Origin: Leptothermofonsia sichuanensis E412
Lineage (GTDB): Bacteria; Cyanobacteriota; Cyanobacteriia; Leptolyngbyales; Leptolyngbyaceae
NCBI RefSeq assembly: GCF_019891175.1
Contig: NZ_CP072600.1
Location: forward strand, 4,712,001-4,776,000
Direction: 5' to 3'
DNA length: 64,000 nucleotides
Numbering within the stretch: position 1 is the stretch's first letter; every line of letters begins with the position of its first letter. Below the pieces are notes generated by a model that saw only the letters and a program-made list of their open reading frames with translations, searched no databases and was not told the DNA's origin. The position numbers and the translations under genes were made by a program. Shown in pieces: positions 1 through 64,000 of this stretch.

Positions 1-2
1 TC

Positions 3-236
3 ACTCAGCAATATTTGGGCGAGGAGCAACTTCAGTCGGATTGGCAAACGGGGTCGCCTATTGAGCAAGTCAACTCAGAGGGTGAATTAGAACCTAAAGG
101 GGAAGTGTTGCGATCGCACCCCCCGTACGAACTTTGCTACACCTTCCAGTTTTTCGATCACACTCAGCCATCCTGTGTTCGCTTCTTGCTAGAACCGTCT
201 GGAACTCAAGTCAAACTCACCGTCGTTCATGGGTAA
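3..236 (+). pseudogene. SRPBCC / AHSA1-like protein, C-terminal part, cut off at IS1-type element
   Basis: The frame is open from the window edge and stops with TAA at 234-236. The readable part has the pattern of an AHSA1/SRPBCC lipid- or ligand-binding domain: a GEVL segment, then Pro-Pro and an L-x-Y-T-F-x-F strand, then V-x-F-x-L-E-P, then a final T-x-V-V-H strand. Family members normally continue some 30-50 residues past this last strand into the long C-terminal helix. Here the frame ends exactly one base before the left inverted repeat of the IS1-type element (237), so the gene is probably truncated by that insertion. The N-terminus lies outside the window. Family call is moderate; truncation is inferred from the junction. 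Confidence 0.55.
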
Positions 237-1084
237 TGTTCTAGGTTTGTTGTTTTCCTTACGAAGAACTGGTTAGATGGAGAAGTCAGTAGTTGCGGGA
301 ACTCAAGTTATGGTATTAGAACCAATTCACTGCCCTGTGTGTGATGGGATTGAGGTGATCAAACACGGCACAACACCAGACGGCAAACAGCGCTACTTTT
401 GTCAAAACTCAGGATGCCATCGGCGCACCTTTATTTTGCAATACACCTATCAAGGGTATCTGCCTGAAGTCAAGCAACAAATCAGCGATATGGCAATGAA
501 TGGGAGTGGGATTCGAGACACTGCCCGTGTCCTTCACATTAGTCCAACGACGGTGATTGAGGAATTAAAAAAAAAGATCGTCAACTCAAAGCCGTGAATG
601 AACTCAAACTGGCTGAGTTGGAACCCGCTCAAAGCATCGTAAAGCTTTGCCAGTGGGAAGATACAGAGGCAGAAGCCGATGAAATGTGGAGTTTTGTCCA
701 GTCTAAAGCCCAGCAACGTTGGTTATGGCATGCAATTGACCATCACAGTGGAAAAATATTAGCTTATGTGTTGGCGACGCATCAAGATGAAGCATTCCTC
801 CAACTCAAAGCGTTATTAGAACCGTTTGGAATTATGCAGTTTTACACAGATGGTTGGGGAACCTATGAGCGGCAGCTTGACCCAAGTCTTCATACCGTTG
901 GCAAACAGAACACGCAGAAGATTGAGCGTAAGCATTTGACTTTACGCACGCGCTTGAAGCGATTAGCTCGCAAAACTATTTGCTTTTCTAAGTCCATTCT
1001 GATGCATGACATTGTGATTGGGCTATTTATTAACCGTTATGAGTTTGGTTTTGCTATCTAACCTAAAACAACAAGTCTAGAACA
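237..1084 (+). mobile_element. IS1-family insertion sequence, apparently complete
   Basis: The element is about 848 bp. Its left end begins TGTTCTAGGTTTGTTGTTTT at 237 and the reverse complement of its right end begins TGTTCTAGACTTGTTGTTTT at 1084, so the terminal inverted repeats match at 18 of 20 positions. It carries the two-frame insA-insB arrangement of IS1. The flanks (229-236 and 1085-1092) do not match, so no 8-9 bp target duplication is visible. The left flank is a truncated SRPBCC gene and the right flank is an interrupted IS5-type transposase, which suggests a deletion or recombination next to the element after insertion. Confidence 0.85.
277..1061 (+). CDS. IS1-family transposase InsA/InsB (frameshift fusion)
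   Basis: Two overlapping frames. InsA (277-597, 106 aa) has a zinc-finger start (C-P-V-C ... C-Q-N-S-G-C) and a helix-turn-helix (DTARVLHISPTTV). InsB (594-1061, 155 aa) carries the DDE catalytic part: Asp in DEMWSF, Asp in YTDGWG and Glu in the ERKHLTLRTR segment. The second frame is -1 relative to the first and is open from upstream of a run of nine A (567-575), the usual IS1 slippage site, so a -1 shift there would give the InsAB transposase. InsA alone acts as a repressor in the family. Both frames look intact, so the element may be active. The TGA stop of insA overlaps the GTG at 594. Confidence 0.85.
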
Positions 1085-1273
1085 CGACCGCAAGTCTCGC
1101 CACTGGCAACCGTTGCGGATTAGGTAAAAAATGGCATTACAGACTTCTCGCAGGTTCAGCGTTCGAGGTCGTCCACCGGGTTTAGCCGCAGGCAGATGGG
1201 GTGCCAGGAGTTTCCACTGGGCATTTGTGAGATCGCTACGGTAAGCTAGTCGTGTCATTTCTGGGGTCTTCAA
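1085..1273 (-). pseudogene. IS5-family transposase, N-terminal fragment
   Basis: About 60 codons from ATG 1273 (or ATG 1258, which begins MTRLAYRSDL) match the N-terminus of IS5/IS427-type transposases: YRSDLTNAQWKLL, then PGGRPRT, LREVCNAIFYLIRNGCQWRDL. The frame runs directly into the right end of the IS1-type element at 1084, after which the residues no longer fit the family. The catalytic DDE part is not found elsewhere in the window, so this is a dead fragment. Confidence 0.8.
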
Positions 1274-1533
1274 TCGACCCCTTTACTTTATCGGCTACCT
1301 TTTCAAACAGGTTCTAAAGCATTCCTTAAAGCTCAATAAGAATTTGCTCAAAAGTACAGGAATTTGCAAGACGTTGGAGAAACTGTTTTCTATCATTAGT
1401 TTATATAAGATTTTTCTTTATAAAGTCAGTGTATCGAGCCGCGAAGCAAAGCAAAATGTTGAAACGGCTCAGCGCAATGCCCCCACCACAGTTTTTGCAC
1501 ACCCAGTTTTTGATGTTCAAATTGGAGGTCATG

Positions 1534-1683
1534 ATGAAGGTTCTCAACTTCAAGCATTCAATTCAGCTTGTTGTCCTGACGGCTCTCGTTACCCTGACAT
1601 TGCCAACTCTAGACGCCACAGCAGTTGCCAGTGGCGGATTCTGCCGAGGCACACAGCCGAGTACTCCGGTGTGCGATCAGTAA
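1534..1683 (+). CDS. Very small putative secreted peptide (about 50 aa)
   Basis: ATG codons at 1531 and 1534 follow a good ribosome binding site (GGAGGT, 1524-1529). The product would start MKVLNFKHS, continue with a hydrophobic stretch rich in L, V, T and A, and show a plausible signal-peptidase site around ATAVA-SGG. The predicted mature part is only about 16 residues and contains two cysteines (GFCRG ... PVCDQ). Nothing in it is a recognised family. It lies in a decayed strip between an IS5 fragment and a frameshifted GNAT gene, so it could be the remaining 5' end of a larger secreted-protein gene rather than a functional peptide. The RBS and signal-like design are what support it. Confidence 0.35.
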   Translation: MKVLNFKHSIQLVVLTALVTLTLPTLDATAVASGGFCRGTQPSTPVCDQ

Positions 1684-1698
1684 ACTCCCTGATTAGCC

Positions 1699-2198
1699 AT
1701 GAATATGAAAATTCGCCAAGAAGTTGCTTCTGATGTTGAAACCATTAGATTTTTAATATCAGAAGCATTCCTCAATGCGCCCATACTAGCCACACTGAGC
1801 ATGTAATTGTTGATGCGTTGCGGGATTCAGGAAACCTAACCATTTCTCTTGTTGCCGAAGTAAGTGGTCAAATTGTTGGACATGTAGCCATATCTCCGGT
1901 TTCCATTTCCGATGGCAGCCAAAATTGGTACGGTCTTGGCCCGATCGCTGTCATTCCTGAATATCAAGGCGGGGGCATTGGGTCGCAGCTTGTAGAACAG
2001 GCATTGGTTAGCCTGCGCGATCGAGGTGCATCTGGGTGTGTGTTGGTGGGCAACCCTGAGTACTATAGCCGTTTTGGTTTCAAGGCAGAGCCGAGTCTGG
2101 TTCTACCAAACATTCCACCTGAATACTTCCAGGTAATTTCATTTGGCACACGAATACCCAGTGGAATTGTCTCATATCATGAATCATTTAATGTGTAG
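1699..2198 (+). pseudogene. GNAT-family N-acetyltransferase, broken by one frameshift
   Basis: From ATG 1699 the frame reads MNMKIRQEVASDVETIRFLI, typical of the first strand and helix of GNAT enzymes, and stops early at 1804-1806. After loss of one base near 1780-1782 (in CCC) the other frame continues directly as P-H-T-S-H-T-E-H-V-I-V-D-A-L and then through the acetyl-CoA part: GLGPIAVIPEYQGGGIGSQL (the Q-x-x-G-x-G/A loop) and YYSRFGF near the C-terminus, ending at 2198. Restoring one C gives about 166 aa, the normal size of YhbS-like members. It is either a recent pseudogene or a sequencing error; neighbouring decay favours the former. Confidence 0.75.
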
Positions 2199-2231
2199 TG
2201 ACACGTCTGGCAATGTATAAATACTCACATC

Positions 2232-2766
2232 TTGCACCTTTTCTGGAATCTGCCCTCGAATCAATTCGGGGCTAAGAACGAAAGTCCGTTGAAACGGGAT
2301 CAATTACGGCAGTTAGTTCATTTCAATCCTCGACAGTTCGGGAAATCTCGTTCGACTTGGACCTTGGACTTATTGGCCGAAGTGTGTTGGGAGCAGGGCA
2401 TTACGACCAAACAAGTCAGTCGCACGATGATTGAGGAAGCTCTTCAAGCCATGAACATCACCTGGAGTCGAGCCAAAGCATGGATTGTGTCATCCGACCC
2501 CCAGTATGAGCTAAAAAAGCGCCAACGCAACCGCTTCGTGACTTTGAGTGAGCAGCACTCAGACTGAATCTTAGGATTTCTCGACGAGGTCTGGTGGAGT
2601 CGGTTGCATGACCCGATGATGCACAGTTGGGCAGAAGCAGGCCAAGCCACTCCTGATCAGGTAGTGGATAAAATTGCCAGTGTTGGTGGAAAGGAGATCG
2701 CGTACACGCAAATGTTGCCAAATAAGCATAAGTCGAACATCTGTTTGCTCAGCCTTGATCCGGGTT
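2232..2766 (+). pseudogene. IS630-family transposase remnant
   Basis: The first open part (to 2567) resembles the helix-turn-helix half of IS630/Tc1-type transposases: NPRQFGKSRSTWTLDLLAEV, then QGITTKQVSRTMIEEAL and ITWSRAKAWI. A TGA stop at 2565-2567 is followed in the same frame by ILGFLDEVWWSRL and HSWAEAGQ, the first catalytic Asp region (F-x-D-E) of the same family, so the stop is a point mutation within the gene. The frame then loses similarity and ends at 2766. The C-terminal catalytic half is missing. Confidence 0.7.
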
Positions 2767-2767
2767 G

Positions 2768-2837
2768 AAACGCCTATCCGAAAACTTCCTCACTCTGGAT
2801 TTGAGCGTTGTCCATTGGGGCTTTTCGGATAGGCTTT
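2768..2837. repeat. Family A palindromic repeat, copy 1
   Basis: Arms GCCTATCCGAAAA (2772-2784) and TTTTCGGATAGGC (2822-2834) are perfect complements around a 37-bp loop. The same design with related loop sequence occurs at 42130-42199 and 46181-46248. It sits just after the IS630 remnant. Confidence 0.75.
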
Positions 2838-2988
2838 AAGGCGGCTCTGCCGCTTATATGGGAGGCGGAGCCTCCAGAATCCATTCCCACGCAGAGCATG
2901 GGAACGAGAACCGCCTCCAAACACACCCTGTCGAACCTGAGCAATCGCTCAAAGCTTTTCCAGGTAAAGAATCGAAGCATTGAATGAG

Positions 2989-3021
2989 AGATCTCCAACT
3001 TCTTCAAGAAGTTGGAGATCT
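2989..3021. repeat. Perfect 33-bp palindrome downstream of the kinase gene
   Basis: Two 16-base arms (AGATCTCCAACTTCTT and its complement) around a single C. It lies 39 bp past the stop of the minus-strand kinase gene and could end or stabilise its transcript, although no T-run follows on that strand. Similar palindromes are common between genes in filamentous cyanobacteria. Confidence 0.65.
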
Positions 3022-3059
3022 GGGCAATCGTATTTGGCTTAATTCAGTGCCATTCAATT

Positions 3060-5021
3060 TTAGTGTCTGACAAAGGTTTCATCCTGATCTCTGGGGGAAT
3101 GCCCTTCTGGATTCGACTGCTCCAACAACTGACGTTTATAGTCCTCAAGGATAGACCCAAGGTTGTGCCCTTCAAACTCTGAGGTCGGTTGTTCAGACAT
3201 TCCCGCCGAGACAATGGTTTCATCGTCTTCTTCAATGGGGGATGGAACAACTCTGGCATGCATCTGATTCAGCATTCGCCGGCGTCCTTCAATCGCTGCC
3301 TGAAAGTCTGGTTTAAGTTGTACGGCTCGATCGTAGGATGCGATCGCATCCTCATAACGTTGTATCTGTTCCAGCAACCGTCCCCGGTCATACCATGCCC
3401 AGAAATTATCCGGTTGAATTTGAACAACTTTATAGTAAGAGGCAATGGCATCTTCAAAGCGATTTAGCTTTTCCAACAGATTGCCTCGCTTAAACCAGAC
3501 CACATGGTCATCCGGCTGAATTTCGACTACCCGGTCATACGCTTCGATGGCGGGTTCATAGCAGTCCAGGTTTTCCAGGGCCATCCCGCGCATCAACCAG
3601 GGGATCGGGTCATTCGGGTTTTCCTGAATCGCGCGATCGCAGGATGCCACCGCCTCATCATAGTGCTGCAAATGATACAGCGTATCTACCCGGCTCAGTT
3701 GGCTCAACACTCGTTTACGGCTTTCCACCGCCAGTTGAAAATCTGGCTTCAGTTGCACTGCCCGGTCATAGGAAGCAATGGCTTCATCATACTGCTGAAG
3801 AGCTTCCAGCACTTTGCCCCGATCATGCCATACCCAGTAGTTGTCTGGTTGCAACTCCACTACCTGTTCATAGGACTGGAGTGCTTCTGAATAACGATGC
3901 AACTTTTCCAGCACTCCTCCCTGTTTGTACCAGGCAAGATAGTCCTCTGGATGGAGTTGCACTACCTGCTGAAAAGACTCCACCGCATCCTCATAGCGGT
4001 TCAGGTTTTCCAGGGCAATCCCCCGCTTAAACCATGCCAGGTAATCATCAGGTTTTGCCTGAATAACCCGGTCATAGGCAGAGATGGCTTCTTTGTAGCG
4101 CTGAAGCTGGAACAAATCATCCCCCCGTTCCAGCCATGCCAGGTGTCCATCAAAACTAACCACGGTTGGCTCTGATAACAGGAGGGTAGTGGGTGTGGTT
4201 TGGGTCAGCGATCGCAGTGCCTCCAATGCCTCTTTGGCAGAGGGATAGCGCTGGCGGAAATCATAGCGCACCATCGTGTCCAGAATATTGGCAAACTCTG
4301 GGCTGACCTGCACCTGGTCGCGCCAGATGATTTCACTGGTTTTGGGGTCTTCTTTCAACTTTTTGGGATAGACCCCCGTCAGACATTGAATCGCCAGCAT
4401 TCCAACCGCATAAACATCGCTGGAAAACCGGGGTTTGCCTGCCAGTTGCTCGTTTGGCATATAGCCTGAAGAGCCAACGGCGATCGTGATACTTGCCTGC
4501 TCTGGAGACTCATAGGACTCAATCCCGATTTGCTTGACGGCTCCAAAATCAATCAGGATGATGCGGCGATCGCTCTTACGTCGAATCAGATTGGACGGTT
4601 TGATATCCCGGTGAACCACCTGCTGCTGATGCACAAACTCCAGCACCATCAATATGTCCTGGAGCAGATCAATCACTTCAGCTTCTGGAAATTGCTTACG
4701 TGACTTAATCTCCTGGCTCAGGACTTCTCCTTCCACAAACTCTTGCACCAGGTAGAAATCTCGATTGTCTTCAAAGTGGGCAAACAACCTGGGGATCTGG
4801 TCATGGTTGCCCAGGGCGTAGAGAACCTGCGCTTCGGTGTCAAACAGTCGCCTTGCCGTCTGCAACGCTTCCAGATTGCTCATTCTGGGCTTTAACTGCT
4901 TAACAACGCACTGAGGTTTACCCGGCAGGTGCAAATCCTCAGCCAGATAAGTCTGCCCAAAACCGCCGCCACCCAAGTGGCAGGTAATCTGGTAGCGCCC
5001 CCCAAGGATTTTACCCAGCAT
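3060..5021 (-). CDS. Serine/threonine protein kinase with C-terminal TPR array
   Basis: 653 aa. Hanks-type kinase domain in about residues 9-275: glycine loop LGGGGFGQTY (16-25), the ATP lysine (Lys41, VVKQLK), the catalytic loop HRDIKPSN (137-144, base Asp139) and DFG (158-160). All key residues are present, so the kinase should be active. About residues 290-580 are a run of TPR units of the consensus A-W-x-x-R-G-x-x-L-E-x-L-x-R-Y-E-D-A-I-A-S-Y-D (about eight). No membrane segment is visible, so it is likely cytosolic, with the TPRs binding substrates or partners; this is typical for cyanobacterial Spk-type kinases. The C-terminal 70 residues are acidic and low in structure. It has no evident operon partner; the next gene, upstream at 5505, is divergent. 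Confidence 0.92.
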   Translation of the reverse strand: MLGKILGGRYQITCHLGGGGFGQTYLAEDLHLPGKPQCVVKQLKPRMSNLEALQTARRLFDTEAQVLYALGNHDQIPRLFAHFEDNRDFYLVQEFVEGEVLSQEIKSRKQFPEAEVIDLLQDILMVLEFVHQQQVVHRDIKPSNLIRRKSDRRIILIDFGAVKQIGIESYESPEQASITIAVGSSGYMPNEQLAGKPRFSSDVYAVGMLAIQCLTGVYPKKLKEDPKTSEIIWRDQVQVSPEFANILDTMVRYDFRQRYPSAKEALEALRSLTQTTPTTLLLSEPTVVSFDGHLAWLERGDDLFQLQRYKEAISAYDRVIQAKPDDYLAWFKRGIALENLNRYEDAVESFQQVVQLHPEDYLAWYKQGGVLEKLHRYSEALQSYEQVVELQPDNYWVWHDRGKVLEALQQYDEAIASYDRAVQLKPDFQLAVESRKRVLSQLSRVDTLYHLQHYDEAVASCDRAIQENPNDPIPWLMRGMALENLDCYEPAIEAYDRVVEIQPDDHVVWFKRGNLLEKLNRFEDAIASYYKVVQIQPDNFWAWYDRGRLLEQIQRYEDAIASYDRAVQLKPDFQAAIEGRRRMLNQMHARVVPSPIEEDDETIVSAGMSEQPTSEFEGHNLGSILEDYKRQLLEQSNPEGHSPRDQDETFVRH

Positions 5022-5504
5022 AGCGTATGGAATTTAAGTGGTAGAAACGGCGTTGCCCTGATCCAGGAGAACTACTGGATCCTTGGTACCAGTTTTGGCA
5101 GGGCAGAATCATCCGTAGCCATTCCAAGTTATTGGCGGGTTTCAAATGAATTTTCCTGGTTTACTCCGGGAATTTACTTAAAGATTCAGAATGGTTGGCT
5201 TACAGAGAAGTTCCATCCAATACCTGACAAAACAGGTATTCATGCCAGAAACTGAGTAACATCTCACCCAGCCTAACCCAGAAATCCATTAATCCAGAAG
5301 GTTTTGCCGTTGCTTAACCAAAACAATTCATTACTCAGGGTTTGTTCAAACATAACGATATGGAATAGCCCTGAAGCCAGATGCCGATCTCCAGGGTAGC
5401 CCGCAGGAATCAGCAGCCGGAATTCAACTGTACTGAAGTGCGTATGTACTTTAATGCAGGTGTACTGCTAATCTGAGAATTATGGGCTATGGCATTTGGC
5501 TGCT
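5022..5504. other. Intergenic region between divergent kinase and sbcC genes
   Basis: 483 bp without a convincing gene. It must hold the promoters of both divergent genes; no clear -10/-35 pair could be fixed by eye. A short inverted repeat (TACCTGACAAAACAGGTA, 5220-5237) is visible. Confidence 0.4.
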
Positions 5505-8500
5505 ATGATTCCGCAACGCCTGACGCTAAAAAATTTTCTGAGTTACCGTGAGGCAACCCTCGACTTTCAGGGGTTACATACGGCCTGTATCTGTGGAGCG
5601 AATGGGGCAGGCAAGTCCTCTCTCCTGGAGGCGATCGCCTGGGCAGTATGGGGGCAGAGCCGCGCCGCTTGCGAAGATGACATCATCCACCTGGGCACTC
5701 AAGAAGCCCAGGTAGACTTTATTTTTACCAACAATCAACAGATCTACCGCATCATTCGTAGCCGCTATCGGGGGCAGGGAACGGTGCTGGAATTTCAAGT
5801 TGGGGAGTCAGGTACCGGGTCTGGGGGACCGGCTCCACGCTCTTCCGCCTTCCGCCCCCTGACGGCAAAAGGGGTGCGAGCGACCCAGCAACTCATCCTG
5901 GAACATCTCAAGCTTGACTACGAGACGTTTATCAATTCGGCTTATTTGCGTCAGGGGCGGGCAGATGAGTTTATGTTGAAACGTCCCGGAGAGCGCAAGG
6001 AAATTCTGGCAGATCTGTTAAAGCTCGATCAGTACGATGTTCTGGCAGAACGGGCAAAGGATCAGGCCCGTCAGCTTAAAGGACAGATTGAACTGCTTGA
6101 GCAAAATCTGGAATCGATGCAAGCTCAAATCCAGCAAAGTGACCAGATTGCCCAGGAACAGGCAGCACTGGATGCCGTACTGGCTAGAATGCAACAGCAG
6201 CAAGTGGCGGATAGCAGTCAGTTACAGTCCCTCCAGGCAATTCAGCACCAGCGTCAGATCTGGCAGCAGGAGTTGACCTGGCAACAGCAGCAGCAGCGCG
6301 TATTGACCCAGGACTGTCAGCGCTTACAGCAGGAACTAGCAGCCGCCCAGCACCAGCACCAGGAATTAGAATCCTTGCTCCAGCAGGAAGGGGCGATCGC
6401 AACTGGTTTTTATCATTTCCAGTCCCTTCAGGTGCAAGAAGAAGTGCTGGCAGGCAAACTGAAAAGCTACCAGCTTGCCCAGAACCAGCGTCAGGAATAC
6501 CAGCAGCAGCAGCAGGCAAAAGCGGCCCAACTTCAGAATCAACTCCAGATGATTCAGGCACAACTGGACGCTCTACAGCAGCAGGAAAATGAAATTCAGC
6601 AAGTTCTGAGTAAGTCAACAGAGATTGAAACGGCTCTGGCCCAACTCCAGCAGGCACGTGCCCGTCTGGTCCAGCTTGATCAGATGCAGGCTCAGGTTGC
6701 TCCGTTGGTGCAACGCCGTCAGCAGATCCAATCTCAGCTTGACCGTGCCCAGACCCGGCTGACGGCACGCCTGGAAGAACTCCGCGTGACGGCTTATCAG
6801 CTTCATACTCAACAGGAACGTCAGCCCAAACTACAGCAGTCCGTTCTGGAAGTCAGTCACCGGATTGAAACCCTGGAAGAACGCCGGGCCTATCAACAGC
6901 AGGTGCGGGAGAAAGGGCTGGAGCGTCGCAACTTTATGGAACGCCTCCAGGCTCATCAGCGCGACTATGAAACCCAACTGGCAAACGTGGAGCAGAAGGT
7001 TCAAATGCTGCTCCAGGGAGTGGTAGGTGAAGATAGGGAAGGAGAGGCGGCAGGCACAGGATCTGTGCTTTACCCTCCCTGTCCCCTTTGCGATCGCCCT
7101 TTGGATGAACACCACTGGAACCTGGTTCTGGAAAAGCATCAAATTGAACGGCAGGAAATTCTGGATCAGATCTGGATGATTCGAGAGCAACTATCGGTTT
7201 CTGAACGGGAAATTCAGGTTCTGCGGCAGGAATATCGTGAACTGGAACAGGAGTTAGAACAGTTTGGCTCTGTTTTGGAACGACGTGGGCAACTTCAGGA
7301 ACAACTTCAGGCGACTGCCGAAGGGCACACCCATCTACAACAGATCACAGCGGAAATGGCTGAACTTGAACGTTCCCTGCAAACTGGGGATTTTGCGACC
7401 GATCTTCAGCAGGAACTGCGCTTGCTGGAGCACCGTATTCACCAGTTGAACTATGATGAAAAGAACCATGCCCTGGCACGGGGTGATGTTGATCGCTGGC
7501 GGTGGGCAGAAATTCGTCAGGCGGAAATCAAACAGGCCCAGCGGCGGCAAACGCAAATTGCGCAGCGACAGCCAGAACTTGAGGCACAGTTGACCAACTT
7601 GCAACATCAACTGGAGCAGGTGAATCAGGAAACCGCTACCCGGTTGGATGAGTTCGATCGCCAGATTTTAGAAATTGGCTATGACCTGGATCTGCATAAC
7701 AATTTGCGCAAGCAAATCCGTGAAGCCCAACCCTGGCAACTGCGCTATCAAGAACTCTATCAGGCGCGACAGCAGTATCCCCAGGCACAGCAACGGGTGC
7801 AGCAATTGACCCATGCCCTGCAAGACCGTCAACAGACTTTGCAATCGGTTCATCTCACCGTTGAAGCCCTGGTTCAGCAACTGGAACAAACCCCTGACTG
7901 CCGGGACCTGATTTACCAGTTGGAGCAGCAAATTCAGAAACGGCGATCGCACCTGGATGAAAAACTTGCCTATCTGGGACGCCTGCAACAGCAGCAACAG
8001 CAGCTAGAAGAACTGAGAACTCAAACCCTGAAATTGAAGGTAGATCTTCAATCTGCCCAACGTCGTTATCGTATTTATCACGAGCTATCACAGGCATTTG
8101 GCAAAAATGGCATTCAGGCGTTGATGATTGAAAATGCCTTACCCCAACTGGAAGCAGAAACCAACCAGATTTTAAGCCGTCTCAGTGCCAACCAGTTGCA
8201 TGTTCAGTTTGTAACCCAGCGGGCCGGAAAGGGGAATAAATCTGGGACAAAGTCTGGTCCCAGGTTAATCGATACTCTGGATATTTTGATCGCCGATGCC
8301 CGCGGTACCCGTCCCTACGAAACCTACTCTGGTGGGGAAGCCTTTCGCGTCAACTTTGCCATTCGGCTGGCACTGGCAAGGTTGCTGGCTTACCGATCAG
8401 GGATGGCTTTGCAAATGCTGATTATAGATGAAGGGTTTGGAACCCAGGATGCGGAAGGGTGCGATCGCCTGATCGCCGCTATTAATGCGATCGCCTCCGA

Positions 8501-8612
8501 CTTCGCCTGCATCCTCACGGTTACCCATGTTCCCCACTTCAAAGAGGCATTCCAGTCAAGGGTAGAAGTCTACAAAACTGAAAATGGCTCCCAGTTGAGT
8601 CTATCGGTTTGA
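5505..8612 (+). CDS. sbcC: SbcC/Rad50-type exonuclease subunit
   Basis: About 1035 aa from ATG 5505 (an in-frame TTG at 5496 is a weaker alternative). The N-terminal ATPase half has Walker A GANGAGKSS (residues 31-39) and the family start LTLKNFLSYREATLDF. About residues 170-880 are a very long glutamine-rich coiled coil, interrupted at Cys526-Cys529 (CPLC, in PPCPLCDRPLD) by the zinc hook that joins two molecules. The C-terminal half has the signature TYSGGEAFRVNFAIRLALARLL and Walker B LIIDEGFGTQD. It is the structural ATPase of the SbcCD (Mre11-Rad50) nuclease acting on DNA ends and hairpins. The partner sbcD is not in this window. The hook segment carries a short extra insert (EDREGEAAGTGS) just before the first cysteine. 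Confidence 0.93.
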   Translation: MIPQRLTLKNFLSYREATLDFQGLHTACICGANGAGKSSLLEAIAWAVWGQSRAACEDDIIHLGTQEAQVDFIFTNNQQIYRIIRSRYRGQGTVLEFQVGESGTGSGGPAPRSSAFRPLTAKGVRATQQLILEHLKLDYETFINSAYLRQGRADEFMLKRPGERKEILADLLKLDQYDVLAERAKDQARQLKGQIELLEQNLESMQAQIQQSDQIAQEQAALDAVLARMQQQQVADSSQLQSLQAIQHQRQIWQQELTWQQQQQRVLTQDCQRLQQELAAAQHQHQELESLLQQEGAIATGFYHFQSLQVQEEVLAGKLKSYQLAQNQRQEYQQQQQAKAAQLQNQLQMIQAQLDALQQQENEIQQVLSKSTEIETALAQLQQARARLVQLDQMQAQVAPLVQRRQQIQSQLDRAQTRLTARLEELRVTAYQLHTQQERQPKLQQSVLEVSHRIETLEERRAYQQQVREKGLERRNFMERLQAHQRDYETQLANVEQKVQMLLQGVVGEDREGEAAGTGSVLYPPCPLCDRPLDEHHWNLVLEKHQIERQEILDQIWMIREQLSVSEREIQVLRQEYRELEQELEQFGSVLERRGQLQEQLQATAEGHTHLQQITAEMAELERSLQTGDFATDLQQELRLLEHRIHQLNYDEKNHALARGDVDRWRWAEIRQAEIKQAQRRQTQIAQRQPELEAQLTNLQHQLEQVNQETATRLDEFDRQILEIGYDLDLHNNLRKQIREAQPWQLRYQELYQARQQYPQAQQRVQQLTHALQDRQQTLQSVHLTVEALVQQLEQTPDCRDLIYQLEQQIQKRRSHLDEKLAYLGRLQQQQQQLEELRTQTLKLKVDLQSAQRRYRIYHELSQAFGKNGIQALMIENALPQLEAETNQILSRLSANQLHVQFVTQRAGKGNKSGTKSGPRLIDTLDILIADARGTRPYETYSGGEAFRVNFAIRLALARLLAYRSGMALQMLIIDEGFGTQDAEGCDRLIAAINAIASDFACILTVTHVPHFKEAFQSRVEVYKTENGSQLSLSV

Positions 8613-8778
8613 AATCAAAACCCCTTTCTTTGACTCTGCGGCGTCAATTCAGCAATCCTTTGGTCAGGCAGTACAGACCACTAGTGAAGGATAAACTGTT
8701 TTGCATTTGACCTGATTAAGGGAATATAGATGGGGGTAGTGTGTGTGTCTGCCCTGCTTTAGGTAATCAAACGAATCT

Positions 8779-9417
8779 ATGCCAGCGACCAGTGATGACA
8801 TTAAACCTGTTCTTGTGATTCCCCAGTTGATCGTTGGCTTAGGCAACCCAGGAGCAAAGTACGATCGCACCCGCCATAATATTGGGTTTGAGGCGATCGA
8901 TGCCTTGGCAAAAACCTGGCAAATCAATCTGGCTGAAAATCGCAAGTTTCAGGGCATTTTTGGGGAAGGGTTGGGTTGCGGTGGTATAAAAGTTCGCCTG
9001 CTGAAGCCAACGACCTACATGAACAACTCCGGGCAGGCAATTCGGGCGGTGACCGACTGGTACAAACTGCCACCGGAGTCGGTACTGGTGATTTATGACG
9101 AAATGGATTTGCCCGTCGGCAGACTACGGCTGCGGCTCTCCGGGTCAGCCGGGGGGCATAATGGAATGAAGTCAGCGATCGCCCACCTGGGAACTCAGAC
9201 TTTTCCCCGATTGCGGATTGGGATTGGCAGTGCCAGAGAAGCCCACCCGGATAAAGATGCTGTATCCCATGTTTTAGGGCGTTTTTCTGAAAAGGAAGCT
9301 CAAATCATGGCAGAGGTTTTGCATCTGGTGGTAGGAGCCGTAGAGTACAGCTTGAAGTATGGGGTTGAAAAAGCCATGAGTCTTTATAACAACCGAAATG
9401 TGGCTGAAATGACTTAG
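8779..9417 (+). CDS. pth: Peptidyl-tRNA hydrolase
   Basis: 212 aa. It releases tRNA from stalled peptidyl-tRNA by cutting the ester bond. The family signatures are all present: LIVGLGNPGAKYDRTRHNIGF (containing the catalytic His in RHN), KPTTYMNNSG (substrate Asn), the catalytic Asp in YDEMDLP, and SAGGHNGMKS. The N-terminus is about 15 residues longer than in most bacterial enzymes, so a start nearer to the PQLIVGLGNPG segment is possible, but ATG 8779 is the only ATG upstream of it. It lies alone on the plus strand, 166 bp after sbcC. Confidence 0.95.
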   Translation: MPATSDDIKPVLVIPQLIVGLGNPGAKYDRTRHNIGFEAIDALAKTWQINLAENRKFQGIFGEGLGCGGIKVRLLKPTTYMNNSGQAIRAVTDWYKLPPESVLVIYDEMDLPVGRLRLRLSGSAGGHNGMKSAIAHLGTQTFPRLRIGIGSAREAHPDKDAVSHVLGRFSEKEAQIMAEVLHLVVGAVEYSLKYGVEKAMSLYNNRNVAEMT

Positions 9418-9477
9418 GGTCATGGATTAAATAAACCAAAAAACTCAGCGTCTTACCCCAGGGACCCAGGGAATTTG

Positions 9478-9533
9478 CTCTGTGTTCTCCGTGTCTCTGG
9501 GGTGAAATTTCAGATTATAAAATCCTCATTCCT
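9478..9533. repeat. Family B (ACAGAG) repeat, partial copy
   Basis: CTCTGTGTTCTCCGTGTCTCTGGGGTGAAA followed by the conserved tail TTTCAGATTATAAAATCCTCATTCC. It matches the right half of the copies at 22954-23045 and 37905-37990. Confidence 0.7.
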
Positions 9534-9547
9534 TAATAATTAACCAG

Positions 9548-9708
9548 TTACAGCGTTTCTCAATTCAGTGAGCTACAGACGTGTGAGGCACGATAGTATG
9601 GTCCCGGCGATCGCACCCGGAAACGGCTGCTTTACTGACTGGAGTGTGAGACACAATGGTTTGCTCCGCACTCTTACGGTACCGCGCGCCCTTGAAAAGG
9701 GTTATAGC
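9548..9708. repeat. Family E MITE-like element, copy 1
   Basis: Ends TTACAGCGTTTCTCAATT (left) and, in reverse complement, GCTATAACCCTTTTCAAGG (right). In inverted orientation both ends and internal blocks (GTGCGGAGCA, ACACTCC, TTTACT) match the element at 27377-27473; this copy carries an extra block of about 60 bp. Confidence 0.6.
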
Positions 9709-9779
9709 GCTGGAAATTGTGTATTTTATCGGTTGCCTGAATTCCCTGTCAGGCTTAGATTTTAGGGCATCTGAACGAC

Positions 9780-10073
9780 TTGAATGCGATGCTATCCCCA
9801 AACTCAGCCGCCACTACTGTTCCAGTGTTAGCTCATAAGTCAGTCAAAACCTGCCATATCCTTCTGCCAGGTGTTGCCAAACCTGTTGGGGCGATCGCCT
9901 ACAACAACCAGTTCTATAGCTATGTCAGGTTCTATCCCACCCTGGAGTCTGCCCAACAAGGGGCAGCTCGCATGGCAAACCGGGGCAATCGGGTCGTCTT
10001 GACGTTTGTACCCAAAGGTCTGGTATTGTGGGTGTTTGAGCCAGATGCTCAGCCTGCCCGTGCACACCAGTGA
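9780..10073 (+). CDS. Small conserved-looking hypothetical protein (97 aa)
   Basis: No family recognised. From about residue 20 on, the product (KTCHILLPGVAKPVGAIAY, NQFYSYVRFYPTLESAQQGAARMANRGNRVVLTFVPKGLVLWVFEPDA) looks like a compact alpha/beta domain and its codon usage fits coding sequence. No signal peptide or membrane segment is visible. The next gene starts inside its 3' end (ATG 10045 or GTG 10060), so the two are probably co-translated. The exact start is uncertain because the first 20 residues are low in similarity to a folded domain. Confidence 0.6.
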   Translation: MNAMLSPNSAATTVPVLAHKSVKTCHILLPGVAKPVGAIAYNNQFYSYVRFYPTLESAQQGAARMANRGNRVVLTFVPKGLVLWVFEPDAQPARAHQ

Positions 10074-10359
10074 CCGTTACCATTCAAATACTGCTGTGGG
10101 TTCCCATCGCTTGCCTCAAACCACTGCCTATGTTCGCATTACCCGTCAGTCCTGGAAACAGGGCAAAATTGCTGGCGAGGTTCGTGCCAACCAGTTTGAA
10201 TGGCAGTTTGAGTGGTGCTTCAGCCAGGGACAACTGTCGGTAGAGCCTTCCCTGGGACGGGCATTGATTAAGGAACCCCTTGGACGTTTTTTAGAGCAGA
10301 GTGACTATCAACTGGAACCTGGCGGTGACTATTCCTTCACCATTCGGGGTGAAGTTTAG
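10045..10359 (+). CDS. DUF3146-like cyanobacterial protein
   Basis: About 104 aa from ATG 10045; GTG 10060 or GTG 10096 are alternatives. The core (RLPQTTAYVRITRQSWKQG, EVRANQFEWQFEWCFSQGQLSVEPS, GRALIKEPLGRFLEQ, YQLEPGGDYSF) fits a small beta-rich protein of about 85 aa conserved in cyanobacteria and, as far as I recall, listed as DUF3146. Function is unknown. It overlaps the upstream 97-aa gene by about 29 bp, which suggests translational coupling, and converges on the CHAT gene with only 10 bp between the stops. Confidence 0.65.
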   Translation: MLSLPVHTSDRYHSNTAVGSHRLPQTTAYVRITRQSWKQGKIAGEVRANQFEWQFEWCFSQGQLSVEPSLGRALIKEPLGRFLEQSDYQLEPGGDYSFTIRGEV

Positions 10360-10369
10360 CCAGGGGATC

Positions 10370-13357
10370 TTACAACCAGTTACCAACCAGAATAAACGGT
10401 GCCCAGTGGTAGGGCAATTTATATTCGGAGGGATACTCCGAATTTTCCAATAAGTCTCGTTGAGCAATTTGCAGGGCTTTTGCTTTGGTAATGTTGGTTG
10501 TTTGAGCGTTCGCCAGTTCTGTATAGAACCTATCCATCATCACAGACGTAGACTGATCATTCACCAGCCATAGAGATCCTAAAGCACTGCGGGCACCAGC
10601 CTGCACTGCAATGCCAGCAATTCCCAGGGCTAACCGATCATTTCCTTGAGCCGTTTCGCAGGCACTCAGAACCAGTAATTCAATCGATGTGCCACCGGAA
10701 AGATCCCGGCTGCGAAGAATCTTACTTAACTGATCCACATAAATTTCACCGTCGTCAGCAACAATATAGGTGTCCTCTTTGCGATATCCAAAGACCCCAT
10801 GGGTTGCGATGTGAACTACGTTAACGGGATTTGTGGTAATCCCGGCTGCCAGGGATTCACGGGTAAACTCTGATTCAAATAGAATTTGTGTCTGCACTCT
10901 ATCCCGAATTGCTTGCAATTCAGCCTTAACCGCTGTCAAGCTGCTAAAACTCCTCCCACCTCTCCAGGACGATGGGTCGTTTGATGGCGAACGGCTGAAG
11001 TCTTGTTTGCCAGCCGCCAGTACATTGAGCCGGGTTTGAGCCAGAAGCTTCGGGTCAAATAGCTGAAGACCGGGGCTGATGGCGATCGCGTATTCCTGGA
11101 TCAGATATTTTTGCTGCCGGGCATCAAACAGCGTTGCCATTGGCACATTGCGGAATTCACCATCTGGCACAAATACCAGAGTATCAACCTTGCTTTGCTC
11201 CAGTTCAGTGCGAAAAGGCTCAATCAGCCATCCGTATACTTTCGCTAACCGTTCCAGATCCGGAGACTCTCCAGTCGTATTGAGATTGTTCCACAATGCC
11301 TTGAGGGTGGCTTCCACAGCCTCATGGTCAAATGCCTGGTAACGCAACTCCTTCTGTCCAGGGATTTTGGCAATCACTCCTAATCGCTGCCGCGGTAGAA
11401 TAATCGGATAAATCACGGCGGTGTTGGGGTTATCCTGGTCAACCACCTGATCCAGGGCAATTTTTTTCCCTTGAATACAGGCTTGCCGCAAAAAATTGTC
11501 CAGTTCTGCCAGTTGCAGTGATTCAATCACCTGCCGCACTTCTTCCAGATCTGACTGATTGGGGGTTTCTCCAGGCGCAGGCAGCAACACCTCAATCGTT
11601 TCTCGATAAATTGGCTCCACACTGTTTCGGAAATCGTATTGCACATCCTGGTTTACCGCTACCAGATCTCCCCGTAAGGATTGCAACGTGCGGGCAGCTA
11701 CCCGGTAAGCCGCCCGTGCGCCAGGAAGGCTTCCCCGCTCTTTGAGTGCCTTTCCCAGCAACCGCTGTGTTCTGTAAATGATTTCAGGGGAGTTGCTTTC
11801 TTGTGCCAGTTGTTGCGATCGCCGGCACAGCGTTTCAATATCTACCCAGAGTCTGGGGTCCGACGCCTGTCCAGCTTTTGCCTGCTGCCCATAAAGTTCT
11901 GCCAGGGCTGTCAGAGCATAGGCTTCTGCCCGTTTGTTTTTTAAGCCCTGGGCATCGGCAACGGCCTGTTTGAGTGTACTGGCAGCTACTTGCAGAGACG
12001 TGCTGGTAACGGTCTGAAACTCCTGGAAGGTTTTTTCAGGTAGAAACGGGGACAGGAGTCTGGGCGGCTGAATCGGATGGGGAACCGATGCTGTGGGTTT
12101 TATGGAGTCCTCTGCCTGCGCCAATTTGATGGCATCCCGCAGACGCCTCAAACGCAAATCGACTTCTCCAGTCAACAGCGAAACCGAGCGCAATTTGAGT
12201 AAGTTTTGGGCATAGTTGAGGCGGGCATCAATCCTTGCCCGTGCAGGAGGTAACCCATCGAGTTGGGCAGGAATCTGCGTCAGCAGGGATAGCAAATCTT
12301 CTGTCAGGTGGACAATTTCTGCTTTCCACCAGTGCAGCGTCGTGAATTTCTGAATCCTGCCATCGGTTCTGTCGCTGACCTGATTGGGGCGTAGAACCAG
12401 AGTTGAGTCGTTCAGAAAATCTCTCAAAAATGGGAGAGGCAGATCTGCCAGGTCTGCAAGGGCGAGGGACTCATCACCCAGTGACTCTCCAAAGATACGG
12501 TTGAACTCAGGCAGGGCGGTAATCAGCAGGTTGATTTCGTTCAGCTTTGCCTGGACGGTCGTGAGGGGATCGACTCCAGTTGCCTGCTGAAAACTTTGGC
12601 GGGCCTGGTTGAGGCGCTTCAGGACATTTTCGAGATTCTGCCTGGATCCCTCTTCATAGTCGATTTTCAGGCGTTGGAGCAGTAGTTGATTTACCTCAAT
12701 TCGGTTAACCAGTCCCAGATGAAAGCGGGCGTTCCTGATATCCTGGGTGGAATTGATCCGTTCAGACACTTCCAAGCTTTTGGTCAGCTCTGCGCGAGCC
12801 TGCACCAGATCACCCACGGCATAATAGGTATCCCCCAGGGATCGCAAAATCTGTGCCTTTTCCACTGAATCTGGATCATTTTCTACGATCTGTTTCAAAT
12901 CTTTTAGGATTTTCAGGCCTGCCTGGTAATATCCCAATGACTTCAATGCCTGTGCCTGATTAAGGCGGCTTCGCGTCTCGTTCAAGCGATCGCCCTGGCG
13001 GGCATATTCCGTTGCGGCCTGCTGCCAGGTTTCGGCGGCCTGTTCAAATTCTCCAGCTTCGTATTCCAATTTGCCCTGGTTGAAGAGGGAGACGGGGGAC
13101 GGGAGAGAAGAGAGGAGAGAGGGGAAAGAAGAGAGGGGGAAGGGAAGAGAAGAGCGGAGGAAAGGGGATTTGGCGAGGAGGGGGGAAGGGGTGAGGCAGA
13201 GAAGGAGAGTGGCGATCGCCAGGATGGGGTAAAGGTGGCGACGAAGCAGGCTGACAACGGATTGGGATACCGATGAAACAGAGAGTTTTTTCAGAAAAGT
13301 TGGAAATCTATTCAACAGGTTGTCTGGTCGGTTGCCAGCGCTTTTTTGTTGCCTCAT
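10370..13357 (-). CDS. Secreted TPR-CHAT domain protein (caspase-like protease)
   Basis: 995 aa. The N-terminus has a basic stretch and one hydrophobic segment (about residues 42-62), a signal peptide or anchor. TPR repeats fill about residues 90-240, with further helical repeats to about 620. The C-terminal CHAT domain (about 700-995) has the catalytic pair His853 (HIATHG) and Cys900 (LSACETA), followed by GIAGIAVQAGARSALGSLW as in HetF-like CHAT proteins. The predicted site of action is therefore outside the cytoplasm. It is the last gene of a minus-strand operon tpsA-tpsB-CHAT (81 bp after tpsB), so it may act on the exoprotein or its partner. A good RBS (GAGG, 4 nt before ATG) supports the start. 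A Ser/Pro/Leu-rich linker after the signal is coded by a purine-only tract on the plus strand (13085-13205). Confidence 0.9.
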   Translation of the reverse strand: MRQQKSAGNRPDNLLNRFPTFLKKLSVSSVSQSVVSLLRRHLYPILAIATLLLCLTPSPLLAKSPFLRSSLPFPLSSFPSLLSSLPSPVSLFNQGKLEYEAGEFEQAAETWQQAATEYARQGDRLNETRSRLNQAQALKSLGYYQAGLKILKDLKQIVENDPDSVEKAQILRSLGDTYYAVGDLVQARAELTKSLEVSERINSTQDIRNARFHLGLVNRIEVNQLLLQRLKIDYEEGSRQNLENVLKRLNQARQSFQQATGVDPLTTVQAKLNEINLLITALPEFNRIFGESLGDESLALADLADLPLPFLRDFLNDSTLVLRPNQVSDRTDGRIQKFTTLHWWKAEIVHLTEDLLSLLTQIPAQLDGLPPARARIDARLNYAQNLLKLRSVSLLTGEVDLRLRRLRDAIKLAQAEDSIKPTASVPHPIQPPRLLSPFLPEKTFQEFQTVTSTSLQVAASTLKQAVADAQGLKNKRAEAYALTALAELYGQQAKAGQASDPRLWVDIETLCRRSQQLAQESNSPEIIYRTQRLLGKALKERGSLPGARAAYRVAARTLQSLRGDLVAVNQDVQYDFRNSVEPIYRETIEVLLPAPGETPNQSDLEEVRQVIESLQLAELDNFLRQACIQGKKIALDQVVDQDNPNTAVIYPIILPRQRLGVIAKIPGQKELRYQAFDHEAVEATLKALWNNLNTTGESPDLERLAKVYGWLIEPFRTELEQSKVDTLVFVPDGEFRNVPMATLFDARQQKYLIQEYAIAISPGLQLFDPKLLAQTRLNVLAAGKQDFSRSPSNDPSSWRGGRSFSSLTAVKAELQAIRDRVQTQILFESEFTRESLAAGITTNPVNVVHIATHGVFGYRKEDTYIVADDGEIYVDQLSKILRSRDLSGGTSIELLVLSACETAQGNDRLALGIAGIAVQAGARSALGSLWLVNDQSTSVMMDRFYTELANAQTTNITKAKALQIAQRDLLENSEYPSEYKLPYHWAPFILVGNWL

Positions 13358-13438
13358 GGTGCCTCGCTTTTCTTCTTCACAAAGACCATTTCATCGGATT
13401 TTGGATTTTAGATTTTGATTTCTCTCATCCTTCATCCT

Positions 13439-15229
13439 TCAAAAAAAGCTATAGATTAACGAAAAATACAGTCCTTTTTCTTGCAAGGTTTTCTTCTCAC
13501 CTTCAATTGGAATCAGGCGGTGTCCCCAGTCAAAGCGGGCATTGAGGCGATCGCTGATTTGCAATCGCAGGCCCAGACCAATAGAGGCAAGGGTGTTGGG
13601 GTCAGGTTCCGGTTCGCTGGAACGGTTCCAGGTGGTACCGAAGTCAATAAAAGGGGTGACCTGTAACAGTCCGTTGATACTGGGGATGCGCCAGATGGGA
13701 ATGCGAACTTCGGCGGAGGCTAAGATGCCGTTGTCGGACAGGAGGGCATCCTGCCGGTAACCCCGAACAGTGGAGGGGCCACCCAAGCCAAACTGCTCAA
13801 TCGGAATCAGGGGACGGTCTGCCAGTTGAATGTCACCCCGCAGGAATAAGAGCGTATCGGGAGCAAGGATTCGCGCTAACTGTGCCTGTCCCCTCCAGGC
13901 GAAGAACTGCCCATCGGGGGCACTTTCATTGTCGGTGTAGCCCAGGATGGGAAGCCCAAAACTGAATTGCGATCGCAAAGCTAACACAGACCGTTCACTC
14001 CGTCTTGTCCAGTCCTGAAAGAAACGCAGGACATTGGCAACGGTCCGTCCCTCAAAATCAGAACCGGGTACGGGGAAGGGAATTTCGCCATCAATGATGG
14101 TGGCTTTGCTTTCTTCACGGGTCAGGGTGAGACCGAGGGCAAATTCACGGGTTGGGGTCTGGAGAATGGGCTGACGGAAGCTCAATTCGTAATAGCGGAA
14201 GCTGGAGCGGATATCCAGAATGTCAAAGGGTTCCTCAATGATTTTGCTGGCAGCGATCCCAAAATTAAAGCTCAAAGTCCCATTGCGGGGATTGAGGGGA
14301 AAGGTGTAGCTCAGATCTCCGGCATTGCTGCCGTTGGTGTTGGTAAATGCCACCAACAGTTGGTCGCCTATCCCGGTGAGGTTGAGTGTGTTTGCCTGAA
14401 GTTGCCGCCGGAAACTGCCGACGCTGGGCGATCGACCATTGTCCAGTAGCAGGGAAGCATTCAGCGTTTTTCCTTCGCTTACTTCCACATCCAACACGCT
14501 CTGCCCCGGACGAGTCCCGGCTGCCAGTTCTGCCCGAATGTCCTGGATCAGGGGATTGATCTGTAATAGCTGGATGGCTTCCAGAAGTTTCTGCCGATTC
14601 AGGGGTTTCCGGGTTGCCAGGGCCAGTCGGCTACGAATGTAGTTGGGATTCAAGCGATGGCGAGTTCCCTCCTTAAACCGAATGCGGATATCCTCCTCTG
14701 CCACTTCCCCTTCCACCACCTGAATCGGCACTATTCCGTTTTGAATGGTGACATCTGCGGGCAGATATGCCCCAGTCGTAATGTACCCTCGATCCACGTA
14801 GAGTTGGGTAATGGCCTCCGCTGCCTGGAGCAACTCGGCAAAGGTCAATTCCCTGCCGATCAGATCCTTCGTGGCTTTATTCACTTCTTCCTGACTGAAG
14901 ACCTGACTCCCTTGCAGGACAAACTGCTCGACCTTGACCGTTTCTGGAATGCCGGGAGTTTCAGGGGTGGGAAGGGGAGTGGGCAGACGCAAATCCTCCA
15001 GGGGAGGAGGGGGTAGCGGTTCGGGGTCGAGTCCGGGGAGCGGTTGAATGGAGGGGGGCTGAATAATTCGAGGGGGTTCGATCGCTGGACGGGCAGGATT
15101 CAGACCTGGTTGTTGGGATTGGAGTACCTGGGCACTGCTGGGGCGAATCAGGCTGGGCCAAAGGATGACCAGACCCAGAGTGAGACGGGCGGGGGAGAGG
15201 GGGAAGGTTTGGGGAGCGGTTACGGACAT
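13439..15229 (-). CDS. Two-partner secretion outer-membrane transporter (ShlB/FhaC type, TpsB)
   Basis: 596 aa. A short hydrophobic start is followed by a Pro-rich linker (about residues 35-90), a POTRA domain (about 95-185; VEQFVLQGSQVFSQEEV ... LYVDRGYITTGAYLP), a ShlB-type domain and a 16-strand type beta-barrel to a C-terminal phenylalanine (LIYSFF), as expected for outer-membrane insertion. The barrel contains the TpsB signature region (LFLRGDIQLADRPL, EQFGLGGPSTVRGYRQDALLSDNG) with the conserved G-x-x-x-V-R-G-Y motif. It exports the adjacent TpsA (15299-18865) through the outer membrane. The gap to tpsA is 69 bp and is G-rich on the plus strand. Confidence 0.92.
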   Translation of the reverse strand: MSVTAPQTFPLSPARLTLGLVILWPSLIRPSSAQVLQSQQPGLNPARPAIEPPRIIQPPSIQPLPGLDPEPLPPPPLEDLRLPTPLPTPETPGIPETVKVEQFVLQGSQVFSQEEVNKATKDLIGRELTFAELLQAAEAITQLYVDRGYITTGAYLPADVTIQNGIVPIQVVEGEVAEEDIRIRFKEGTRHRLNPNYIRSRLALATRKPLNRQKLLEAIQLLQINPLIQDIRAELAAGTRPGQSVLDVEVSEGKTLNASLLLDNGRSPSVGSFRRQLQANTLNLTGIGDQLLVAFTNTNGSNAGDLSYTFPLNPRNGTLSFNFGIAASKIIEEPFDILDIRSSFRYYELSFRQPILQTPTREFALGLTLTREESKATIIDGEIPFPVPGSDFEGRTVANVLRFFQDWTRRSERSVLALRSQFSFGLPILGYTDNESAPDGQFFAWRGQAQLARILAPDTLLFLRGDIQLADRPLIPIEQFGLGGPSTVRGYRQDALLSDNGILASAEVRIPIWRIPSINGLLQVTPFIDFGTTWNRSSEPEPDPNTLASIGLGLRLQISDRLNARFDWGHRLIPIEGEKKTLQEKGLYFSLIYSFF

Positions 15230-15298
15230 TGGGGGGGCAGAAGGGGAGAGGTGGGAGTAGCTGGAATAGTGGGCAGAGTCGGGATTGAATGGAGGAGG

Positions 15299-18200
15299 CT
15301 AACGAGTGTTGCAGGCACCCGGAATTGACCACAGGAAGGATGGGATGGGCAGGTCTGTCGGATCGGGGGTATGAGCAACCAGGCGCACGTTGCCATTAGC
15401 ATCCCGCACCCAGCCACGGGCAGGATTGATGAAGGGGGATTTGGTGCTGACCGTCCCAGTGGGAGCAACCATGGTTGGGGACTGATCCCCAGAGGTGGCG
15501 ATCGTATCTGGACTCAAAACCTCGGTGGGATCAGCGGGTAGCCCACCCCGACCAGTGACGACAAACTGGCTGGTTTCCTGCCGAATTCGCGGGTCACAAC
15601 CTTCCGATACCCTGGGGGCTTCATATCGCTCTGGCAGGGGGTCTACCCGGAAGGAGGGAAAGATGTTGAGGGCATTGACCACAACCGTGCCAGAAACCCC
15701 TAAAAACGATTGGGTGTCAATGTCATTGCGGGTTAGTAAGTCGGGGCGCTCACCGATATCTTGTAAACGAAAGGCGTTAATCCGAATATTGCCACCCACA
15801 CCACTAAATGCCTGGGCAAGGATGTTATTGTCCCTTGCCGTTTTCCCGGCAATCAAGAGAGTACTGTCGTCAAAAACGGGTACCGAAACCACTGAATTAT
15901 CTCGCCGCACAACAGTAGTGAAAAATTGATTGCCCCGGCCAATTGCGATATTGCCGCCATCTCCCCCTAAGCCCTGGATGCCCGCAGTTGTTGAGATACT
16001 ACTATTGCGTCCCAGAATCAGGGCAAGGGTATTGAGAAAGACATTTCCCCCCAAACCAGAATCACTTTCTGCCAGGACAAAACCCCGGTTGTCCAGCCAG
16101 ATGCCACGGGCTGAAATGCTGATATTTCCAGCTTCACCTGTACCCCGGTTATCCACACTGATGGCTGAATTATTACGGACTTGCAGCGATCGGGATTTCA
16201 GGAAAATCCCCCCGGAGTCCTCGTCAAGTCTCTCTGCTACGGTACTCAAAATCGCACTGTTATTTTTGACTGAAATTTTCTCGTCCGCTGCTACCAGGAT
16301 CAGCCCGGCGTCCCCATTGCCAAGGGTTTGGGCAGTCAATCCAGAATCGCCGTCAATATCAAGATTGCGAGTGCCGATTAAAATCCCCCCACCCAGGCCG
16401 TTCGCCCGCTCTCCAACGCCGCTCAGGATAACACCGCGATCGCTGAGGGACACCTTTTCCCGCGCCAGCACAACCACCGCTCCCGCATTTCCCTCCCCCA
16501 GGGTGCTGGCTGTCAGGGCAGAGTTGCCACTCACAGAAAGCGAACCCGTGTCGATAAAAATTGAACCCGTAATCGGTTGATTGGTGTTGCCCAGTAATGA
16601 GTTAAATACCCCTCCTGCCACCTGATTAAACCGGTTATTGGTGCCGCCTTCCTCAATCGTGCTGAAAATCCGAGAGCCACCGGATAGAGAAACAAAGTCT
16701 GTTGCCTGGATGAATACAATTCCAGCATCTCCAACACCACCTGAAGCGCCCGCCTCCGGTCCCCGAATCAGGGTTTGCAACTCTGCACGATTGGTTAATG
16801 ACAGGGATCCCGTATCAACCAGAACATTGCCACCCTTACCATTTCCGTCAGGCTCCACATTGCTGAAAACGATGCTGCCATCAAGAGATACGGAACCATT
16901 ATTGGTCTTAATCAAAACACCACCAGCGTCTCCCTGCCGAAAGGTGCTGCTGCTGATCCGCGTTCCATTGCTTAAAGTGATTGAATCCATTGCCCAGAGG
17001 GAAACCAGGCCAGCATCGATTTGACCACTCCCGCCCAGGTTTCGATCTAAATTATCAACATTGATTCTGGAATTCAGGATACGGATTGTTTTGGGCGTGG
17101 GCAGGGATGGTAACAGCGAGGTACCCCCAATAATCACACCTCCCAAATTGCCACGACTGAAGATCCCCGGTGGGTCAAGCCGCGCCGGGGATATACTGTT
17201 CCGAATTTCAACATCATCACGGGCGGTGACAACAATTAGCCCGGCGTTACCGCCGCCCACATTTGAGGTACTGATCCAGGCCCGGTCAAGCAGCACGGAG
17301 CCTTCATTTGCCACCACCAGAATTGCCCGCACCTGATTATCGTTGAATAAAACACTGCTTGTGCTTCTACTCAGAAGTGCACTATCCAGCACCGTGACTC
17401 CAGTTTTGGCCTGTAATGTAATGAATGCGCTGTTACCGCAGGCATCGGATGGGCAGGTGTCGATCGCTGCATTTCGCACAACAATCTCGCCATTCTGGGC
17501 TTCTAAAGAAACGGTTCCACCATTGGTGGAAAGGTTGCTGTTGACAAAGATGCTGTTTCCAGCCGTCGCAGTGAAATCAAAGCCGGGGGTTGTAATGGTG
17601 ATGGAAGCATTAAAAGTGATGTTATTGCTGGCTTGCAGAGCAACGGGGTTGGGGGATTGATTAATCAGGTCAGCGTTGATCCGGGTGACACTGGTGCCGA
17701 TGCCTTTGGGATCATTGCTGCCAGGAATGGCTAACAGGTCATCCAGACTGCCGGGATCTCCGCCAGAGGCAACAATTTCAATATTGGTTGGGTCAAGCAG
17801 CAGGGTACCCGGTCTACCGTTGGGGGCGCTGGCATCCACCCAGCCATTGAAGATCAGATTCTCTTTACCGGAGACTTCGACAAAGCCGCCGTCGCCTGAG
17901 GTTCCGCCTCTGGCAGTGATGGTGCCATCGAAGCGGGTAATCCCATCTGCCCAGACAATCACGTTGCCGCCATGCTGGAGGGAAGATGCCTCCAGACCTG
18001 TTCCTATTCCATCAGCCTGGATCAACACATTCGGACCAATGGTTGTTTGCTGGGCATTGGGTAGGGGTCCATTTCCCTGGAAACTGCCACCGATAAAGAC
18101 ATTGCCGCCGTTGCTGCCAGAGACATTAATGCGAGCATGGTCTGAGAGGGCAATGCGATCGCCCAAAACCTGTACCGTCCCTCCTGGCGTAGACAGAGAA

Positions 18201-18865
18201 CCTGTGACTGTAACGGATTGTCCTGCCAGAGTCAGGGTTTGCCCGGCACCCACTGCCAGATGTCCCGCACTGAAAATATCTCCCTGGTAATTCGTGCCAT
18301 ACTGCAACCCAGGACGCAGACTCACCGTGAGCGGAGGGGGGGCTTCCGGGTTAGTGGCGCTGAAGGAAAGCCCGTTGCCAAAGTCCAGGCGATCGGCGGT
18401 ACTGGCAACAAAGGAACCAGCCACATCCAGGCGGGCGTTCGGTCCAAATAAAATACCTCTGGGGTTAAGCAAAAACAGGTTGGCAGTGCCATCCACGCCC
18501 AGGGTTCCTAAAATGCTGGATGGGTTTCGCCCAGTCACCCGACTCAGAATGCTTTCTACCCCTGCTGGGCTGGCAAAGTAAACCCGCTGTCCATTACCGA
18601 CATTGAAATCTGAAAAGCTTTGAAACAGATTGGTTCCTCGCCTCGCCCCGCCTTCAATCAAAACTCCGGGCAGCCCGCGAACAGTATGGCTGGGGGTTAC
18701 TATCGACTGTTCAACCCCTAATGTATTATCAGGCACAATCTGGGCAAAGGTGCGATCGCCCCCCCTCACCACGCTCTCAATCAGTAACGGCGCAGTTGCA
18801 GCAGTTACACTCAGCCAAAACACCCGCTCTATCCAGCGGTGGGTCGCCTTCCAGCTTTGAGCCAT
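15299..18865 (-). CDS. Filamentous haemagglutinin-type exoprotein (TpsA)
   Basis: 1188 aa. A signal peptide with a likely cut after FAQ (about residue 42) is followed by the TPS secretion domain (about 45-290), which has the landmarks RGLPGVLIEGGARRGTNLFQS, FASPAGVESILSRVTG and NPRGILFGPNA with a GSFVAST segment. The rest is a long array of right-handed beta-helix repeats rich in G, N, S and D (N-A-G-x-V-x-V, S-L-S-N-x-S). The C-terminus has two cysteines (ending GACNTR) and the VVTGRGGLP segment often seen in cyanobacterial members. It is a predicted large surface or secreted fibre exported by the TpsB at 13439-15229. It is the first gene of the operon; the divergent fraC starts 322 bp away. 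Confidence 0.9.
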   Translation of the reverse strand: MAQSWKATHRWIERVFWLSVTAATAPLLIESVVRGGDRTFAQIVPDNTLGVEQSIVTPSHTVRGLPGVLIEGGARRGTNLFQSFSDFNVGNGQRVYFASPAGVESILSRVTGRNPSSILGTLGVDGTANLFLLNPRGILFGPNARLDVAGSFVASTADRLDFGNGLSFSATNPEAPPPLTVSLRPGLQYGTNYQGDIFSAGHLAVGAGQTLTLAGQSVTVTGSLSTPGGTVQVLGDRIALSDHARINVSGSNGGNVFIGGSFQGNGPLPNAQQTTIGPNVLIQADGIGTGLEASSLQHGGNVIVWADGITRFDGTITARGGTSGDGGFVEVSGKENLIFNGWVDASAPNGRPGTLLLDPTNIEIVASGGDPGSLDDLLAIPGSNDPKGIGTSVTRINADLINQSPNPVALQASNNITFNASITITTPGFDFTATAGNSIFVNSNLSTNGGTVSLEAQNGEIVVRNAAIDTCPSDACGNSAFITLQAKTGVTVLDSALLSRSTSSVLFNDNQVRAILVVANEGSVLLDRAWISTSNVGGGNAGLIVVTARDDVEIRNSISPARLDPPGIFSRGNLGGVIIGGTSLLPSLPTPKTIRILNSRINVDNLDRNLGGSGQIDAGLVSLWAMDSITLSNGTRISSSTFRQGDAGGVLIKTNNGSVSLDGSIVFSNVEPDGNGKGGNVLVDTGSLSLTNRAELQTLIRGPEAGASGGVGDAGIVFIQATDFVSLSGGSRIFSTIEEGGTNNRFNQVAGGVFNSLLGNTNQPITGSIFIDTGSLSVSGNSALTASTLGEGNAGAVVVLAREKVSLSDRGVILSGVGERANGLGGGILIGTRNLDIDGDSGLTAQTLGNGDAGLILVAADEKISVKNNSAILSTVAERLDEDSGGIFLKSRSLQVRNNSAISVDNRGTGEAGNISISARGIWLDNRGFVLAESDSGLGGNVFLNTLALILGRNSSISTTAGIQGLGGDGGNIAIGRGNQFFTTVVRRDNSVVSVPVFDDSTLLIAGKTARDNNILAQAFSGVGGNIRINAFRLQDIGERPDLLTRNDIDTQSFLGVSGTVVVNALNIFPSFRVDPLPERYEAPRVSEGCDPRIRQETSQFVVTGRGGLPADPTEVLSPDTIATSGDQSPTMVAPTGTVSTKSPFINPARGWVRDANGNVRLVAHTPDPTDLPIPSFLWSIPGACNTR

Positions 18866-19187
18866 TTTCGGTTTCTCATTGGTTTGTGTTGCAGGGCGGG
18901 GCCAGCCATCCTGTTACACAGCAGGACTATACAGGGGAAACAGGGAGGTCAACGCCCCATAGCCTGCAAAACACTGCTCGCGAGAAATTGCGTGCGGGAA
19001 ACTACGGGACACTAGGGATCCTGGCTACCAGGTTACGCAGGGCGTTTTTAATCCCAAATATAATTCTTGACAGACCATTAGATGCATATCATTTCTTCAG
19101 AAAGTAGTCAATCACCCAACCCAGCGATTTTATTGTTTCAATCCAGCACGTCGGGATGCGTAGAATAAGAGTACTATTCACACCCCA
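18866..19187. promoter_or_regulatory. Divergent promoter region, tpsA / fraC
   Basis: 322 bp between the starts of tpsA (minus) and fraC (plus) with no gene. It must carry both promoters. A possible -10 box for fraC is TAGAAT (19161-19166), but no strong -35 box was found, so positions are tentative. Confidence 0.35.
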
Positions 19188-19778
19188 GTGTTAAACCCCA
19201 GATCTGCCCCCGGAAGCATGTTGTTTAATCTGTTGCCCCTCAGAGCGATCGCCTTTCAGTTCATGTTTTTGCTGATGGCGATCGCCATTGAAGGGTACGT
19301 CTTATATCGCTTGCTTGAGATCAAGCATAAAGACAGTATGCAGTATTCTGCCACGGTCAATCTGCTGTCTACATTTGTGGGGTGGCTGGTCTTTTTCGCC
19401 GCTCAACCGTTCATTCCTGCGAATTTAAAGCTACAAGTTATCAGCTATATCTTCTTTGAACGATTTCACACTAACTTCTGGCAGGCAGGCATTGCTCCCT
19501 ATCTGGTTCTGGCAGCACTGGCTATCTTTATAGGAACATTTCTGATCGAGTTAAAGGGTTTAGAACTTCTAGAATTTGCGCTGGGTAAAAGTAAGGAGAA
19601 ACCTAAAGTGGAAGTTGAAACGGTGATTAGATTTCGTGGCAGGAAGAACCGGGTAATCGGGATCAAATCTAATGATAAAACCTATGCTCTTCTGGTTGCT
19701 AATGCCGCCAGTTTTAGTGGTATTTTATTCATTTTATTTATTCGGTACTTCACTCAAAATCAGTTTTCGTTTTTATAG
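19188..19778 (+). CDS. fraC: Filament integrity / septal junction protein FraC
   Basis: 196 aa from GTG 19188, or 186 from ATG 19218, which gives the more family-like start MLFNLLPLRAIAFQ. It has three to four hydrophobic segments (about 20-40, 58-78, 100-120, 170-190) with a polar loop between the last two (KGLELLEFALGKSKEK). In Nostoc/Anabaena, FraC is a plasma-membrane protein at the cell septa needed with FraD for filament integrity and cell-cell transfer, encoded in fraC-fraD-fraE. Here it is followed after 42 bp by a FraD homologue and, beyond an inserted toxin-antitoxin pair, by a FraE homologue. The call rests on size, membrane pattern and this gene order. Confidence 0.8.
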   Translation: MLNPRSAPGSMLFNLLPLRAIAFQFMFLLMAIAIEGYVLYRLLEIKHKDSMQYSATVNLLSTFVGWLVFFAAQPFIPANLKLQVISYIFFERFHTNFWQAGIAPYLVLAALAIFIGTFLIELKGLELLEFALGKSKEKPKVEVETVIRFRGRKNRVIGIKSNDKTYALLVANAASFSGILFILFIRYFTQNQFSFL

Positions 19779-19820
19779 ATTTTATTCTATTAAGTTTTAT
19801 TCTATAAATTCATTCCCAAA

Positions 19821-21107
19821 ATGGGTAGCGTCATCAATCCATTCCTCCTTTCCCAGATCATTCCCGGATTAACCCTTTCTCCAGTAATCCTCTGGATTCT
19901 GGCGCTGATACCGTTTGGGCTGCTGCTGGCACTGGCAATTACTTCAATCTTTGCGTTTGATATTGCCAAAAGCATCGTTGCTTCCATTCAAAATACCTTT
20001 CAACAAATTGTGAATATCCTGACCCCCCCTAAAGATAAGTGGGATTCGTGGCAGGTATTAATCTGGATCAGCGCTTTTTCCTGGGTGTTTTCAATGCTGC
20101 CCCGCAATGAAATTATCCACAGTTTCATTGCAACTGTAGGCTGGTTATTCCTGATTCCAGGTGTTCATTGGTTCATGCATGAAGAGAAGTTAAAGGCGGC
20201 TCCCGATGTCGAGATTAATGTTAAGAAAGGGTTGACGGTTAATAACTTTTACTTTGCTCCCTGGATCACCGGAGCGCTGGTCTGTATTTTCTTATTTGGG
20301 AGTTTAATTCAGAGTCCCATTTCGGTTGCGCTGGTGTTCTGGCCCCCCATTTCAGCCATCATTGCTTCTCTCCCCAAATTCATCAAACTGGGACCTGAAT
20401 ATGCCCTGCCTGAAAAGCCAGAAGATCGCCAGCAAATTATTTTGTTAATGCTGAGTAATTTGCTCCTCAGTTGTTGGATTGGGCTTTACTTTCTGACGCA
20501 AGACTGGCTGGAACAATATCCCAGTATTTTATCCAGCGACCTCAGCAGAAGCGCATTTGTCCTGGATCTCAGCCCCAGAGATAAGCCTGCTCCACGGGGG
20601 AGCATTCTTCTGGAGCGGGCGGGTGAAACGGTTGAGGGTCAACTGGCAGAGCGTTCCTGGTCACAGGTAGAGCGCTGGTTATTGGAACTTAATGAACGAA
20701 AGGGGGAATTCCAGGAGGAGGTGTTCAGTCAAATGACTGACCTGGAAGAAAATGAATTGTGGCAGTTAGAACTCCGCCCGGTACCTGGTATGGAGTATGC
20801 CCTGCAACTGTTTGCCGTCTGGATAGGACCAACAACAGATGGGATGGGATATTACCTGACCAAAACCTGTCTGATCAATCGGAAGCCGGGTACACGGGTA
20901 CCACCCGGCGAAAGTGCAACTCCCCCGGCTGTCACAGGGCTGGCACAGGTTGCCTGTGGCGGAGTCAGGGGGCCATTTCCTGGTAAGCCGGACTATGCCC
21001 GCATACAAATATTCCCCGATGCCCTGCCCCTCCCGGAAGTTACTCCCGAAGCTGTATCGGGTATGGAAGACAGGTCGAATCACGAAACCCATCCAACCCG
21101 CCAGTAA
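19821..21107 (+). CDS. fraD: Septal junction protein FraD
   Basis: 428 aa. About five membrane segments in residues 15-235 (ILWILALIPFGLLLALA; VLIWISAFSWVFSML; FIATVGWLFLIPGVHW; PWITGALVCIFLFG; LLLSCWIGLYFL) are followed by a soluble C-terminal part with a charged helix (SWSQVERWLLELNERKGEF). This is the topology of FraD, whose C-terminal part is periplasmic and is part of the septal-junction complex. The C-terminus is longer than the roughly 340 residues known for Anabaena FraD, with a Gly/Pro-rich tail (VPPGESATPP, GKPDYARIQIFPDALPLPE). It is the second gene of the fra cluster, 42 bp after fraC; no fraE follows directly. Confidence 0.8.
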   Translation: MGSVINPFLLSQIIPGLTLSPVILWILALIPFGLLLALAITSIFAFDIAKSIVASIQNTFQQIVNILTPPKDKWDSWQVLIWISAFSWVFSMLPRNEIIHSFIATVGWLFLIPGVHWFMHEEKLKAAPDVEINVKKGLTVNNFYFAPWITGALVCIFLFGSLIQSPISVALVFWPPISAIIASLPKFIKLGPEYALPEKPEDRQQIILLMLSNLLLSCWIGLYFLTQDWLEQYPSILSSDLSRSAFVLDLSPRDKPAPRGSILLERAGETVEGQLAERSWSQVERWLLELNERKGEFQEEVFSQMTDLEENELWQLELRPVPGMEYALQLFAVWIGPTTDGMGYYLTKTCLINRKPGTRVPPGESATPPAVTGLAQVACGGVRGPFPGKPDYARIQIFPDALPLPEVTPEAVSGMEDRSNHETHPTRQ

Positions 21108-21249
21108 GAATCAGGGGTTGGGCTGAGAGGTTGCCACCATTCAATGCCAGACAAAGAAAGGTTGCGAATAATGATGATACTGGTAAAATTCAGCAATTTT
21201 AGCCTCAGAAATTTGGACGGGTAGAGTGGGTCGCATGGTCTGTTTACTA

Positions 21250-21600
21250 TTATTTTTCGTCTGCTTCGTCTTCCAACATGTTCATGATGACGGTTTTGAG
21301 TAATGGCAGCGAGCCTTGTATTGTTGCCCAGACAACTGCCGTGTCAACCTGCCAATATTCATGCACCAAAATATCTTTCATGCCAGCGACAGATTTCCAG
21401 GGAATCTCTGGATAGTTTTGGCGCCTAGCAATGGGTATTTTCTTGACGGCTTCTCCAATAATTTCGAGTAATTTAACAACAGCCAGACTTTTTTCTCGAT
21501 TTGCTTGAAATAATTGAAAATCGATACCTGCTGTAAAAGACTCAATTTCAGCAATTGCGTCCAGAATATCTTGGAGAACCTCAGAATAATTGCGCCCCAT
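21250..21600 (-). CDS. hepT: HepT-like HEPN-domain toxin (DUF86), with Lys at the catalytic Arg
   Basis: 116 aa, all-helical. HEPN ribonucleases of the MntA/HepT system use an R-x4-6-H motif plus H-x-Y. Here the matching segment is GMKDILVHEYW: His80 and Tyr82 (the tyrosine that the antitoxin AMPylates in known systems) are present, but the Arg position is Lys75 (codon AAA on the coding strand). The start codon overlaps the stop of the upstream mntA by one base (TAATG type), so the two are co-translated. The pair is antisense to and lies between fraD and fraE. Family call is strong; whether it is still an active RNase is uncertain because of the Lys. Confidence 0.88.
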   Translation of the reverse strand: MGRNYSEVLQDILDAIAEIESFTAGIDFQLFQANREKSLAVVKLLEIIGEAVKKIPIARRQNYPEIPWKSVAGMKDILVHEYWQVDTAVVWATIQGSLPLLKTVIMNMLEDEADEK

Positions 21601-21893
21601 TACAGATAAATCACCTCAGATAAAATCTGATCGCGCAAACGAGGCTTCAGTCCATTGATCGTCACAAGATCGACGTTGAGCGCAACGAGCTGACTCAAAT
21701 AATCTTTTAGCTCTACTAATTTCCATAGAGTGGGAGGTTGCACATAATCTACCAAAATATCTAAATCGCTGGTTTCAGTTTGTTGCCCTCTGGCATAGGA
21801 ACCAAAAATGCCTAACCTGGCAATTTGATAGGTTTCCAGCAGCCAGGGCTTTTGTTGAGCTAGTAGCTGAAGAATTTCCTCTTTTGTTTTCAT
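21600..21893 (-). CDS. mntA: MntA-like minimal nucleotidyltransferase (antitoxin)
   Basis: 97 aa. The nucleotidyltransferase motif G-S-x10-D-x-D is complete: Gly31-Ser32 (FGSYARGQQTE), then Asp43 and Asp45 (SDLDILVDY). The size and C-terminal KDYLSQLVALNVDLVT strand fit the MNT (NTP_transf_2) family, which neutralises HEPN toxins by adding AMP to the H-x-Y tyrosine. It is the first gene of the two-gene minus-strand module. Its own promoter must lie in 21894-22141, a region that also holds a family B repeat and the upstream region of fraE on the other strand. Confidence 0.9.
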   Translation of the reverse strand: MKTKEEILQLLAQQKPWLLETYQIARLGIFGSYARGQQTETSDLDILVDYVQPPTLWKLVELKDYLSQLVALNVDLVTINGLKPRLRDQILSEVIYL

Positions 21894-21939
21894 AGGACTG
21901 TTTGAGGTTGACTGGGTTCATGCTCATCACTCGGAGACG

Positions 21940-22020
21940 AAGATTTTATCACCTGAGATTTCACCACAAAGGCACGAAGAACACAAAGCAAGCCTCTGTG
22001 CCCTTTGTGGCTTTATGGTA
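21940..22020. repeat. Family B (ACAGAG) repeat, diverged copy
   Basis: AGATTTTATCACCTGAGATT and then TCACCACAAAGGCACGAAG with a complementary block CCTCTGTGCCCTTTGTGG. It lies between mntA and fraE. Confidence 0.65.
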
Positions 22021-22141
22021 GAACTCTCTAACCTTTAATTCATACCCAGAATGAGCAATACTCCCAAAAACTGGAGACTATTTTAGAACCAGGGGAGTCC
22101 CAGGGAAGGGGAGGGTAGCCTATGATGAATCTGGCGATTTT

Positions 22142-22927
22142 GTGAATGAAGCAATGAATCTGGGTAGAACGCTGGTGATTACGACTAATGTATTCCGTGA
22201 GGCCATTCGCGATCGCGTCCTCTATCTGGTTGGTCTGTTTGCCATTTTCCTGGGTGCCTGCGTTCGTCTGTTACCAGAGGTGGCGGCTGCCACCCAGAAT
22301 AAAATCATTCTGGATGTGGGGCTGGCGGCAATGAGCCTGTTGGGGCTGGTAATTGCGGTGTTTGTTGGCACAGGGCTGGTCAACAAAGAAATTGAAAAAC
22401 GTACAGTACTGGTGCTGATTGCCAAACCGATCAGTCGCACCGAGTTTATTGTGGGGAAGCACCTGGGACTGTCGGCGGTGCTGGCGGTCTTAGTGGCGGC
22501 GATGACAGCCATTTACTTTGGGATTTTGTCCCTCAGCCGGGTGCCTTATCCGGCAGGCAGCATTCTGGTGTCCTCGCTGTATCTGTTCCTTCAGCTTTCC
22601 CTGATCACGGCTGTGGCGATCGCCTTTGGGGTTTTTACCAGTTCACTCCTGGCAACCCTGTTGACCTTTGCGGTTTACCTGATGGGCAACTTTACCCGTG
22701 ATCTGGTCACCCTGGGGACTCTCAGCAAAAATCCAGCCATTGAAAACCTGACCAGAAGCCTTTACCTGGTGTTACCCGATTTAGCGAGGCTTGACCTCAA
22801 AAATCAGGCCGTTTACGGGGACATTCCTGGAATTGATATACTGCTGGCAAATGCGGGCTACGGTTTACTCTACATTGTGCTGCTGCTGGCGATCGCAATC
22901 CTGATCTTCTCCTTACGGGAATTTTAG
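22142..22927 (+). CDS. fraE: ABC-2 type permease, FraE homologue
   Basis: 261 aa from GTG 22142 (ATG 22154, beginning MNLGRTLVITTNVFREAIRDRVLY, is equally likely). Six membrane segments are separated by short loops, with a conserved cytoplasmic loop NKEIEKRTVLVLIAKPISRTEFIVGK typical of ABC-2 permeases. In Nostoc, fraE lies directly after fraD and encodes such a permease needed for filament integrity and heterocyst function. Here it is in the same orientation as fraC-fraD but about 1.03 kb downstream, because the antisense mntA-hepT pair separates them, so it probably needs its own promoter. No ATPase partner is nearby. Confidence 0.8.
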   Translation: MNEAMNLGRTLVITTNVFREAIRDRVLYLVGLFAIFLGACVRLLPEVAAATQNKIILDVGLAAMSLLGLVIAVFVGTGLVNKEIEKRTVLVLIAKPISRTEFIVGKHLGLSAVLAVLVAAMTAIYFGILSLSRVPYPAGSILVSSLYLFLQLSLITAVAIAFGVFTSSLLATLLTFAVYLMGNFTRDLVTLGTLSKNPAIENLTRSLYLVLPDLARLDLKNQAVYGDIPGIDILLANAGYGLLYIVLLLAIAILIFSLREF

Positions 22928-22953
22928 GGTTAGTCAGGATTAGGGTTAGTCAG

Positions 22954-23045
22954 GAATTGAGGATTTTATAAGCTGAAATTTCACCACAGAGACACAGAGA
23001 GCACAGAGAAATGGTTTTCTGTTCTCTGTGCCTCTGTGATAGAAC
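22954..23045. repeat. Family B (ACAGAG) repeat, full copy
   Basis: TTTCACCACAGAGACACAGAG and a complementary CTCTGTGCCTCTGTGAT flank a short loop; GATTTTATAAGCTGAAA precedes it. Transcribed, it would fold into a long hairpin, 27 bp after fraE. Confidence 0.75.
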
Positions 23046-23149
23046 GCTAAGTTTTTTGGTTTATTGACCAAATTTCTTAGTGCACCTGGTGCCTTTGTAG
23101 TTCAAACCAAAACTGGTGGGGTATTTTCAATAACCTGCCCCTGCTATCC

Positions 23150-24055
23150 CTAAACGACTGGCAGAATCATGCCCTCTCTTGCCAGCACACTGTTGGGAAA
23201 TGCAGCCTGCACCTGAGCTTCTACCTCATCCAGAAAGTCGTCTGTGTGATTGGGGTCGTGATGGAAAATGACCGCCCGTTTGACTCGTGCTGCCTTCGCG
23301 ATCTTGATCGCTTCCTGCCAGGTGGAGTGGCCCCAACCGACTTTCGGGGATTTAGGATCGTAATATTCTTCGTCGGTGTAGCAGGCGTCATAGATCAGAA
23401 TATTGGCATCGCGGGCAAGGTAAAGCAAATTGTCATCCATGCGATCGGGGAAATGCTCCGTATCCGTTGCATAAACAGCCGTCCGTCCCTGCCAGGTGAC
23501 CCGATAACCCATCGCCGTGTTTGGATGGTTGAGCGGTCCAGTTTCAATTGTGATATCGTCAATTTGCATCACATCACCGGGGAACAAATCATAAAATTTG
23601 AGGTCAGATTGCATGACCTGCATGGGTACCGGAAAGTTAGGATGCAACATCTGGTCATGCAGGCGCTGCTTCATCGTGGCACCATTGGGTGCGATCGCTC
23701 CGTAAATATGGAAGCAGTTACCCTTGATGAAGGCTGGTTTGAAAAAGGGAAAGCCCTGAATATGATCCCAGTGGGAGTGTGTGAAGAATAGATAGGCTTC
23801 GACGGGCATCTGCTTAATTAGATGCTCTCCCAAAACTCGCAGACCTGTGCCCCCATCAAAAATCAACCGTTTCCCTCCTACTCGCATCTCAACGCAGGAA
23901 GTATTTCCCCCATAACGTACAGTCTCGCTGCTGGGAGCAGGAATGCTACCACGGACGCCCCAAAATTGCACTACAAAGTCTGGATGGTGGCTCATATCTT
24001 CCATGTCTCCAGGTTTAGTCTGGGTGGGCTGTGCCGGTGAGTCAAGGTTTGCCAT
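23150..24055 (-). CDS. MBL-fold metallo-hydrolase
   Basis: 301 aa. A beta-lactamase fold hydrolase with the metal site HSHWDH ([15 protein letters not shown]), a further His in GPLNHPN, an Asp in YATDTEHF and a His near the C-terminus (VIFHHDPNH). The opening [13 protein letters not shown] and the RYGGNTSC segment place it with the RNase Z/cAMP-phosphodiesterase-like group that is common in cyanobacteria and proteobacteria; the true substrate cannot be read from sequence. The first about 25 residues are a polar tail without signal peptide, so it is cytosolic. Its start overlaps the 3' end of panD by 14 bp, so the two are probably co-transcribed. Confidence 0.88.
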
Positions 24056-24449
24056 TGTTGGTCAGGTGCTTTTCGTGTAACAGGTCGTTGTATTGTCGAA
24101 CTTCGATCAAACAGTTATGACTGTCTACCAGGACGACTTTGGGAGAATGGGTTTTCAGTTCTTCAGAAGAAAGCTGGGCATAGGTCATAATAATGACGCG
24201 GTCGCCCGGCATTCCCAGACGAGCAGCGGCTCCGTTCAATTCAACGGCCCCTGACCTGGCGGGGGCCGCGATCGCATAGGTGATGAGACGTTCACCATTA
24301 GCGACGTTTACGACTTGAACTTGTTCATAGGGAAGGATTCCCGCCGCATTCAATATTGTCTCGTCAACACTTATGCTACCCACATAGTTCAAGTTGGCAG
24401 CAGTTAACGTGCAATTATGTATCTTTGACAGCAAGAAAGTTCGTTGCAT
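24042..24449 (-). CDS. panD: Aspartate 1-decarboxylase
   Basis: 135 aa from ATG 24449 ([16 protein letters not shown]). It makes beta-alanine for pantothenate and coenzyme A. The self-cleavage site Gly24-Ser25 is present ([10 protein letters not shown]), giving the pyruvoyl group, as are the catalytic Tyr58 region (ERLITYAI), Asn72-type segment ([19 protein letters not shown]) and the C-terminal strand. The ORF is open 11 codons further upstream (24482) but that part is not family-like. It overlaps the MBL hydrolase gene downstream by 14 bp. It has a normal length. Confidence 0.95.
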
Positions 24450-24647
24450 GGCAGGAAAAAGTGTCGATCGAGAGAGATGCACCAGCCTATTTCTTATATT
24501 CGCCCAATCGTGGGTTGACGTGACTTGTTATTTTGTGTATACCAGGCTTTGTTGCACCAGTCAGGAAAAGTGATGAATTGATGACGGCAGAGAGCCGCCC
24601 TTTTATACCAATTTATCGACTGGAAGCCGGAAGTGAAAACAATTAGC

Positions 24648-24697
24648 CCGTAGCCATCAGGTCAGTGGCGAAAGCGCAACAGACAACTGAGCTACGG
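24648..24697. other. Structured intergenic segment between panD and ppa
   Basis: CCGTAGC (24648-24654) and GCTACGG (24691-24697) are complementary, with an inner pair TCAGT/ACTGA just inside. It would fold as an RNA hairpin of about 50 nt and lies downstream of ppa on the minus strand. It could be a terminator, an RNA element or a repeat; nothing decides between these. Confidence 0.3.
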
Positions 24698-24736
24698 ACC
24701 GAGACAGAAAAGATGAGCCGTTAGAGCGGGGTTTAG

Positions 24737-25249
24737 TTACTTACTGCCGGCTTTGACACACTTCTCTACCAGGGGCATAACCTGGTCTACATCTTTCCAA
24801 CCCAAAATTTCGGTGACTTTTTTCTCCAGGTTTTTGTAGGATCTAAAGAATTCTGCAATCTCATCCAGGCGGTGGGGGGCAATGTCTTTAAGCGACTTCA
24901 CCTGGGCGTAACGGGGGTCTTTGTCGGGAACACAGAGGATTTTTTCGTCGCGATCGCCGCCATCAATCATTTCCAACATGCCAATCGGACGGGCAGGAAT
25001 CACACATCCTGGGAAAGTGGGTTGATCAATCAAGACCATCCCATCCAGGGGATCGCCATCATCCGCCAGGGTGTTGGGCACAAAGCCGTAGTCATAGGGA
25101 TATTGCACAGAGGAGTAAAGAACGCGATCGAGGGCAAAGGCGTTCAGATTCTTATCGAACTCATACTTATTTTTACTCCCGGCAGGAATCTCGATCAGGA
25201 CGTTTATCAAACCAGCTTTCGGTTGAGCAGGAATACGGGTTAAGTCCAC
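24737..25249 (-). CDS. ppa: Inorganic pyrophosphatase (family I)
   Basis: 170 aa from GTG 25249, chosen because a GGAGA ribosome site lies about 6 nt before it and the product then starts [21 protein letters not shown] as in cyanobacterial enzymes; the frame is open further upstream to 25318. It hydrolyses PPi to phosphate with Mg. Signature residues are present: [27 protein letters not shown], and D-G-D-P-L-D ([11 protein letters not shown]), followed by [18 protein letters not shown]. Cytosolic, soluble, normal length. Confidence 0.95.
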
Positions 25250-25450
25250 AACAGTTCTCCAAACTAGCGAGGTATTTAGGGGACAGGGGATAGGATCCGG
25301 GGGGACAGGCTCAAACATTTAGCCTGTAGCGGACCCTTTGAGAACGGCGAAGCTGCACATTCTTACATCCTTGCAATCACCGCTGCTCCCCGAATCATTT
25401 TACGGGAAGAGGGGGGGGAGGGAGATATGAATGTATCAGGGGCAGACTTA

Positions 25451-25481
25451 GACCTCGGAGGTTTTACAAACCTTTGAGGTC
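25451..25481 (-). terminator. Hairpin downstream of the IMPase gene
   Basis: GACCTCGGAGGTTT and AAACCTTTGAGGTC form a stem with one mismatch around a 3-nt loop, 24 bp past the stop of the minus-strand gene. The sequence is also a palindromic repeat type often met between cyanobacterial genes; no strong T-run follows. Confidence 0.45.
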
Positions 25482-25504
25482 CGGACTCAAAGGGACAGGG
25501 GGAA

Positions 25505-26320
25505 TTAAACAGAGGATGCCAGTTGCTCAACAAGGGGCAGAAATATGGGGACTTGTTCGGGTTTGTTGACCACCAGGGTCGGGTAAGCGCGATGGCTATA
25601 GTTCTGACCGGGTTTGAGGGGAAAAATTGGCTCTGGTTCCAGGGGATGCCAGACAGCACCAGCCGCCTGCGTGATTGCCCAGACTGCTGCAATGTCCCAG
25701 ATTTTGGGAGTGGCTTCCACACCCCCCAGGGACCAGCCAGCGGCAACAGTCAGCAGGTTGAAAGTGGCCACACCCAGCATCCGGATTTTGGCGGGGAAAG
25801 GATTTTTCAGAACCGGCGTACTGCGGGCACAGAGGTTGAAGAAGTGGTTGGGTGAAATATCGTCTCCACTGGTATGGATGGGACGATGGTTGAGGAAGGC
25901 TCCGGTGGGTCCTGTCAGTCCAGTGGTGCCGTACCAGTAGCCATGAAAGGACTGGTTCAGGGGTGGCAGACGGACGTAGCCAAACACAGGGGTGCCCTGG
26001 TAGAGCAGCCCCAGGGAAATCCCCCACAGGGGTAAGCCTCTGGCAAAGTTGGTGGTGCCATCCAGGGGGTCAATGATCCAGCACCACCTGGTATCGGGGA
26101 AAATGTGTTCCGCTTCTTCGCTGAGAACACCGTGATCAGGAAAGGCTTCAGCGATCGCCCCTCTTAATACCTCATCTGCCCAGCGATCGGACTGAGTCAC
26201 CAAGCTACCATCCGCCTTTTCAGACGCCTGCACCTGACCAAAATCGTTAAGGAGCTGATTGCCGACTTGGTGGGTGATGGCTTCAGCAAAATTCAACACC
26301 GGGTTCCAAAAACTTTCCAT
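25505..26320 (-). CDS. Inositol monophosphatase family protein
   Basis: 271 aa. Mg-dependent phosphatase fold with the family motifs: the acidic Glu pair in GVLSEEAEHIF, WIIDPLDGTTNFARGLP (metal site D-P-L-D-G-T) and IWDIAAVWAITQAAGAVW (the W-D-x-A-A motif). Substrate may be inositol phosphate, histidinol phosphate or another sugar phosphate; sequence alone does not decide, though the LDGTTNFARGLPLWGISL form is that of IMPase-like cyanobacterial proteins. No signal peptide. It stands alone, about 185 bp after the start region of ppa on the same strand. Confidence 0.9.
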   Translation of the reverse strand: MESFWNPVLNFAEAITHQVGNQLLNDFGQVQASEKADGSLVTQSDRWADEVLRGAIAEAFPDHGVLSEEAEHIFPDTRWCWIIDPLDGTTNFARGLPLWGISLGLLYQGTPVFGYVRLPPLNQSFHGYWYGTTGLTGPTGAFLNHRPIHTSGDDISPNHFFNLCARSTPVLKNPFPAKIRMLGVATFNLLTVAAGWSLGGVEATPKIWDIAAVWAITQAAGAVWHPLEPEPIFPLKPGQNYSHRAYPTLVVNKPEQVPIFLPLVEQLASSV

Positions 26321-26429
26321 GTAGAATTACCAACGTAGGATGGGAAAAGGGTTTCACCCGTGCCCATCGTCAGGAGCCAGACAGATGGGCACATCTGGCT
26401 TTGCTCATCCTACATTGGTCGTTTTTCTA

Positions 26430-26516
26430 GAGACCACAGAGACACAAAGGAGTTGCTCTGTGCTCTCTGTATCTCTGCGGTGAAATCTCAGGTTATAAAA
26501 TCTTCATTTTTTAGAG
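26430..26516. repeat. Family B (ACAGAG) repeat
   Basis: GACCACAGAGACACAAAG and its near complement CTCTGTATCTCTGCGGTG, then the conserved tail AAATCTCAGGTTATAAAATC. It touches the 3' end of the apcF-like gene (stop at 26511). Confidence 0.7.
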
Positions 26517-27020
26517 ATCGGTTTCACTGATCTCACGAACGACATAGTCAAACGGCTCATCCACAAAGGTTGTGTCTTCAACACCCGCAGCAGCCAGTTT
26601 CTCTTTGACGATATTTTTCATCAGTTGAATGCTGCGAGCGGTAGGTCCCAGGGGAATTCCCAGAGAATTAAACATGTCCCGTAACCCAGCCAGTAATCGC
26701 TCATCGAGGACACTATTGTCTCCTGCCACCAATGCATAGCTGCAATAGCGCAAGAAGTAGCCCATGTCGCGCAAATACATGGCATGACGACGGGTAGTGT
26801 AGGCATTGCCACCCGGTTTCAAGAGTTCCGGCTGTTCTTCAAATAGCTGGCTGGCTGCTTTTTTGACGATTTCAGCAGCATTTGAGCTGATCAGGGCTGA
26901 TGCCTGCACCCTGGCGGCTCCGGTGTTGAGAAAGTCCTGTATCGGACTTATCTCATCCCAATTTAAAAATTCACCCGTGAGATCGTAATGTTGAGCGAGG
27001 CTAGTTAGTTTGTCCTGCAT
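26511..27020 (-). CDS. apcF: Allophycocyanin beta-18-like subunit lacking the bilin cysteine
   Basis: 169 aa, the size and globin-like fold of phycobilisome core subunits; the C-terminal part (VKEKLAAAGVEDTTFVDEPFDYVVREIS) and QLFEEQPELLKPGGNAYTTRR segment are closest to ApcF (beta-18) rather than ApcB. ApcF normally holds phycocyanobilin on Cys82 (R-x-A-A-C-L-R-D-M-D-Y-Y). Here the same place reads RRHAMYLRDMGYFLRY: residue 82 is Tyr and residue 87 is Gly, while Asn72, Arg84 and Asp85 are kept. No other cysteine is in a bilin site (Cys93 is one helix turn further on). An RBS (GGAAGAAG) precedes ATG 27020. It is either a non-pigmented structural core subunit or a variant that binds bilin non-covalently. 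A second, normal apcF elsewhere in the genome would be expected. Confidence 0.88.
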   Translation of the reverse strand: MQDKLTSLAQHYDLTGEFLNWDEISPIQDFLNTGAARVQASALISSNAAEIVKKAASQLFEEQPELLKPGGNAYTTRRHAMYLRDMGYFLRYCSYALVAGDNSVLDERLLAGLRDMFNSLGIPLGPTARSIQLMKNIVKEKLAAAGVEDTTFVDEPFDYVVREISETDL

Positions 27021-27152
27021 AAGATGCTTCTTCCAAATCGGTTATGTTTGGGCGATCGATCTATTCGCCATTTGAGTCAATGGACAATATCTAAGCTTGC
27101 AGGCTTACAGGATGACTGAAACCGGAATTTGCCCGGCAACCCGTTACGCAAC

Positions 27153-27208
27153 AACTTCAGTCAAAGAACTTCAAGTCAAAGAACTTCAGTCAAAAACCCT
27201 TCAGTCAT
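27153..27208. repeat. Four imperfect 14-15 bp tandem repeats upstream of apcF-like gene
   Basis: Units AACTTCAGTCAAAG, AACTTCAAGTCAAAG, AACTTCAGTCAAAA and a last, diverged ACCCTTCAGTCATC lie 133-188 bp before the start codon. They could be factor-binding sites of the promoter or simply a slipped repeat. Confidence 0.6.
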
Positions 27209-27376
27209 CTGCCCAAATGGCTTTGCTCTAACTGCTTTCACTTTAATCAGGCAGGTAACCTAAACGCGATGAGTTTATATTTTTTAGTGCTTAAAATTTC
27301 TTAACCAAATTATTCCCCATCAATCCCGGTTTTATGAAGAATTCGTAATATAACTGACGCTTTGAAAGTCGTGACT

Positions 27377-27473
27377 TATAGCCCTTTTCAAGGGTGTGAA
27401 GTACAGTAGGGTGCGGAGCACCCTACTGTACTTCACACTCCCGTACTTTACTCAATTGAAAAACGCTATAAAC
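27377..27473. repeat. Family E MITE-like element, copy 2, with a perfect 20-bp hairpin
   Basis: Ends TTATAGCCCTTTTCAAGG and (reverse complement) TTTATAGCGTTTTTCAATT. Inside, arms 27394-27413 and 27419-27438 are perfect complements around CGGAG. The element at 9548-9708 has the same ends and core in the opposite orientation. Confidence 0.65.
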
Positions 27474-27623
27474 GCCAGGAGAGGGCAGGGTACAGGGGAT
27501 GGGGGTCAGAAAAGGAAGGAGGATGGGATCAGGTTTTGAGCCTTCTAAGTTGCCCTGATCTGAATGGTTACCGCTATAAGCCGGACAAGTTAGAACTCAA
27601 ATTTAGAACTCATATGACAGCGG

Positions 27624-27690
27624 CGCAGAGCCTGCCCTCTGTGCCCTCTGTGTCTCTGTGGTGAAGTTTCAGCCATAAAAGCCTCATTCC
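27624..27690. repeat. Family B (ACAGAG) repeat
   Basis: CCCTCTGTGCCCTCTGTGTCTCTGTGGTGAAG followed by TTTCAGCCATAAAAGCCTCATTCC; the right half of the family consensus. Confidence 0.65.
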
Positions 27691-27797
27691 TGGCTGAAGC
27701 CTTGAATTGCGATCGCGATCGCTGGCATGTCGAAGATCTTAACAATCCGTAACTTCTTCACCCTTTCCCTTTTTCACCTGCATACCATTCAATTTGC

Positions 27798-27839
27798 CTC
27801 ACTTATTTAGCTCATTTACTCACTTATTTAGCTCATTTA
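27798..27839. repeat. Perfect 21-bp tandem duplication
   Basis: CTCACTTATTTAGCTCATTT plus A occurs at 27798-27818 and again at 27819-27839. The second unit covers the stop codon (27833-27835) of the minus-strand glycosyltransferase gene, so the duplication copied the gene's end. Confidence 0.85.
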
Positions 27840-28996
27840 AACGATGCGGCGGACTGTCTGAGGGTTTCCAGATTGCGTCGGGCGGTTTCACAGGTTGGAT
27901 CGAAAGAGAGTGCCTGTTCAAAGGCGGCGATCGCCTGTTTGCGATCATTCAACTGCAAGTATGCAAGCCCCAAACCACAGGCCGGATCAACATTCAGCAA
28001 CGTGGGATCAAACGGTTCGCTGCTGTAAAATTGGGCGGTTTTTGCCAGATGCAGGCAATGGTCAAAGTAAGCGATCGCGCCCAGTGGGAACCCCAGATCT
28101 AGCAGCAAGTGCCCTGCCAGATAATTGAAAGGCAAATGGTTGGGGCACCACTCCAGCCCTCGCTGGTTCAGCATACGAGCAGTTTCCACATCACCCCGAT
28201 CCAGTGCCTGGAGTGCCATAAAGTGCATGAGAGTGGGCAGCCAGTAAAATTCCTCAGGTTTTTCCCCACTCAGCAGGTGGGGCAGGAGGCGATCAAACGC
28301 TTCTTCGTAGCAGGTCTGGGCTTTGTCCAGTTGATCGGTACGCAGGTAGTTACGGGCAAGACAGTCCAGCAGCCAAAAACTTAAGCCTTCCTGCTGATGA
28401 ATGGCTTCCAGGATTGGAATATCCCGATTGAGGGTCTTGTGGCGCAGTTCAACTTCGTTGCTGTTGCCGTAGTGAAGAATCCTGACCCCCTGGAGGTGGT
28501 TGTAGACCAGTGGGCGATCGCCCCCGTACTGAAGCTGTTCATGGTAGCGACCTGCGTAGCGAAACTCCGGCAGGTTACGAAACAGGCGCACATGAAACCC
28601 ACCCAGAAACGCATTTTCCGGTACATTGACATCGTTTCGGGGGACGGCAAATGCCAGCACTTCCGCCTGGGTGAGAAGTTGCTGGCGAAAGTTGGGGTCT
28701 GCAACGACCAGTTCTTCGTCGGCATCCAGGTGCAGGACCCACTCACCTGAAACTCTGGTCAGGGAATAGTTTCGCGCTGCCGAAAAGTCATCGCACCATG
28801 CGAAGTGGTCCAGCTTTGCCCCAAACCGGGCAGCAATTTCCAGGGTATTGTCCTCAGAACCCGTGTCAATCACAACGATTTCATCCACATAGGGCTGGGC
28901 ACTCGCCAAACACCGGGCCAGATGTTTACTCTCATTTCGAACGATCATGCACAAGGACAACACGGGCTGGGAGGACTGTTCCGGGCGATCGGTCAT
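27833..28996 (-). CDS. Family 2 glycosyltransferase with TPR-like C-terminus
   Basis: 387 aa. The N-terminal GT-A domain (about 12-220) has LSLCMIVRNESKHLARCL, EIVVIDTGSEDNTLEIAARFGA, FAWCDDFSAARNYSL and the metal-binding D-A-D in HLDADEEL. This is the group of TPR-linked GT2 enzymes (SunS/LPS-core-like) common in cyanobacteria. The C-terminal half (about 235-380) consists of helical TPR-type repeats (ACGLGLAYLQLNDRKQAIAAFEQALSFDPTCE). Donor and acceptor cannot be read. Its start is 275 bp from the divergent Tab2 gene. Confidence 0.88.
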   Translation of the reverse strand: MTDRPEQSSQPVLSLCMIVRNESKHLARCLASAQPYVDEIVVIDTGSEDNTLEIAARFGAKLDHFAWCDDFSAARNYSLTRVSGEWVLHLDADEELVVADPNFRQQLLTQAEVLAFAVPRNDVNVPENAFLGGFHVRLFRNLPEFRYAGRYHEQLQYGGDRPLVYNHLQGVRILHYGNSNEVELRHKTLNRDIPILEAIHQQEGLSFWLLDCLARNYLRTDQLDKAQTCYEEAFDRLLPHLLSGEKPEEFYWLPTLMHFMALQALDRGDVETARMLNQRGLEWCPNHLPFNYLAGHLLLDLGFPLGAIAYFDHCLHLAKTAQFYSSEPFDPTLLNVDPACGLGLAYLQLNDRKQAIAAFEQALSFDPTCETARRNLETLRQSAASFK

Positions 28997-29063
28997 AGGT
29001 CACCTGTTCATGGTTAAGCAACTGAAGACGTTTACTCTCATCCTGTTTACTCTCATCCTAAAG

Positions 29064-29150
29064 CCTTGCTGACTTTGGGTTTGAATTGAGGGTTGTATGT
29101 ATTGAAGACGTTTTGAAGACGTTCAATTTATACGGCTACTCAATACCACC
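29064..29150. mobile_element. Family F MITE-like element, copy 1, with 10-bp target duplication
   Basis: 87 bp flanked by the direct repeat CATCCTAAAG at 29054-29063 and 29151-29160. Begins CCTTGCTGACTTTGGG and its reverse complement begins GGTGGTATTGAGTAGCC; internal blocks GAATTGAG.GTTGTATG and CAATTTATAC match the copy at 57959-58038. It lies in the divergent promoter region of the GT2 and Tab2 genes. Confidence 0.8.
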
Positions 29151-29271
29151 CATCCTAAAGTTCCCCAGATTGTTTGGATTTCTAATACACTATCTCCACC
29201 CAAAAAAGCAGGCTCTCAGTTCCGTCCCTTAATGGGAGAATGGAATACTGAATCTGCTCTTTTGAGATGCA

Positions 29272-30135
29272 ATGAATACCATTTGGGAACTTGACTTTTA
29301 CTCGCGTCCGATTTTGGATGAGCAGGGAAAAAAAATTTGGGAAATTCTGATTTGTGAGAGTCCTCTGAAGATTGATAGCCCCCTGGACGCTTTGTTTCGG
29401 TATGTCACCTATTGCCCCAGCAGTGAAGTCAACTCTGTGCGGTTGAAGGCGGCACTGGAGGAGGCGATCGCCAGTGCTGACCGGCCTCCCGGTAAAATTT
29501 GTTTCTTTCGGCAGGCAATGAATAATATGATCACGAAAGCCTGCAAAGAACTGGGGATTCCTGCCCAACTGAGTCGGCGCACTTATGCACTTAACCACTG
29601 GCTCCAGCAGCGCCTCACAGAGGTTTACCCGCAGCATCCCGGCTTCCAACCGGGAGCCACCCCAACCGTAAGTTTTGCTGAAACACCACCCCAACCCCTG
29701 CCTGATGCCTTAAGAGGGCAAAAATGGGCCTTCGTGACCCTCGCTGCTGAGGCACTGGCAGACATGCAGGAATGGGCAATTGACTTCGGTGCCGCTTTTC
29801 CTTTGAGTCTGGCTGGCATTTCTTCAGAAGCGACCATTCCTGGTGTGGTTCTCTTCTCTTCCCGGGCAACCCCAATGGCAGCCTGGATGTCAGGATTAGA
29901 ACTGGCCTTCCTCAAGGTGGAGGAAGGCGCAACCGCCCGGTTGCTGCTGGAAACGGGTGTCAATGATCGCTGGACGCTTGCCAGCCTGTCCAAACCGGAT
30001 CTACAGGCAGAAGCCAGGGATTTTGAGACCGCCAAGCAACAGGCTGAGGGAGTGCATTTTCTGGCAGTTCAATCCAGTCCTGAAGCAGAATCCTTTGCCG
30101 GATTTTGGTTATTGCAGGAGGTCAATATAGCGTAA
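29272..30135 (+). CDS. Tab2/Atab2-family RNA-binding translation factor
   Basis: 287 aa. It matches the Tab2 family of cyanobacteria and chloroplasts: start IWELDFYSRPILDEQGKKIWEILIC, then PGKICFFRQAMNNMITKACKELGIPAQ, SRRTYALNHWLQQR, and the C-terminal FLAVQSSPEAESFAGFWLL. In plants and Chlamydomonas, Tab2 activates translation of photosystem I psaB mRNA; cyanobacterial members are needed for photosystem build-up, so the same role is likely here. Soluble, no signal peptide. A plausible start at ATG 29272; no strong RBS seen. Confidence 0.9.
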   Translation: MNTIWELDFYSRPILDEQGKKIWEILICESPLKIDSPLDALFRYVTYCPSSEVNSVRLKAALEEAIASADRPPGKICFFRQAMNNMITKACKELGIPAQLSRRTYALNHWLQQRLTEVYPQHPGFQPGATPTVSFAETPPQPLPDALRGQKWAFVTLAAEALADMQEWAIDFGAAFPLSLAGISSEATIPGVVLFSSRATPMAAWMSGLELAFLKVEEGATARLLLETGVNDRWTLASLSKPDLQAEARDFETAKQQAEGVHFLAVQSSPEAESFAGFWLLQEVNIA

Positions 30136-30301
30136 AGTGTTTTCTAGCGGTCGTAGGTTGGCTTCCTCATAATGTCTGGGTTCAGAATGCAAGTTCTGTT
30201 CAACTCGCCTGAGCATTAGCAGAGTTCGTAATCAATGGTAATAATCTGCCAACAACGCCTAATCCATTAAAAGACTGGTGGCTGATAGCAGTTAGTAACG
30301 T

Positions 30302-31612
30302 ATGGGTTCCGATGAATTGAATCAGGACACGCTGGCAGAGCAGCTACTGGATCTGGCTGCCAGATCTGGGGCAGAAGCAGCGGAGGTGTTTCAGTCGCGA
30401 TCGCTGTCCCGGCCTGTTTTTTTTGAGGCAAACCGACTCAAGCAGTTAGAAAGCGCCCAGGCAGAGGGGACGGCTCTACGACTCTGGAATGGGGGGCGTC
30501 CGGGTCTGGCAGTGGCCTATGGTCCGGTAGACCCGCAGGCACTGGTAGATCGGGCAGTTGCCCTTAGCCAGTTGAATGAGCCAGAAATCATTGAGCTGGC
30601 AGAGTCCAACAAGCAGCATTATCCTGATTTGGGAGAGTCCGTTCCTGTCGAGCAACTGGTGGAATGGGGCAGACAGGCGATCGCCCTCGTCCGTGATGCC
30701 AACCCCGATCTACTCTGTACGGCAGAGTGGGAATGCGAAGCAGAAACGACCCGTCTGATCAACTCTCGTGGTTTAGATTGTGGCTATACGGATACTACTC
30801 TGAGTTGTTACCTGTCCGCTGAATGGGTACGGGGGGATGATTTCCTCAGTATTTCTGATGGGCAGACTCAACGGGGCAGCCTCGACCCGGAAACCCTGGC
30901 AAACCAGATTTTACAGCGATTGGACTGGGCAATGGACAATGCCCTCCCTCCGGTTGGCAAAGTGCCAATCCTGTTCACCTCGAAAGCCGCAGATATGCTC
31001 TGGGGCACTGTGCAGGCAGCATTGAATGGCAAACAGGTGATTGAAGGAGCTTCTCCCTGGAGCGATCGCCTGAATCAACCCGTCACGTCAGAACTGCTGA
31101 CCCTTTCCCAGCATCCAACAGAAGGTCCCTTTAGCTGCCCCTTTGACGATGAAGGCACTCCGACCCGTCCCATTACCTTCATCGACGGGGGGATTCTTCA
31201 ATTGTTCTACACCGATCGCACCACTGGACGCGCCCTGGGTAGCGGCACCACAGGTAATGGCTTTCGAGCGGGTCTGGGTAGCTATCCCACTCCCGGTCTG
31301 TTCAACATCCTGATTCAGCAGGGCACCCGGTCCCTGCCGGAGCTAATTGCCACCCTGGAGGATGGGCTGATTGTGGATCAGATGCTGGGTGGCGGTGCCG
31401 GCATTTCTGGCGAGTTCTCAATCAATGTTGACCTGGGCTACCGGGTCAAAAACGGGCAGGTTACGGGACGGGTGAAGGATACGATGGTGTCTGGTAACGT
31501 TTACACCGCACTCAAACAATTGATTGAATTGGGCAGCGATGCTGACTGGAACGGATCCTGTTACACCCCTTCCCTGATCGTAGGTGGATTATCGGTGACA
31601 GGGCGAGCCTGA
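30302..31612 (+). CDS. pmbA: TldD/PmbA (TldE) family protein
   Basis: 436 aa. It belongs to the TldD/TldE (PmbA) family, whose two-subunit metalloprotease degrades unfolded peptides and matures some peptide toxins. Features: N-terminal domain FEANRLKQLESAQAEGTALRLW, the central VPILFTSKAADMLWGT and the C-terminal GTTGNGFRAGLGSYPTPG and GVSG-like GGAGISGEFSINVDLGYRVKNGQ. The zinc motif H-E-x3-H of TldD is absent, so this is the TldE (PmbA) partner; a TldD gene is not in this window. It ends exactly where lysS ends on the other strand (stops at 31610-31612 and 31613-31615, no gap). Confidence 0.92.
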   Translation: MGSDELNQDTLAEQLLDLAARSGAEAAEVFQSRSLSRPVFFEANRLKQLESAQAEGTALRLWNGGRPGLAVAYGPVDPQALVDRAVALSQLNEPEIIELAESNKQHYPDLGESVPVEQLVEWGRQAIALVRDANPDLLCTAEWECEAETTRLINSRGLDCGYTDTTLSCYLSAEWVRGDDFLSISDGQTQRGSLDPETLANQILQRLDWAMDNALPPVGKVPILFTSKAADMLWGTVQAALNGKQVIEGASPWSDRLNQPVTSELLTLSQHPTEGPFSCPFDDEGTPTRPITFIDGGILQLFYTDRTTGRALGSGTTGNGFRAGLGSYPTPGLFNILIQQGTRSLPELIATLEDGLIVDQMLGGGAGISGEFSINVDLGYRVKNGQVTGRVKDTMVSGNVYTALKQLIELGSDADWNGSCYTPSLIVGGLSVTGRA

Positions 31613-33163
31613 CTACATTTCCTCTCCCTTCTCTGGTTTGAGCAGGGGAAATGCAATCACATCCCGGATGCTGGGGCTATCGGTGAGCAGCATGACCAGG
31701 CGATCAATGCCAATGCCCAACCCGCCTGTAGGCGGCATCCCATGTTCCAGGGCAGTCAAAAAGTCTTCATCGACGCCCTGTGCCTCCAGATCCCCCGCTG
31801 CTTTGCGGGCAGCCTGAGCTTCCAGCCGTTGCCGCTGGTCAATCGGGTCCGTCAGTTCAGAAAAACTGTTGGCGGTCTCCCGCCCTACAATGAATAGTTC
31901 AAATCGTTCCACCAACCCTGGTTTGGAGCGGTGGGGTTTTGCCAGGGGCGAAATTTCCATCGGATAATCGATCACAAAGGTTGGTTGCACCAGGGTATGC
32001 TCTACCTTCTGCTCAAATGCCTCGTTCAAGAGCTTGCCAATGGATTCGCAGTCATCAATATCCGTGAGTCCGGCGGCGATCGCCGCCTTTTTCGCCTCCT
32101 CCAGGGATTGAAACTGGGTGAAATCTAAGCCCGTTTGCTCCTCCACCAGGTCATGCATGGTGGCCCTGCGCCAGGGCGGGGTGAGGTCAATGGGTTCTCC
32201 CTGGTAAGTCACCTTCAGGGTTTTCAAGACATCCTGGGCAGCGGTGCTGATGATTGCTTCCGTCAACCGCATCATGTCGTTGTAGTCGGCATAGGCTTGA
32301 TACAACTCGATCATGGTGAACTCAGGGTTATGCCGGGTGGAAACCCCTTCGTTGCGGAAAACCCTGCCCAGTTCAAATACTTTTTCAAACCCCCCCACAA
32401 TCAACCGCTTCAGGTGCAATTCCAGAGCAATGCGCAGGTATAAATCCATCTCCAGCGTATTGTGGTACGTGATGAAGGGGCGGGCATCTGCTCCCCCGGC
32501 TTCTGACTGAAGGATGGGAGTTTCGATTTCAATGAAACCCTGCTGATCCAGGTAACGACGAATGGATGCGGTAATCAGGGCGCGACGGCGAAAGGTTTCC
32601 CGCACATCGGGATTCACAATCAGATCGACGTAGCGCTGGCGGTAGCGTTTGGCGACATCGGTCAGTCCATGCCACTTGTCGGGCAGGGGCAGGAGTGCTT
32701 TGGTTAGCATGGCGTATTGCCGAACTTTAACGGAAAGTTCACCTCTGGCGGTACGCCGGATCGTGCCTTTTACGCCCAGAATGTCACCGGCATCGCTCAA
32801 CTTCACAAGATGATCAAACGCATCAGGAACCTCTGCCATTCCCTGGTCAATCTGGGAGCGTTCGATAAAAAGCTGAATTTTGCCCGTTTCATCTTGGAGG
32901 TCAAAGAAAGCGAGTTTTTTGCCACTCAGACGCTTCGTCCGAATGCGACCAGCGATCGCAACGTCGGTGGGGTCTTCAGCTTCATTGGGCAGGTCAGCGA
33001 ACATGGCTTGCAATTCAGCGGCGTGGTGAGTTACTTCCCACCGATAGGCAAAGGGGGTTTGACCAACGGCTTTGAGTTGCTCTACTTTTGCCAGCCGGGT
33101 GGCTCGAATTTCTTCCAGGGTCGAAGCGCTGTGAGGTTCTTGGGATGTGCGATCAGATGACAT
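31613..33163 (-). CDS. lysS: Lysyl-tRNA synthetase, class II
   Basis: 516 aa. Class II enzyme with an N-terminal OB-fold anticodon domain (about 60-170; [32 protein letters not shown]) and the catalytic core with motif 1 ([18 protein letters not shown]), motif 2 ([21 protein letters not shown]) and motif 3 ([13 protein letters not shown]). [10 protein letters not shown] is the typical start of the catalytic domain (here [19 protein letters not shown]). Cytosolic and essential. The ATG at 33163 gives a normal length. The pmbA stop codon is immediately adjacent at the 3' end. Confidence 0.97.
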
Positions 33164-33535
33164 AGTTAAATATGGACTGGCATTGGAGCAGACATCCCTC
33201 CTGAACTGAAGAAAGCCTTAGCTCAGAGCTTCTGGCCATTCATCAGGCTTGGAGGGCGGATATTCATTCCATCATTCAGTTTGGCTGCGAACCTATATTA
33301 TAGGGAGGAATCAAACCACAATCGGTTTCAACGCAGTTCTCTTCAGGGCAGGTGCGGAGGGCACCGGGGAAGTACTCCGTGTTCTCTGGGCCTCTGTGGT
33401 GAAGTTTCAGGGTATAAAACCTCATTCCTCAAAACGGCTGTGGTTAAACAGGGTGTAAAAATGGTAAAGGACTCATGACGAAATAGTCATCAGATGCCAG
33501 GCTAACAGTGGACATCACTTTAGGGATAAACTGCT
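33164..33535. other. Intergenic region between divergent lysS and the GH-like gene
   Basis: 372 bp without a gene. It contains a family B repeat (33347-33435) and otherwise no recognisable structure. Confidence 0.5.
33347..33435. repeat. Family B (ACAGAG) repeat
   Basis: ACTCCGTGTTCTCTGGGCCTCTGTGGTGAAG followed by TTTCAGGGTATAAAACCTCATTCC, the family tail. Confidence 0.65.
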
Positions 33536-35248
33536 GTGGCACATTTCTCTAAAAAGGGTATTGGAGCGGTCGTTTTGATTGGCGTTCTGCTGCTGGTGGG
33601 GGCAAAACTGGCAACCTCGAATGGAACTGGCGGCTGGTTGGGTTCTGGTAGACAAGAAACTGGCGATCGCAACTCACCTATCCCTTCCCCAACCCTGAGC
33701 ACCGCTGCCACAGGCAAGGCAACCCCAACCCCCAGCCTGGTTGCAGCGCGGTCACAATCTCCCAATGCCCAATCCCCCGTGGGGGTTAACCTGAGCGGGC
33801 TGAGCTACTGGACCACCGCCTGGCCCTTTGTGGATGTGTTTAAGATTAATGGTGGCTGGATTTCCCAGCGAGAAGGGGCGAGCTGGGGGAAGGGAGGAAA
33901 GTTGAATTTAACTCCAGAGGGATGGGTGCAATCCCTGGAACCCGGTCAATATGCGGAAGCTTTGATTTTCTACGACAACGGCGGACATTTCCCTGGGGGC
34001 AATTACACGATTCTGTATGACGGCGAAGGGCGGATAGAAATTGCAGGTGATCAGGTTGTCAGTCGATCGCCCGGTCGTATGGTTGTCAATGTCAAACCCG
34101 ATGCCGATGGAATCCGGTTTCAGCTTCATGAAACCAATCCCACCAACCCGGTTCGCAATATTCGGGTGATTATGCCAGGGTTTGAGAATACCTACCAGAC
34201 CCAACCCTTCCATCCCCTGTTTCTGGAGCGGTTGTCAAAGTTTCGGGTAATCCGGTTCATGGACTGGATGGAGACGAATGGTTCGCCTGTGGTCCACTGG
34301 TCAGACCGCACCACTCCCAACGCACCCACCCAGACCGGGAATAAAGGGGTTGCCCTGGAATACATGATCCAGCTTGCCAATGCCCTCAAGGCAGATCCGT
34401 GGTTTTGTATTCCCCACCAGGCAACGGATGACTATGTGCGCCAGTTTGCCACGATGGTGCGCGATCGCCTTGACCCCAGCCTGAAAGTCCGAATTGAATA
34501 CTCCAACGAGGTCTGGAACTATGCCGGTCCCTTCACCCAGACCGAATACGCCCAGAAGAAAGGGCTGGAACTGGGTCTGACCAGTAATCAGTGGGATGCC
34601 ACAATTTTCTACTACTCCCAGCGCTCTGTGGAAATCTTCAAAATTTTTGAACAGGTCTTTGGTGGCAACGATCGCCTGGTGCGGATTCTGGCCTCCCAAA
34701 CCGCTAACCTGGACTGGGGTGAAAAAGTCCTCTCCTGGAAGAATGCCTATAAACACGCAGACGAGTATGCCATTGCTGCCTACTTTGGGGTAGAAGACTA
34801 TAACAAACCGCCCAAAGTCGATCAGTTGCTTACCATGAAACCCGACCAGATCATTGACCAGATCATGCTGCCCGAAATTCGCACCACAATTAAAGCGGCG
34901 ATCGTCGCTAACCATCAACTGGCTCAGAAATACGGGGTCAGGCTAACCGCCTATGAAGGTGGCAATTCTCTCACGGCTGATAAGGTTCCCGGCGACAAAG
35001 AACCCCCACTCACTGCCCTATTCACCCAACTCAGCCGCCATCCCCGAATGAGAGATGTGTATAAGGAGTTCCTGCAACAGTGGAAGCAGATTGGGGGCGG
35101 GTTGTTTAATCAATACAACGACATCAATCGCCCTGAAAAGTGGGGACAGTGGGGGCTGTTAGAATACCAGAACCAGCCCCTCGACATGGCTCCTGAATAT
35201 CAGGGAGTCATGGATTTCATTGATGCCAACCCCACACCTGACCTGTAG
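33536..35248 (+). CDS. Membrane-anchored or secreted glycoside-hydrolase-like protein
   Basis: 570 aa from GTG 33536. An uncleaved or signal-type hydrophobic segment (residues 8-24, IGAVVLIGVLLLVGAKLA) and a Ser/Thr/Pro-rich linker (about 30-80) are followed by a beta-sandwich-like part (about 85-230) and a TIM-barrel-like part (about 230-560). The barrel carries IEYSNEVWNY, where the N-E pair fits the acid/base Glu of clan-A glycosidases, and LTAYEGGNSL, which fits the nucleophile Glu. Such proteins are often labelled cellulose-binding protein in databases, without proof. Substrate unknown; location is probably outside the plasma membrane. It stands alone, and the start rests on the GTG since no ATG precedes the anchor. 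Confidence 0.75.
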   Translation: MAHFSKKGIGAVVLIGVLLLVGAKLATSNGTGGWLGSGRQETGDRNSPIPSPTLSTAATGKATPTPSLVAARSQSPNAQSPVGVNLSGLSYWTTAWPFVDVFKINGGWISQREGASWGKGGKLNLTPEGWVQSLEPGQYAEALIFYDNGGHFPGGNYTILYDGEGRIEIAGDQVVSRSPGRMVVNVKPDADGIRFQLHETNPTNPVRNIRVIMPGFENTYQTQPFHPLFLERLSKFRVIRFMDWMETNGSPVVHWSDRTTPNAPTQTGNKGVALEYMIQLANALKADPWFCIPHQATDDYVRQFATMVRDRLDPSLKVRIEYSNEVWNYAGPFTQTEYAQKKGLELGLTSNQWDATIFYYSQRSVEIFKIFEQVFGGNDRLVRILASQTANLDWGEKVLSWKNAYKHADEYAIAAYFGVEDYNKPPKVDQLLTMKPDQIIDQIMLPEIRTTIKAAIVANHQLAQKYGVRLTAYEGGNSLTADKVPGDKEPPLTALFTQLSRHPRMRDVYKEFLQQWKQIGGGLFNQYNDINRPEKWGQWGLLEYQNQPLDMAPEYQGVMDFIDANPTPDL

Positions 35249-35277
35249 GACAGGAGAAGTCAGGGCAAGTTCTCCAA

Positions 35278-36090
35278 CTAACGAGTAACCTTTGCCCACA
35301 CAGCCTCAAAGTTCGAATCAAGTTGACGCCGCTTTAGCTCTTGAACTGTCAGCTTTGAGTTTCTGGCAATTACTCCAGTGATGTTACCTTGTCGTCCACC
35401 AATATCACGCAGATTAATTGCGGTATCTGCCTCGATAGTGGTGCCAACGTTGGGAAGGGTAGTTGCTTTAATTGTTCTGTCATCAGCCAGAGTGCTTGTA
35501 CCTGTTGGCACTTTACCCAGATAAACCCACCCGCTAATAGTAGGGCGTTCAGCCGTCAGTTGCTGCAAAAGTTTGACTTCTGTTTCGGTGCGGTTTGCCT
35601 TATCCGTCTGATCTTGAGTCGCCGCTTCTCTCGATTGAGCGGTAAGACGTTTTTGCAGTTTGGCTTCAATATCTCTCTTAAAGCCACCAGAGGCAGAAGC
35701 GTCACCCAAAATCAGATCAGCGATGGTCTGGCGCAAGGCTTCATTATCACTGACAATTGCCACGGTAAAAAGAATCGATTTGTCTGATTCTTCCCTCGCT
35801 AAGGAGTATAAGCTGGCCAGGGCAATTTTAGCTTTAGCAGAGTTTTTGTCAGTCAGATTTGGTAACTGATCCTGGATTCGTCTTGCAAATTCCTGGACTC
35901 GTCTGGTTTCCTGATCAATTTCCTGTAATCGGTTAGAGGTATGTTGGGCACTTGTAGCGGCCTGGTAAGACTGCCAGGAGGTAAAGATTCCGAATAAGGA
36001 AACAAGAATCGCAGTAATAATTTGTAATTTTTGCAGGGGGAATCGTCCATCTACTGGTTTGTGTGGTTCTGATTCGCGATCGCTATTCAT
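35278..36090 (-). CDS. Membrane-anchored coiled-coil protein with a C-terminal SH3-like domain
   Basis: 270 aa from ATG 36090 (MNSDRESEP); the frame is open further upstream but without family-like sequence. A single membrane segment (about residues 23-42, IITAILVSLFGIFTSWQSYQ) is followed by a long charged helix (RLQEIDQETRRVQEFARRIQDQL ... KRDIEAKLQKRLTAQSREA) and a C-terminal beta domain from about residue 180 (ISGWVYLGKV, INLRDIGGRQGNITGVIARNSKLTV), which looks like a bacterial SH3-type fold. No family recognised. It may sense or bind the cell wall. It lies on the same strand 276 bp after the SLH gene, beyond the terminator at 36286-36312. Confidence 0.7.
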   Translation of the reverse strand: MNSDRESEPHKPVDGRFPLQKLQIITAILVSLFGIFTSWQSYQAATSAQHTSNRLQEIDQETRRVQEFARRIQDQLPNLTDKNSAKAKIALASLYSLAREESDKSILFTVAIVSDNEALRQTIADLILGDASASGGFKRDIEAKLQKRLTAQSREAATQDQTDKANRTETEVKLLQQLTAERPTISGWVYLGKVPTGTSTLADDRTIKATTLPNVGTTIEADTAINLRDIGGRQGNITGVIARNSKLTVQELKRRQLDSNFEAVWAKVTR

Positions 36091-36285
36091 GGGACAGATA
36101 GGTTTGAAACATGAAATTTTGGAAATTTTGCTCAAATCAGGTTGAGTTACATAACCTACTTCAAGTATCCCTCTTCTGTCACTTCTGCTGTGTTTATGTC
36201 CCGAATGTTCCACCCAGATTCAAGTCATTCGTCCTTCCCTATCTCCTGTCTCCTGTCCCCTGTCGCTTGCTACAGTCATCAAAAA

Positions 36286-36312
36286 GTAGGGCAGGCAGAT
36301 TGCCTACCCTAC
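36286..36312 (-). terminator. Rho-independent terminator of the SLH gene
   Basis: GTAGGG and AGGCA pair with TGCCT and CCCTAC around GAT, and on the minus strand the stem is followed directly by TTTTT. It is 54 bp past the stop of the gene at 36366-37754. Confidence 0.75.
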
Positions 36313-36365
36313 TGCGCGGAGAATCATGGAATGACTACCGCCGTGTCATCTTACAGGGGCACTAT

Positions 36366-37754
36366 CTACAGGGTTACATTGTTGTTCACTGTCAGCGTCA
36401 GATCGGTTTGCGGATTGATCACAACCACCTCTTCGCCTGTGCTGCTCCGGTCCAGTGCTCCCCCAACGGCGGCCCCTAATGCCGCCCCTGTGAGGGCTTC
36501 CTTGGGAGTAATGGTGCGATCGCCCGTAATCCCGGCGGCCCCGGCACCCAGTGCCGCACCAATCGCGGCATCCCGGAGTGTCTTGCCAATGTTTCGTCCC
36601 TGGCTGGCGGCGGCTGCACCGGCAACCGCTCCACCCAGCAACACATTACCGCCCGTAATCTGCCGGTTGCCCGTGACACCGCCAATGATGGCCGCTGCAC
36701 TGGAACCCACCGCCGCCGTACCCAGAATTCGAGCGATGTTGGGGTCACGGACATTCCGACGGGTTGTGATGATTCCAGAGGTTGCATTCATGGCGTACTG
36801 GCGTCCGTTAATTACAACAGCACTGGCAACAAACTGAGAGCCACCACCCACGGGCACCAGTTGCCCAATCACCTGGCTACCGGCCGGGATTGCCACCACT
36901 CCCTGGGAGTTCCGAATATCGGAGGCAACTGTCAGCGTTAGATTGACGGCTTCATCGGGTGCAACAATGATTTGTTCGGCAGCCGTATAGTTCACAGGAA
37001 TCCGGGTGCCAGCGGTAATCACTGCCTGTTGAGCAACCGTGGCTCCAGCCACATACTGGCTAGAAATCACAGACGAAATTTGTCCGGTTTGGGTCAATGC
37101 CTGGCACAGGAAGGCAGAAACTTCTGCACGGCTGGCAAGCTGGTTAGGATTCAGATACCGAACGTCGGGGTAGTTGACCACGAGACGCCGCTCGGTTGCC
37201 GCCGCGATGCCAGTTTCTGCATAGCCTGGAATGGCAGCGGCATCAGCAAAGTAATTGGTCAGCGTTGCATTCACAGGTTGGGTGGGAGAATAATTCAACC
37301 CGCTTGCCAGGGATACCAGAACTTGAGCACGGGGAATATTTTGGGACGGATTGAATACGTTACCGGGATAGCCTGAGAGGAACCCGGTTTGGGAAGCGTA
37401 GGAAATAGCATTGTAGGCCCAGAAACTGGAGGGCACATCCACAAATTGAGTGGCTCCACGAACACGAGCTGCATTGGGAAATGCCTTTCCAACCATAGCA
37501 GCAAATTCAGCACGGGTCACCGGGTTATTGGGACGGAATGACCCATCGGGATAGCCGCTAATGATTCCTCTTTCTGTCAATTCAACAATACAGGTTTGTG
37601 CCCAGCTACCCCGCACATCAGAGAAGACCTGTGCCATTGCACGGGGAGCCATTGCCAGGGGGGCAAAAGAACTGGTTACGATTCCCAGGGCAACCGCTAC
37701 GGCGGTTGTAGACTTCTGATTCATTGCTTTAGCCATCTTTCTGCTCATTAACAA
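36366..37754 (-). CDS. SLH-domain surface protein with VirB10-like and glycine-zipper C-terminus
   Basis: 462 aa. A signal peptide (cut near AMAQVF, about residue 42) is followed by three SLH domains (about 43-220; FSDVRGSWAQTCIVEL, DGSFRPNNPVTRAEFAAMVG, NPSQNIPRAQVLVSL), which anchor cyanobacterial proteins to wall polymers. Residues about 235-335 (AVITAGTRIPVNYTAAEQIIVAPDEAVNLTLTV, VAIPAGSQVIGQLVPV, ASAVVINGRQYAM) look like the VirB10/TrbI C-terminal beta domain. The rest is alanine- and glycine-rich with G-x-x-x-G repeats (GSSAAAIIGGVTG, AIGAALGAGAAGITG), a glycine-zipper type membrane segment. The start could be ATG 37754, 37736 or 37724. Related cyanobacterial proteins exist as SLH-domain proteins; role unknown. 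Confidence 0.82.
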   Translation of the reverse strand: MLMSRKMAKAMNQKSTTAVAVALGIVTSSFAPLAMAPRAMAQVFSDVRGSWAQTCIVELTERGIISGYPDGSFRPNNPVTRAEFAAMVGKAFPNAARVRGATQFVDVPSSFWAYNAISYASQTGFLSGYPGNVFNPSQNIPRAQVLVSLASGLNYSPTQPVNATLTNYFADAAAIPGYAETGIAAATERRLVVNYPDVRYLNPNQLASRAEVSAFLCQALTQTGQISSVISSQYVAGATVAQQAVITAGTRIPVNYTAAEQIIVAPDEAVNLTLTVASDIRNSQGVVAIPAGSQVIGQLVPVGGGSQFVASAVVINGRQYAMNATSGIITTRRNVRDPNIARILGTAAVGSSAAAIIGGVTGNRQITGGNVLLGGAVAGAAAASQGRNIGKTLRDAAIGAALGAGAAGITGDRTITPKEALTGAALGAAVGGALDRSSTGEEVVVINPQTDLTLTVNNNVTL

Positions 37755-37904
37755 ACGGTTGTTATTCCTATGGATTGCCTGGACCTCAAAAGAGTTCCTG
37801 GGCGGTCCTGGAATCTGCTGAAGAGGTTTGAACTTAAAGAATTCAATAATTTTTCCCTGACCTGGGAACTTCCAGAGGGAAGGATGAGGCCGAAAACCTT
37901 AGAG

Positions 37905-37990
37905 TTCACCACAGAGACACAGAGAACACAGAGTTATTCCTCTGTGCCTTGGTGGTGAAGTTTCAGGTTATACAATCCTTATTCATTCTT
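37905..37990. repeat. Family B (ACAGAG) repeat, full copy
   Basis: TTCACCACAGAGACACAGAG ... CCTCTGTGCCTTGGTGGTGAAG with the tail TTTCAGGTTATACAATCC. Best-preserved copy, with complementary arms. Confidence 0.75.
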
Positions 37991-38045
37991 AAGTGGGGGA
38001 TCAGGGGAATGGGGGCAACGCGGCATGGCACACCCCATCGCTTTG

Positions 38046-40493
38046 CTACTTCACAGCGGTCGGGCTTTGCTCCGCCTGCAAAACAGGCTGGGCATTCCCC
38101 CCCAGTTTGGGATAGGCGATCCGCTGGTGGTTGAATTGTTGCCAGACTTCGACAAAGACAGTCGCAATTTTGGACATGTCCTCACGGGTCAACCCAGAGT
38201 TGATCAATTGGTTGTCCTGCCAGCGGGCACGCAGGATTTTGTTGATCATGGCCAGTGCTTCGTCGTAGGTGGCTTCCTTGAGCGATCGCAACGCGGCTTC
38301 ACAGGAATCTGCCAGCATCACAATTCCGGTCTCTCGCGTCTGGGGAATGGGACCGTCGTAGCGGAAATCAGACTCGCATACTTCGGGCAGGGTGCCATCC
38401 GGGTTGGGGGTTTGCTTTGCCCGCTGTTGCGCCTGGTGGTAGAAGTAGGCAATCAACATTGTGCCCTGGTGCTCCGGGATAAATGCCTGGACGGCTTTGG
38501 GTAGACGGCACTTACGCGCCATGACTAACCCTTCAGTGACATGCTTTTTGATAATCTCGGCACTCTTGTAGGGGTCGTCAATCAGGTCATGCTTGTTAGG
38601 TCCCCCCATCTGATTTTCAATGAAGCCCAGTGGATCGTGCATTTTGCCAATGTCATGATACAGAGTCCCCGTCCGCACCAGTTCCACGTTGCAGCCTAGG
38701 GCGCGGGCGGCGGCTTCTGCCAGCGTGGCAACAAACAAGGTGTGCTGGAAGGTACCGGGTGTTTTGGCGGCAAGCTGTTTCAACAAGTAGCAGTTGGGGT
38801 TTGCCAGTTCCACCAGGCGAATGGTGGTCACCAGGTCAAACACCTGTTCCAGATAGGGGCTGACGCCGATCGCCACAATGCACCAGGCAAGCCCAATCAA
38901 AGCGTGGAGTGCGGCTGAACCCAGCAGGGTATACCAGACCATCCCGGAGGCAACATTCAGCACCAGATAGAGGGAGCCTTGCAGTAAGCCGACGCCAATG
39001 CCCAGGAGAGCCAGTTCTTCCCGCGATCGCAACCGTCCGGCCATCCATCCTCCCAGGAGACCCGCTCCAGTGCTGGAGAGTAACTGGCTCCAGGGAAGCT
39101 GTAAGCCAAAGGGAAGCAACACTGCCAGCAACCCGGTCACCGCAATGCCAATTGGTGAACCATAAAAACTGCCCACCAACAGCCCAATCGCTGGCAGGTT
39201 AGTAGACGGTACCTGAAGGACAATTACTAAAGGGGCGCTCAAACTTAAAAGCCAGACCAGGACGCGATCGCGCCGCCGCATTGTGGGATGAAACCTGCGT
39301 TCAATAAACCAGAAAGCAACAACGGCACCACTCACCAGAATCCCAAACCCAATCAGCCCCACCCAGTCAATCCCCCGCCGACTCAGCCCAAACTCATCCA
39401 GGAGCGCAAACTTAGCCGTTGTGATTTCCTCACCAGCCCGAACAATAATTTCGCCCTCTCGAATCGAAATCATTTCTGGCTCAACCAACTGGGCGGCGTG
39501 TTCTGCCCGCAGACGGGTTTGTTCCTCATCGTGTACCAGATTAGGCTGCAAAGATAATAGCAGCACCTTGACTGAGAGGCTTTCCGTTCCTGGAGGAACA
39601 AAGCCTTTGACATGAAGCCGGACCGCATTTTCTAAGATGGCTTCCGTCAGTCCTGGAGGAATGCCCTGAGCAACGATCCGTTCTACCAACTGGGGAAGTC
39701 TGGCTTTAACCTGCTGCCAGTCAGCCGCGCTGATGTCCAGTAGCGTTTTGTCATAGACGGTTTTTTCGTCAGGGGAACCTGGAGTCAGCAGGGTGAGGGT
39801 GGAGGCGTACTGAGAACGGGCCTGACTGATTGTTTCCAGCAGGGCAATATAGTTCCGGGAATCCGGCGTGCGGGGTTGTGCCAGCAGTTCCGTCGCAGCC
39901 CGTCGCTGGGTATCATTAGACAGATCGGATAGTTTGGTTCGGGTCCGGGTCGAAGCGCCCAGAAAGGAACCAGTAGGGTCAACCACATTCAGCAGTGTTT
40001 GCCACTCTTCTTCGCTGGTTTGCCGGAGGTAAGTCTGGGTACCCACCGATAAAGTAGCGGTTTTTGTAAACGGGAAAGGACCTGCCAGCCGCCTCAATTC
40101 ATCACCCTGGTCCAGGTGCCGCTGGAGATTGTCCCGGATCTGCTGAGTTGCGCCCTGATCCAGAGCCAGGACTGAAATTGAGCTTTTACGGGCGGCTCTC
40201 TGTTTTTCTTCCGTGGCTCGCCTGTCTTCTACGGTTGCCGTCCTGGGGGCATAAATGGTCTGAGGAGCGGCTCTGCCGGTGTCCAGTTTGGGGGCATTAT
40301 AAAACCGATGGCCGATCGCACTGGTCAGCGTTGCGATTGCCAGGGCCGAAATCAGATAGGAACGGGTAGCTTTACTGGACCTGGTTTTGGGCTGCAATCG
40401 CCCTACCAGATTTGCTACGCTTGTAGAAACCTTCCTGGCATAACTCAGGTCGGGTAGCTCAAACCGTTGCACCAGTGGCTGGAACCGTTTCAT
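38046..40493 (-). CDS. 7TM-HD phosphohydrolase (PgpH-type, putative c-di-AMP phosphodiesterase)
   Basis: 815 aa. One N-terminal membrane segment (about 48-65), a large extracytoplasmic 7TMR-HDED domain (about 75-340), seven membrane helices (about 370-560) and a cytoplasmic HD domain (about 590-790). The HD domain has HTLFVATLAEAAARALG, GTLYHDIGKMHDP (HD metal pair) and EIIKKHVTEGLVMARKCRLP, ending with FIPEHQGTMLIAYFYHQA. This is the PgpH family, which in Listeria degrades c-di-AMP; cyanobacteria make c-di-AMP for osmotic and day-night control, so the same role is likely. No operon partner is evident; ATG 40493 is the natural start (MKRFQPLVQRFELPD). Confidence 0.92.
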   Translation of the reverse strand: MKRFQPLVQRFELPDLSYARKVSTSVANLVGRLQPKTRSSKATRSYLISALAIATLTSAIGHRFYNAPKLDTGRAAPQTIYAPRTATVEDRRATEEKQRAARKSSISVLALDQGATQQIRDNLQRHLDQGDELRRLAGPFPFTKTATLSVGTQTYLRQTSEEEWQTLLNVVDPTGSFLGASTRTRTKLSDLSNDTQRRAATELLAQPRTPDSRNYIALLETISQARSQYASTLTLLTPGSPDEKTVYDKTLLDISAADWQQVKARLPQLVERIVAQGIPPGLTEAILENAVRLHVKGFVPPGTESLSVKVLLLSLQPNLVHDEEQTRLRAEHAAQLVEPEMISIREGEIIVRAGEEITTAKFALLDEFGLSRRGIDWVGLIGFGILVSGAVVAFWFIERRFHPTMRRRDRVLVWLLSLSAPLVIVLQVPSTNLPAIGLLVGSFYGSPIGIAVTGLLAVLLPFGLQLPWSQLLSSTGAGLLGGWMAGRLRSREELALLGIGVGLLQGSLYLVLNVASGMVWYTLLGSAALHALIGLAWCIVAIGVSPYLEQVFDLVTTIRLVELANPNCYLLKQLAAKTPGTFQHTLFVATLAEAAARALGCNVELVRTGTLYHDIGKMHDPLGFIENQMGGPNKHDLIDDPYKSAEIIKKHVTEGLVMARKCRLPKAVQAFIPEHQGTMLIAYFYHQAQQRAKQTPNPDGTLPEVCESDFRYDGPIPQTRETGIVMLADSCEAALRSLKEATYDEALAMINKILRARWQDNQLINSGLTREDMSKIATVFVEVWQQFNHQRIAYPKLGGNAQPVLQAEQSPTAVK

Positions 40494-40651
40494 AGTGACC
40501 TACGATCGCACTGTTGACTGAAAAGGAATTGAAATTTGACAACGATCAAAACTACCCACCCGGCCCTTTCTATTATATGGAGCTGTTTTCAGTCAGCAGT
40601 GCGTTGAGAAACCTTTACACAACCGATAACGTTTGATGGGTCTTTGAGACC

Positions 40652-41731
40652 TTAACGCAGGCGGATCACACCTGGGGCTGCGATCGCGGGAATGCCTGCT
40701 CCAGAAGAAGCGTCCAGTCCATAGACTCCCGACCACACCCAGAACAGTTGGGTTGCCAGTTGTTTAATCTGATCACCCGTTACTCCCCAATTCAACATGG
40801 TTGAAGCCTCTGTTTTGACTAACCGCCACACCAGCGGTAACCCGGCAATACTACTATAGGCACCCGCTAAGGCACCAGTCAGTCCACACACAATCTGGGG
40901 GGAAACCCCCGTCCGCCCCGCCCGCAACAGGGCAAGCCGAAAATCATCCGGTGTACTGAGAAAGCAATAGAGTGCCAGACAGAGGGCACCTGTAGTCGTT
41001 GAATAGACGCTGGCTGAAGCAGGTCTGGCTGTCTGAAACTGGAGAGTTGCGGTTCGCAGCGAAGCGCCCGATTGCAGGAAGGTTTGCACCTGTTCCAGCG
41101 CACTCACAAAACCAGACTGAAAATCCTGTGGTTTGCCATGCTGCCGTATTTGATCCACCAGTTTGGGGAGCAGGTTGAATGGGGTCATTGGCTCTTTCAG
41201 GATAGATATCAGAGCCTGGCTCACGATCCACACCGCTTCAATTTCAGTCGGGTCAATTCGCCATTGTCTGGCTATCTGGCTGAGAACTTGCTGCAACCGC
41301 AGCGGGTTGTCATGGAGAAAGAGGACGATTGGTAGGGCCGCGATCGCCAGTTCTGCCCCACTCACGGGTTGATCGCCGCCTGTAGTAGTTTCCTGTTCAC
41401 GCCCAGGGCTACCCGCCAGTTCCGTGGGCGGGTCCAACTCCAGCTCGCGCCAATTGCCATACTGCACCAATGCCTCTGCCCATCGAACAGCCACTTTTCC
41501 CCAGGTAAAAGGAGCTTGCCGGGTTTGAGTCAGTATCCGGTTTTCGTCAACTGGCTGCCATCCTGACCAATCAGACTGATCAGTCTGATTGGTCTGAACA
41601 TCCGTTGCCCAGTCATTCAGAAGCGGGGGTGTCTTCTGCGATTGCCATGCCTGGCGGCAGGCACCAAACTCCTCACCGAGTGCTGCCCCTAACAGGACTC
41701 CTTGAAAGCAACTCAACAGCGAGTAGCGCAT
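40652..41731 (-). CDS. ADP-ribosylglycohydrolase-like protein with degenerate metal sites
   Basis: 359 aa. The overall layout is that of DraG/ARH-type ADP-ribosylglycohydrolases: N-terminal GVLLGAALGEEFGACR, central IAALPIVLFLHDNPLRLQQVL, and C-terminal YCFLSTPDDFRLALLRAGRTGVSPQIVCGLTGALAGAYSSIAGLPLVW. In active enzymes the first loop reads G-D-A-L-G and the last G-G-D-T-D-T, both binding Mg. Here they read G-A-A-L-G and G-R-T-G-V-S, so the metal ligands are lost. It is therefore probably not an enzyme of this reaction; it may bind ADP-ribose or have a structural role. It is 158 bp downstream of the HD phosphohydrolase start region on the same strand; a link is not shown. Confidence 0.8.
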   Translation of the reverse strand: MRYSLLSCFQGVLLGAALGEEFGACRQAWQSQKTPPLLNDWATDVQTNQTDQSDWSGWQPVDENRILTQTRQAPFTWGKVAVRWAEALVQYGNWRELELDPPTELAGSPGREQETTTGGDQPVSGAELAIAALPIVLFLHDNPLRLQQVLSQIARQWRIDPTEIEAVWIVSQALISILKEPMTPFNLLPKLVDQIRQHGKPQDFQSGFVSALEQVQTFLQSGASLRTATLQFQTARPASASVYSTTTGALCLALYCFLSTPDDFRLALLRAGRTGVSPQIVCGLTGALAGAYSSIAGLPLVWRLVKTEASTMLNWGVTGDQIKQLATQLFWVWSGVYGLDASSGAGIPAIAAPGVIRLR

Positions 41732-42084
41732 GGGTTCATTACTGGTAATCGTGACCTCTATCCTAACTGAGGATGGGAGCAGGCAATGGGGATAGGGGGG
41801 ATATCTGCTGATAAACCAGACAAAACTTAAGAAATTCTATCGTTGAGTTTGGCTCTCCATCACTTATAGTAGCTTTACAGCAAATTCTATAGAATAATCC
41901 GCTATACCTGGGGTGGGGGATGGCTAAAGTTGTTAAGCGAAAGCGGAACACAGGTTGGTCGGTTGAAGGTTGGTATTCTTTTAAGGCACCTGAGTCTGAG
42001 ATGCTTGTAGCGATCCTTAAATGGGCTTTGCTACACTCGGTACCCAATACCCGGAATTGTGGTTGACCGATTTGGAGGTGGCTG

Positions 42085-42124
42085 TAAGTCTAAGATGCCT
42101 GAATTAAGTCTAAGATGCCTGAAT
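42085..42124. repeat. Perfect 20-bp tandem duplication
   Basis: TAAGTCTAAGATGCCTGAAT occurs twice in direct tandem, immediately before the family A hairpin. Confidence 0.85.
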
Positions 42125-42129
42125 TATTA

Positions 42130-42199
42130 AAAGCCTATCCGAAAGCTTCCTGGGCCTGGTACCTGGTTTAGTTGTTTGTGGCTTTTCGGACCGGCTGTA
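42130..42199. repeat. Family A palindromic repeat, copy 2
   Basis: Arms AAAGCCTATCCGAAAGC and GCTTTTCGGACCGGCT, with two mismatches in the stem; same design as copies at 2768-2837 and 46181-46248. Confidence 0.75.
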
Positions 42200-42252
42200 A
42201 GTCTGATTAGTCTGTTCTGATTAGTCTGTAATGTTGCTTCAGGATTCCTAAA

Positions 42253-43023
42253 ATGTCTGGTTATTTCAAGCCTGGTTATCTCAAGCTATCCGTGCGATCG
42301 CTCCGCCAGGGGGCTGCCATCAGTTTCACTGTGGTAATGCTGGCTTCAACCACTGGCTTTGCCCAGGAGTCTGGCTTTCCAATTCCTGGTCAGACATCGG
42401 CTGTCCCAACAACAGGAACTGTTAACCGTCCTATCCTCCGGTCTGGTAGCAAAGGCAACGAGGTGAGTGAGTTGCAGGCAGCGCTCAAGCTGTTGGGGTT
42501 CTATAGCGGTGGTGTGGATGGGGTGTATGGGCAAACCACCGTTGATGCCGTTTTTTCCTTTCAGCAGGCAGCCGGTTTAGACGCGGATGGTATTGTTGGT
42601 CCGGCAACCTGGGGCACTCTTTTCCCAAAAAGTCCACCTGAGGTAGCCCCCCTCTCTGCTACCCAAACAGCGTCAACCCTCCCCGCCGGTACTGGGGCCA
42701 CCCCACCTGCCACCAGGCCCTCAACCTCCTCTCCATCCAGTCCTGCGGCTACGGCAGCGGTTCGCCAATCCGGTGGCACAGAGGGAACGGCTACTGCCCA
42801 ACCGACAACAGAACTGGCTTTTCCAGTGCTGCGAGTGGGAATGCGGGGTCCGGCGGTGGTTGGCCTGCAAAACCGGCTCAGGGCGATCGGGGTGTTCAAA
42901 GGGGGAGCCGATGGTGTCTTTGGTCCCGAAACTCAAGAAGCCGTTCGAGCTGCTCAGCGCAAGTTTAAGCTTGAAGTTGATGGTGTGGTTGGTCCAGCCA
43001 CATGGAAGGAATTATTGCAATAA
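42253..43023 (+). CDS. Secreted protein with two peptidoglycan-binding domains
   Basis: 256 aa. An N-terminal signal-type segment (about 20-38, GAAISFTVVMLASTTGFAQ) with a likely cut after FAQ is followed by a PG_binding_1 domain (about 57-122; LRSGSKGNEVSELQAALKLLGFY, DGVYGQTTVDAVFSFQ, DGIVGPATWGTL), a Ser/Thr/Pro/Ala-rich linker (about 125-185) and a second PG_binding_1 domain (about 190-255; LRVGMRGPAVVGLQNRLRAIG, DGVFGPETQEAV, VDGVVGPATWKELL). No catalytic domain is present. It probably sits in the periplasm on the cell wall. Codon usage is ordinary. Start ATG 42253 is the only one before the signal. Confidence 0.9.
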   Translation: MSGYFKPGYLKLSVRSLRQGAAISFTVVMLASTTGFAQESGFPIPGQTSAVPTTGTVNRPILRSGSKGNEVSELQAALKLLGFYSGGVDGVYGQTTVDAVFSFQQAAGLDADGIVGPATWGTLFPKSPPEVAPLSATQTASTLPAGTGATPPATRPSTSSPSSPAATAAVRQSGGTEGTATAQPTTELAFPVLRVGMRGPAVVGLQNRLRAIGVFKGGADGVFGPETQEAVRAAQRKFKLEVDGVVGPATWKELLQ

Positions 43024-43103
43024 AGACGGGTGATCTCTGGATGACTTATTATCGAGAAAACAGGTATTTTTAGCTACTGAACCCAGATCTGGCAGGGAAC
43101 AAT

Positions 43104-43226
43104 CTGGTGCAGGTTGCTGAAAATAACCCGCCAGTTTTGTTCGAACTACAAAGACACAAAGCTCATTAAGAAACTTTGTGTCTCTTTGTGCCTTTGTGGT
43201 AAAAAACTTCTGCCGCAATACACCAG
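43104..43226. repeat. Family C MITE-like element, copy 1
   Basis: Begins CTGGTGCAGGTTGC and ends GCCGCAATACACCAG (reverse complement CTGGTGTATTGCGGC). The body contains a family B-type arm pair AAAGACACAAAG / CTTTGTGTCTCTTTGTG. The copy at 49437-49560 is about 85% alike by eye. Confidence 0.7.
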
Positions 43227-43269
43227 TCTCATTCTGCCAAAAGCCTGTCAGTCATCTGTAGGGAATGCT

Positions 43270-45420
43270 ATGACCAGTAAAAGCCGGAAGTCTGAATCAG
43301 GTGCCACGCTGATGCAGGGCGACATCCTGAATCGGATGACCAATCGTATTCGCAGGTCCCTGGAACTTCAGGAGATTCTTACGGCTACGGTGGCAGAGGT
43401 GAGGTCGTTTTTGGGGACCGACCGGGTTAAGATTTACCGATTTGAACCCGATGGCTCAGGTCAGGTCATCGCTGAATCAATTCGTGACCATCGCCTGCCT
43501 CCGCTGCTCAATTTGCGCTTCCCATCAGGTGATATCCCGCCCCATGCCAGGGAGATGTTTATCAAGGCCCGTCAGCGGGTCATTGTGGATATTCCAGGCC
43601 AGGTGGCTACCCTGAGTCGGCTTGAAAATCCCCTGACCACAGCCGACCTGACGGTGGAAGCAGTCAACCAGTTAGCCCTTGAAGAGATTTTGCAGCGACC
43701 AGTCGATCCCTGCCATGTGGAATATCTGAAGGCAATGGGGGTTCAATCTTCACTGGTGGTTCCCATTCTGCACCATCAGGAGCTATGGGGGTTGCTGGTT
43801 TCTCACCATGCTCAACCCAAACGATTTTCGAAGCAAAAGTTGCAGATGGTTCAGTGGGTAGCGGATCAGGTGTCGATCGCGATCGCCCAATCGATCCTGC
43901 TACACAATGCCCGCGAACGTGCCCGTCGAGAAGCTTTGATTAATCAAATCACGACGCTGCTGCACGCGCCATTATCGATGAATGCTATTCTCCAATTCGT
44001 TTTGGAAGCTGTGGTCGGGGCGGTGCAGGGTTCCTCCGGTCGGCTTTACCTGCTGGATCTGGAGTCTTCTATTCCCCCCCAACTCTGCACCTGTGGCAGG
44101 CAGCCTGAGGTATTAGCCGATCAGACCCTGTTGGAGGAAACCCGTTTCTGGCAGGATTTGATGAACCAGGAAAAGAGTCCTTCCCAATGGGTGCAGGAAC
44201 CTTTCACAACTTGGGAATTGCCGCTTAAACCAGAGATAAACCAGGAACTCTCGTCTTTGCAAGGGTCCTATCGATTCAATCCGCTGGCCGTCTCCGATAT
44301 TTATCAGGAACCCCGGTTAGCAGAGGTGTTACCGGCTTTTCACGCCACTCCCATTCGTAGTCTTCTGGTCATGCCATTGAAATATGGAGACGATCCCCTG
44401 GGCTATCTCACGATTTTTCGGGATGAGGTAGATACCGATATTCTCTGGGCAGGCAGGTTTGATCCGGATGAACGCAACGATCGCCCACGGCAGTCTTTCG
44501 AGGTTTGGAGGGAATTAAAAAGAGGACAGGCTCAGCAGTGGTTGCCGGAAGAACTTGACCTGGTGCGATCGCTCGGCACCCATCTCACAATGGCAGTCAT
44601 GCAGAATCGCCTTTACCAGTGTGAGCGGGAACACCGCCTGCTGGTCGAAATGCGTAACCAGGAACTCAACACTGCCCGGACAGCGGCTGAAGAAGCCAGC
44701 CAGCTCAAATCAGATTTTCTGTCATCCACCAGTCATGAACTGCGAACCCCCCTGGCCTCCACCCTCAACTACCTGAAACTCTTAAAAGAAGGTTTCTACG
44801 ACAACCCTGAAGAGCTTCAGGAATATATTGATGTCGCTTACCACTCGGCAGAAAACCTGGTTGCTATCATTAACGATGTCCTCGACATCGCTAAAATCGA
44901 AGCTGGGCGAATGCCCGTACACCTGGAATCTGTGAATTTGCGGGAAATGTTGCGGGAACAGGAAATTTTATTTAAGCCAGAAAGTCAGCAAAAAGGGATT
45001 CCTTTAATCATTGACTGTCAGGTGGAGCAGGTACAGGCTGATGCCATTAAGCTGAGGCAGGTTCTCACCAATTTATTAGCCAATGCCTTTAAGTTCACAG
45101 ACACCGGCGAAATCCATGTCCGGGCTGTACAACGGAGCCAGGACAGGTATGGCCACCTGCCGCCAGTGGTTGAAATTTCTGTCATCGATACCGGCATTGG
45201 CATTGATAGTAACCGGGGCGATCTCCTGTTTGAACCGTTTGTCCAGGCAGATGGTTCCATCAAACGCCGCTACGGGGGAACTGGATTGGGCTTAACAGTT
45301 TGTAAGCGGCTGGTAGAGTTGATGGGTGGCAAAATCTGGCTGGAAAGTTCCGGTAGAGGACAGGGCACGACGGTTACCTTTACACTATCCACAGCACCAG
45401 ATGTCGTTCATGGGACATAG
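43270..45420 (+). CDS. Bilin-type GAF histidine kinase (cyanobacteriochrome/phytochrome-like)
   Basis: 716 aa from ATG 43270; the open frame before it is only repeat sequence. GAF1 (about 25-210) has the bilin-domain landmarks FPSGDIPPHARE (phytochrome-like DIP at 88-90) and the Cys148-His149 pair in DPCHVEYLKAMGVQSSLVVP, the place where phytochromes and cyanobacteriochromes attach bilin, followed by LWGLLVSHH. A second GAF-like domain follows (about 230-455; LLVMPLKYGDDPLGYLTIF). The histidine-kinase core has the H-box FLSSTSHELRTPLAS and the ATPase boxes NLLANAFKFT, DTGIGI and RRYGGTGLGLTVCKRL. No PHY domain and no membrane segment. A response regulator starts 2 bp after the stop. Bilin binding is inferred from the Cys-His pair. 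Confidence 0.88.
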   Translation: MTSKSRKSESGATLMQGDILNRMTNRIRRSLELQEILTATVAEVRSFLGTDRVKIYRFEPDGSGQVIAESIRDHRLPPLLNLRFPSGDIPPHAREMFIKARQRVIVDIPGQVATLSRLENPLTTADLTVEAVNQLALEEILQRPVDPCHVEYLKAMGVQSSLVVPILHHQELWGLLVSHHAQPKRFSKQKLQMVQWVADQVSIAIAQSILLHNARERARREALINQITTLLHAPLSMNAILQFVLEAVVGAVQGSSGRLYLLDLESSIPPQLCTCGRQPEVLADQTLLEETRFWQDLMNQEKSPSQWVQEPFTTWELPLKPEINQELSSLQGSYRFNPLAVSDIYQEPRLAEVLPAFHATPIRSLLVMPLKYGDDPLGYLTIFRDEVDTDILWAGRFDPDERNDRPRQSFEVWRELKRGQAQQWLPEELDLVRSLGTHLTMAVMQNRLYQCEREHRLLVEMRNQELNTARTAAEEASQLKSDFLSSTSHELRTPLASTLNYLKLLKEGFYDNPEELQEYIDVAYHSAENLVAIINDVLDIAKIEAGRMPVHLESVNLREMLREQEILFKPESQQKGIPLIIDCQVEQVQADAIKLRQVLTNLLANAFKFTDTGEIHVRAVQRSQDRYGHLPPVVEISVIDTGIGIDSNRGDLLFEPFVQADGSIKRRYGGTGLGLTVCKRLVELMGGKIWLESSGRGQGTTVTFTLSTAPDVVHGT

Positions 45421-45422
45421 TT

Positions 45423-45821
45423 TTGAACATCCTTTTAATTGATGATGATGCAATTCTCGCGAAGGGAACCGCCAAGTTAATTCAGAGACTTGGCCATCAC
45501 CATGTCATCATCACAGACGACCCGCAGGAGATTATCAGTCGATGCCAGAGCGGAGAGGTAGACCTGGTGCTGATGGATGTGAACATTCCCGGTGCTGAGT
45601 GGGAGGGGCAGGAGGTCAGCGGGGCAGATCTGGCCCGCCATCTTAAAGAACATGCAGCAACTGCTCATATCCCCATTATTCTGATCACCGCTTATGCCAT
45701 GTTGAGTGAGCGTCAGGCTCTGATGGAGGCTTCCCATGCCGATGGCTTTTGTGCCAAGCCGGTTACTGATTACAAAGCTCTGCTGGACATGATTGACCGA
45801 TTAGGCAATCGGGTTGATTGA
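45423..45821 (+). CDS. Single-domain response regulator
   Basis: 132 aa from TTG 45423. Receiver fold with the acidic pair in LLIDDDA, phospho-acceptor Asp in LVLMDVNIPG, Thr in LITAYA and Lys in CAKPV. A short insert (GAEWEGQEVSGADL) after the phospho-Asp loop is unusual. No output domain, so it probably passes phosphate on, or acts by protein binding. It starts 2 bp after the GAF histidine kinase and is surely its partner; the downstream small gene overlaps its stop. Confidence 0.92.
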   Translation: MNILLIDDDAILAKGTAKLIQRLGHHHVIITDDPQEIISRCQSGEVDLVLMDVNIPGAEWEGQEVSGADLARHLKEHAATAHIPIILITAYAMLSERQALMEASHADGFCAKPVTDYKALLDMIDRLGNRVD

Positions 45822-46170
45822 GAGACGTGGCTCAACTGGACTTAAATTCCGCACAACCATATCCAGAGTGCCTGTCCTGCAACCAACGCTTGATCTGATC
45901 TATCGCAGGACCCACTATCGCCTGGGTGGAACCCAACCCAACCGTGTTAAAGCACCAGTTACCCTGATGGGTGACAACCGAAGGGCAATGCATCCGATGG
46001 TACCTGCTCCATCAGAATCGATTGCTGAACAGGCACGGGTTCTTGTGATTCAGCATCGCCAAAAGGCAGTTCAACGTGAAATGTCTGTTCTGGAGCGGTT
46101 TGAAGAAGCCATTGGTGCTCCAGCAGGAGCTATCACAGCCTACGATGCCCATGAGGCTGTCATGAGCTAA
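45814..46170 (+). CDS. Small protein, possibly DUF4278-type
   Basis: 118 aa from TTG 45814, overlapping the response regulator stop by 8 bp, though a later start is possible. The N-terminal QPTLDLIYRRTHYRL is like the T-L-x-L-x-Y-R-G-x-x-Y opening of cyanobacterial DUF4278 proteins, and the C-terminal helix ESIAEQARVLVIQHRQKAVQREMSVLERFEEAIGAP fits their basic R-x-L-M-x-x-H-R-x-x-x-x-R-x-x-S-M-L-x-R pattern. Function unknown. Codon use is like that of its neighbours. If real, it is the third gene of the light-sensing operon. A family A hairpin (46181-46248) follows and may be the terminator. Confidence 0.5.
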   Translation: MIERRGSTGLKFRTTISRVPVLQPTLDLIYRRTHYRLGGTQPNRVKAPVTLMGDNRRAMHPMVPAPSESIAEQARVLVIQHRQKAVQREMSVLERFEEAIGAPAGAITAYDAHEAVMS

Positions 46171-46180
46171 GAACTCACTG

Positions 46181-46248
46181 AAAGCCTCTCCGAAAGCTCC
46201 TCAGTCTGGGTTCAGGCTTTGACAGTCAGGGCTTTTCGGAGAGGCTTT
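46181..46248. repeat. Family A palindromic repeat, copy 3
   Basis: AAAGCCTCTCCGAAAGC and GCTTTTCGGAGAGGCTTT form a near-perfect stem. It lies between two convergent gene ends (46170 and 46285) and could act as a terminator for both. Confidence 0.75.
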
Positions 46249-46284
46249 AGAGAGCAAGGACTGTATCCCGCAGAGGCAAGCCCT

Positions 46285-48705
46285 CTAACGATGCATGTGC
46301 TCTTCCAAAAGGGCCTGTGCCCGTGGTTTGTAGAGCAGGTAGAACAGTGCTTCAATATAGCGAATCATGTCTTCCCGTTCTTCAGAAGAGGTGTAGTTCC
46401 AGAACCCATAAATCTTTGCCAGCGACAACAGGCGGGTGGTGTGGATTTTCCAGGTGTAAGTGCTGTAAACCCGTTCGATCGCCCGATTTGAAATCTCATT
46501 CCAATAGTTCGGATTTTGGTCGCATTTGGAAATGAATTCCAGAATAATCCCTGCCATCTCCTCCAGATGGGTGGGATTAATCAGGAATCCGTTGACTTTG
46601 TTCTGAATAATTTCAAGGGGTCCACCAAATCGAGTGGCAAAGGTGGGAAGTCCGGTAATCATCGATTCCAGAATGGTCAAGCCAAAGGCTTCAAACAGTG
46701 CTGGCTGGACAAAAATTCCCTGGTGGTCAGCAATAATGCGGTAAATTTCACCCGAGTCGCCCTTAGGCAGCCGCACACCCAGCCAGCGAATTTTGCCATG
46801 CAGGTTGTACTCATCAATGATGCGGTACAGTTTCTCAATTTCATCAATTTCTTCGTGGTCGGTTGAGTCTTCGGTACGGAGTTTCCCGGCAACCAGGATC
46901 AGATTGCAGTGCTCCTGAAGTTCCGCGCTTTTTGCAAAGCACTCTGCCAGACCCGTCAAATTTTTAATCCGGTCGAGCCGCGCCATTGAAAATAAGGGGC
47001 GCTTTGCCGGATTGTCCAGGGTGCCGTAGACCTGAGCCGGATCTTCGAGTGTAAAGAGCAGTTCTTCCAGGCGATCGCGACTTTCCAGCAGCCGGTCATC
47101 CATGCGGGTGTAGGGGAAGAAAACACTTTCGTTGACCCCGGGTGGTACCACATTAAACTTGGGGCTAAATAGCTCAATGCCGCTGGTGACGTGGTACAGG
47201 TCGGGCATAGTAAAGGACTTGTAGGACTCGTATTGCCCTACGCTCTCATGGGTTCCAACAATTTCCTGATAGGTACTGCTAACAATAAAGTTAGCGGCAT
47301 TCATCGCAATCAGATCGGCTGTAAATTGAAGCGAAAAGTGATACTTATCCTCCAGATCCTGCCAGTAGAGGTTGCTGAACAGGTATTTTGACTTTTCCAG
47401 GGCATGGGCAATGTTGCACTGGGTCACTTTCAACTGCCGTGCCAGCAGAAATGCCACCAGATTACCGTCAGAGTAATTTCCCACAATTAGATCGGGCTTA
47501 CCGCCAAACTCAGCCCGCAGTTCTTTCTCGGCATCGATCGCAAACGTTTCCAGGTAGGGCCAGATCTCAAACCGGGAAATCCAGTTCTGAGTCAGTTTGG
47601 GGTTGAACTCGCGGAAAGGAACCCGCAGGATCCAGCCATCTTCGGTTCCATGAATTTTCTCCAGACGTTGATTACAGAGGGTGCCATCACTGTTCGGAAT
47701 CAAACGTGTGAGGACAATGACCCTGGGATGAAAGTTCAGGACATCCAACCCGGCCAGTTCAATATCTTCCTGGAGTTGCTTTTCCAGACTTTTGACCTGA
47801 TCCAGGATGTAGACAACCTGCCCACCCGTATCCGGGCGTCCCAGAACCCCTTCCTGTCCAAACCAGCCGTGGGGAGAAATAATGGCAATCCGAAACAGCA
47901 TGGGTATGCGGGAAATGAAGGATTCCAGGGCCTGATGGTCTGGAGAATCAATCAACTGATCCATCATTTCCAGGGTTTCCCTGACCCGGTCAACAGTGTT
48001 GCCCCAGCCTGGCTCAAATCCCAGATTTTGCAGGTCAAAGCGAAAGAATTCAAAGGGCTGGTTACCGGGGCGATCGCTCAACAATTGCAGAGCTGCCTTG
48101 ATCTGGTCAGATAACTGCTGTTGGGACTGGATGCGTTCATTAATCAAAAGTTGAGACCCATCGTGGCTGTGCAGTCGCAGAAAATTAAACAGGGCATTCT
48201 GCCACTGCCTGGGATCCTGGAACAGCTTGCTGGAGAGGTAACGGTTTAAAAATTCAACCCCCTTACCAATGTTTTTGGGATCACGAATGCTGGGCGAATA
48301 GTCATAAAAAGGATCAAAGTCAATTTCTAAAACGTCTCCTTCCTGGGGATGGTAGCGATTCACCAGGCGATCGCGCAGATCTAACAGTTCCTGAATGCTC
48401 ATGGGTTCAACGGTCAGATCTTCTAACAGGCGGTAGGCTTCCTGTCTGGCAATTCGAGGACGAATCACCAGACAGAGACTCTCAGCGTCGAATATAATTT
48501 CCTGGACATAAAAAATCAATTTACTTAAGCGGGAAGAGGTATAAAAGCGCTCGGATTTTTCATAGTTCCGACAATAATCATCAAAGGCAGTCAAAATTTC
48601 ATTACGCAACAGATAACGTTTATCCGATGCACGCAGCAAACTGGCAAACTGGCGCAAATTTGTCTTTTCATCACTCTGTAGAACTGCCTGTATCAAGTCC
48701 GACAT
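46285..48705 (-). CDS. susA: Sucrose synthase
   Basis: 806 aa, the normal length. It catalyses the reversible reaction sucrose + UDP (or ADP) = NDP-glucose + fructose. The N-terminal regulatory part (1-270) is followed by the GT-B catalytic core: SPHGWFGQEGVLGRPDTGGQVVYILDQ (donor/acceptor loop), LIPNSDGTLCNQRLE, FSMARLDRIKNLTGLAECFA and the E-x7-E nucleotide-sugar motif in QPALFEAFGLTILESM. In cyanobacteria it mainly cleaves sucrose to feed glycogen and ADP-glucose. The nearby SPS-like gene (51855-53135) would make sucrose, in the opposite direction, 3 kb away. No operon partner; about 1 kb of repeat-rich DNA lies upstream. Confidence 0.95.
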   Translation of the reverse strand: MSDLIQAVLQSDEKTNLRQFASLLRASDKRYLLRNEILTAFDDYCRNYEKSERFYTSSRLSKLIFYVQEIIFDAESLCLVIRPRIARQEAYRLLEDLTVEPMSIQELLDLRDRLVNRYHPQEGDVLEIDFDPFYDYSPSIRDPKNIGKGVEFLNRYLSSKLFQDPRQWQNALFNFLRLHSHDGSQLLINERIQSQQQLSDQIKAALQLLSDRPGNQPFEFFRFDLQNLGFEPGWGNTVDRVRETLEMMDQLIDSPDHQALESFISRIPMLFRIAIISPHGWFGQEGVLGRPDTGGQVVYILDQVKSLEKQLQEDIELAGLDVLNFHPRVIVLTRLIPNSDGTLCNQRLEKIHGTEDGWILRVPFREFNPKLTQNWISRFEIWPYLETFAIDAEKELRAEFGGKPDLIVGNYSDGNLVAFLLARQLKVTQCNIAHALEKSKYLFSNLYWQDLEDKYHFSLQFTADLIAMNAANFIVSSTYQEIVGTHESVGQYESYKSFTMPDLYHVTSGIELFSPKFNVVPPGVNESVFFPYTRMDDRLLESRDRLEELLFTLEDPAQVYGTLDNPAKRPLFSMARLDRIKNLTGLAECFAKSAELQEHCNLILVAGKLRTEDSTDHEEIDEIEKLYRIIDEYNLHGKIRWLGVRLPKGDSGEIYRIIADHQGIFVQPALFEAFGLTILESMITGLPTFATRFGGPLEIIQNKVNGFLINPTHLEEMAGIILEFISKCDQNPNYWNEISNRAIERVYSTYTWKIHTTRLLSLAKIYGFWNYTSSEEREDMIRYIEALFYLLYKPRAQALLEEHMHR

Positions 48706-49330
48706 CAGAATTTCTCCCTTCGTACCTGGTAGTGGTGGATGAATCTTTTCAGTTTTTCTAGCGTTGAGTCAGTAACCAGCCCAAACCCTAGAATCCCAAA
48801 CCTCTCGAAGCTAAATTCGATCGTTGCAATCGAACCTCTCTCCCCAGGATGAAAATTTAGGGTTTCAGATGGTTATACAGTAATCCTGGTTGGATTATCA
48901 GAAGAAATACCGGCTGAATCCCTTCTGATAAGGCCTCTCACTCTCACAATGAATTCAGGACTGCTATATAGAGATAATTAGATGATGGGAGGACATGGCA
49001 GAATCGCTACCAGTAAATACCTGTCCCACAAACAATTTCCCTATCAGAAGACAGGAATTGTCTGTCCCATCGAGAAAACACTGTCATGCCTCAAGCAAAC
49101 CATAGCTGTAAATTCACTGATGATTCTATAAAGCTATTCACAGGATGGCTTAAATTCCCGTAAAGATTTCAATAACCTCCAATTTTGAACGGGGAAGGGG
49201 TTGCTGAATATAGCAGGGGACAATGGTGAATATTTCAAAGAGAGTGGATCGTACAAAAGCCTCCACGATTTCTCAAGCTGCCATGCATCCGCAGAAACAG
49301 CCCAAAAGCAGAACGAGAAACTGTTTGTAA

Positions 49331-49441
49331 ACTAGTGGTCTGTCAAATTAAATTTGACAGGTAACTGAATACTGAAAGGCTGATTGAAGTTAAATTTTGA
49401 GGGTCTGCGACCCGTCAAAATTTTCCTGACGGAACACTAGT
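49331..49441. repeat. Family D repeat, copy 1
   Basis: Begins ACTAGTGGTCTGTCAAATT and ends CTGACGGAACACTAGT, so the outer 7 bases are inverted (ACTAGTG/CACTAGT). The blocks GGTCTGTCAAATT, GGTCTGCGAC and TCAAAATTTTCCTG recur at 58666-58770. Confidence 0.7.
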
Positions 49442-49560
49442 GCAGGTTGCCGAAAATAACCCACCAGTTTCAGGTTGAACCACAAAGACACAAAAGTACT
49501 AAGAAACTTTGTGTCTCTTCGTGCCTTTGTGGTGAAAAATTTCTGCCGCAATGCACCAGT
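49437..49560. repeat. Family C MITE-like element, copy 2
   Basis: CTAGTGCAGGTTGCCGAAAATAACCC ... CTGCCGCAATGCACCAG; same ends and body as 43104-43226. It shares its first five bases with the end of the family D element. Confidence 0.7.
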
Positions 49561-49709
49561 GTTAAAACTGTCCAGGCGTTTGCAGCTCAAATGTTTCGAG
49601 CTTCGGGTCATTTGTTCCAGAAAACCTCGAATCCCTCGCTTACCAGGGCATTTATATTTTTTACATATTTATTTACAAACAGTTTCTGAGGGATTTTGGA
49701 AACTTTTGC

Positions 49710-50798
49710 TCACGAAATAAACGGAGCGGGGGCCAGACGATAAATAATCTGAACCCTGGGACCAAACACAACCGTATCTCCTGGCTGCAATTCCCAGTCG
49801 CGCAGCTTCTGTCCGTTGATCAGCAGACCGTTCGTGCTTGGTTTACCATCAGGGCTACCGTCACTGATTCGATAGGTAAAGGTATGATCTTCTCTTAAGA
49901 CTTTAGTCAAAAAGGCGTGCTGGCGAGAAGCAAATCGAGAGTGAAGGCAGATGTCATTGTGGGGATCACGCCCAAGTCGATAGTGATCCTTTTCTAAAAG
50001 GATCTCGCGTCTGCCCAGATCGTCTTCTACGACCAGAAATGGCTGACCTTGAGTGATGGGTAATGCTCCTTCTGAGGAAATCCATTCTGACAAAGAAGCC
50101 TTACCAAAACGGCTGTCTCCTTCAACAAAAGTTGGATCCTCCTGACCTGTGGTGTACCAGACAGGACTGGTAGTCGGTTGTCGATCGCTGAAACCCATGT
50201 GTTCAGAAGCCAGATTGCGAGCCTGTCGGGAAACTTCATCATCTGGTTGGATAGAGAGTGCCCGGTCGTAACTGGCAATTGCCTCTGTATGCCTCCCTAA
50301 CTCAACCAGGGCATTCCCCCGATTACGCCATGCCAGGTGACTATCTGGATTGATTTGAAGTGCCCGGCTATAGCAGGAAAGAGCTTCTTCAGGAACATTC
50401 AGCCCATAGAGCAACGCATTGCCGCGATTTTGCCATGCTATCTCATAATCGGGCTTGATGTTTAATGCCTGGTCGTAACAAGCAATCGCACCGATATAGT
50501 CTCCCAATCCGTACTGAAGTGCATTGCCCCGATCATGCCAGATCTGGAAGGCGACATCCAGTTTAGGGTGGAGAGCCAGGGCGCGGTCAAAGCTGGCGAT
50601 CGCGTCTCTGTAGTCACCACAGTTTTCCAGAGCCAGGCCGCGTTCGTACCAGGCTTCATAAAAGTCGGGACGAGCATTTAAGACGCGATCAAAATAAAAG
50701 ACCGCCTGCTCAAATTCTTCAGCCATCAGTGCCGAAAGCCCCCGTCGAAAGCACTGGAGGGTTTCGCCGCTAAGTGGCAGTTGACCTGTGTCCAACAT
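49710..50798 (-). CDS. TPR protein with a C-terminal FHA domain
   Basis: 362 aa. About five TPR units in residues 12-205 (EAWYERGLALENCGDYRDAIASFDRALALHP; IWHDRGNALQYGLGDYIGAIACYDQALNIKP; LAWRNRGNALVELGRHTEAIASYDRALSIQP) are followed by a low-complexity linker and an FHA domain (about 255-355): YRLGRDPHNDICLHSRFASRQHAFL, then the strand DGSPDGKPSTNGLLINGQKL, containing the G-R, S-R-x-H and N-G residues that bind phosphothreonine. So it should read a phosphorylated protein, made by a Ser/Thr kinase. The TPR consensus is the same as in the kinase at 3060-5021, though no link is shown. It stands alone. Confidence 0.9.
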   Translation of the reverse strand: MLDTGQLPLSGETLQCFRRGLSALMAEEFEQAVFYFDRVLNARPDFYEAWYERGLALENCGDYRDAIASFDRALALHPKLDVAFQIWHDRGNALQYGLGDYIGAIACYDQALNIKPDYEIAWQNRGNALLYGLNVPEEALSCYSRALQINPDSHLAWRNRGNALVELGRHTEAIASYDRALSIQPDDEVSRQARNLASEHMGFSDRQPTTSPVWYTTGQEDPTFVEGDSRFGKASLSEWISSEGALPITQGQPFLVVEDDLGRREILLEKDHYRLGRDPHNDICLHSRFASRQHAFLTKVLREDHTFTYRISDGSPDGKPSTNGLLINGQKLRDWELQPGDTVVFGPRVQIIYRLAPAPFIS

Positions 50799-51854
50799 CT
50801 GACAGCTTCCTGAGGGGGCTAATGTCGGTTAGTAGTTCAAAGAACTAAGATTAATGCCTGGTACACCGACTTTCTAGAGCAACTATGTAAATTTTACCGA
50901 ATGTCTATAAAGTTCGAGTCAACTTCGGCAATTTCCAGCCATTTCTTTAAAGTACATTTTCTCCCCGGCAGGTTTCCGTAAAGGTGAACACTGGCAGATG
51001 ACTGGTAACGAGATTATGAGCAGATGTTAATCAGATACCTTGATTTCGCCAGCTCTGGATGTGAGCGAATTTATATTAATTTTTCTAATTCATTTAGGGC
51101 TTATCCATATTTTTATTTGATGAAAAAGTGAGGGAGTCATGTTTGATCGGCTACAAGAAGACTTCACGTTTGTTGAGGCAGGTGGTTGGCAATCTGCCTG
51201 CGTTAAGAATTCTGAAACCCCTGAACGGAAAGGGTTATAGAGAAATCCGATGGCTACATTGCCGATACATTGGAATGCATCTGTAAAGGGATGTCCAGGC
51301 AAATGATTGATACAAATGCTGTGTTTTAATGCGGATAGAGAACCCCAGGATGAACTTTTGCAATTACTAAGTTGTGCTAAAGTTCGATTTTAAGTAGTCA
51401 AGAATAATTAAGTCACATTCCTGCAACCTGTGCGATCGCGGGTTACGTTCGCTGGTGGTTCATAGTAGAAAACACTCTATTGAATTCAGTTCTCCAAAGT
51501 CTGCACGTTTACTTAATGGATTGCTGCTTAGTGGACTATCGCCCAACCACCTAAACGCAACCCTGTCTGGAAGAACTACGGCGTAATCTTTTGGAGGCAT
51601 GGTTTGACAATTTTCAGGTACTCCATCGTTCGGAATTGATTTCTCCGTAGTGCGGCCTGTCTGCCCATAAGCCTGAAGATCAGGCGATAAGAATCTTTGA
51701 TCTCATCCACACAAGTCCAAAATTATTTCCATTGAAAGATGTGCCTTACTCATTAAATCTATATTCTGAGAGTCGTCACAAACTTCTTTAAGCTTGTGTT
51801 TCCTGTTAGTTTGCTTACTTTTTTGTTCAACTTTAGTAGATACCTCACAAAGCC
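50799..51854. other. Long intergenic region before the sucrose-phosphate-synthase-like gene
   Basis: 1056 bp with no clear gene. A 33-codon frame (51138-51239, MFDRLQEDFTFVEAGGW...) has a fair RBS (GAGGGAG) but no family. GGCAG/CTGCC arms (51179-51202) give a small hairpin inside it. The stretch is long for a promoter alone and may hold an untranslated leader or decayed DNA. Confidence 0.4.
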
Positions 51855-53135
51855 ATGTTTTTCTCAGACAGAAAGCGTATCGCTCTGATTTCCGTTCATG
51901 GCGATCCCGCCATTGAAATTGGGAAGGAAGAAGCGGGTGGACAGAATGTTTATGTACGTCAGGTTGGCGAAGCGCTGGCGCGCCACGGATGGCAGGTAGA
52001 CATGTTCACGCGCCGGGTCAGCCCCGATCAGCCAGAGTTTGTTGATCACAGTCCCCACTGTCGGACCATTCGCTTGAAGGCAGGCCCCCAGGAGTTTGTT
52101 CCACGGGATGAACTGTTTGAATTTTTGCCTGAGTTTGTGCAGGCGTTTCTAATGTTTGAACAGCGCCAGAACCTTAGCTATCCCATCATTCACACGAATT
52201 ACTGGCTGTCATCCTGGGTTGGTATGGAGTTGAAGAAGCATCATCCGTACCTGAAGCAGGTTCACACCTATCATTCTTTGGGAGCTGTTAAGTATAAATC
52301 GATTCCAACCATTCCTTTAATCGCTAAGACCCGTTTGGCCGTTGAAAAGGAAATTTTAGAGAAGGCAGATCGGATTGTAGCAACCAGTCCTCAGGAGAAA
52401 GACCATATGCGATCGCTGGTGTCTGCGCTTGGCACCATCGATATCATCCCTTGCGGCACCGATGTTGAACACTTTGGTAGTGTAGACCGCCAGATGGCAC
52501 GGCAGGCACTGGGCATTGCCCCAGACGAAAAGTTAATCCTGTATGTAGGACGGTTTGATCCGCGAAAGGGAATTGAAACCCTGGTAAGGGCAGTGCATCG
52601 TTCTTGCCTGCGAGATTCTGGTAAGTTGAAACTGTTTATTGCGGGTGGTAGTCGCCCCGGTCACAGTGATGGGCGGGAGCGCGATCGCATTGAAGGCATT
52701 GTCGCTGAGCTGGGCTTAGGTCAGATCACCCATTTCCCTGGTCGGTTAAGCCGAGAGCAGTTGCCTGCTTATTATGCAGCGGCGGATGTCTCTGTAGTTC
52801 CCAGCCATTATGAACCCTTTGGTCTGGTTACAATTGAAGCGATGGCAGCAGGGACTCCTGTGGTGGGCAGTGATGTTGGTGGACTGCAATTTACCATCGT
52901 CCCAGAGGAAACCGGGCTACTGGCTCCCCCACGAGATGATGCGGCATTTGCGATCGCCATTGATCGGATTTTGACTCAACCAGAATGGCGTAACCAATTA
53001 GGGGAAGCAGCCCGGAAACGAGTGAGAACCAGGTTTAGCTGGGATGGCATTGCAATTCAGTTGAATCGCCTGTATGCACAGTTACTGGAAAAACCTGTGG
53101 CTGTGAGTAAAACAGTCTCTCCGGTCAGCGCTTAA
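51855..53135 (+). CDS. spsA: Sucrose-phosphate-synthase-like glycosyltransferase (GT4)
   Basis: 426 aa. GT-B enzyme of family 4 with the SPS/SuSy-type start LISVHGDPAIEIGKEEAGGQNVYVRQVGEALARHG, LYVGRFDPRKGIETLV, and the E-x7-E motif in SHYEPFGLVTIEAMAAG, then GGLQFTIVPEETGLL. The acceptor side (FTRRVSPDQPEF, HTNYWLSSWVG) is as in cyanobacterial SpsA of about 420 residues that have no fused phosphatase domain. It should make sucrose-6-phosphate from UDP-glucose and fructose-6-P; an SPP is not seen in this window. Other GT4 roles cannot be excluded. ATG 51855 is the obvious start. Confidence 0.75.
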   Translation: MFFSDRKRIALISVHGDPAIEIGKEEAGGQNVYVRQVGEALARHGWQVDMFTRRVSPDQPEFVDHSPHCRTIRLKAGPQEFVPRDELFEFLPEFVQAFLMFEQRQNLSYPIIHTNYWLSSWVGMELKKHHPYLKQVHTYHSLGAVKYKSIPTIPLIAKTRLAVEKEILEKADRIVATSPQEKDHMRSLVSALGTIDIIPCGTDVEHFGSVDRQMARQALGIAPDEKLILYVGRFDPRKGIETLVRAVHRSCLRDSGKLKLFIAGGSRPGHSDGRERDRIEGIVAELGLGQITHFPGRLSREQLPAYYAAADVSVVPSHYEPFGLVTIEAMAAGTPVVGSDVGGLQFTIVPEETGLLAPPRDDAAFAIAIDRILTQPEWRNQLGEAARKRVRTRFSWDGIAIQLNRLYAQLLEKPVAVSKTVSPVSA

Positions 53136-53506
53136 TTGAATGGCACTGACATAGGGGGTTAAAGATCTCCAATTGAGAAGAAGTCCGTTCAACGAAATAT
53201 CAAAGAAATGGAGCAAAGTCAGACCCAGACGGTAAGCTTTGCTCCATTGTCATAGTAATTAAACAATCCTTAAGCCTACCAAAAGCGATCGCGGAAGTCC
53301 TGGATCGTTTCAAATCTTATTCACCCAATAACGGGTGCCTGCCCTCTATGCAACAACAGGTGGGGCGTCCTGGCTTTGAGTCGGGACCGTTCCATCGTCG
53401 GCCCTGGGACGAAGGCAGCTATGCGCTGCGGCAATTGGTCAGTGACACCGCAGTTTGGCATGTCGATTGAAGCAGCCTGGACCCATCTGAGCATTCAATC
53501 TCAGTC
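53136..53506. other. Intergenic region between convergent spsA and cruG
   Basis: 371 bp without a gene. The frame at 53376-53624 overlaps the 3' end of cruG and has no family-like sequence, so it is not called. AACAATCC..., GCGATCGC at 53287 and a purine-rich stretch are seen; no strong hairpin. Confidence 0.4.
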
Positions 53507-54760
53507 TTACAGTTTTAACGATCGCCCCCGCCAGGTCCAGCCCCAACCCGTTTCTGTTTTGATGATGGAAGCAAGGGCGATCGCGGCAACCAGCAACCCT
53601 CCAATCCCAGTCAGCCACCAGTAACGGGGGGGAAGGCCAACCAGCTCGTACAGGGATTGCCGCAGGCGATACTGGAACAGGATAACGGCCAGCGCTATCC
53701 CTGAAGCCAGCCAACCAGTCCAGTCCAGCCCGACGATGATTGCCTGCATCGTTAAGCCCATTAGCCCCAGCCAGGGAAGCGTACAGATCCAAACCGTGAC
53801 AATGGCTGAGTAAAGGATTAGCGGCAGGTTGCGGCGAGAACCCAGATACCAGTTTTTCGTCCAGCCTTCCCAGATAGCTGCCCAGGACGTATACATCCGC
53901 ACCGATGTCAGATGTTGTCCCAGGGCATACTTAAGCCTCAGCCCCATTTGTTTCACCCGGCGTGCCAATTCCACATCTTCTACCACTTCGCTGGCAACGG
54001 ATTGGTGCCCTCCCAGCTTTTCGTAAGCCGTTCGCCGGAAAAGCATAAACTGTCCATTGGCAAAGGCTGTTTCGCTGTCAGGACGGCTGACCTCGGCGAA
54101 GTCAAAACCAATCGCCAGCAGAGTCAGAATTAAGGGTTGCACCAGCCATTCTGCCAGACAACCACAGACCACCTCCGGACAGACGGTCAGCAGGTCTATC
54201 TGTTCAATTTGCATCCTGTGGACTGCGGCGGCGATCGCCCCTGGTTTCAATCGTACATCCGCATCCAGAAACAGCAAAAACTCGCCATTGGCTCGTTGCG
54301 CTCCCTGGACACACGCCCAGTTTTTTCCCATCCACCGCTCTCCCGGAGGGCGAGGCTCACCCGCCACCACCTGCAATCGAGGATCTGCTAAGGTTTTCTG
54401 CAAGCGTTGAGCAATTTCCAGCGTTTCATCTGTGGACTGGTCATCGATTACCCAGACCTGCAGGAACTCGGCTGAAGTCTCCGTGCTGGCTAACACTGAA
54501 GTCACACAACTCTCAATGTTAGATGCTTCGTTATAGGCTGGAATGATAACTGCAACCCTGGGCTGTAGAGGACTGGAATCGTCAAGTGGTTTATCTGCGA
54601 TCGCAGGCTCAAGTCTGGGGGCTGATACAGCCACCTGCTGTAATCGTCTGGACTGAACCATGACGCCCACCAGCGCAACCACCAGTGCCCCTAAAACAAT
54701 TACACTTGCATCCACTTCAACAGTCCTCTCCCATCCCAAAACTGACTTCATCATGTTCAT
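53507..54760 (-). CDS. cruG: Glycosyltransferase family 2, CruG-like (carotenoid 2'-O-glycosyltransferase)
   Basis: 417 aa from ATG 54760 (or ATG 54754); the frame is open up to 55078 but that part runs into the SET gene's upstream region. An N-terminal membrane segment (about 14-32) is followed by the GT2 domain: VAVIIPAYNEASNIESCV, VWVIDDQSTDETLEIA, GERWMGKNWACVQGAQ, FLLFLDADVRL (D-x-D) and SEVVEDVELARRVKQMGLRL (E-D motif). Three membrane segments lie near the C-terminus (about 315-400). The W-M-G-K-x-W-A and E-D-V-E pattern matches CruG/HpnB-like proteins; in cyanobacteria CruG glycosylates myxol or hydroxylycopene. The family call is strong, the exact substrate is inferred. CruF is not in this window. 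Confidence 0.72.
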   Translation of the reverse strand: MNMMKSVLGWERTVEVDASVIVLGALVVALVGVMVQSRRLQQVAVSAPRLEPAIADKPLDDSSPLQPRVAVIIPAYNEASNIESCVTSVLASTETSAEFLQVWVIDDQSTDETLEIAQRLQKTLADPRLQVVAGEPRPPGERWMGKNWACVQGAQRANGEFLLFLDADVRLKPGAIAAAVHRMQIEQIDLLTVCPEVVCGCLAEWLVQPLILTLLAIGFDFAEVSRPDSETAFANGQFMLFRRTAYEKLGGHQSVASEVVEDVELARRVKQMGLRLKYALGQHLTSVRMYTSWAAIWEGWTKNWYLGSRRNLPLILYSAIVTVWICTLPWLGLMGLTMQAIIVGLDWTGWLASGIALAVILFQYRLRQSLYELVGLPPRYWWLTGIGGLLVAAIALASIIKTETGWGWTWRGRSLKL

Positions 54761-55042
54761 CTTCACACCCCATAGCGAAAGGGGTGCATCCCACTTGTGT
54801 AATGAGCAATAATGCTCAATCATCAACCCCTTGCTGATTGAGTGGTCTAGAGTCTGTCTCAAAATTAGTCTTACAAGACAGAGATGCCCCCTGGCGAAAG
54901 AAACGACCCTGCTAAAGGGGGAAGCCCCCTGAAGCCAGACTCCAACGAAGCCGAAATCTACACCGAAGCCCTGACAGGAACCCTGCTGATGTATGTTAGG
55001 TCGTAAAAATGGGTTTACTAGGAGAATAGGAGTAAATCCATT
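54761..55042. other. Region between divergent cruG and SET-protein genes
   Basis: 282 bp. It must hold both promoters. A direct repeat GAATGATG-like stretch and a hairpin AGGGGGAAGCCCCCT (54916-54930) are visible; no further features. Confidence 0.35.
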
Positions 55043-55675
55043 TTGAATGATGTTTTGACCGCAATGATGCATCCCCACACAGAACTACGATTCATTAATG
55101 AATTAATTGGGTATGGCGTGTTTGCGACAAAATTCATTCCAAAGGGAACCATAACCTGGATCCTGGATGATTTAGACCAAAAATTTGACGAGTCTTATGT
55201 CGCCTCCCTGAATCCCCTCTCACGGGAGTGGTTGGTCAAATACTGCTACCGGGACAACGAAGGTAAATATATTCTGTGCTGGGATATCGCTCGATATGTG
55301 AACCATAGTTTCAACTCAAACTGTATTGCGACTCCCTACAAATTTGAGGTAGCCGTGAGAGATATTTATCCTGACGAGGAATTAACCGATGATTACGGTT
55401 ACTTCAATTTAGACAAACCCTTTTACTGCTTCCCCGAACCGGGAAGTTCTCGAACTAAAGTGATGCCCGACGATATTTTGCACTACTACCCGGAGTGGGA
55501 CCGGAAAGCCGCCGATGCCATGCAGTATTTCAATCAGGTCCATCAACCGCTGGAACATTTAATTGAGCGTAGATTTATTGATAAGGTTAGAGCAATTGCC
55601 CTGGGTAAAGAGAAAATGGATTCAATTCTTTTGTGCTATTACGATCGCACCGTCGAGATGAAAGCTGCCAGTTAA
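55043..55675 (+). CDS. SET-domain protein
   Basis: 210 aa from TTG 55043 with a RBS (AGGAGT, 55028-55033); ATG 55064 is an alternative. A SET methyltransferase domain is visible in about residues 14-125: INELIGYGVFATKFIPKGTITW, then the pair RYVNHSFNSNC (N-H-S, AdoMet and substrate site) and DEELTDDYGYF (final catalytic Tyr region). These residues suggest activity on protein lysine. About 85 residues at the C-terminus have no known domain but carry LIERRFIDKVRAIALGK, a helical tail. SET genes are uncommon in bacteria. The gene is followed after 36 bp by a Cache histidine kinase in the same direction; the two are likely one operon. Confidence 0.82.
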   Translation: MNDVLTAMMHPHTELRFINELIGYGVFATKFIPKGTITWILDDLDQKFDESYVASLNPLSREWLVKYCYRDNEGKYILCWDIARYVNHSFNSNCIATPYKFEVAVRDIYPDEELTDDYGYFNLDKPFYCFPEPGSSRTKVMPDDILHYYPEWDRKAADAMQYFNQVHQPLEHLIERRFIDKVRAIALGKEKMDSILLCYYDRTVEMKAAS

Positions 55676-55711
55676 AGGAATGTTTGAATTGACGAGTAAA
55701 GGATTGATGGC

Positions 55712-57955
55712 ATGAGCATGGTTTCTACGGTGGAGGACTCCAGCCCACCGCGTCATAAGCGGGGAACGTCATTGTTGCGATCAGTAGGGGCGCGGCTTTT
55801 TCTTTCTGTTCTGGCTGGTTCGCTGGTGGGGTTGGTTGGTACTTCGTTTCTGTCTTACCGGGAACTGGCACGGCAGTCTGAGGCAGAACTGTTGTCTAAC
55901 TTGCAGGTCAAGGCAGGAAATTTGCGGGGAGACTTCGACACGTTTGAGTACTCCACTAAAATTGTTGGCGATGCAGTGGAAACCCTTTACGCCGCAGGAG
56001 AGCGTCGCGAGCAGGTCTATGTTAATTTGATTTACCGTTCCCTGAAAACCTCCCCCCTGGGAACGGGGCTGGGATTTGGACAACCCCCTGAGCGACGACT
56101 AATTATTCCCAGCCGCAAATATGCTTACCCCTATGCGGTGCGCGATCGCAGTGGTAAAGTCATCGCCAAAGGTGGAGAATCCAGTCAGGAAGATTTTGAA
56201 GCCGACTACTTTAAACTGCCGATCGCAGCGGGCAAGCCGGTCTGGCTGGAACCGGAGTCCTACCTGGAAACCACCCTGACCCCCCCTAAACGGCTGGTCA
56301 GCACCGCCTACTCTCTACCGCTCTACAGCAGCAAGAAAGAATTGCTGGGTGTTTTAAGTCAGGATCTGGAGTTGGGCTTTCTGAGTGAAAAATTGGGAGT
56401 GAGTGCCATGCGGAATGCAGGGCACTTTCTGCTGGTCAGTGAGCAGGGAAATCTGATTGCCTACCCTCCGGCACCCCATGAGGCATTAGCCCTGAAACCG
56501 TTTCCTCACCTGAATAATTACAACGGATTGTGGCAACAGATTCAGCAACGCTTGCAGTCAGGGGCGCAGGAAGGCATCCTGCACTGGACGGATGAAACAG
56601 GGAACCGAGAATTTTGGGCATACCAGCAGATTCCAAATAACAATTGGGTTTTGATGGCCTCAGTCCCAGAGTCTGTGGTGCTGGGCCCTGTGGTGCGATT
56701 CACAGCCCTGGGAACCTTAGGGTCAGTGGTCGGTGCCTCGATTCTCTTGGGGGTCGTTGTGGCTCTGTTTGTGCGACACTTAAATCAGCGGTTGCAGCCA
56801 ATTATGGATGAATGCAATCGTCTGGCAGAAACCAACGCCAAAAGTGAAGCCTTGATGAATCGAGAAGATGAACTGGGGCGTTTGACAATTTCATTCTATG
56901 CGCTTCTGGGGCAGGTAACTGTGAATGAGCGGCGTTTACGGCAAGAGATGGCAAAGTCAGAGAATGCCCTGCAAGCTTTACAACAGACCCAGGCACAACT
57001 GATTCAGACAGAGAAGATGTCAAGTCTGGGTCAACTGGTGGCTGGAGTTGCCCACGAAATCAATAATCCGATTAACTTTATCTATGGCAATTTACCCCAT
57101 GCCTCCAATTACACGCGGGACTTGCTGAAACTAATCCAGCTATACGACCAGCGCTACGGCGATGCGGATCCTGTCATCCAGTCTTTCCGGGAAGACATTG
57201 ACCTGGATTTTTTGGTTCAGGATTTGCAGAAGATGCTGGACTCCATGAGTATTGGGGCAGATCGAATTCGAGAAATCGTCCTGTCGCTGCGGAATTTCTC
57301 GCGTCTGGATGAGGCGGAAATGAAACGGGTAGATATCCATGAGGGGATTGATAGCACCCTGTTGATTTTGCAAAACAAGCTAAAAGAAAGTCCGGGACAT
57401 TATGGCATTCAGGTTGTGAAGCAGTATGGTAGTTTGCCACTGGTCGAGTGCTATGCCGGGCAGTTGAACCAGGTGTTCATGAATATTCTGAGTAACGCGA
57501 TCGACGCCCTTGATAAGATGAACCAGGAGCGTTCCGCTGAAGAGGCGGCAGCAAATCCAGCGACCATCACAATTCAGACTGAAGTACTGACCAGACAGCC
57601 TATTACCAGAAACAATTCAGGAAACGATTCAGGGAACAATTCGGAAAACCATTCAGAAACAGACTCTTCATTGAGAAGAAACTCTCAACCAGCCAGCCCG
57701 TCTGTGGTTGTCCGAATTCACGATAATGGTCCGGGAATTCCGCCCCAATACCAGAGTAAATTGTTTGACCCATTTTTTACGACAAAGCCTGTCGGTAAAG
57801 GTACAGGGTTAGGGCTTTCCATCAGCTATCAGATTGTCGTTGAGAAACATCACGGTGTTCTCAAGTGCCTTTCTCAACCAGGACAGGGAACAGAGTTTTG
57901 GATTGAAATTCCTGTCCGGCATCAGGATGGTGCCAAAGCAACACCCAATCACTAA
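55712..57955 (+). CDS. Membrane Cache histidine kinase with a tandem-repeat insert in its ATPase domain
   Basis: 747 aa. First membrane segment about 28-46, a large outside domain (about 47-325) with a double-Cache (PDC) layout (AGHFLLVSEQGNLIAYPP, WVLMASVPESVVL), second segment about 328-352, a HAMP-like region and coiled coil (NALQALQQTQAQLIQTEKMSSLGQLVAGVAHEINNPINF, H-box His at about 449), and a HATPase domain with N-box NQVFMNILSNAIDAL, DNGPGIP and GKGTGLGLSISYQIV. Between the N-box and DNGPG boxes lies an insert rich in N, S, G, D and E (residues 634-653) coded by five 12-bp tandem units. Stop TAA 57953-57955 lies in the 10-bp target duplication of the family F element. It has no response regulator beside it. 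Confidence 0.9.
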   Translation: MSMVSTVEDSSPPRHKRGTSLLRSVGARLFLSVLAGSLVGLVGTSFLSYRELARQSEAELLSNLQVKAGNLRGDFDTFEYSTKIVGDAVETLYAAGERREQVYVNLIYRSLKTSPLGTGLGFGQPPERRLIIPSRKYAYPYAVRDRSGKVIAKGGESSQEDFEADYFKLPIAAGKPVWLEPESYLETTLTPPKRLVSTAYSLPLYSSKKELLGVLSQDLELGFLSEKLGVSAMRNAGHFLLVSEQGNLIAYPPAPHEALALKPFPHLNNYNGLWQQIQQRLQSGAQEGILHWTDETGNREFWAYQQIPNNNWVLMASVPESVVLGPVVRFTALGTLGSVVGASILLGVVVALFVRHLNQRLQPIMDECNRLAETNAKSEALMNREDELGRLTISFYALLGQVTVNERRLRQEMAKSENALQALQQTQAQLIQTEKMSSLGQLVAGVAHEINNPINFIYGNLPHASNYTRDLLKLIQLYDQRYGDADPVIQSFREDIDLDFLVQDLQKMLDSMSIGADRIREIVLSLRNFSRLDEAEMKRVDIHEGIDSTLLILQNKLKESPGHYGIQVVKQYGSLPLVECYAGQLNQVFMNILSNAIDALDKMNQERSAEEAAANPATITIQTEVLTRQPITRNNSGNDSGNNSENHSETDSSLRRNSQPASPSVVVRIHDNGPGIPPQYQSKLFDPFFTTKPVGKGTGLGLSISYQIVVEKHHGVLKCLSQPGQGTEFWIEIPVRHQDGAKATPNH
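57611..57670 (+). repeat. 12-bp tandem array inside the histidine kinase gene
   Basis: Five units (57611-57622, 57623-57634, 57635-57646, 57647-57658, 57659-57670) of the pattern AACAATTCAGGA, the last one diverged. Translated, they give N-N-S-G, N-D-S-G, N-N-S-E, N-H-S-E and T-D-S-S. The reading frame is kept in every unit. Confidence 0.85.
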
Positions 57956-57958
57956 TCG

Positions 57959-58038
57959 GGCGTTGCTGATTTCAGGTATGAATTGAGCGTTGTATGAATT
58001 GAAACTTTGTTCCAATTCATACCGCTATTCAGCACCAC
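57959..58038. mobile_element. Family F MITE-like element, copy 2, with 10-bp target duplication
   Basis: 80 bp flanked by the direct repeat TCACTAATCG at 57949-57958 and 58039-58048. Begins GGCGTTGCTGATTTCAGG; its reverse complement begins GTGGTGCTGAATAGCGG. Inner arms GTATGAATTG and CAATTCATAC pair. It is inserted at the shared end of two convergent genes. Confidence 0.85.
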
Positions 58039-58041
58039 TCA

Positions 58042-58596
58042 CTAATCGAGATTACTATCGTAGATGCGGATCTGTCCGACTCCAAGATATTGCCCAAAGG
58101 GTTTTTCTCCGGTAGGAAATGCAGTGACACCGTACAGGTAAGTTCCAGCAACTGTGGGATTTCTAACAGGATATAAACGGATGGTGACGATTTTACCAGG
58201 AGGAATCGGTGGATTAAATTCAACAACTAAAGCAGGGACATCTGGATCCAGGTTGACACTCTCGATGGCAAGGGATTTACCAAGACGATTGCGGGTGCCC
58301 TCAAATGCTTCTGTGCTGCTGGCATCAAATAGAGGACGACCCAAGCCACCTTCTTGTACGATCGCGACCTTTTGAAGGGGTTCCCCTGCATTTTCTGGTA
58401 GTTCCAGGGTGAAGTAATAGGTTGCGCCCCAAATATAGGTTCCATCCTGACTGGATATTGCCCCTAACAGTCGGGGTGGATTGAGGAAATAGGTAGTGCC
58501 ATCAACCAGTTCAATCGCCTTAACAAATCCATTAGGCATTCCTGAGATTATAATGCAGGAAAATGCAATGAAAAATGATTTCCAGAGATATTTCAT
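58042..58596 (-). CDS. DUF2808-type secreted protein
   Basis: 184 aa from ATG 58596 (MKYLWKSFFIAFSCIIISG). A signal peptide (cut about residue 26, near FVKAIE) is followed by a beta-rich domain with the pattern of cyanobacterial DUF2808 proteins: IELVDGTTYFLNPPRLLGA, WGATYYFTLELPENAGEPLQKVAIVQ, FDASSTEAFEGT, NPPIPPGKIVTIRLYPVRNP and YLYGVTAFPTGEKPFGQYLG. Function unknown; periplasmic or outer location expected. Its stop codon lies in the right-hand target duplication of the family F element. The frame is open to 58659, but that part has a second hydrophobic stretch and is less likely coding. Confidence 0.82.
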   Translation of the reverse strand: MKYLWKSFFIAFSCIIISGMPNGFVKAIELVDGTTYFLNPPRLLGAISSQDGTYIWGATYYFTLELPENAGEPLQKVAIVQEGGLGRPLFDASSTEAFEGTRNRLGKSLAIESVNLDPDVPALVVEFNPPIPPGKIVTIRLYPVRNPTVAGTYLYGVTAFPTGEKPFGQYLGVGQIRIYDSNLD

Positions 58597-58665
58597 AGGT
58601 AGAAGCACTCCAAAGTAGAGAAATACATTAAAAAAGTTTGGAGTCAAGGAATAAATCACTTTAAT

Positions 58666-58770
58666 CGTGGTCTGTCAAATTCAACTTGGTGCGTAATCGA
58701 GTGTCAGAAGGTTAATTGGGGTCAAATTTTGAGGTCTGCGACTTATCAAAATTTTCCTGGCGCAGCACCC
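58666..58770. repeat. Family D repeat, copy 2
   Basis: GTGGTCTGTCAAATTCAAC ... GAGGTCTGCGACTTATCAAAATTTTCCTGGCGCAGCACC; shares the ends and three blocks with the copy at 49331-49441. Lies between the DUF2808 and porin genes. Confidence 0.65.
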
Positions 58771-58787
58771 GGAGTGATCAACCTGCG

Positions 58788-60443
58788 CTAGAAACTAAAG
58801 GTTGTCCGGATAATACCAACGAAAATAGGATCATTATTCCGATTGTGGTCAGGACTGGTAATGACCAGTAGACCAGGGGTAATACTAATCCCCTTAGTCA
58901 GGCGAATCCGGTAAAAGGTTTCCAGATGGAATGACGTGTCTTCATCTCGAAAAAGTTTCCCTCTGACTCGAAAATCACTCGCGGTTACCTTGGGCGGCTG
59001 CCCAATGACAATCCCCAATAGATTTCCCTCTCGCCCCAGATTGGGAAACGCGATTGTGACTGCCCAGTTGAACAGGCTGGCAGATGGTTTGCCAGGTAAA
59101 TCCTGCGCTCTGGCGCGTGAGAACCCGACCCAACCTGATAACGCCAGTTTTTTGCTTAATCCAACTGTTGTTTCAAGGCCAAAGGAATCAGCCGTGACGG
59201 CATCACTTTTATTGTTGAAGGGGGCATTAGCGCGATCGCTGCCCGTATTGGTATCCAGACGATTGAATGAACGGACATAGGTTACCCCTAATCCTGTCCT
59301 TTTACTGATGTTGAAGGTGAGTTGAGCGATCGCGCCATACGCTGCATTGCCAACCCCAACTTTAGGATTACTGACCTTATCTGCCAGATAGCCTATATCC
59401 AGGCTGATGAGTTTACTGAACTGATAGCTGAACCCCACACCAACTTCCCCCCCTTGGCGATAGATGGGGTTGCGTTGCCCAAACCGAGAGATACTGCCTT
59501 CCCCGCTACTGTTCAAAAACGGGTTCAGCGTTTCAGTAAACTTGTTCAAGCCACCTCCCGCTGCAAATGCAAATAAGGTAGCTCGTTTGCTGAGTTGAGA
59601 ACGCAAACTTAATTCATCAAGTTCAAGGCGATTGCGGCTGTCACCCTGAAAGCTAAGTCGCGCCATGTCTGTTCCAGTTGCGCGTTGAATAGACGGAATG
59701 TTATTTGCCTTTATAGTAGTCCTTAAGAGAGTTTTGCCCCCTAATTTGGTTAAGAAATTTAATTTAGCTCGGTTACTAATGGTCAGTTCACTGTCTGTGG
59801 GCTGATCGCTATCTGCTTTTTCTGCTCTGCCAACAACAATGGGTGTAATGATAACTTCTCCAGTAAATTTAGTGGTTTCTGAGACAGGTTGAATAATACG
59901 TTCTAACCGGCTGATTTTACCTTTCACCAGTTCTAATTCTTTAGAAAATTCTGTCTGCATTCGTTGCAGGTCTTCCAGATCTTGCTTTGTTGCAAATGTG
60001 GACAGGTCAACCTTTGGTATAGCTGCACTGAGGGCGGCTGCGAACTCATAGCGGGTGAGCGCACGGTTACCCCGAAAAGTGCCGTCAGCATAGCCTGCGA
60101 TTACGCCGTATCGTTTGATCAAAGCCTGAAGGGTTTGATATGCCCAATCACCAGGTTTTACATCCGATAACTCTGCCACACTGCTAACACGATTCATTGG
60201 TTCGGTTGTCTGCTCATTTAGATCGAATAAAGAATGCAGAGAGCCAACCGGAACTATGGGTAAAGAAGGCAGTTCCTGCTGATTAGAAGAATCTTCAGAA
60301 AGTCCTGAAGGGTTAACCGATTCGCTAACTCGATCGGGTATCGAATCTTTTAGTATCGAATCTTCGGTCGCATATGCATGGCTAACTACGAATACCCAAC
60401 CGACTAAGAGATGCAGCCCTAATCCTAAGCTAATTGTCTTCAT
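58788..60443 (-). CDS. SLH-domain OprB-type porin (iron uptake porin type)
   Basis: 551 aa. A signal peptide (cut near AYATED, residue about 26) is followed by an SLH domain (about 88-155; LSDVKPGDWAYQTLQALIKRYGVIAGYADGTFRGNRALTRYEFAAAL), a short coiled coil (about 162-190; DLEDLQRMQTEFSKELELVKGKISRLE) and an OprB-type beta-barrel (about 200-551) ending in phenylalanine (IIRTTFSF). It is the standard layout of cyanobacterial outer-membrane porins (SomA/SomB); close relatives are now described as iron-uptake porins. Ions and small solutes are the expected substrates. It stands alone between family D and the epimerase gene. Confidence 0.9.
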   Translation of the reverse strand: MKTISLGLGLHLLVGWVFVVSHAYATEDSILKDSIPDRVSESVNPSGLSEDSSNQQELPSLPIVPVGSLHSLFDLNEQTTEPMNRVSSVAELSDVKPGDWAYQTLQALIKRYGVIAGYADGTFRGNRALTRYEFAAALSAAIPKVDLSTFATKQDLEDLQRMQTEFSKELELVKGKISRLERIIQPVSETTKFTGEVIITPIVVGRAEKADSDQPTDSELTISNRAKLNFLTKLGGKTLLRTTIKANNIPSIQRATGTDMARLSFQGDSRNRLELDELSLRSQLSKRATLFAFAAGGGLNKFTETLNPFLNSSGEGSISRFGQRNPIYRQGGEVGVGFSYQFSKLISLDIGYLADKVSNPKVGVGNAAYGAIAQLTFNISKRTGLGVTYVRSFNRLDTNTGSDRANAPFNNKSDAVTADSFGLETTVGLSKKLALSGWVGFSRARAQDLPGKPSASLFNWAVTIAFPNLGREGNLLGIVIGQPPKVTASDFRVRGKLFRDEDTSFHLETFYRIRLTKGISITPGLLVITSPDHNRNNDPIFVGIIRTTFSF

Positions 60444-60474
60444 ACAGCAGTCCTAAACCAGTGTTGACAGACCA

Positions 60475-61506
60475 CTAACAACAAATTGGAAGTCGAGATG
60501 ACTGAGTTTGATAATAATCCTGATACCATTCTACAAACTGATGTATACCTGATTCAATCGTTGTAATGGGTTTAAAGCCTACTGCATCCATGAGATCCTC
60601 CACATCTGCATAAGTGGTGGGCACATCCCCTGGTTGCATGGGCAGTAAAGATAGAAAGGCTCGATTTCCGACTGCTTGTTCAATGACACGGATAAACTCC
60701 ATCAACTGTACAGGATTGTGATTCCCAATATTATAGAGTCTGTAGCGAGCCTGACTGTTAATTGTTGGGTTCGACATTATCTGTGACAGGGGCTGTTGTG
60801 GTGGTTGATGCATGACGCGCACAATCCCTTCTACCACATCATCAATGTAGGTAAAGTCACGCTGCATCTGACCATAGTTATAGACCTGGATTGGTTGACC
60901 TTCTGAAATGGCTTTCACAAACTTGAAATATGCCATGTCGGGGCGTCCCCAGGGACCATATACGGTGAAAAAGCGCAATCCCGTGACTGGTAAACCATAG
61001 AGATGACTGTAGGTATGAGCAATCAGTTCATTCGATTTTTTGGTTGCAGCGTATAGCGAAATGGGATAGTCAACACTATCACTGGTTGCAAATGGGGTTT
61101 TTGTGTTGGCACCATAAACTGAACTGGATGAGGCAAATACTAAATGCTGGATCGAAGATTGACGACAGCCTTCCAACAAATTAACAAATCCAGTGATATT
61201 GCTGTCGATATATATCCAGGGGTTTTCCAGAGAATAGCGTACCCCTGCCTGGGCTGCCAGATGGATCACATAGTCGAAGGAGTGGCACTGAAATAGTTGA
61301 ATGACACTGTCGCGATCGCTGAGCTCTAAAAACTGAAATGTAAAGTTGGTGTAGGGATGAAGTTGGGCTAATCGTGCCTTTTTGAGATTGACATCATAGT
61401 AGTCATTTAAGTTGTCAACTCCAAGGACCTGAACTCCATCATCGAGCAATCGCTTTGCCAGATGATATCCGATGAAACCTGCGGCTCCAGTAATGAGTAC
61501 ATTCAT
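60475..61506 (-). CDS. NAD-dependent sugar epimerase, probable UDP-glucuronate 4-epimerase
   Basis: 343 aa. An SDR-type epimerase: NAD motif G-x-x-G-x-x-G in TGAAGFIGYHLA (residues 6-17), the catalytic Tyr-Lys pair in YAATKKSNELIAHTYSHLYG, and the Ser/Thr site in FASSSSVYGANT. The sequences VDNLNDYYDVNLKKARL and LRFFTVYGPWGRPDMAYFKF are characteristic of UDP-glucuronate 4-epimerases (UDP-galacturonate makers) rather than GalE. The product is used in cell-wall or capsule polysaccharides. Cytosolic. The exporter and histidine phosphatase downstream on the same strand point to surface sugars, but spacing (87 bp to 61594) does not prove an operon. Confidence 0.88.
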   Translation of the reverse strand: MNVLITGAAGFIGYHLAKRLLDDGVQVLGVDNLNDYYDVNLKKARLAQLHPYTNFTFQFLELSDRDSVIQLFQCHSFDYVIHLAAQAGVRYSLENPWIYIDSNITGFVNLLEGCRQSSIQHLVFASSSSVYGANTKTPFATSDSVDYPISLYAATKKSNELIAHTYSHLYGLPVTGLRFFTVYGPWGRPDMAYFKFVKAISEGQPIQVYNYGQMQRDFTYIDDVVEGIVRVMHQPPQQPLSQIMSNPTINSQARYRLYNIGNHNPVQLMEFIRVIEQAVGNRAFLSLLPMQPGDVPTTYADVEDLMDAVGFKPITTIESGIHQFVEWYQDYYQTQSSRLPICC

Positions 61507-61593
61507 ACCTATGTCCTCTAGTGAATAGCTTTTTGCTTTTATTGAGTGTCGAGGTGTTTCTGTGGAGCATTAGAACCAGTGATTGATGATCGG

Positions 61594-62832
61594 TCAGGGA
61601 GTCATGGAACCTGTCATCAATCCAGTAATATTCATTGCCTGCAACACAGATGTGCTTAGCAGTTGCGGGTAGTGAATAACTGTGAGGGAATCAGGCATGA
61701 GATTTAGAGATTGAGGATGAATATTCAGTACTTGAGTCAGAAACCGGAGTACTATTGTTTCCCGTGCTACCAACAATGCCGTTAATGGTCGGTTTTCCTT
61801 CGTCTCCAGTGGTGACGTTTGAGAGTGGCGGGACATTAGCATTTGTTGCCAGGTCTGGGGAAAGTCTTCTCGCATGACCTGAAGTTGAACTGTTCTGGGA
61901 TGATGATGCAGGATTTGTTCAATAGTTTGCTGGGAATTATCCAGATCGTTGCCAATACTGAAATCAATTTCAACAGTTTCCAGTCGTTTTGCCAGCATTT
62001 GAATTCGATCAGGATTTGCACCATTGGAGGGAACAACCAACAACCGTAGTCCTTGCTTGCCTTCTTTTAACTTAGGTAATATTTCCCCCAAGTGATCCGT
62101 CGAGTTCATCACTTCCAGATAGGCAGTCTGTTCTGCGGGATTAGAGGAATTAGAAAAACGTAAAATGCTAATTCCACAGTTTGATTGTTGCAAAGTATGG
62201 AAGCATTTTGGTGGCATATTGATCGCGGTACTGATGAGTGCCCGGTTGGTTCCGGCATGGGCTATAATCAGCAAAGTTTGATTCGCATGAAGAGGCAAGA
62301 TGTCTTGCCAGAACTGTTGGGTGCGATCGTAAAGTTCCAGGACCGGGTAACGGTGTTCGGCAAGGCTCGTTAGAGTTGGTGCGTGTTTCTGAAACGAAGC
62401 TGTTTCTAAGTAGTCTATCATTTGAAACTGATGAGGTTGCTCTTTCCAACAGCGATAATCCTCAGCAAACAGTTTCTGTACCACTCGATAGGGTAACCGT
62501 TCCCACAAGGGTAGTGAGATTTCTTTCAACGCAGAGTGGGTAATTACTGTAGGGAGTTGATCCGTTTCAGTGGCGATCGCCGCCATCACTTCACGTGCTG
62601 TTTCCTGTGCCCGCTGTAAAGGGCTGACATACACTGTGCTGATGTTCACTCCTCGCAAGTGCAACCCAGTTTGATAGGCTGAGATTCGTCCTGCTTCAGT
62701 CAGAACCGAATCATCATTACTCCCCTGATGGCGCTTTTCTTCATTGTAGGTGCTTCGTCCATGCCGCATCAGAATAACGCGGGTACCTGGAGACGATGTC
62801 ATTTGGTTGTCGAGATTGGTTAGGGAACGCAT
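61594..62832 (-). CDS. Histidine phosphatase family protein with an extra C-terminal domain
   Basis: 412 aa, or 402 from ATG 62802 (MTSSPGTRVILMRHG). The phosphoglycerate-mutase-like half (about 14-215) has the catalytic R-H-G in LMRHGRSTYNE, the acid Glu in LKEISLPLWE and the second His in LIIAHAGTNRAL. It is of the cyanobacterial GpmB-like type. The C-terminal half (about 245-412; GLRLLVVPSNGANPDRIQMLAKRLETV ... ENRPLTALLVARETIVLRFLTQVL) has the layout of a second alpha/beta domain without phosphatase residues. The combined length of about 410 is roughly twice that of common single-domain members. Substrate unknown; phosphosugars or phosphoglycerate-like compounds are possible. Confidence 0.8.
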   Translation of the reverse strand: MRSLTNLDNQMTSSPGTRVILMRHGRSTYNEEKRHQGSNDDSVLTEAGRISAYQTGLHLRGVNISTVYVSPLQRAQETAREVMAAIATETDQLPTVITHSALKEISLPLWERLPYRVVQKLFAEDYRCWKEQPHQFQMIDYLETASFQKHAPTLTSLAEHRYPVLELYDRTQQFWQDILPLHANQTLLIIAHAGTNRALISTAINMPPKCFHTLQQSNCGISILRFSNSSNPAEQTAYLEVMNSTDHLGEILPKLKEGKQGLRLLVVPSNGANPDRIQMLAKRLETVEIDFSIGNDLDNSQQTIEQILHHHPRTVQLQVMREDFPQTWQQMLMSRHSQTSPLETKENRPLTALLVARETIVLRFLTQVLNIHPQSLNLMPDSLTVIHYPQLLSTSVLQAMNITGLMTGSMTP

Positions 62833-62919
62833 GGCAAGATGGGGGATAGGAGATAATGGGTTTGAATTTTGAGTCTTGAGGGTTAAGTAATGCCCCTGTT
62901 ATGTCCATGAAGTTGTACT

Positions 62920-64000
62920 TTATATGGCTGCTATGGGGTTTTCATCCAGGGCTGATTGGAGAGCGTAGAGGGCCGCGTACTGTCCGCTGCGGCGCATCAG
63001 TTCAGTATGGGTGCCGGACTCTAAAACCTGGCCATTTTCGATGTAGAGGATCAGGTCGGCTGTTTCAGTGGCTCGCAGGTTATGGGAAATCCAGAAGGTC
63101 GTACATCCCTGGGTCAAACGTGCCAGAGCTTCGGTAACGGCTCGTTCGTTTTCATTGTCTAAGCCAGTGGTGGGTTCATCCAGAATCACGATTGGTGCCC
63201 GACGGATAGCGGCGCGGGCGATCGCAATTCGCTGGCGCTGTCCACCGGAGAGGGTGGCACCTCGCTCACCCAAAATCGTGTCGTATCCCTGGGGCAACTC
63301 AAGAATAAAGTCGTGGGCATTAGCCAGTCGTGCAGCCTGTTCGACGGCGGCTTGATTCGCACCCAGGCGTCCGTAGGCAATATTGTCTCTGACACTGGCA
63401 GCAAAGAGGACACTATCTTGCAGCACAATGCTGATTTGCTGACGGAGTGTTCTTAGTTGATAAGCGCGCAGATCCAGGCCATCAATAGAAATACTTCCCT
63501 CCAGTGGGTCATACAACCGCAGCAACAAACTAACCAGGGTTGATTTGCCTCCCCCGGAGGGTCCAACCAGGGCAATGTGCTGACCAGGTTGGGCTGTGAA
63601 ACTCAAGTTTCGCAAAATCGGCTTGCCTGGCTCGTAGGCAAAACTGACATCCCTGAATTGGACAAGCCCCTGAAAGGGCGGTGCTGCGATCGCACCGCGA
63701 CTATCCTGGATATCAGGTACTGTATCCAGCACATCCAATATGCGCTCTCCAGATGCCGTCGCTTTGGCAATTTGGCTGGTATACTTAGCCAGTTGACGCA
63801 TGGGCTTGAAGGCAATCCGCAAGTAGTTGATGAACACCAGCAAATCTCCTGGCGTCAGGGCTTTACTCAACACCAGATAAACCCCACGCCACAACACCAG
63901 TGCTGTTGCAATCCCAACCAGCAGTTCCACTAGCCGCTCTAGCGCAGCAGCAAGACGTTGTGCCTGATTACTGGCCGTGAGACTGTGATGATTGTGTGCC
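62920..64000 (-). CDS. ABC exporter (membrane plus ATPase half-transporter), N-terminus outside the window
   Basis: At least 360 residues; the frame stays open to the window edge (64000). The visible part starts in the transmembrane domain (LLVGIATALVLWRGVYLVLSKALTPGDLLVFINYL) and then the ATPase: Walker A GPSGGGKST, Q-loop VLQDSVLFAASVRDNIAYG, signature LSGGQRQRIAIARA, Walker B PIVILDEPTTGLD and the H-loop WISHNLRATE. The motif after the signature keeps all catalytic residues. This is a type I exporter of the MsbA/lipid or drug group; the neighbouring sugar genes suggest a surface lipid or polysaccharide-linked cargo, but this is not certain. It acts in the plasma membrane as a dimer. Confidence 0.9.
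   Translation of the reverse strand, partial: AHNHHSLTASNQAQRLAAALERLVELLVGIATALVLWRGVYLVLSKALTPGDLLVFINYLRIAFKPMRQLAKYTSQIAKATASGERILDVLDTVPDIQDSRGAIAAPPFQGLVQFRDVSFAYEPGKPILRNLSFTAQPGQHIALVGPSGGGKSTLVSLLLRLYDPLEGSISIDGLDLRAYQLRTLRQQISIVLQDSVLFAASVRDNIAYGRLGANQAAVEQAARLANAHDFILELPQGYDTILGERGATLSGGQRQRIAIARAAIRRAPIVILDEPTTGLDNENERAVTEALARLTQGCTTFWISHNLRATETADLILYIENGQVLESGTHTELMRRSGQYAALYALQSALDENPIAAI

What the first reader, a model, noticed from the sequence alone, without database searches (positions are those of the whole stretch)
57949..58048. 80-bp mobile repeat inserted into overlapping stop codons of two convergent genes
The element (57959-58038) is flanked by a 10-bp direct repeat TCACTAATCG. 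The left copy holds the TAA stop of the histidine kinase (57953-57955) and the right copy holds the stop of the DUF2808 gene (58042-58044). Removing the element and one duplication leaves CACTAATCG, in which both stops share bases: the genes overlapped by 4 bp before. The duplication therefore restored both stops and separated two overlapping genes without damage. A related 87-bp element at 29064-29150 has its own 10-bp duplication, CATCCTAAAG. Two independent insertions with the same duplication length argue that the family moves by a transposase that makes 10-bp staggered cuts, and that the insertions are fairly recent.
Basis: partly seen in the sequence, partly recalled or inferred. Interest (0 to 1): 0.75.

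Follow-up and report, generated by a model that had tools for sequence, protein, structure and literature searches.

The report
IS1-type miniature transposon between convergent genes
An 81-base transposon remnant, one of at least about 80 near-full-length copies in this hot-spring cyanobacterium, landed where two facing genes end, and the few target bases it duplicated left each gene its own stop codon: a neat but ordinary insertion.

Summary
[quoted passage not shown] The genome is 6,426,061 bp, the published size of Leptothermofonsia sichuanensis E412. It holds at least 84 near-full-length copies, four of them 100% identical to the consensus. The two genes at the focal site keep separate stops because the duplicated target spans both.

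Two corrections. (1) The duplication is not a fixed 10 bp. Copies aligned at the true 81-bp ends (GGcGtTGCTGA...TCAGCACCACC) give mostly 8 bp: exact matches of 8/9/10/11/13 bp in 20/7/3/2/1 of 84 copies. The focal copy has 9 (10 with a chance base); the 29-kb copy has 8, its "AG" being the element's own start. (2) The donor is an IS1-family insertion sequence. Relatives carry ~755-bp IS1 elements (InsA/InsB) whose ends match the MITE at up to 24 of 27 bases and which make 8-9 bp duplications. This genome keeps only an InsA fragment of that type; its intact IS1 copies whose ends I read differ.

An exact empty site was found for another copy (upstream of dnaK) in a congener. None could be found for the focal site: no relative examined has this gene pair. 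New member of a known kind; low interest.

The parts
57959..58039 (+). Focal MITE copy, 81 bp at family boundaries (reader gave 57959-58038); last base T where most copies have C
   Evidence: 96% identical to family consensus
57950..57958 (.). Left target duplication CACTAATCG (9 bp at family boundary; 10 bp TCACTAATCG if read literally); holds the HK stop TAA 57953-57955
58040..58048 (.). Right target duplication CACTAATCG; holds the DUF2808 stop (CTA 58042-58044 on +)
55712..57955 (+). Sensor histidine kinase (Cache-like domain, HisKA, HATPase_c), 747 aa, convergent neighbour
   Evidence: full-length orthologue 82% identical in congener G001
58042..58659 (-). DUF2808 protein, 205 aa, convergent neighbour
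29062..29150 (+). Second, more diverged MITE copy in the window, 89 bp (reader gave 29064-29150)
29054..29061 (.). Left target duplication CATCCTAA (8 bp)
29151..29158 (.). Right target duplication CATCCTAA (8 bp); the following AG matches the element's own first bases by chance

Best explanation
The repeat is a copy of a non-autonomous miniature transposon (MITE) derived from an IS1-family insertion sequence. Inferred mechanism: an IS1-type DDE transposase bound the two inverted ends, made a staggered cut mostly 8 bp apart (9 bp here), and inserted the 81-bp element; gap repair duplicated the target. Because the target spanned the overlapping stop codons of two convergent genes, the duplication gave each gene its own intact stop, so the insertion was probably near-neutral and was kept. 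Shown: the family, the duplications, an exact empty site at one other copy, and IS1 elements with matching ends in relatives. Inferred: which transposase acted, and the earlier 4-bp overlap of these two genes.
For: At least 84 near-full-length copies in the fetched part of the genome, four identical to the consensus. Exact duplications of 8 bp or more in 33 of 84 copies, null about 0.0002. Exact empty site for the copy upstream of dnaK in the congener: a single CTGTCTATGG, aligned across the junction without the element. Inverted ends GGCGTTGCTGA / GGTGGTGCTGA. IS1-family elements of ~755 bp in relatives have ends such as GGCGTTGCTGAATTAGGGTATGAATTA (24 of 27 identical to the MITE left end; background maximum 16) and duplications of 8 or 9 bp. 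InsA and InsB are recognised by Pfam, InsA below its curated cut-off. MITEs of sister genomes end in ...TTCAGCAACGCC, exactly the IS1 terminus. The own genome keeps an InsA fragment with such an end, about 160 bp from a MITE copy.
Against: No intact IS1 with these ends was found in this genome. Its other IS1 copies whose ends were read have different ends (GGTAATGTTCTAG, GGTAGTGAACTAG, GGTAGTCCTTTTT, GGTAGTGTTCCAG), so the enzyme that moved the recent copies is not identified. 51 of 84 copies lack an exact 8-bp duplication, presumably through age or recombination. The empty site of the focal locus was not seen in any genome.
Confidence: 0.9

Rival explanations
1. The element is a MITE, but of a transposase family with a fixed 10-bp stagger, such as part of the IS4 family, as the first reader's 10-bp argument implies.
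For: The literal repeat around the focal copy is 10 bp, and 10 bp can be read around the 29-kb copy.
Against: Aligned at the family ends, the modal duplication is 8 bp and the 29-kb case falls to 8 bp. The ends match IS1 elements at up to 24 of 27 bases.
Confidence: 0.03
2. The repeat was kept because it works, for example as a two-way transcription terminator or RNA-stability hairpin between the convergent genes, and not only because it did no harm.
For: Both strands fold far better than shuffles as RNA (z about -4.4 and -4.3), and it sits exactly between two facing genes.
Against: No terminator-like or promoter-like site was found. The fold follows from the inverted repeats of any MITE. Copies are not enriched between convergent genes: 12 of 60, against 14 of 67 background gaps (rough gene calls).
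Confidence: 0.12
3. The flanking repeats are a chance or tandem duplication and the element is an ordinary intergenic repeat that does not move.
For: One locus alone could not exclude it, and the focal empty site was not found.
Against: 33 of 84 copies have exact flanking repeats at the same boundary against about 0.02% expected, and an exact empty site exists for another copy.
Confidence: 0.01

Closest known systems
IS1 family insertion sequences (InsA/InsB, Pfam PF03811 and PF03400), as in the relatives' ~755-bp elements (L190, L201, L204, L214)
   Same: Terminal inverted repeats GGCGTTGC(TG/AT)A...(T)ATGAATT, and 8-9 bp target duplications
   Different: The MITE is 81 bp and carries no gene; both its ends resemble the InsB-side end (TGCTGA) more than the InsA-side end (TGCATAA)
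Cyanobacterial MITEs such as Nezha (cited in review PMC10969869) and the 187-nt Microcystis MITE thought to be moved by an ISL3-type transposase (PMC11448079)
   Same: Small non-autonomous elements of cyanobacteria, moved in trans
   Different: These were not compared here by sequence; the Microcystis one is attributed to ISL3, not IS1
IS1 copies of E412 itself (9.74% of 431 ISs in PMC8997340; one at window ~232-1089)
   Same: Same transposase family; 8-bp duplication at L171
   Different: Ends GGTAATGTTCTAG do not match the MITE

Membership tests
MITE | Short, non-coding, many near-identical copies | tested here: met
   81-bp consensus, at least 84 near-full-length copies, four identical
MITE | Terminal inverted repeats | tested here: met
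   Left and right ends agree at 20 of 27 positions; consensus
MITE | Target-site duplication | tested here: met
   33 of 84 exact at 8 bp or more, null about 0.0002
MITE | Insertion shown by an empty site | tested here: met
   dnaK-upstream copy against congener G001; not available for the focal copy
IS1-derived MITE | Ends match an autonomous IS1 element | tested here: met
   Up to 24 of 27, background maximum 16
IS1-derived MITE | Same duplication length as the autonomous element | tested here: met
   8 bp (L190, L203, L204, L214, L198), 9 bp (L201) in relatives
IS1-derived MITE | Intact autonomous partner in the same genome | tested here: not met
   Only an InsA fragment with such an end; intact IS1 copies whose ends were read have other ends. 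Not a strict requirement for a MITE, whose partner may be lost.
IS1-derived MITE | Mobilised in trans by IS1 transposase | not testable with these tools
   Needs a transposition assay
   Mode 8 bp; only 3 of 84 copies have exactly 10

The most novel reading that the evidence does not exclude
An IS1-derived MITE that has outlived its own transposase in this genome and was recently amplified by one of the non-cognate IS1 elements present (~33 near-identical copies with different ends), which would show relaxed end recognition in the IS1 family.
Probability: 0.12. Interest if true: 0.4.

Novelty: new member of a known kind. Interest (0 to 1): 0.22.

Why it matters
It identifies an unnamed repeat family that is abundant in E412 and present in 14 of 42 genomes searched from its taxonomic family, and links it to IS1. 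The E412 genome paper does not mention MITEs. The focal copy is a clear small example of how a target duplication that spans overlapping stop codons can separate two genes without damage. It is of catalogue and teaching value, not a new principle.

Tried and rejected
1) Empty site at the focal locus: DUF2808 and HK homologues in relatives; the two genes are not neighbours in any of them, so no test was possible. 2) Full-length donor in the own genome by end pattern: nearly all hits were further MITE copies, some stretched to ~180-196 bp; the rest (L130, L132, L135) showed no IS. 3) Left-end-only matches L088, L090 and L161: no transposase seen. 4) Plasmid and phage collections: no match. 5) Terminator/promoter scan: nothing. 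6) Preference for convergent gene gaps: none. 7) IS4 family and other long-stagger families as donor: dropped once the 8-bp mode and the IS1 ends were found. For the Pfam scan of the InsA fragment one stop was read through.

Full report
What is there. The window lies at 4,712,001-4,776,000 of a single 6,426,061-bp chromosome. That is exactly the published size of Leptothermofonsia sichuanensis E412, a thermophilic cyanobacterium (PMC8997340); the identification rests on this match.

It is one copy of a family. A search of the own genome gave 40 strong matches, the cap of that search, from 262 candidates. Pooling all fetched loci and scanning them with a profile gave 104 matches, 84 of them near full length, and only part of the genome was scanned, so the true number is higher. 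The consensus is GGCGTTGCTGATTTCGGGTATGAATTGAGCGTTGTATGAATTGAAACTTCGTTCCAATTCATACNGCTATTCAGCACCACC, 81 bp. Four copies are identical to the version of it used as a query and the focal copy is 96% identical. The family is in 14 of 42 genomes of the same taxonomic family.

Ends and target duplication. With boundaries fixed there, exact flanking repeats of 8, 9, 10, 11 and 13 bp occur in 20, 7, 3, 2 and 1 of 84 copies. Flanks paired between different copies reach 8 bp or more about 0.02% of the time. The stagger is therefore mainly 8 bp. The focal duplication is CACTAATCG (9 bp) with one more matching base by chance. The 29-kb element starts at AG (29062), so its duplication is CATCCTAA (8 bp). 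The argument from 'two independent 10-bp duplications' fails, although the insertion conclusion stands on much stronger evidence.

Empty sites. The copy 5' of dnaK (genome 2,690,643) was tested by joining its flanks. The congener G001 aligns straight across the junction, with a single CTGTCTATGG and no element. This proves insertion for that copy. For the focal copy no test was possible. The kinase has a full-length orthologue 82% identical in G001 and others 69-72% identical elsewhere, but none is followed by DUF2808. The DUF2808 homologues have other neighbours as well. The former 4-bp overlap is therefore a reconstruction: it follows from removing the element and one copy of the duplication.

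Donor. A left-end match in genome G012 led to a decayed IS1 element. Searches with the IS1 transposase family (PF03400) and with InsA then found IS1 elements in most relatives. A group about 755 bp long has the MITE's ends: for example GGCGTTGCTGAATTAGGGTATGAATTA (24 of 27 identical to the MITE left end) and GGCGTTGCTGAATAGCGGGATGAATCA (21 of 27 to the right end). No unrelated sequence in the same loci exceeded 16 of 27. Members carry exact 8-bp duplications, one 9 bp. In G010 and G046 the MITE copies end in TTCAGCAACGCC, the IS1 terminus itself, and in G034 in a close variant; the G046 and G034 copies have 8-bp duplications. The assignment to IS1 is therefore strong by sequence. That IS1 elements usually make duplications of about 8-9 bp is also my own knowledge of the family, not a tool result.

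The missing partner. The own genome has 45 PF03400 matches. About 33 are one near-identical element with ends GGTAATGTTCTAG; the others whose ends I could read are GGTAGTGAACTAG, GGTAGTCCTTTTT or GGTAGTGTTCCAG. I did not read the ends of every one of the near-identical copies. The only trace of the cognate type is an InsA fragment with the end GGCGTTGCAGAATAG, about 160 bp from a MITE copy. Since four MITE copies are identical, the family moved not long ago; either the cognate enzyme was lost afterwards or another enzyme serves. This is the one open point of some interest.

Effect on the two genes. The duplicated target spans both stops, so each gene keeps its reading frame and length. This needs no special mechanism: any insertion whose duplication covers the overlap does it, and selection removes insertions that damage genes. 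Copies overall lie between genes (1 of 61 placed inside a gene by rough calls) with no preference for convergent pairs (12 of 60 against 14 of 67 background gaps). The element folds well on both strands, as expected from its inverted repeats, but no terminator-like site was found.

Verdict. An ordinary MITE insertion at an unusually tidy place; a new, IS1-derived member of a known kind. The E412 genome paper does not mention MITEs, and I found no paper describing this family in the library available, which does not hold most subscription journals.

Noticed in passing
window ~232-1089: IS1-family element with ends GGTAATGTTCTAG; about 33 near-identical copies in the genome. No target duplication is visible around this copy, though L171 has an 8-bp one.
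   Followed up: partly
L226 (genome ~4,218,740-4,219,170): A MITE copy lies about 160 bp from the only cognate IS1 InsA fragment found in this genome.
   Followed up: partly
genome 2,690,643-2,690,721 (L012): A MITE copy sits directly upstream of dnaK with a 9-bp duplication; the congener has the empty site. It might alter dnaK expression.
   Followed up: partly
L134 ~568-762 and L136 ~521-702: Longer versions (~180-196 bp) of the same MITE with unrelated sequence between the ends.
   Followed up: no
genome 458,192 (L013): An open reading frame runs about 38 nt into a MITE copy, so the element may supply its stop codon, unlike the focal case.
   Followed up: no
L160 and L161 (G012, G009): In two genomes a MITE-like or IS1 end is read in frame inside an open reading frame as ...SGVA(E/D)LGYE.
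   Followed up: no
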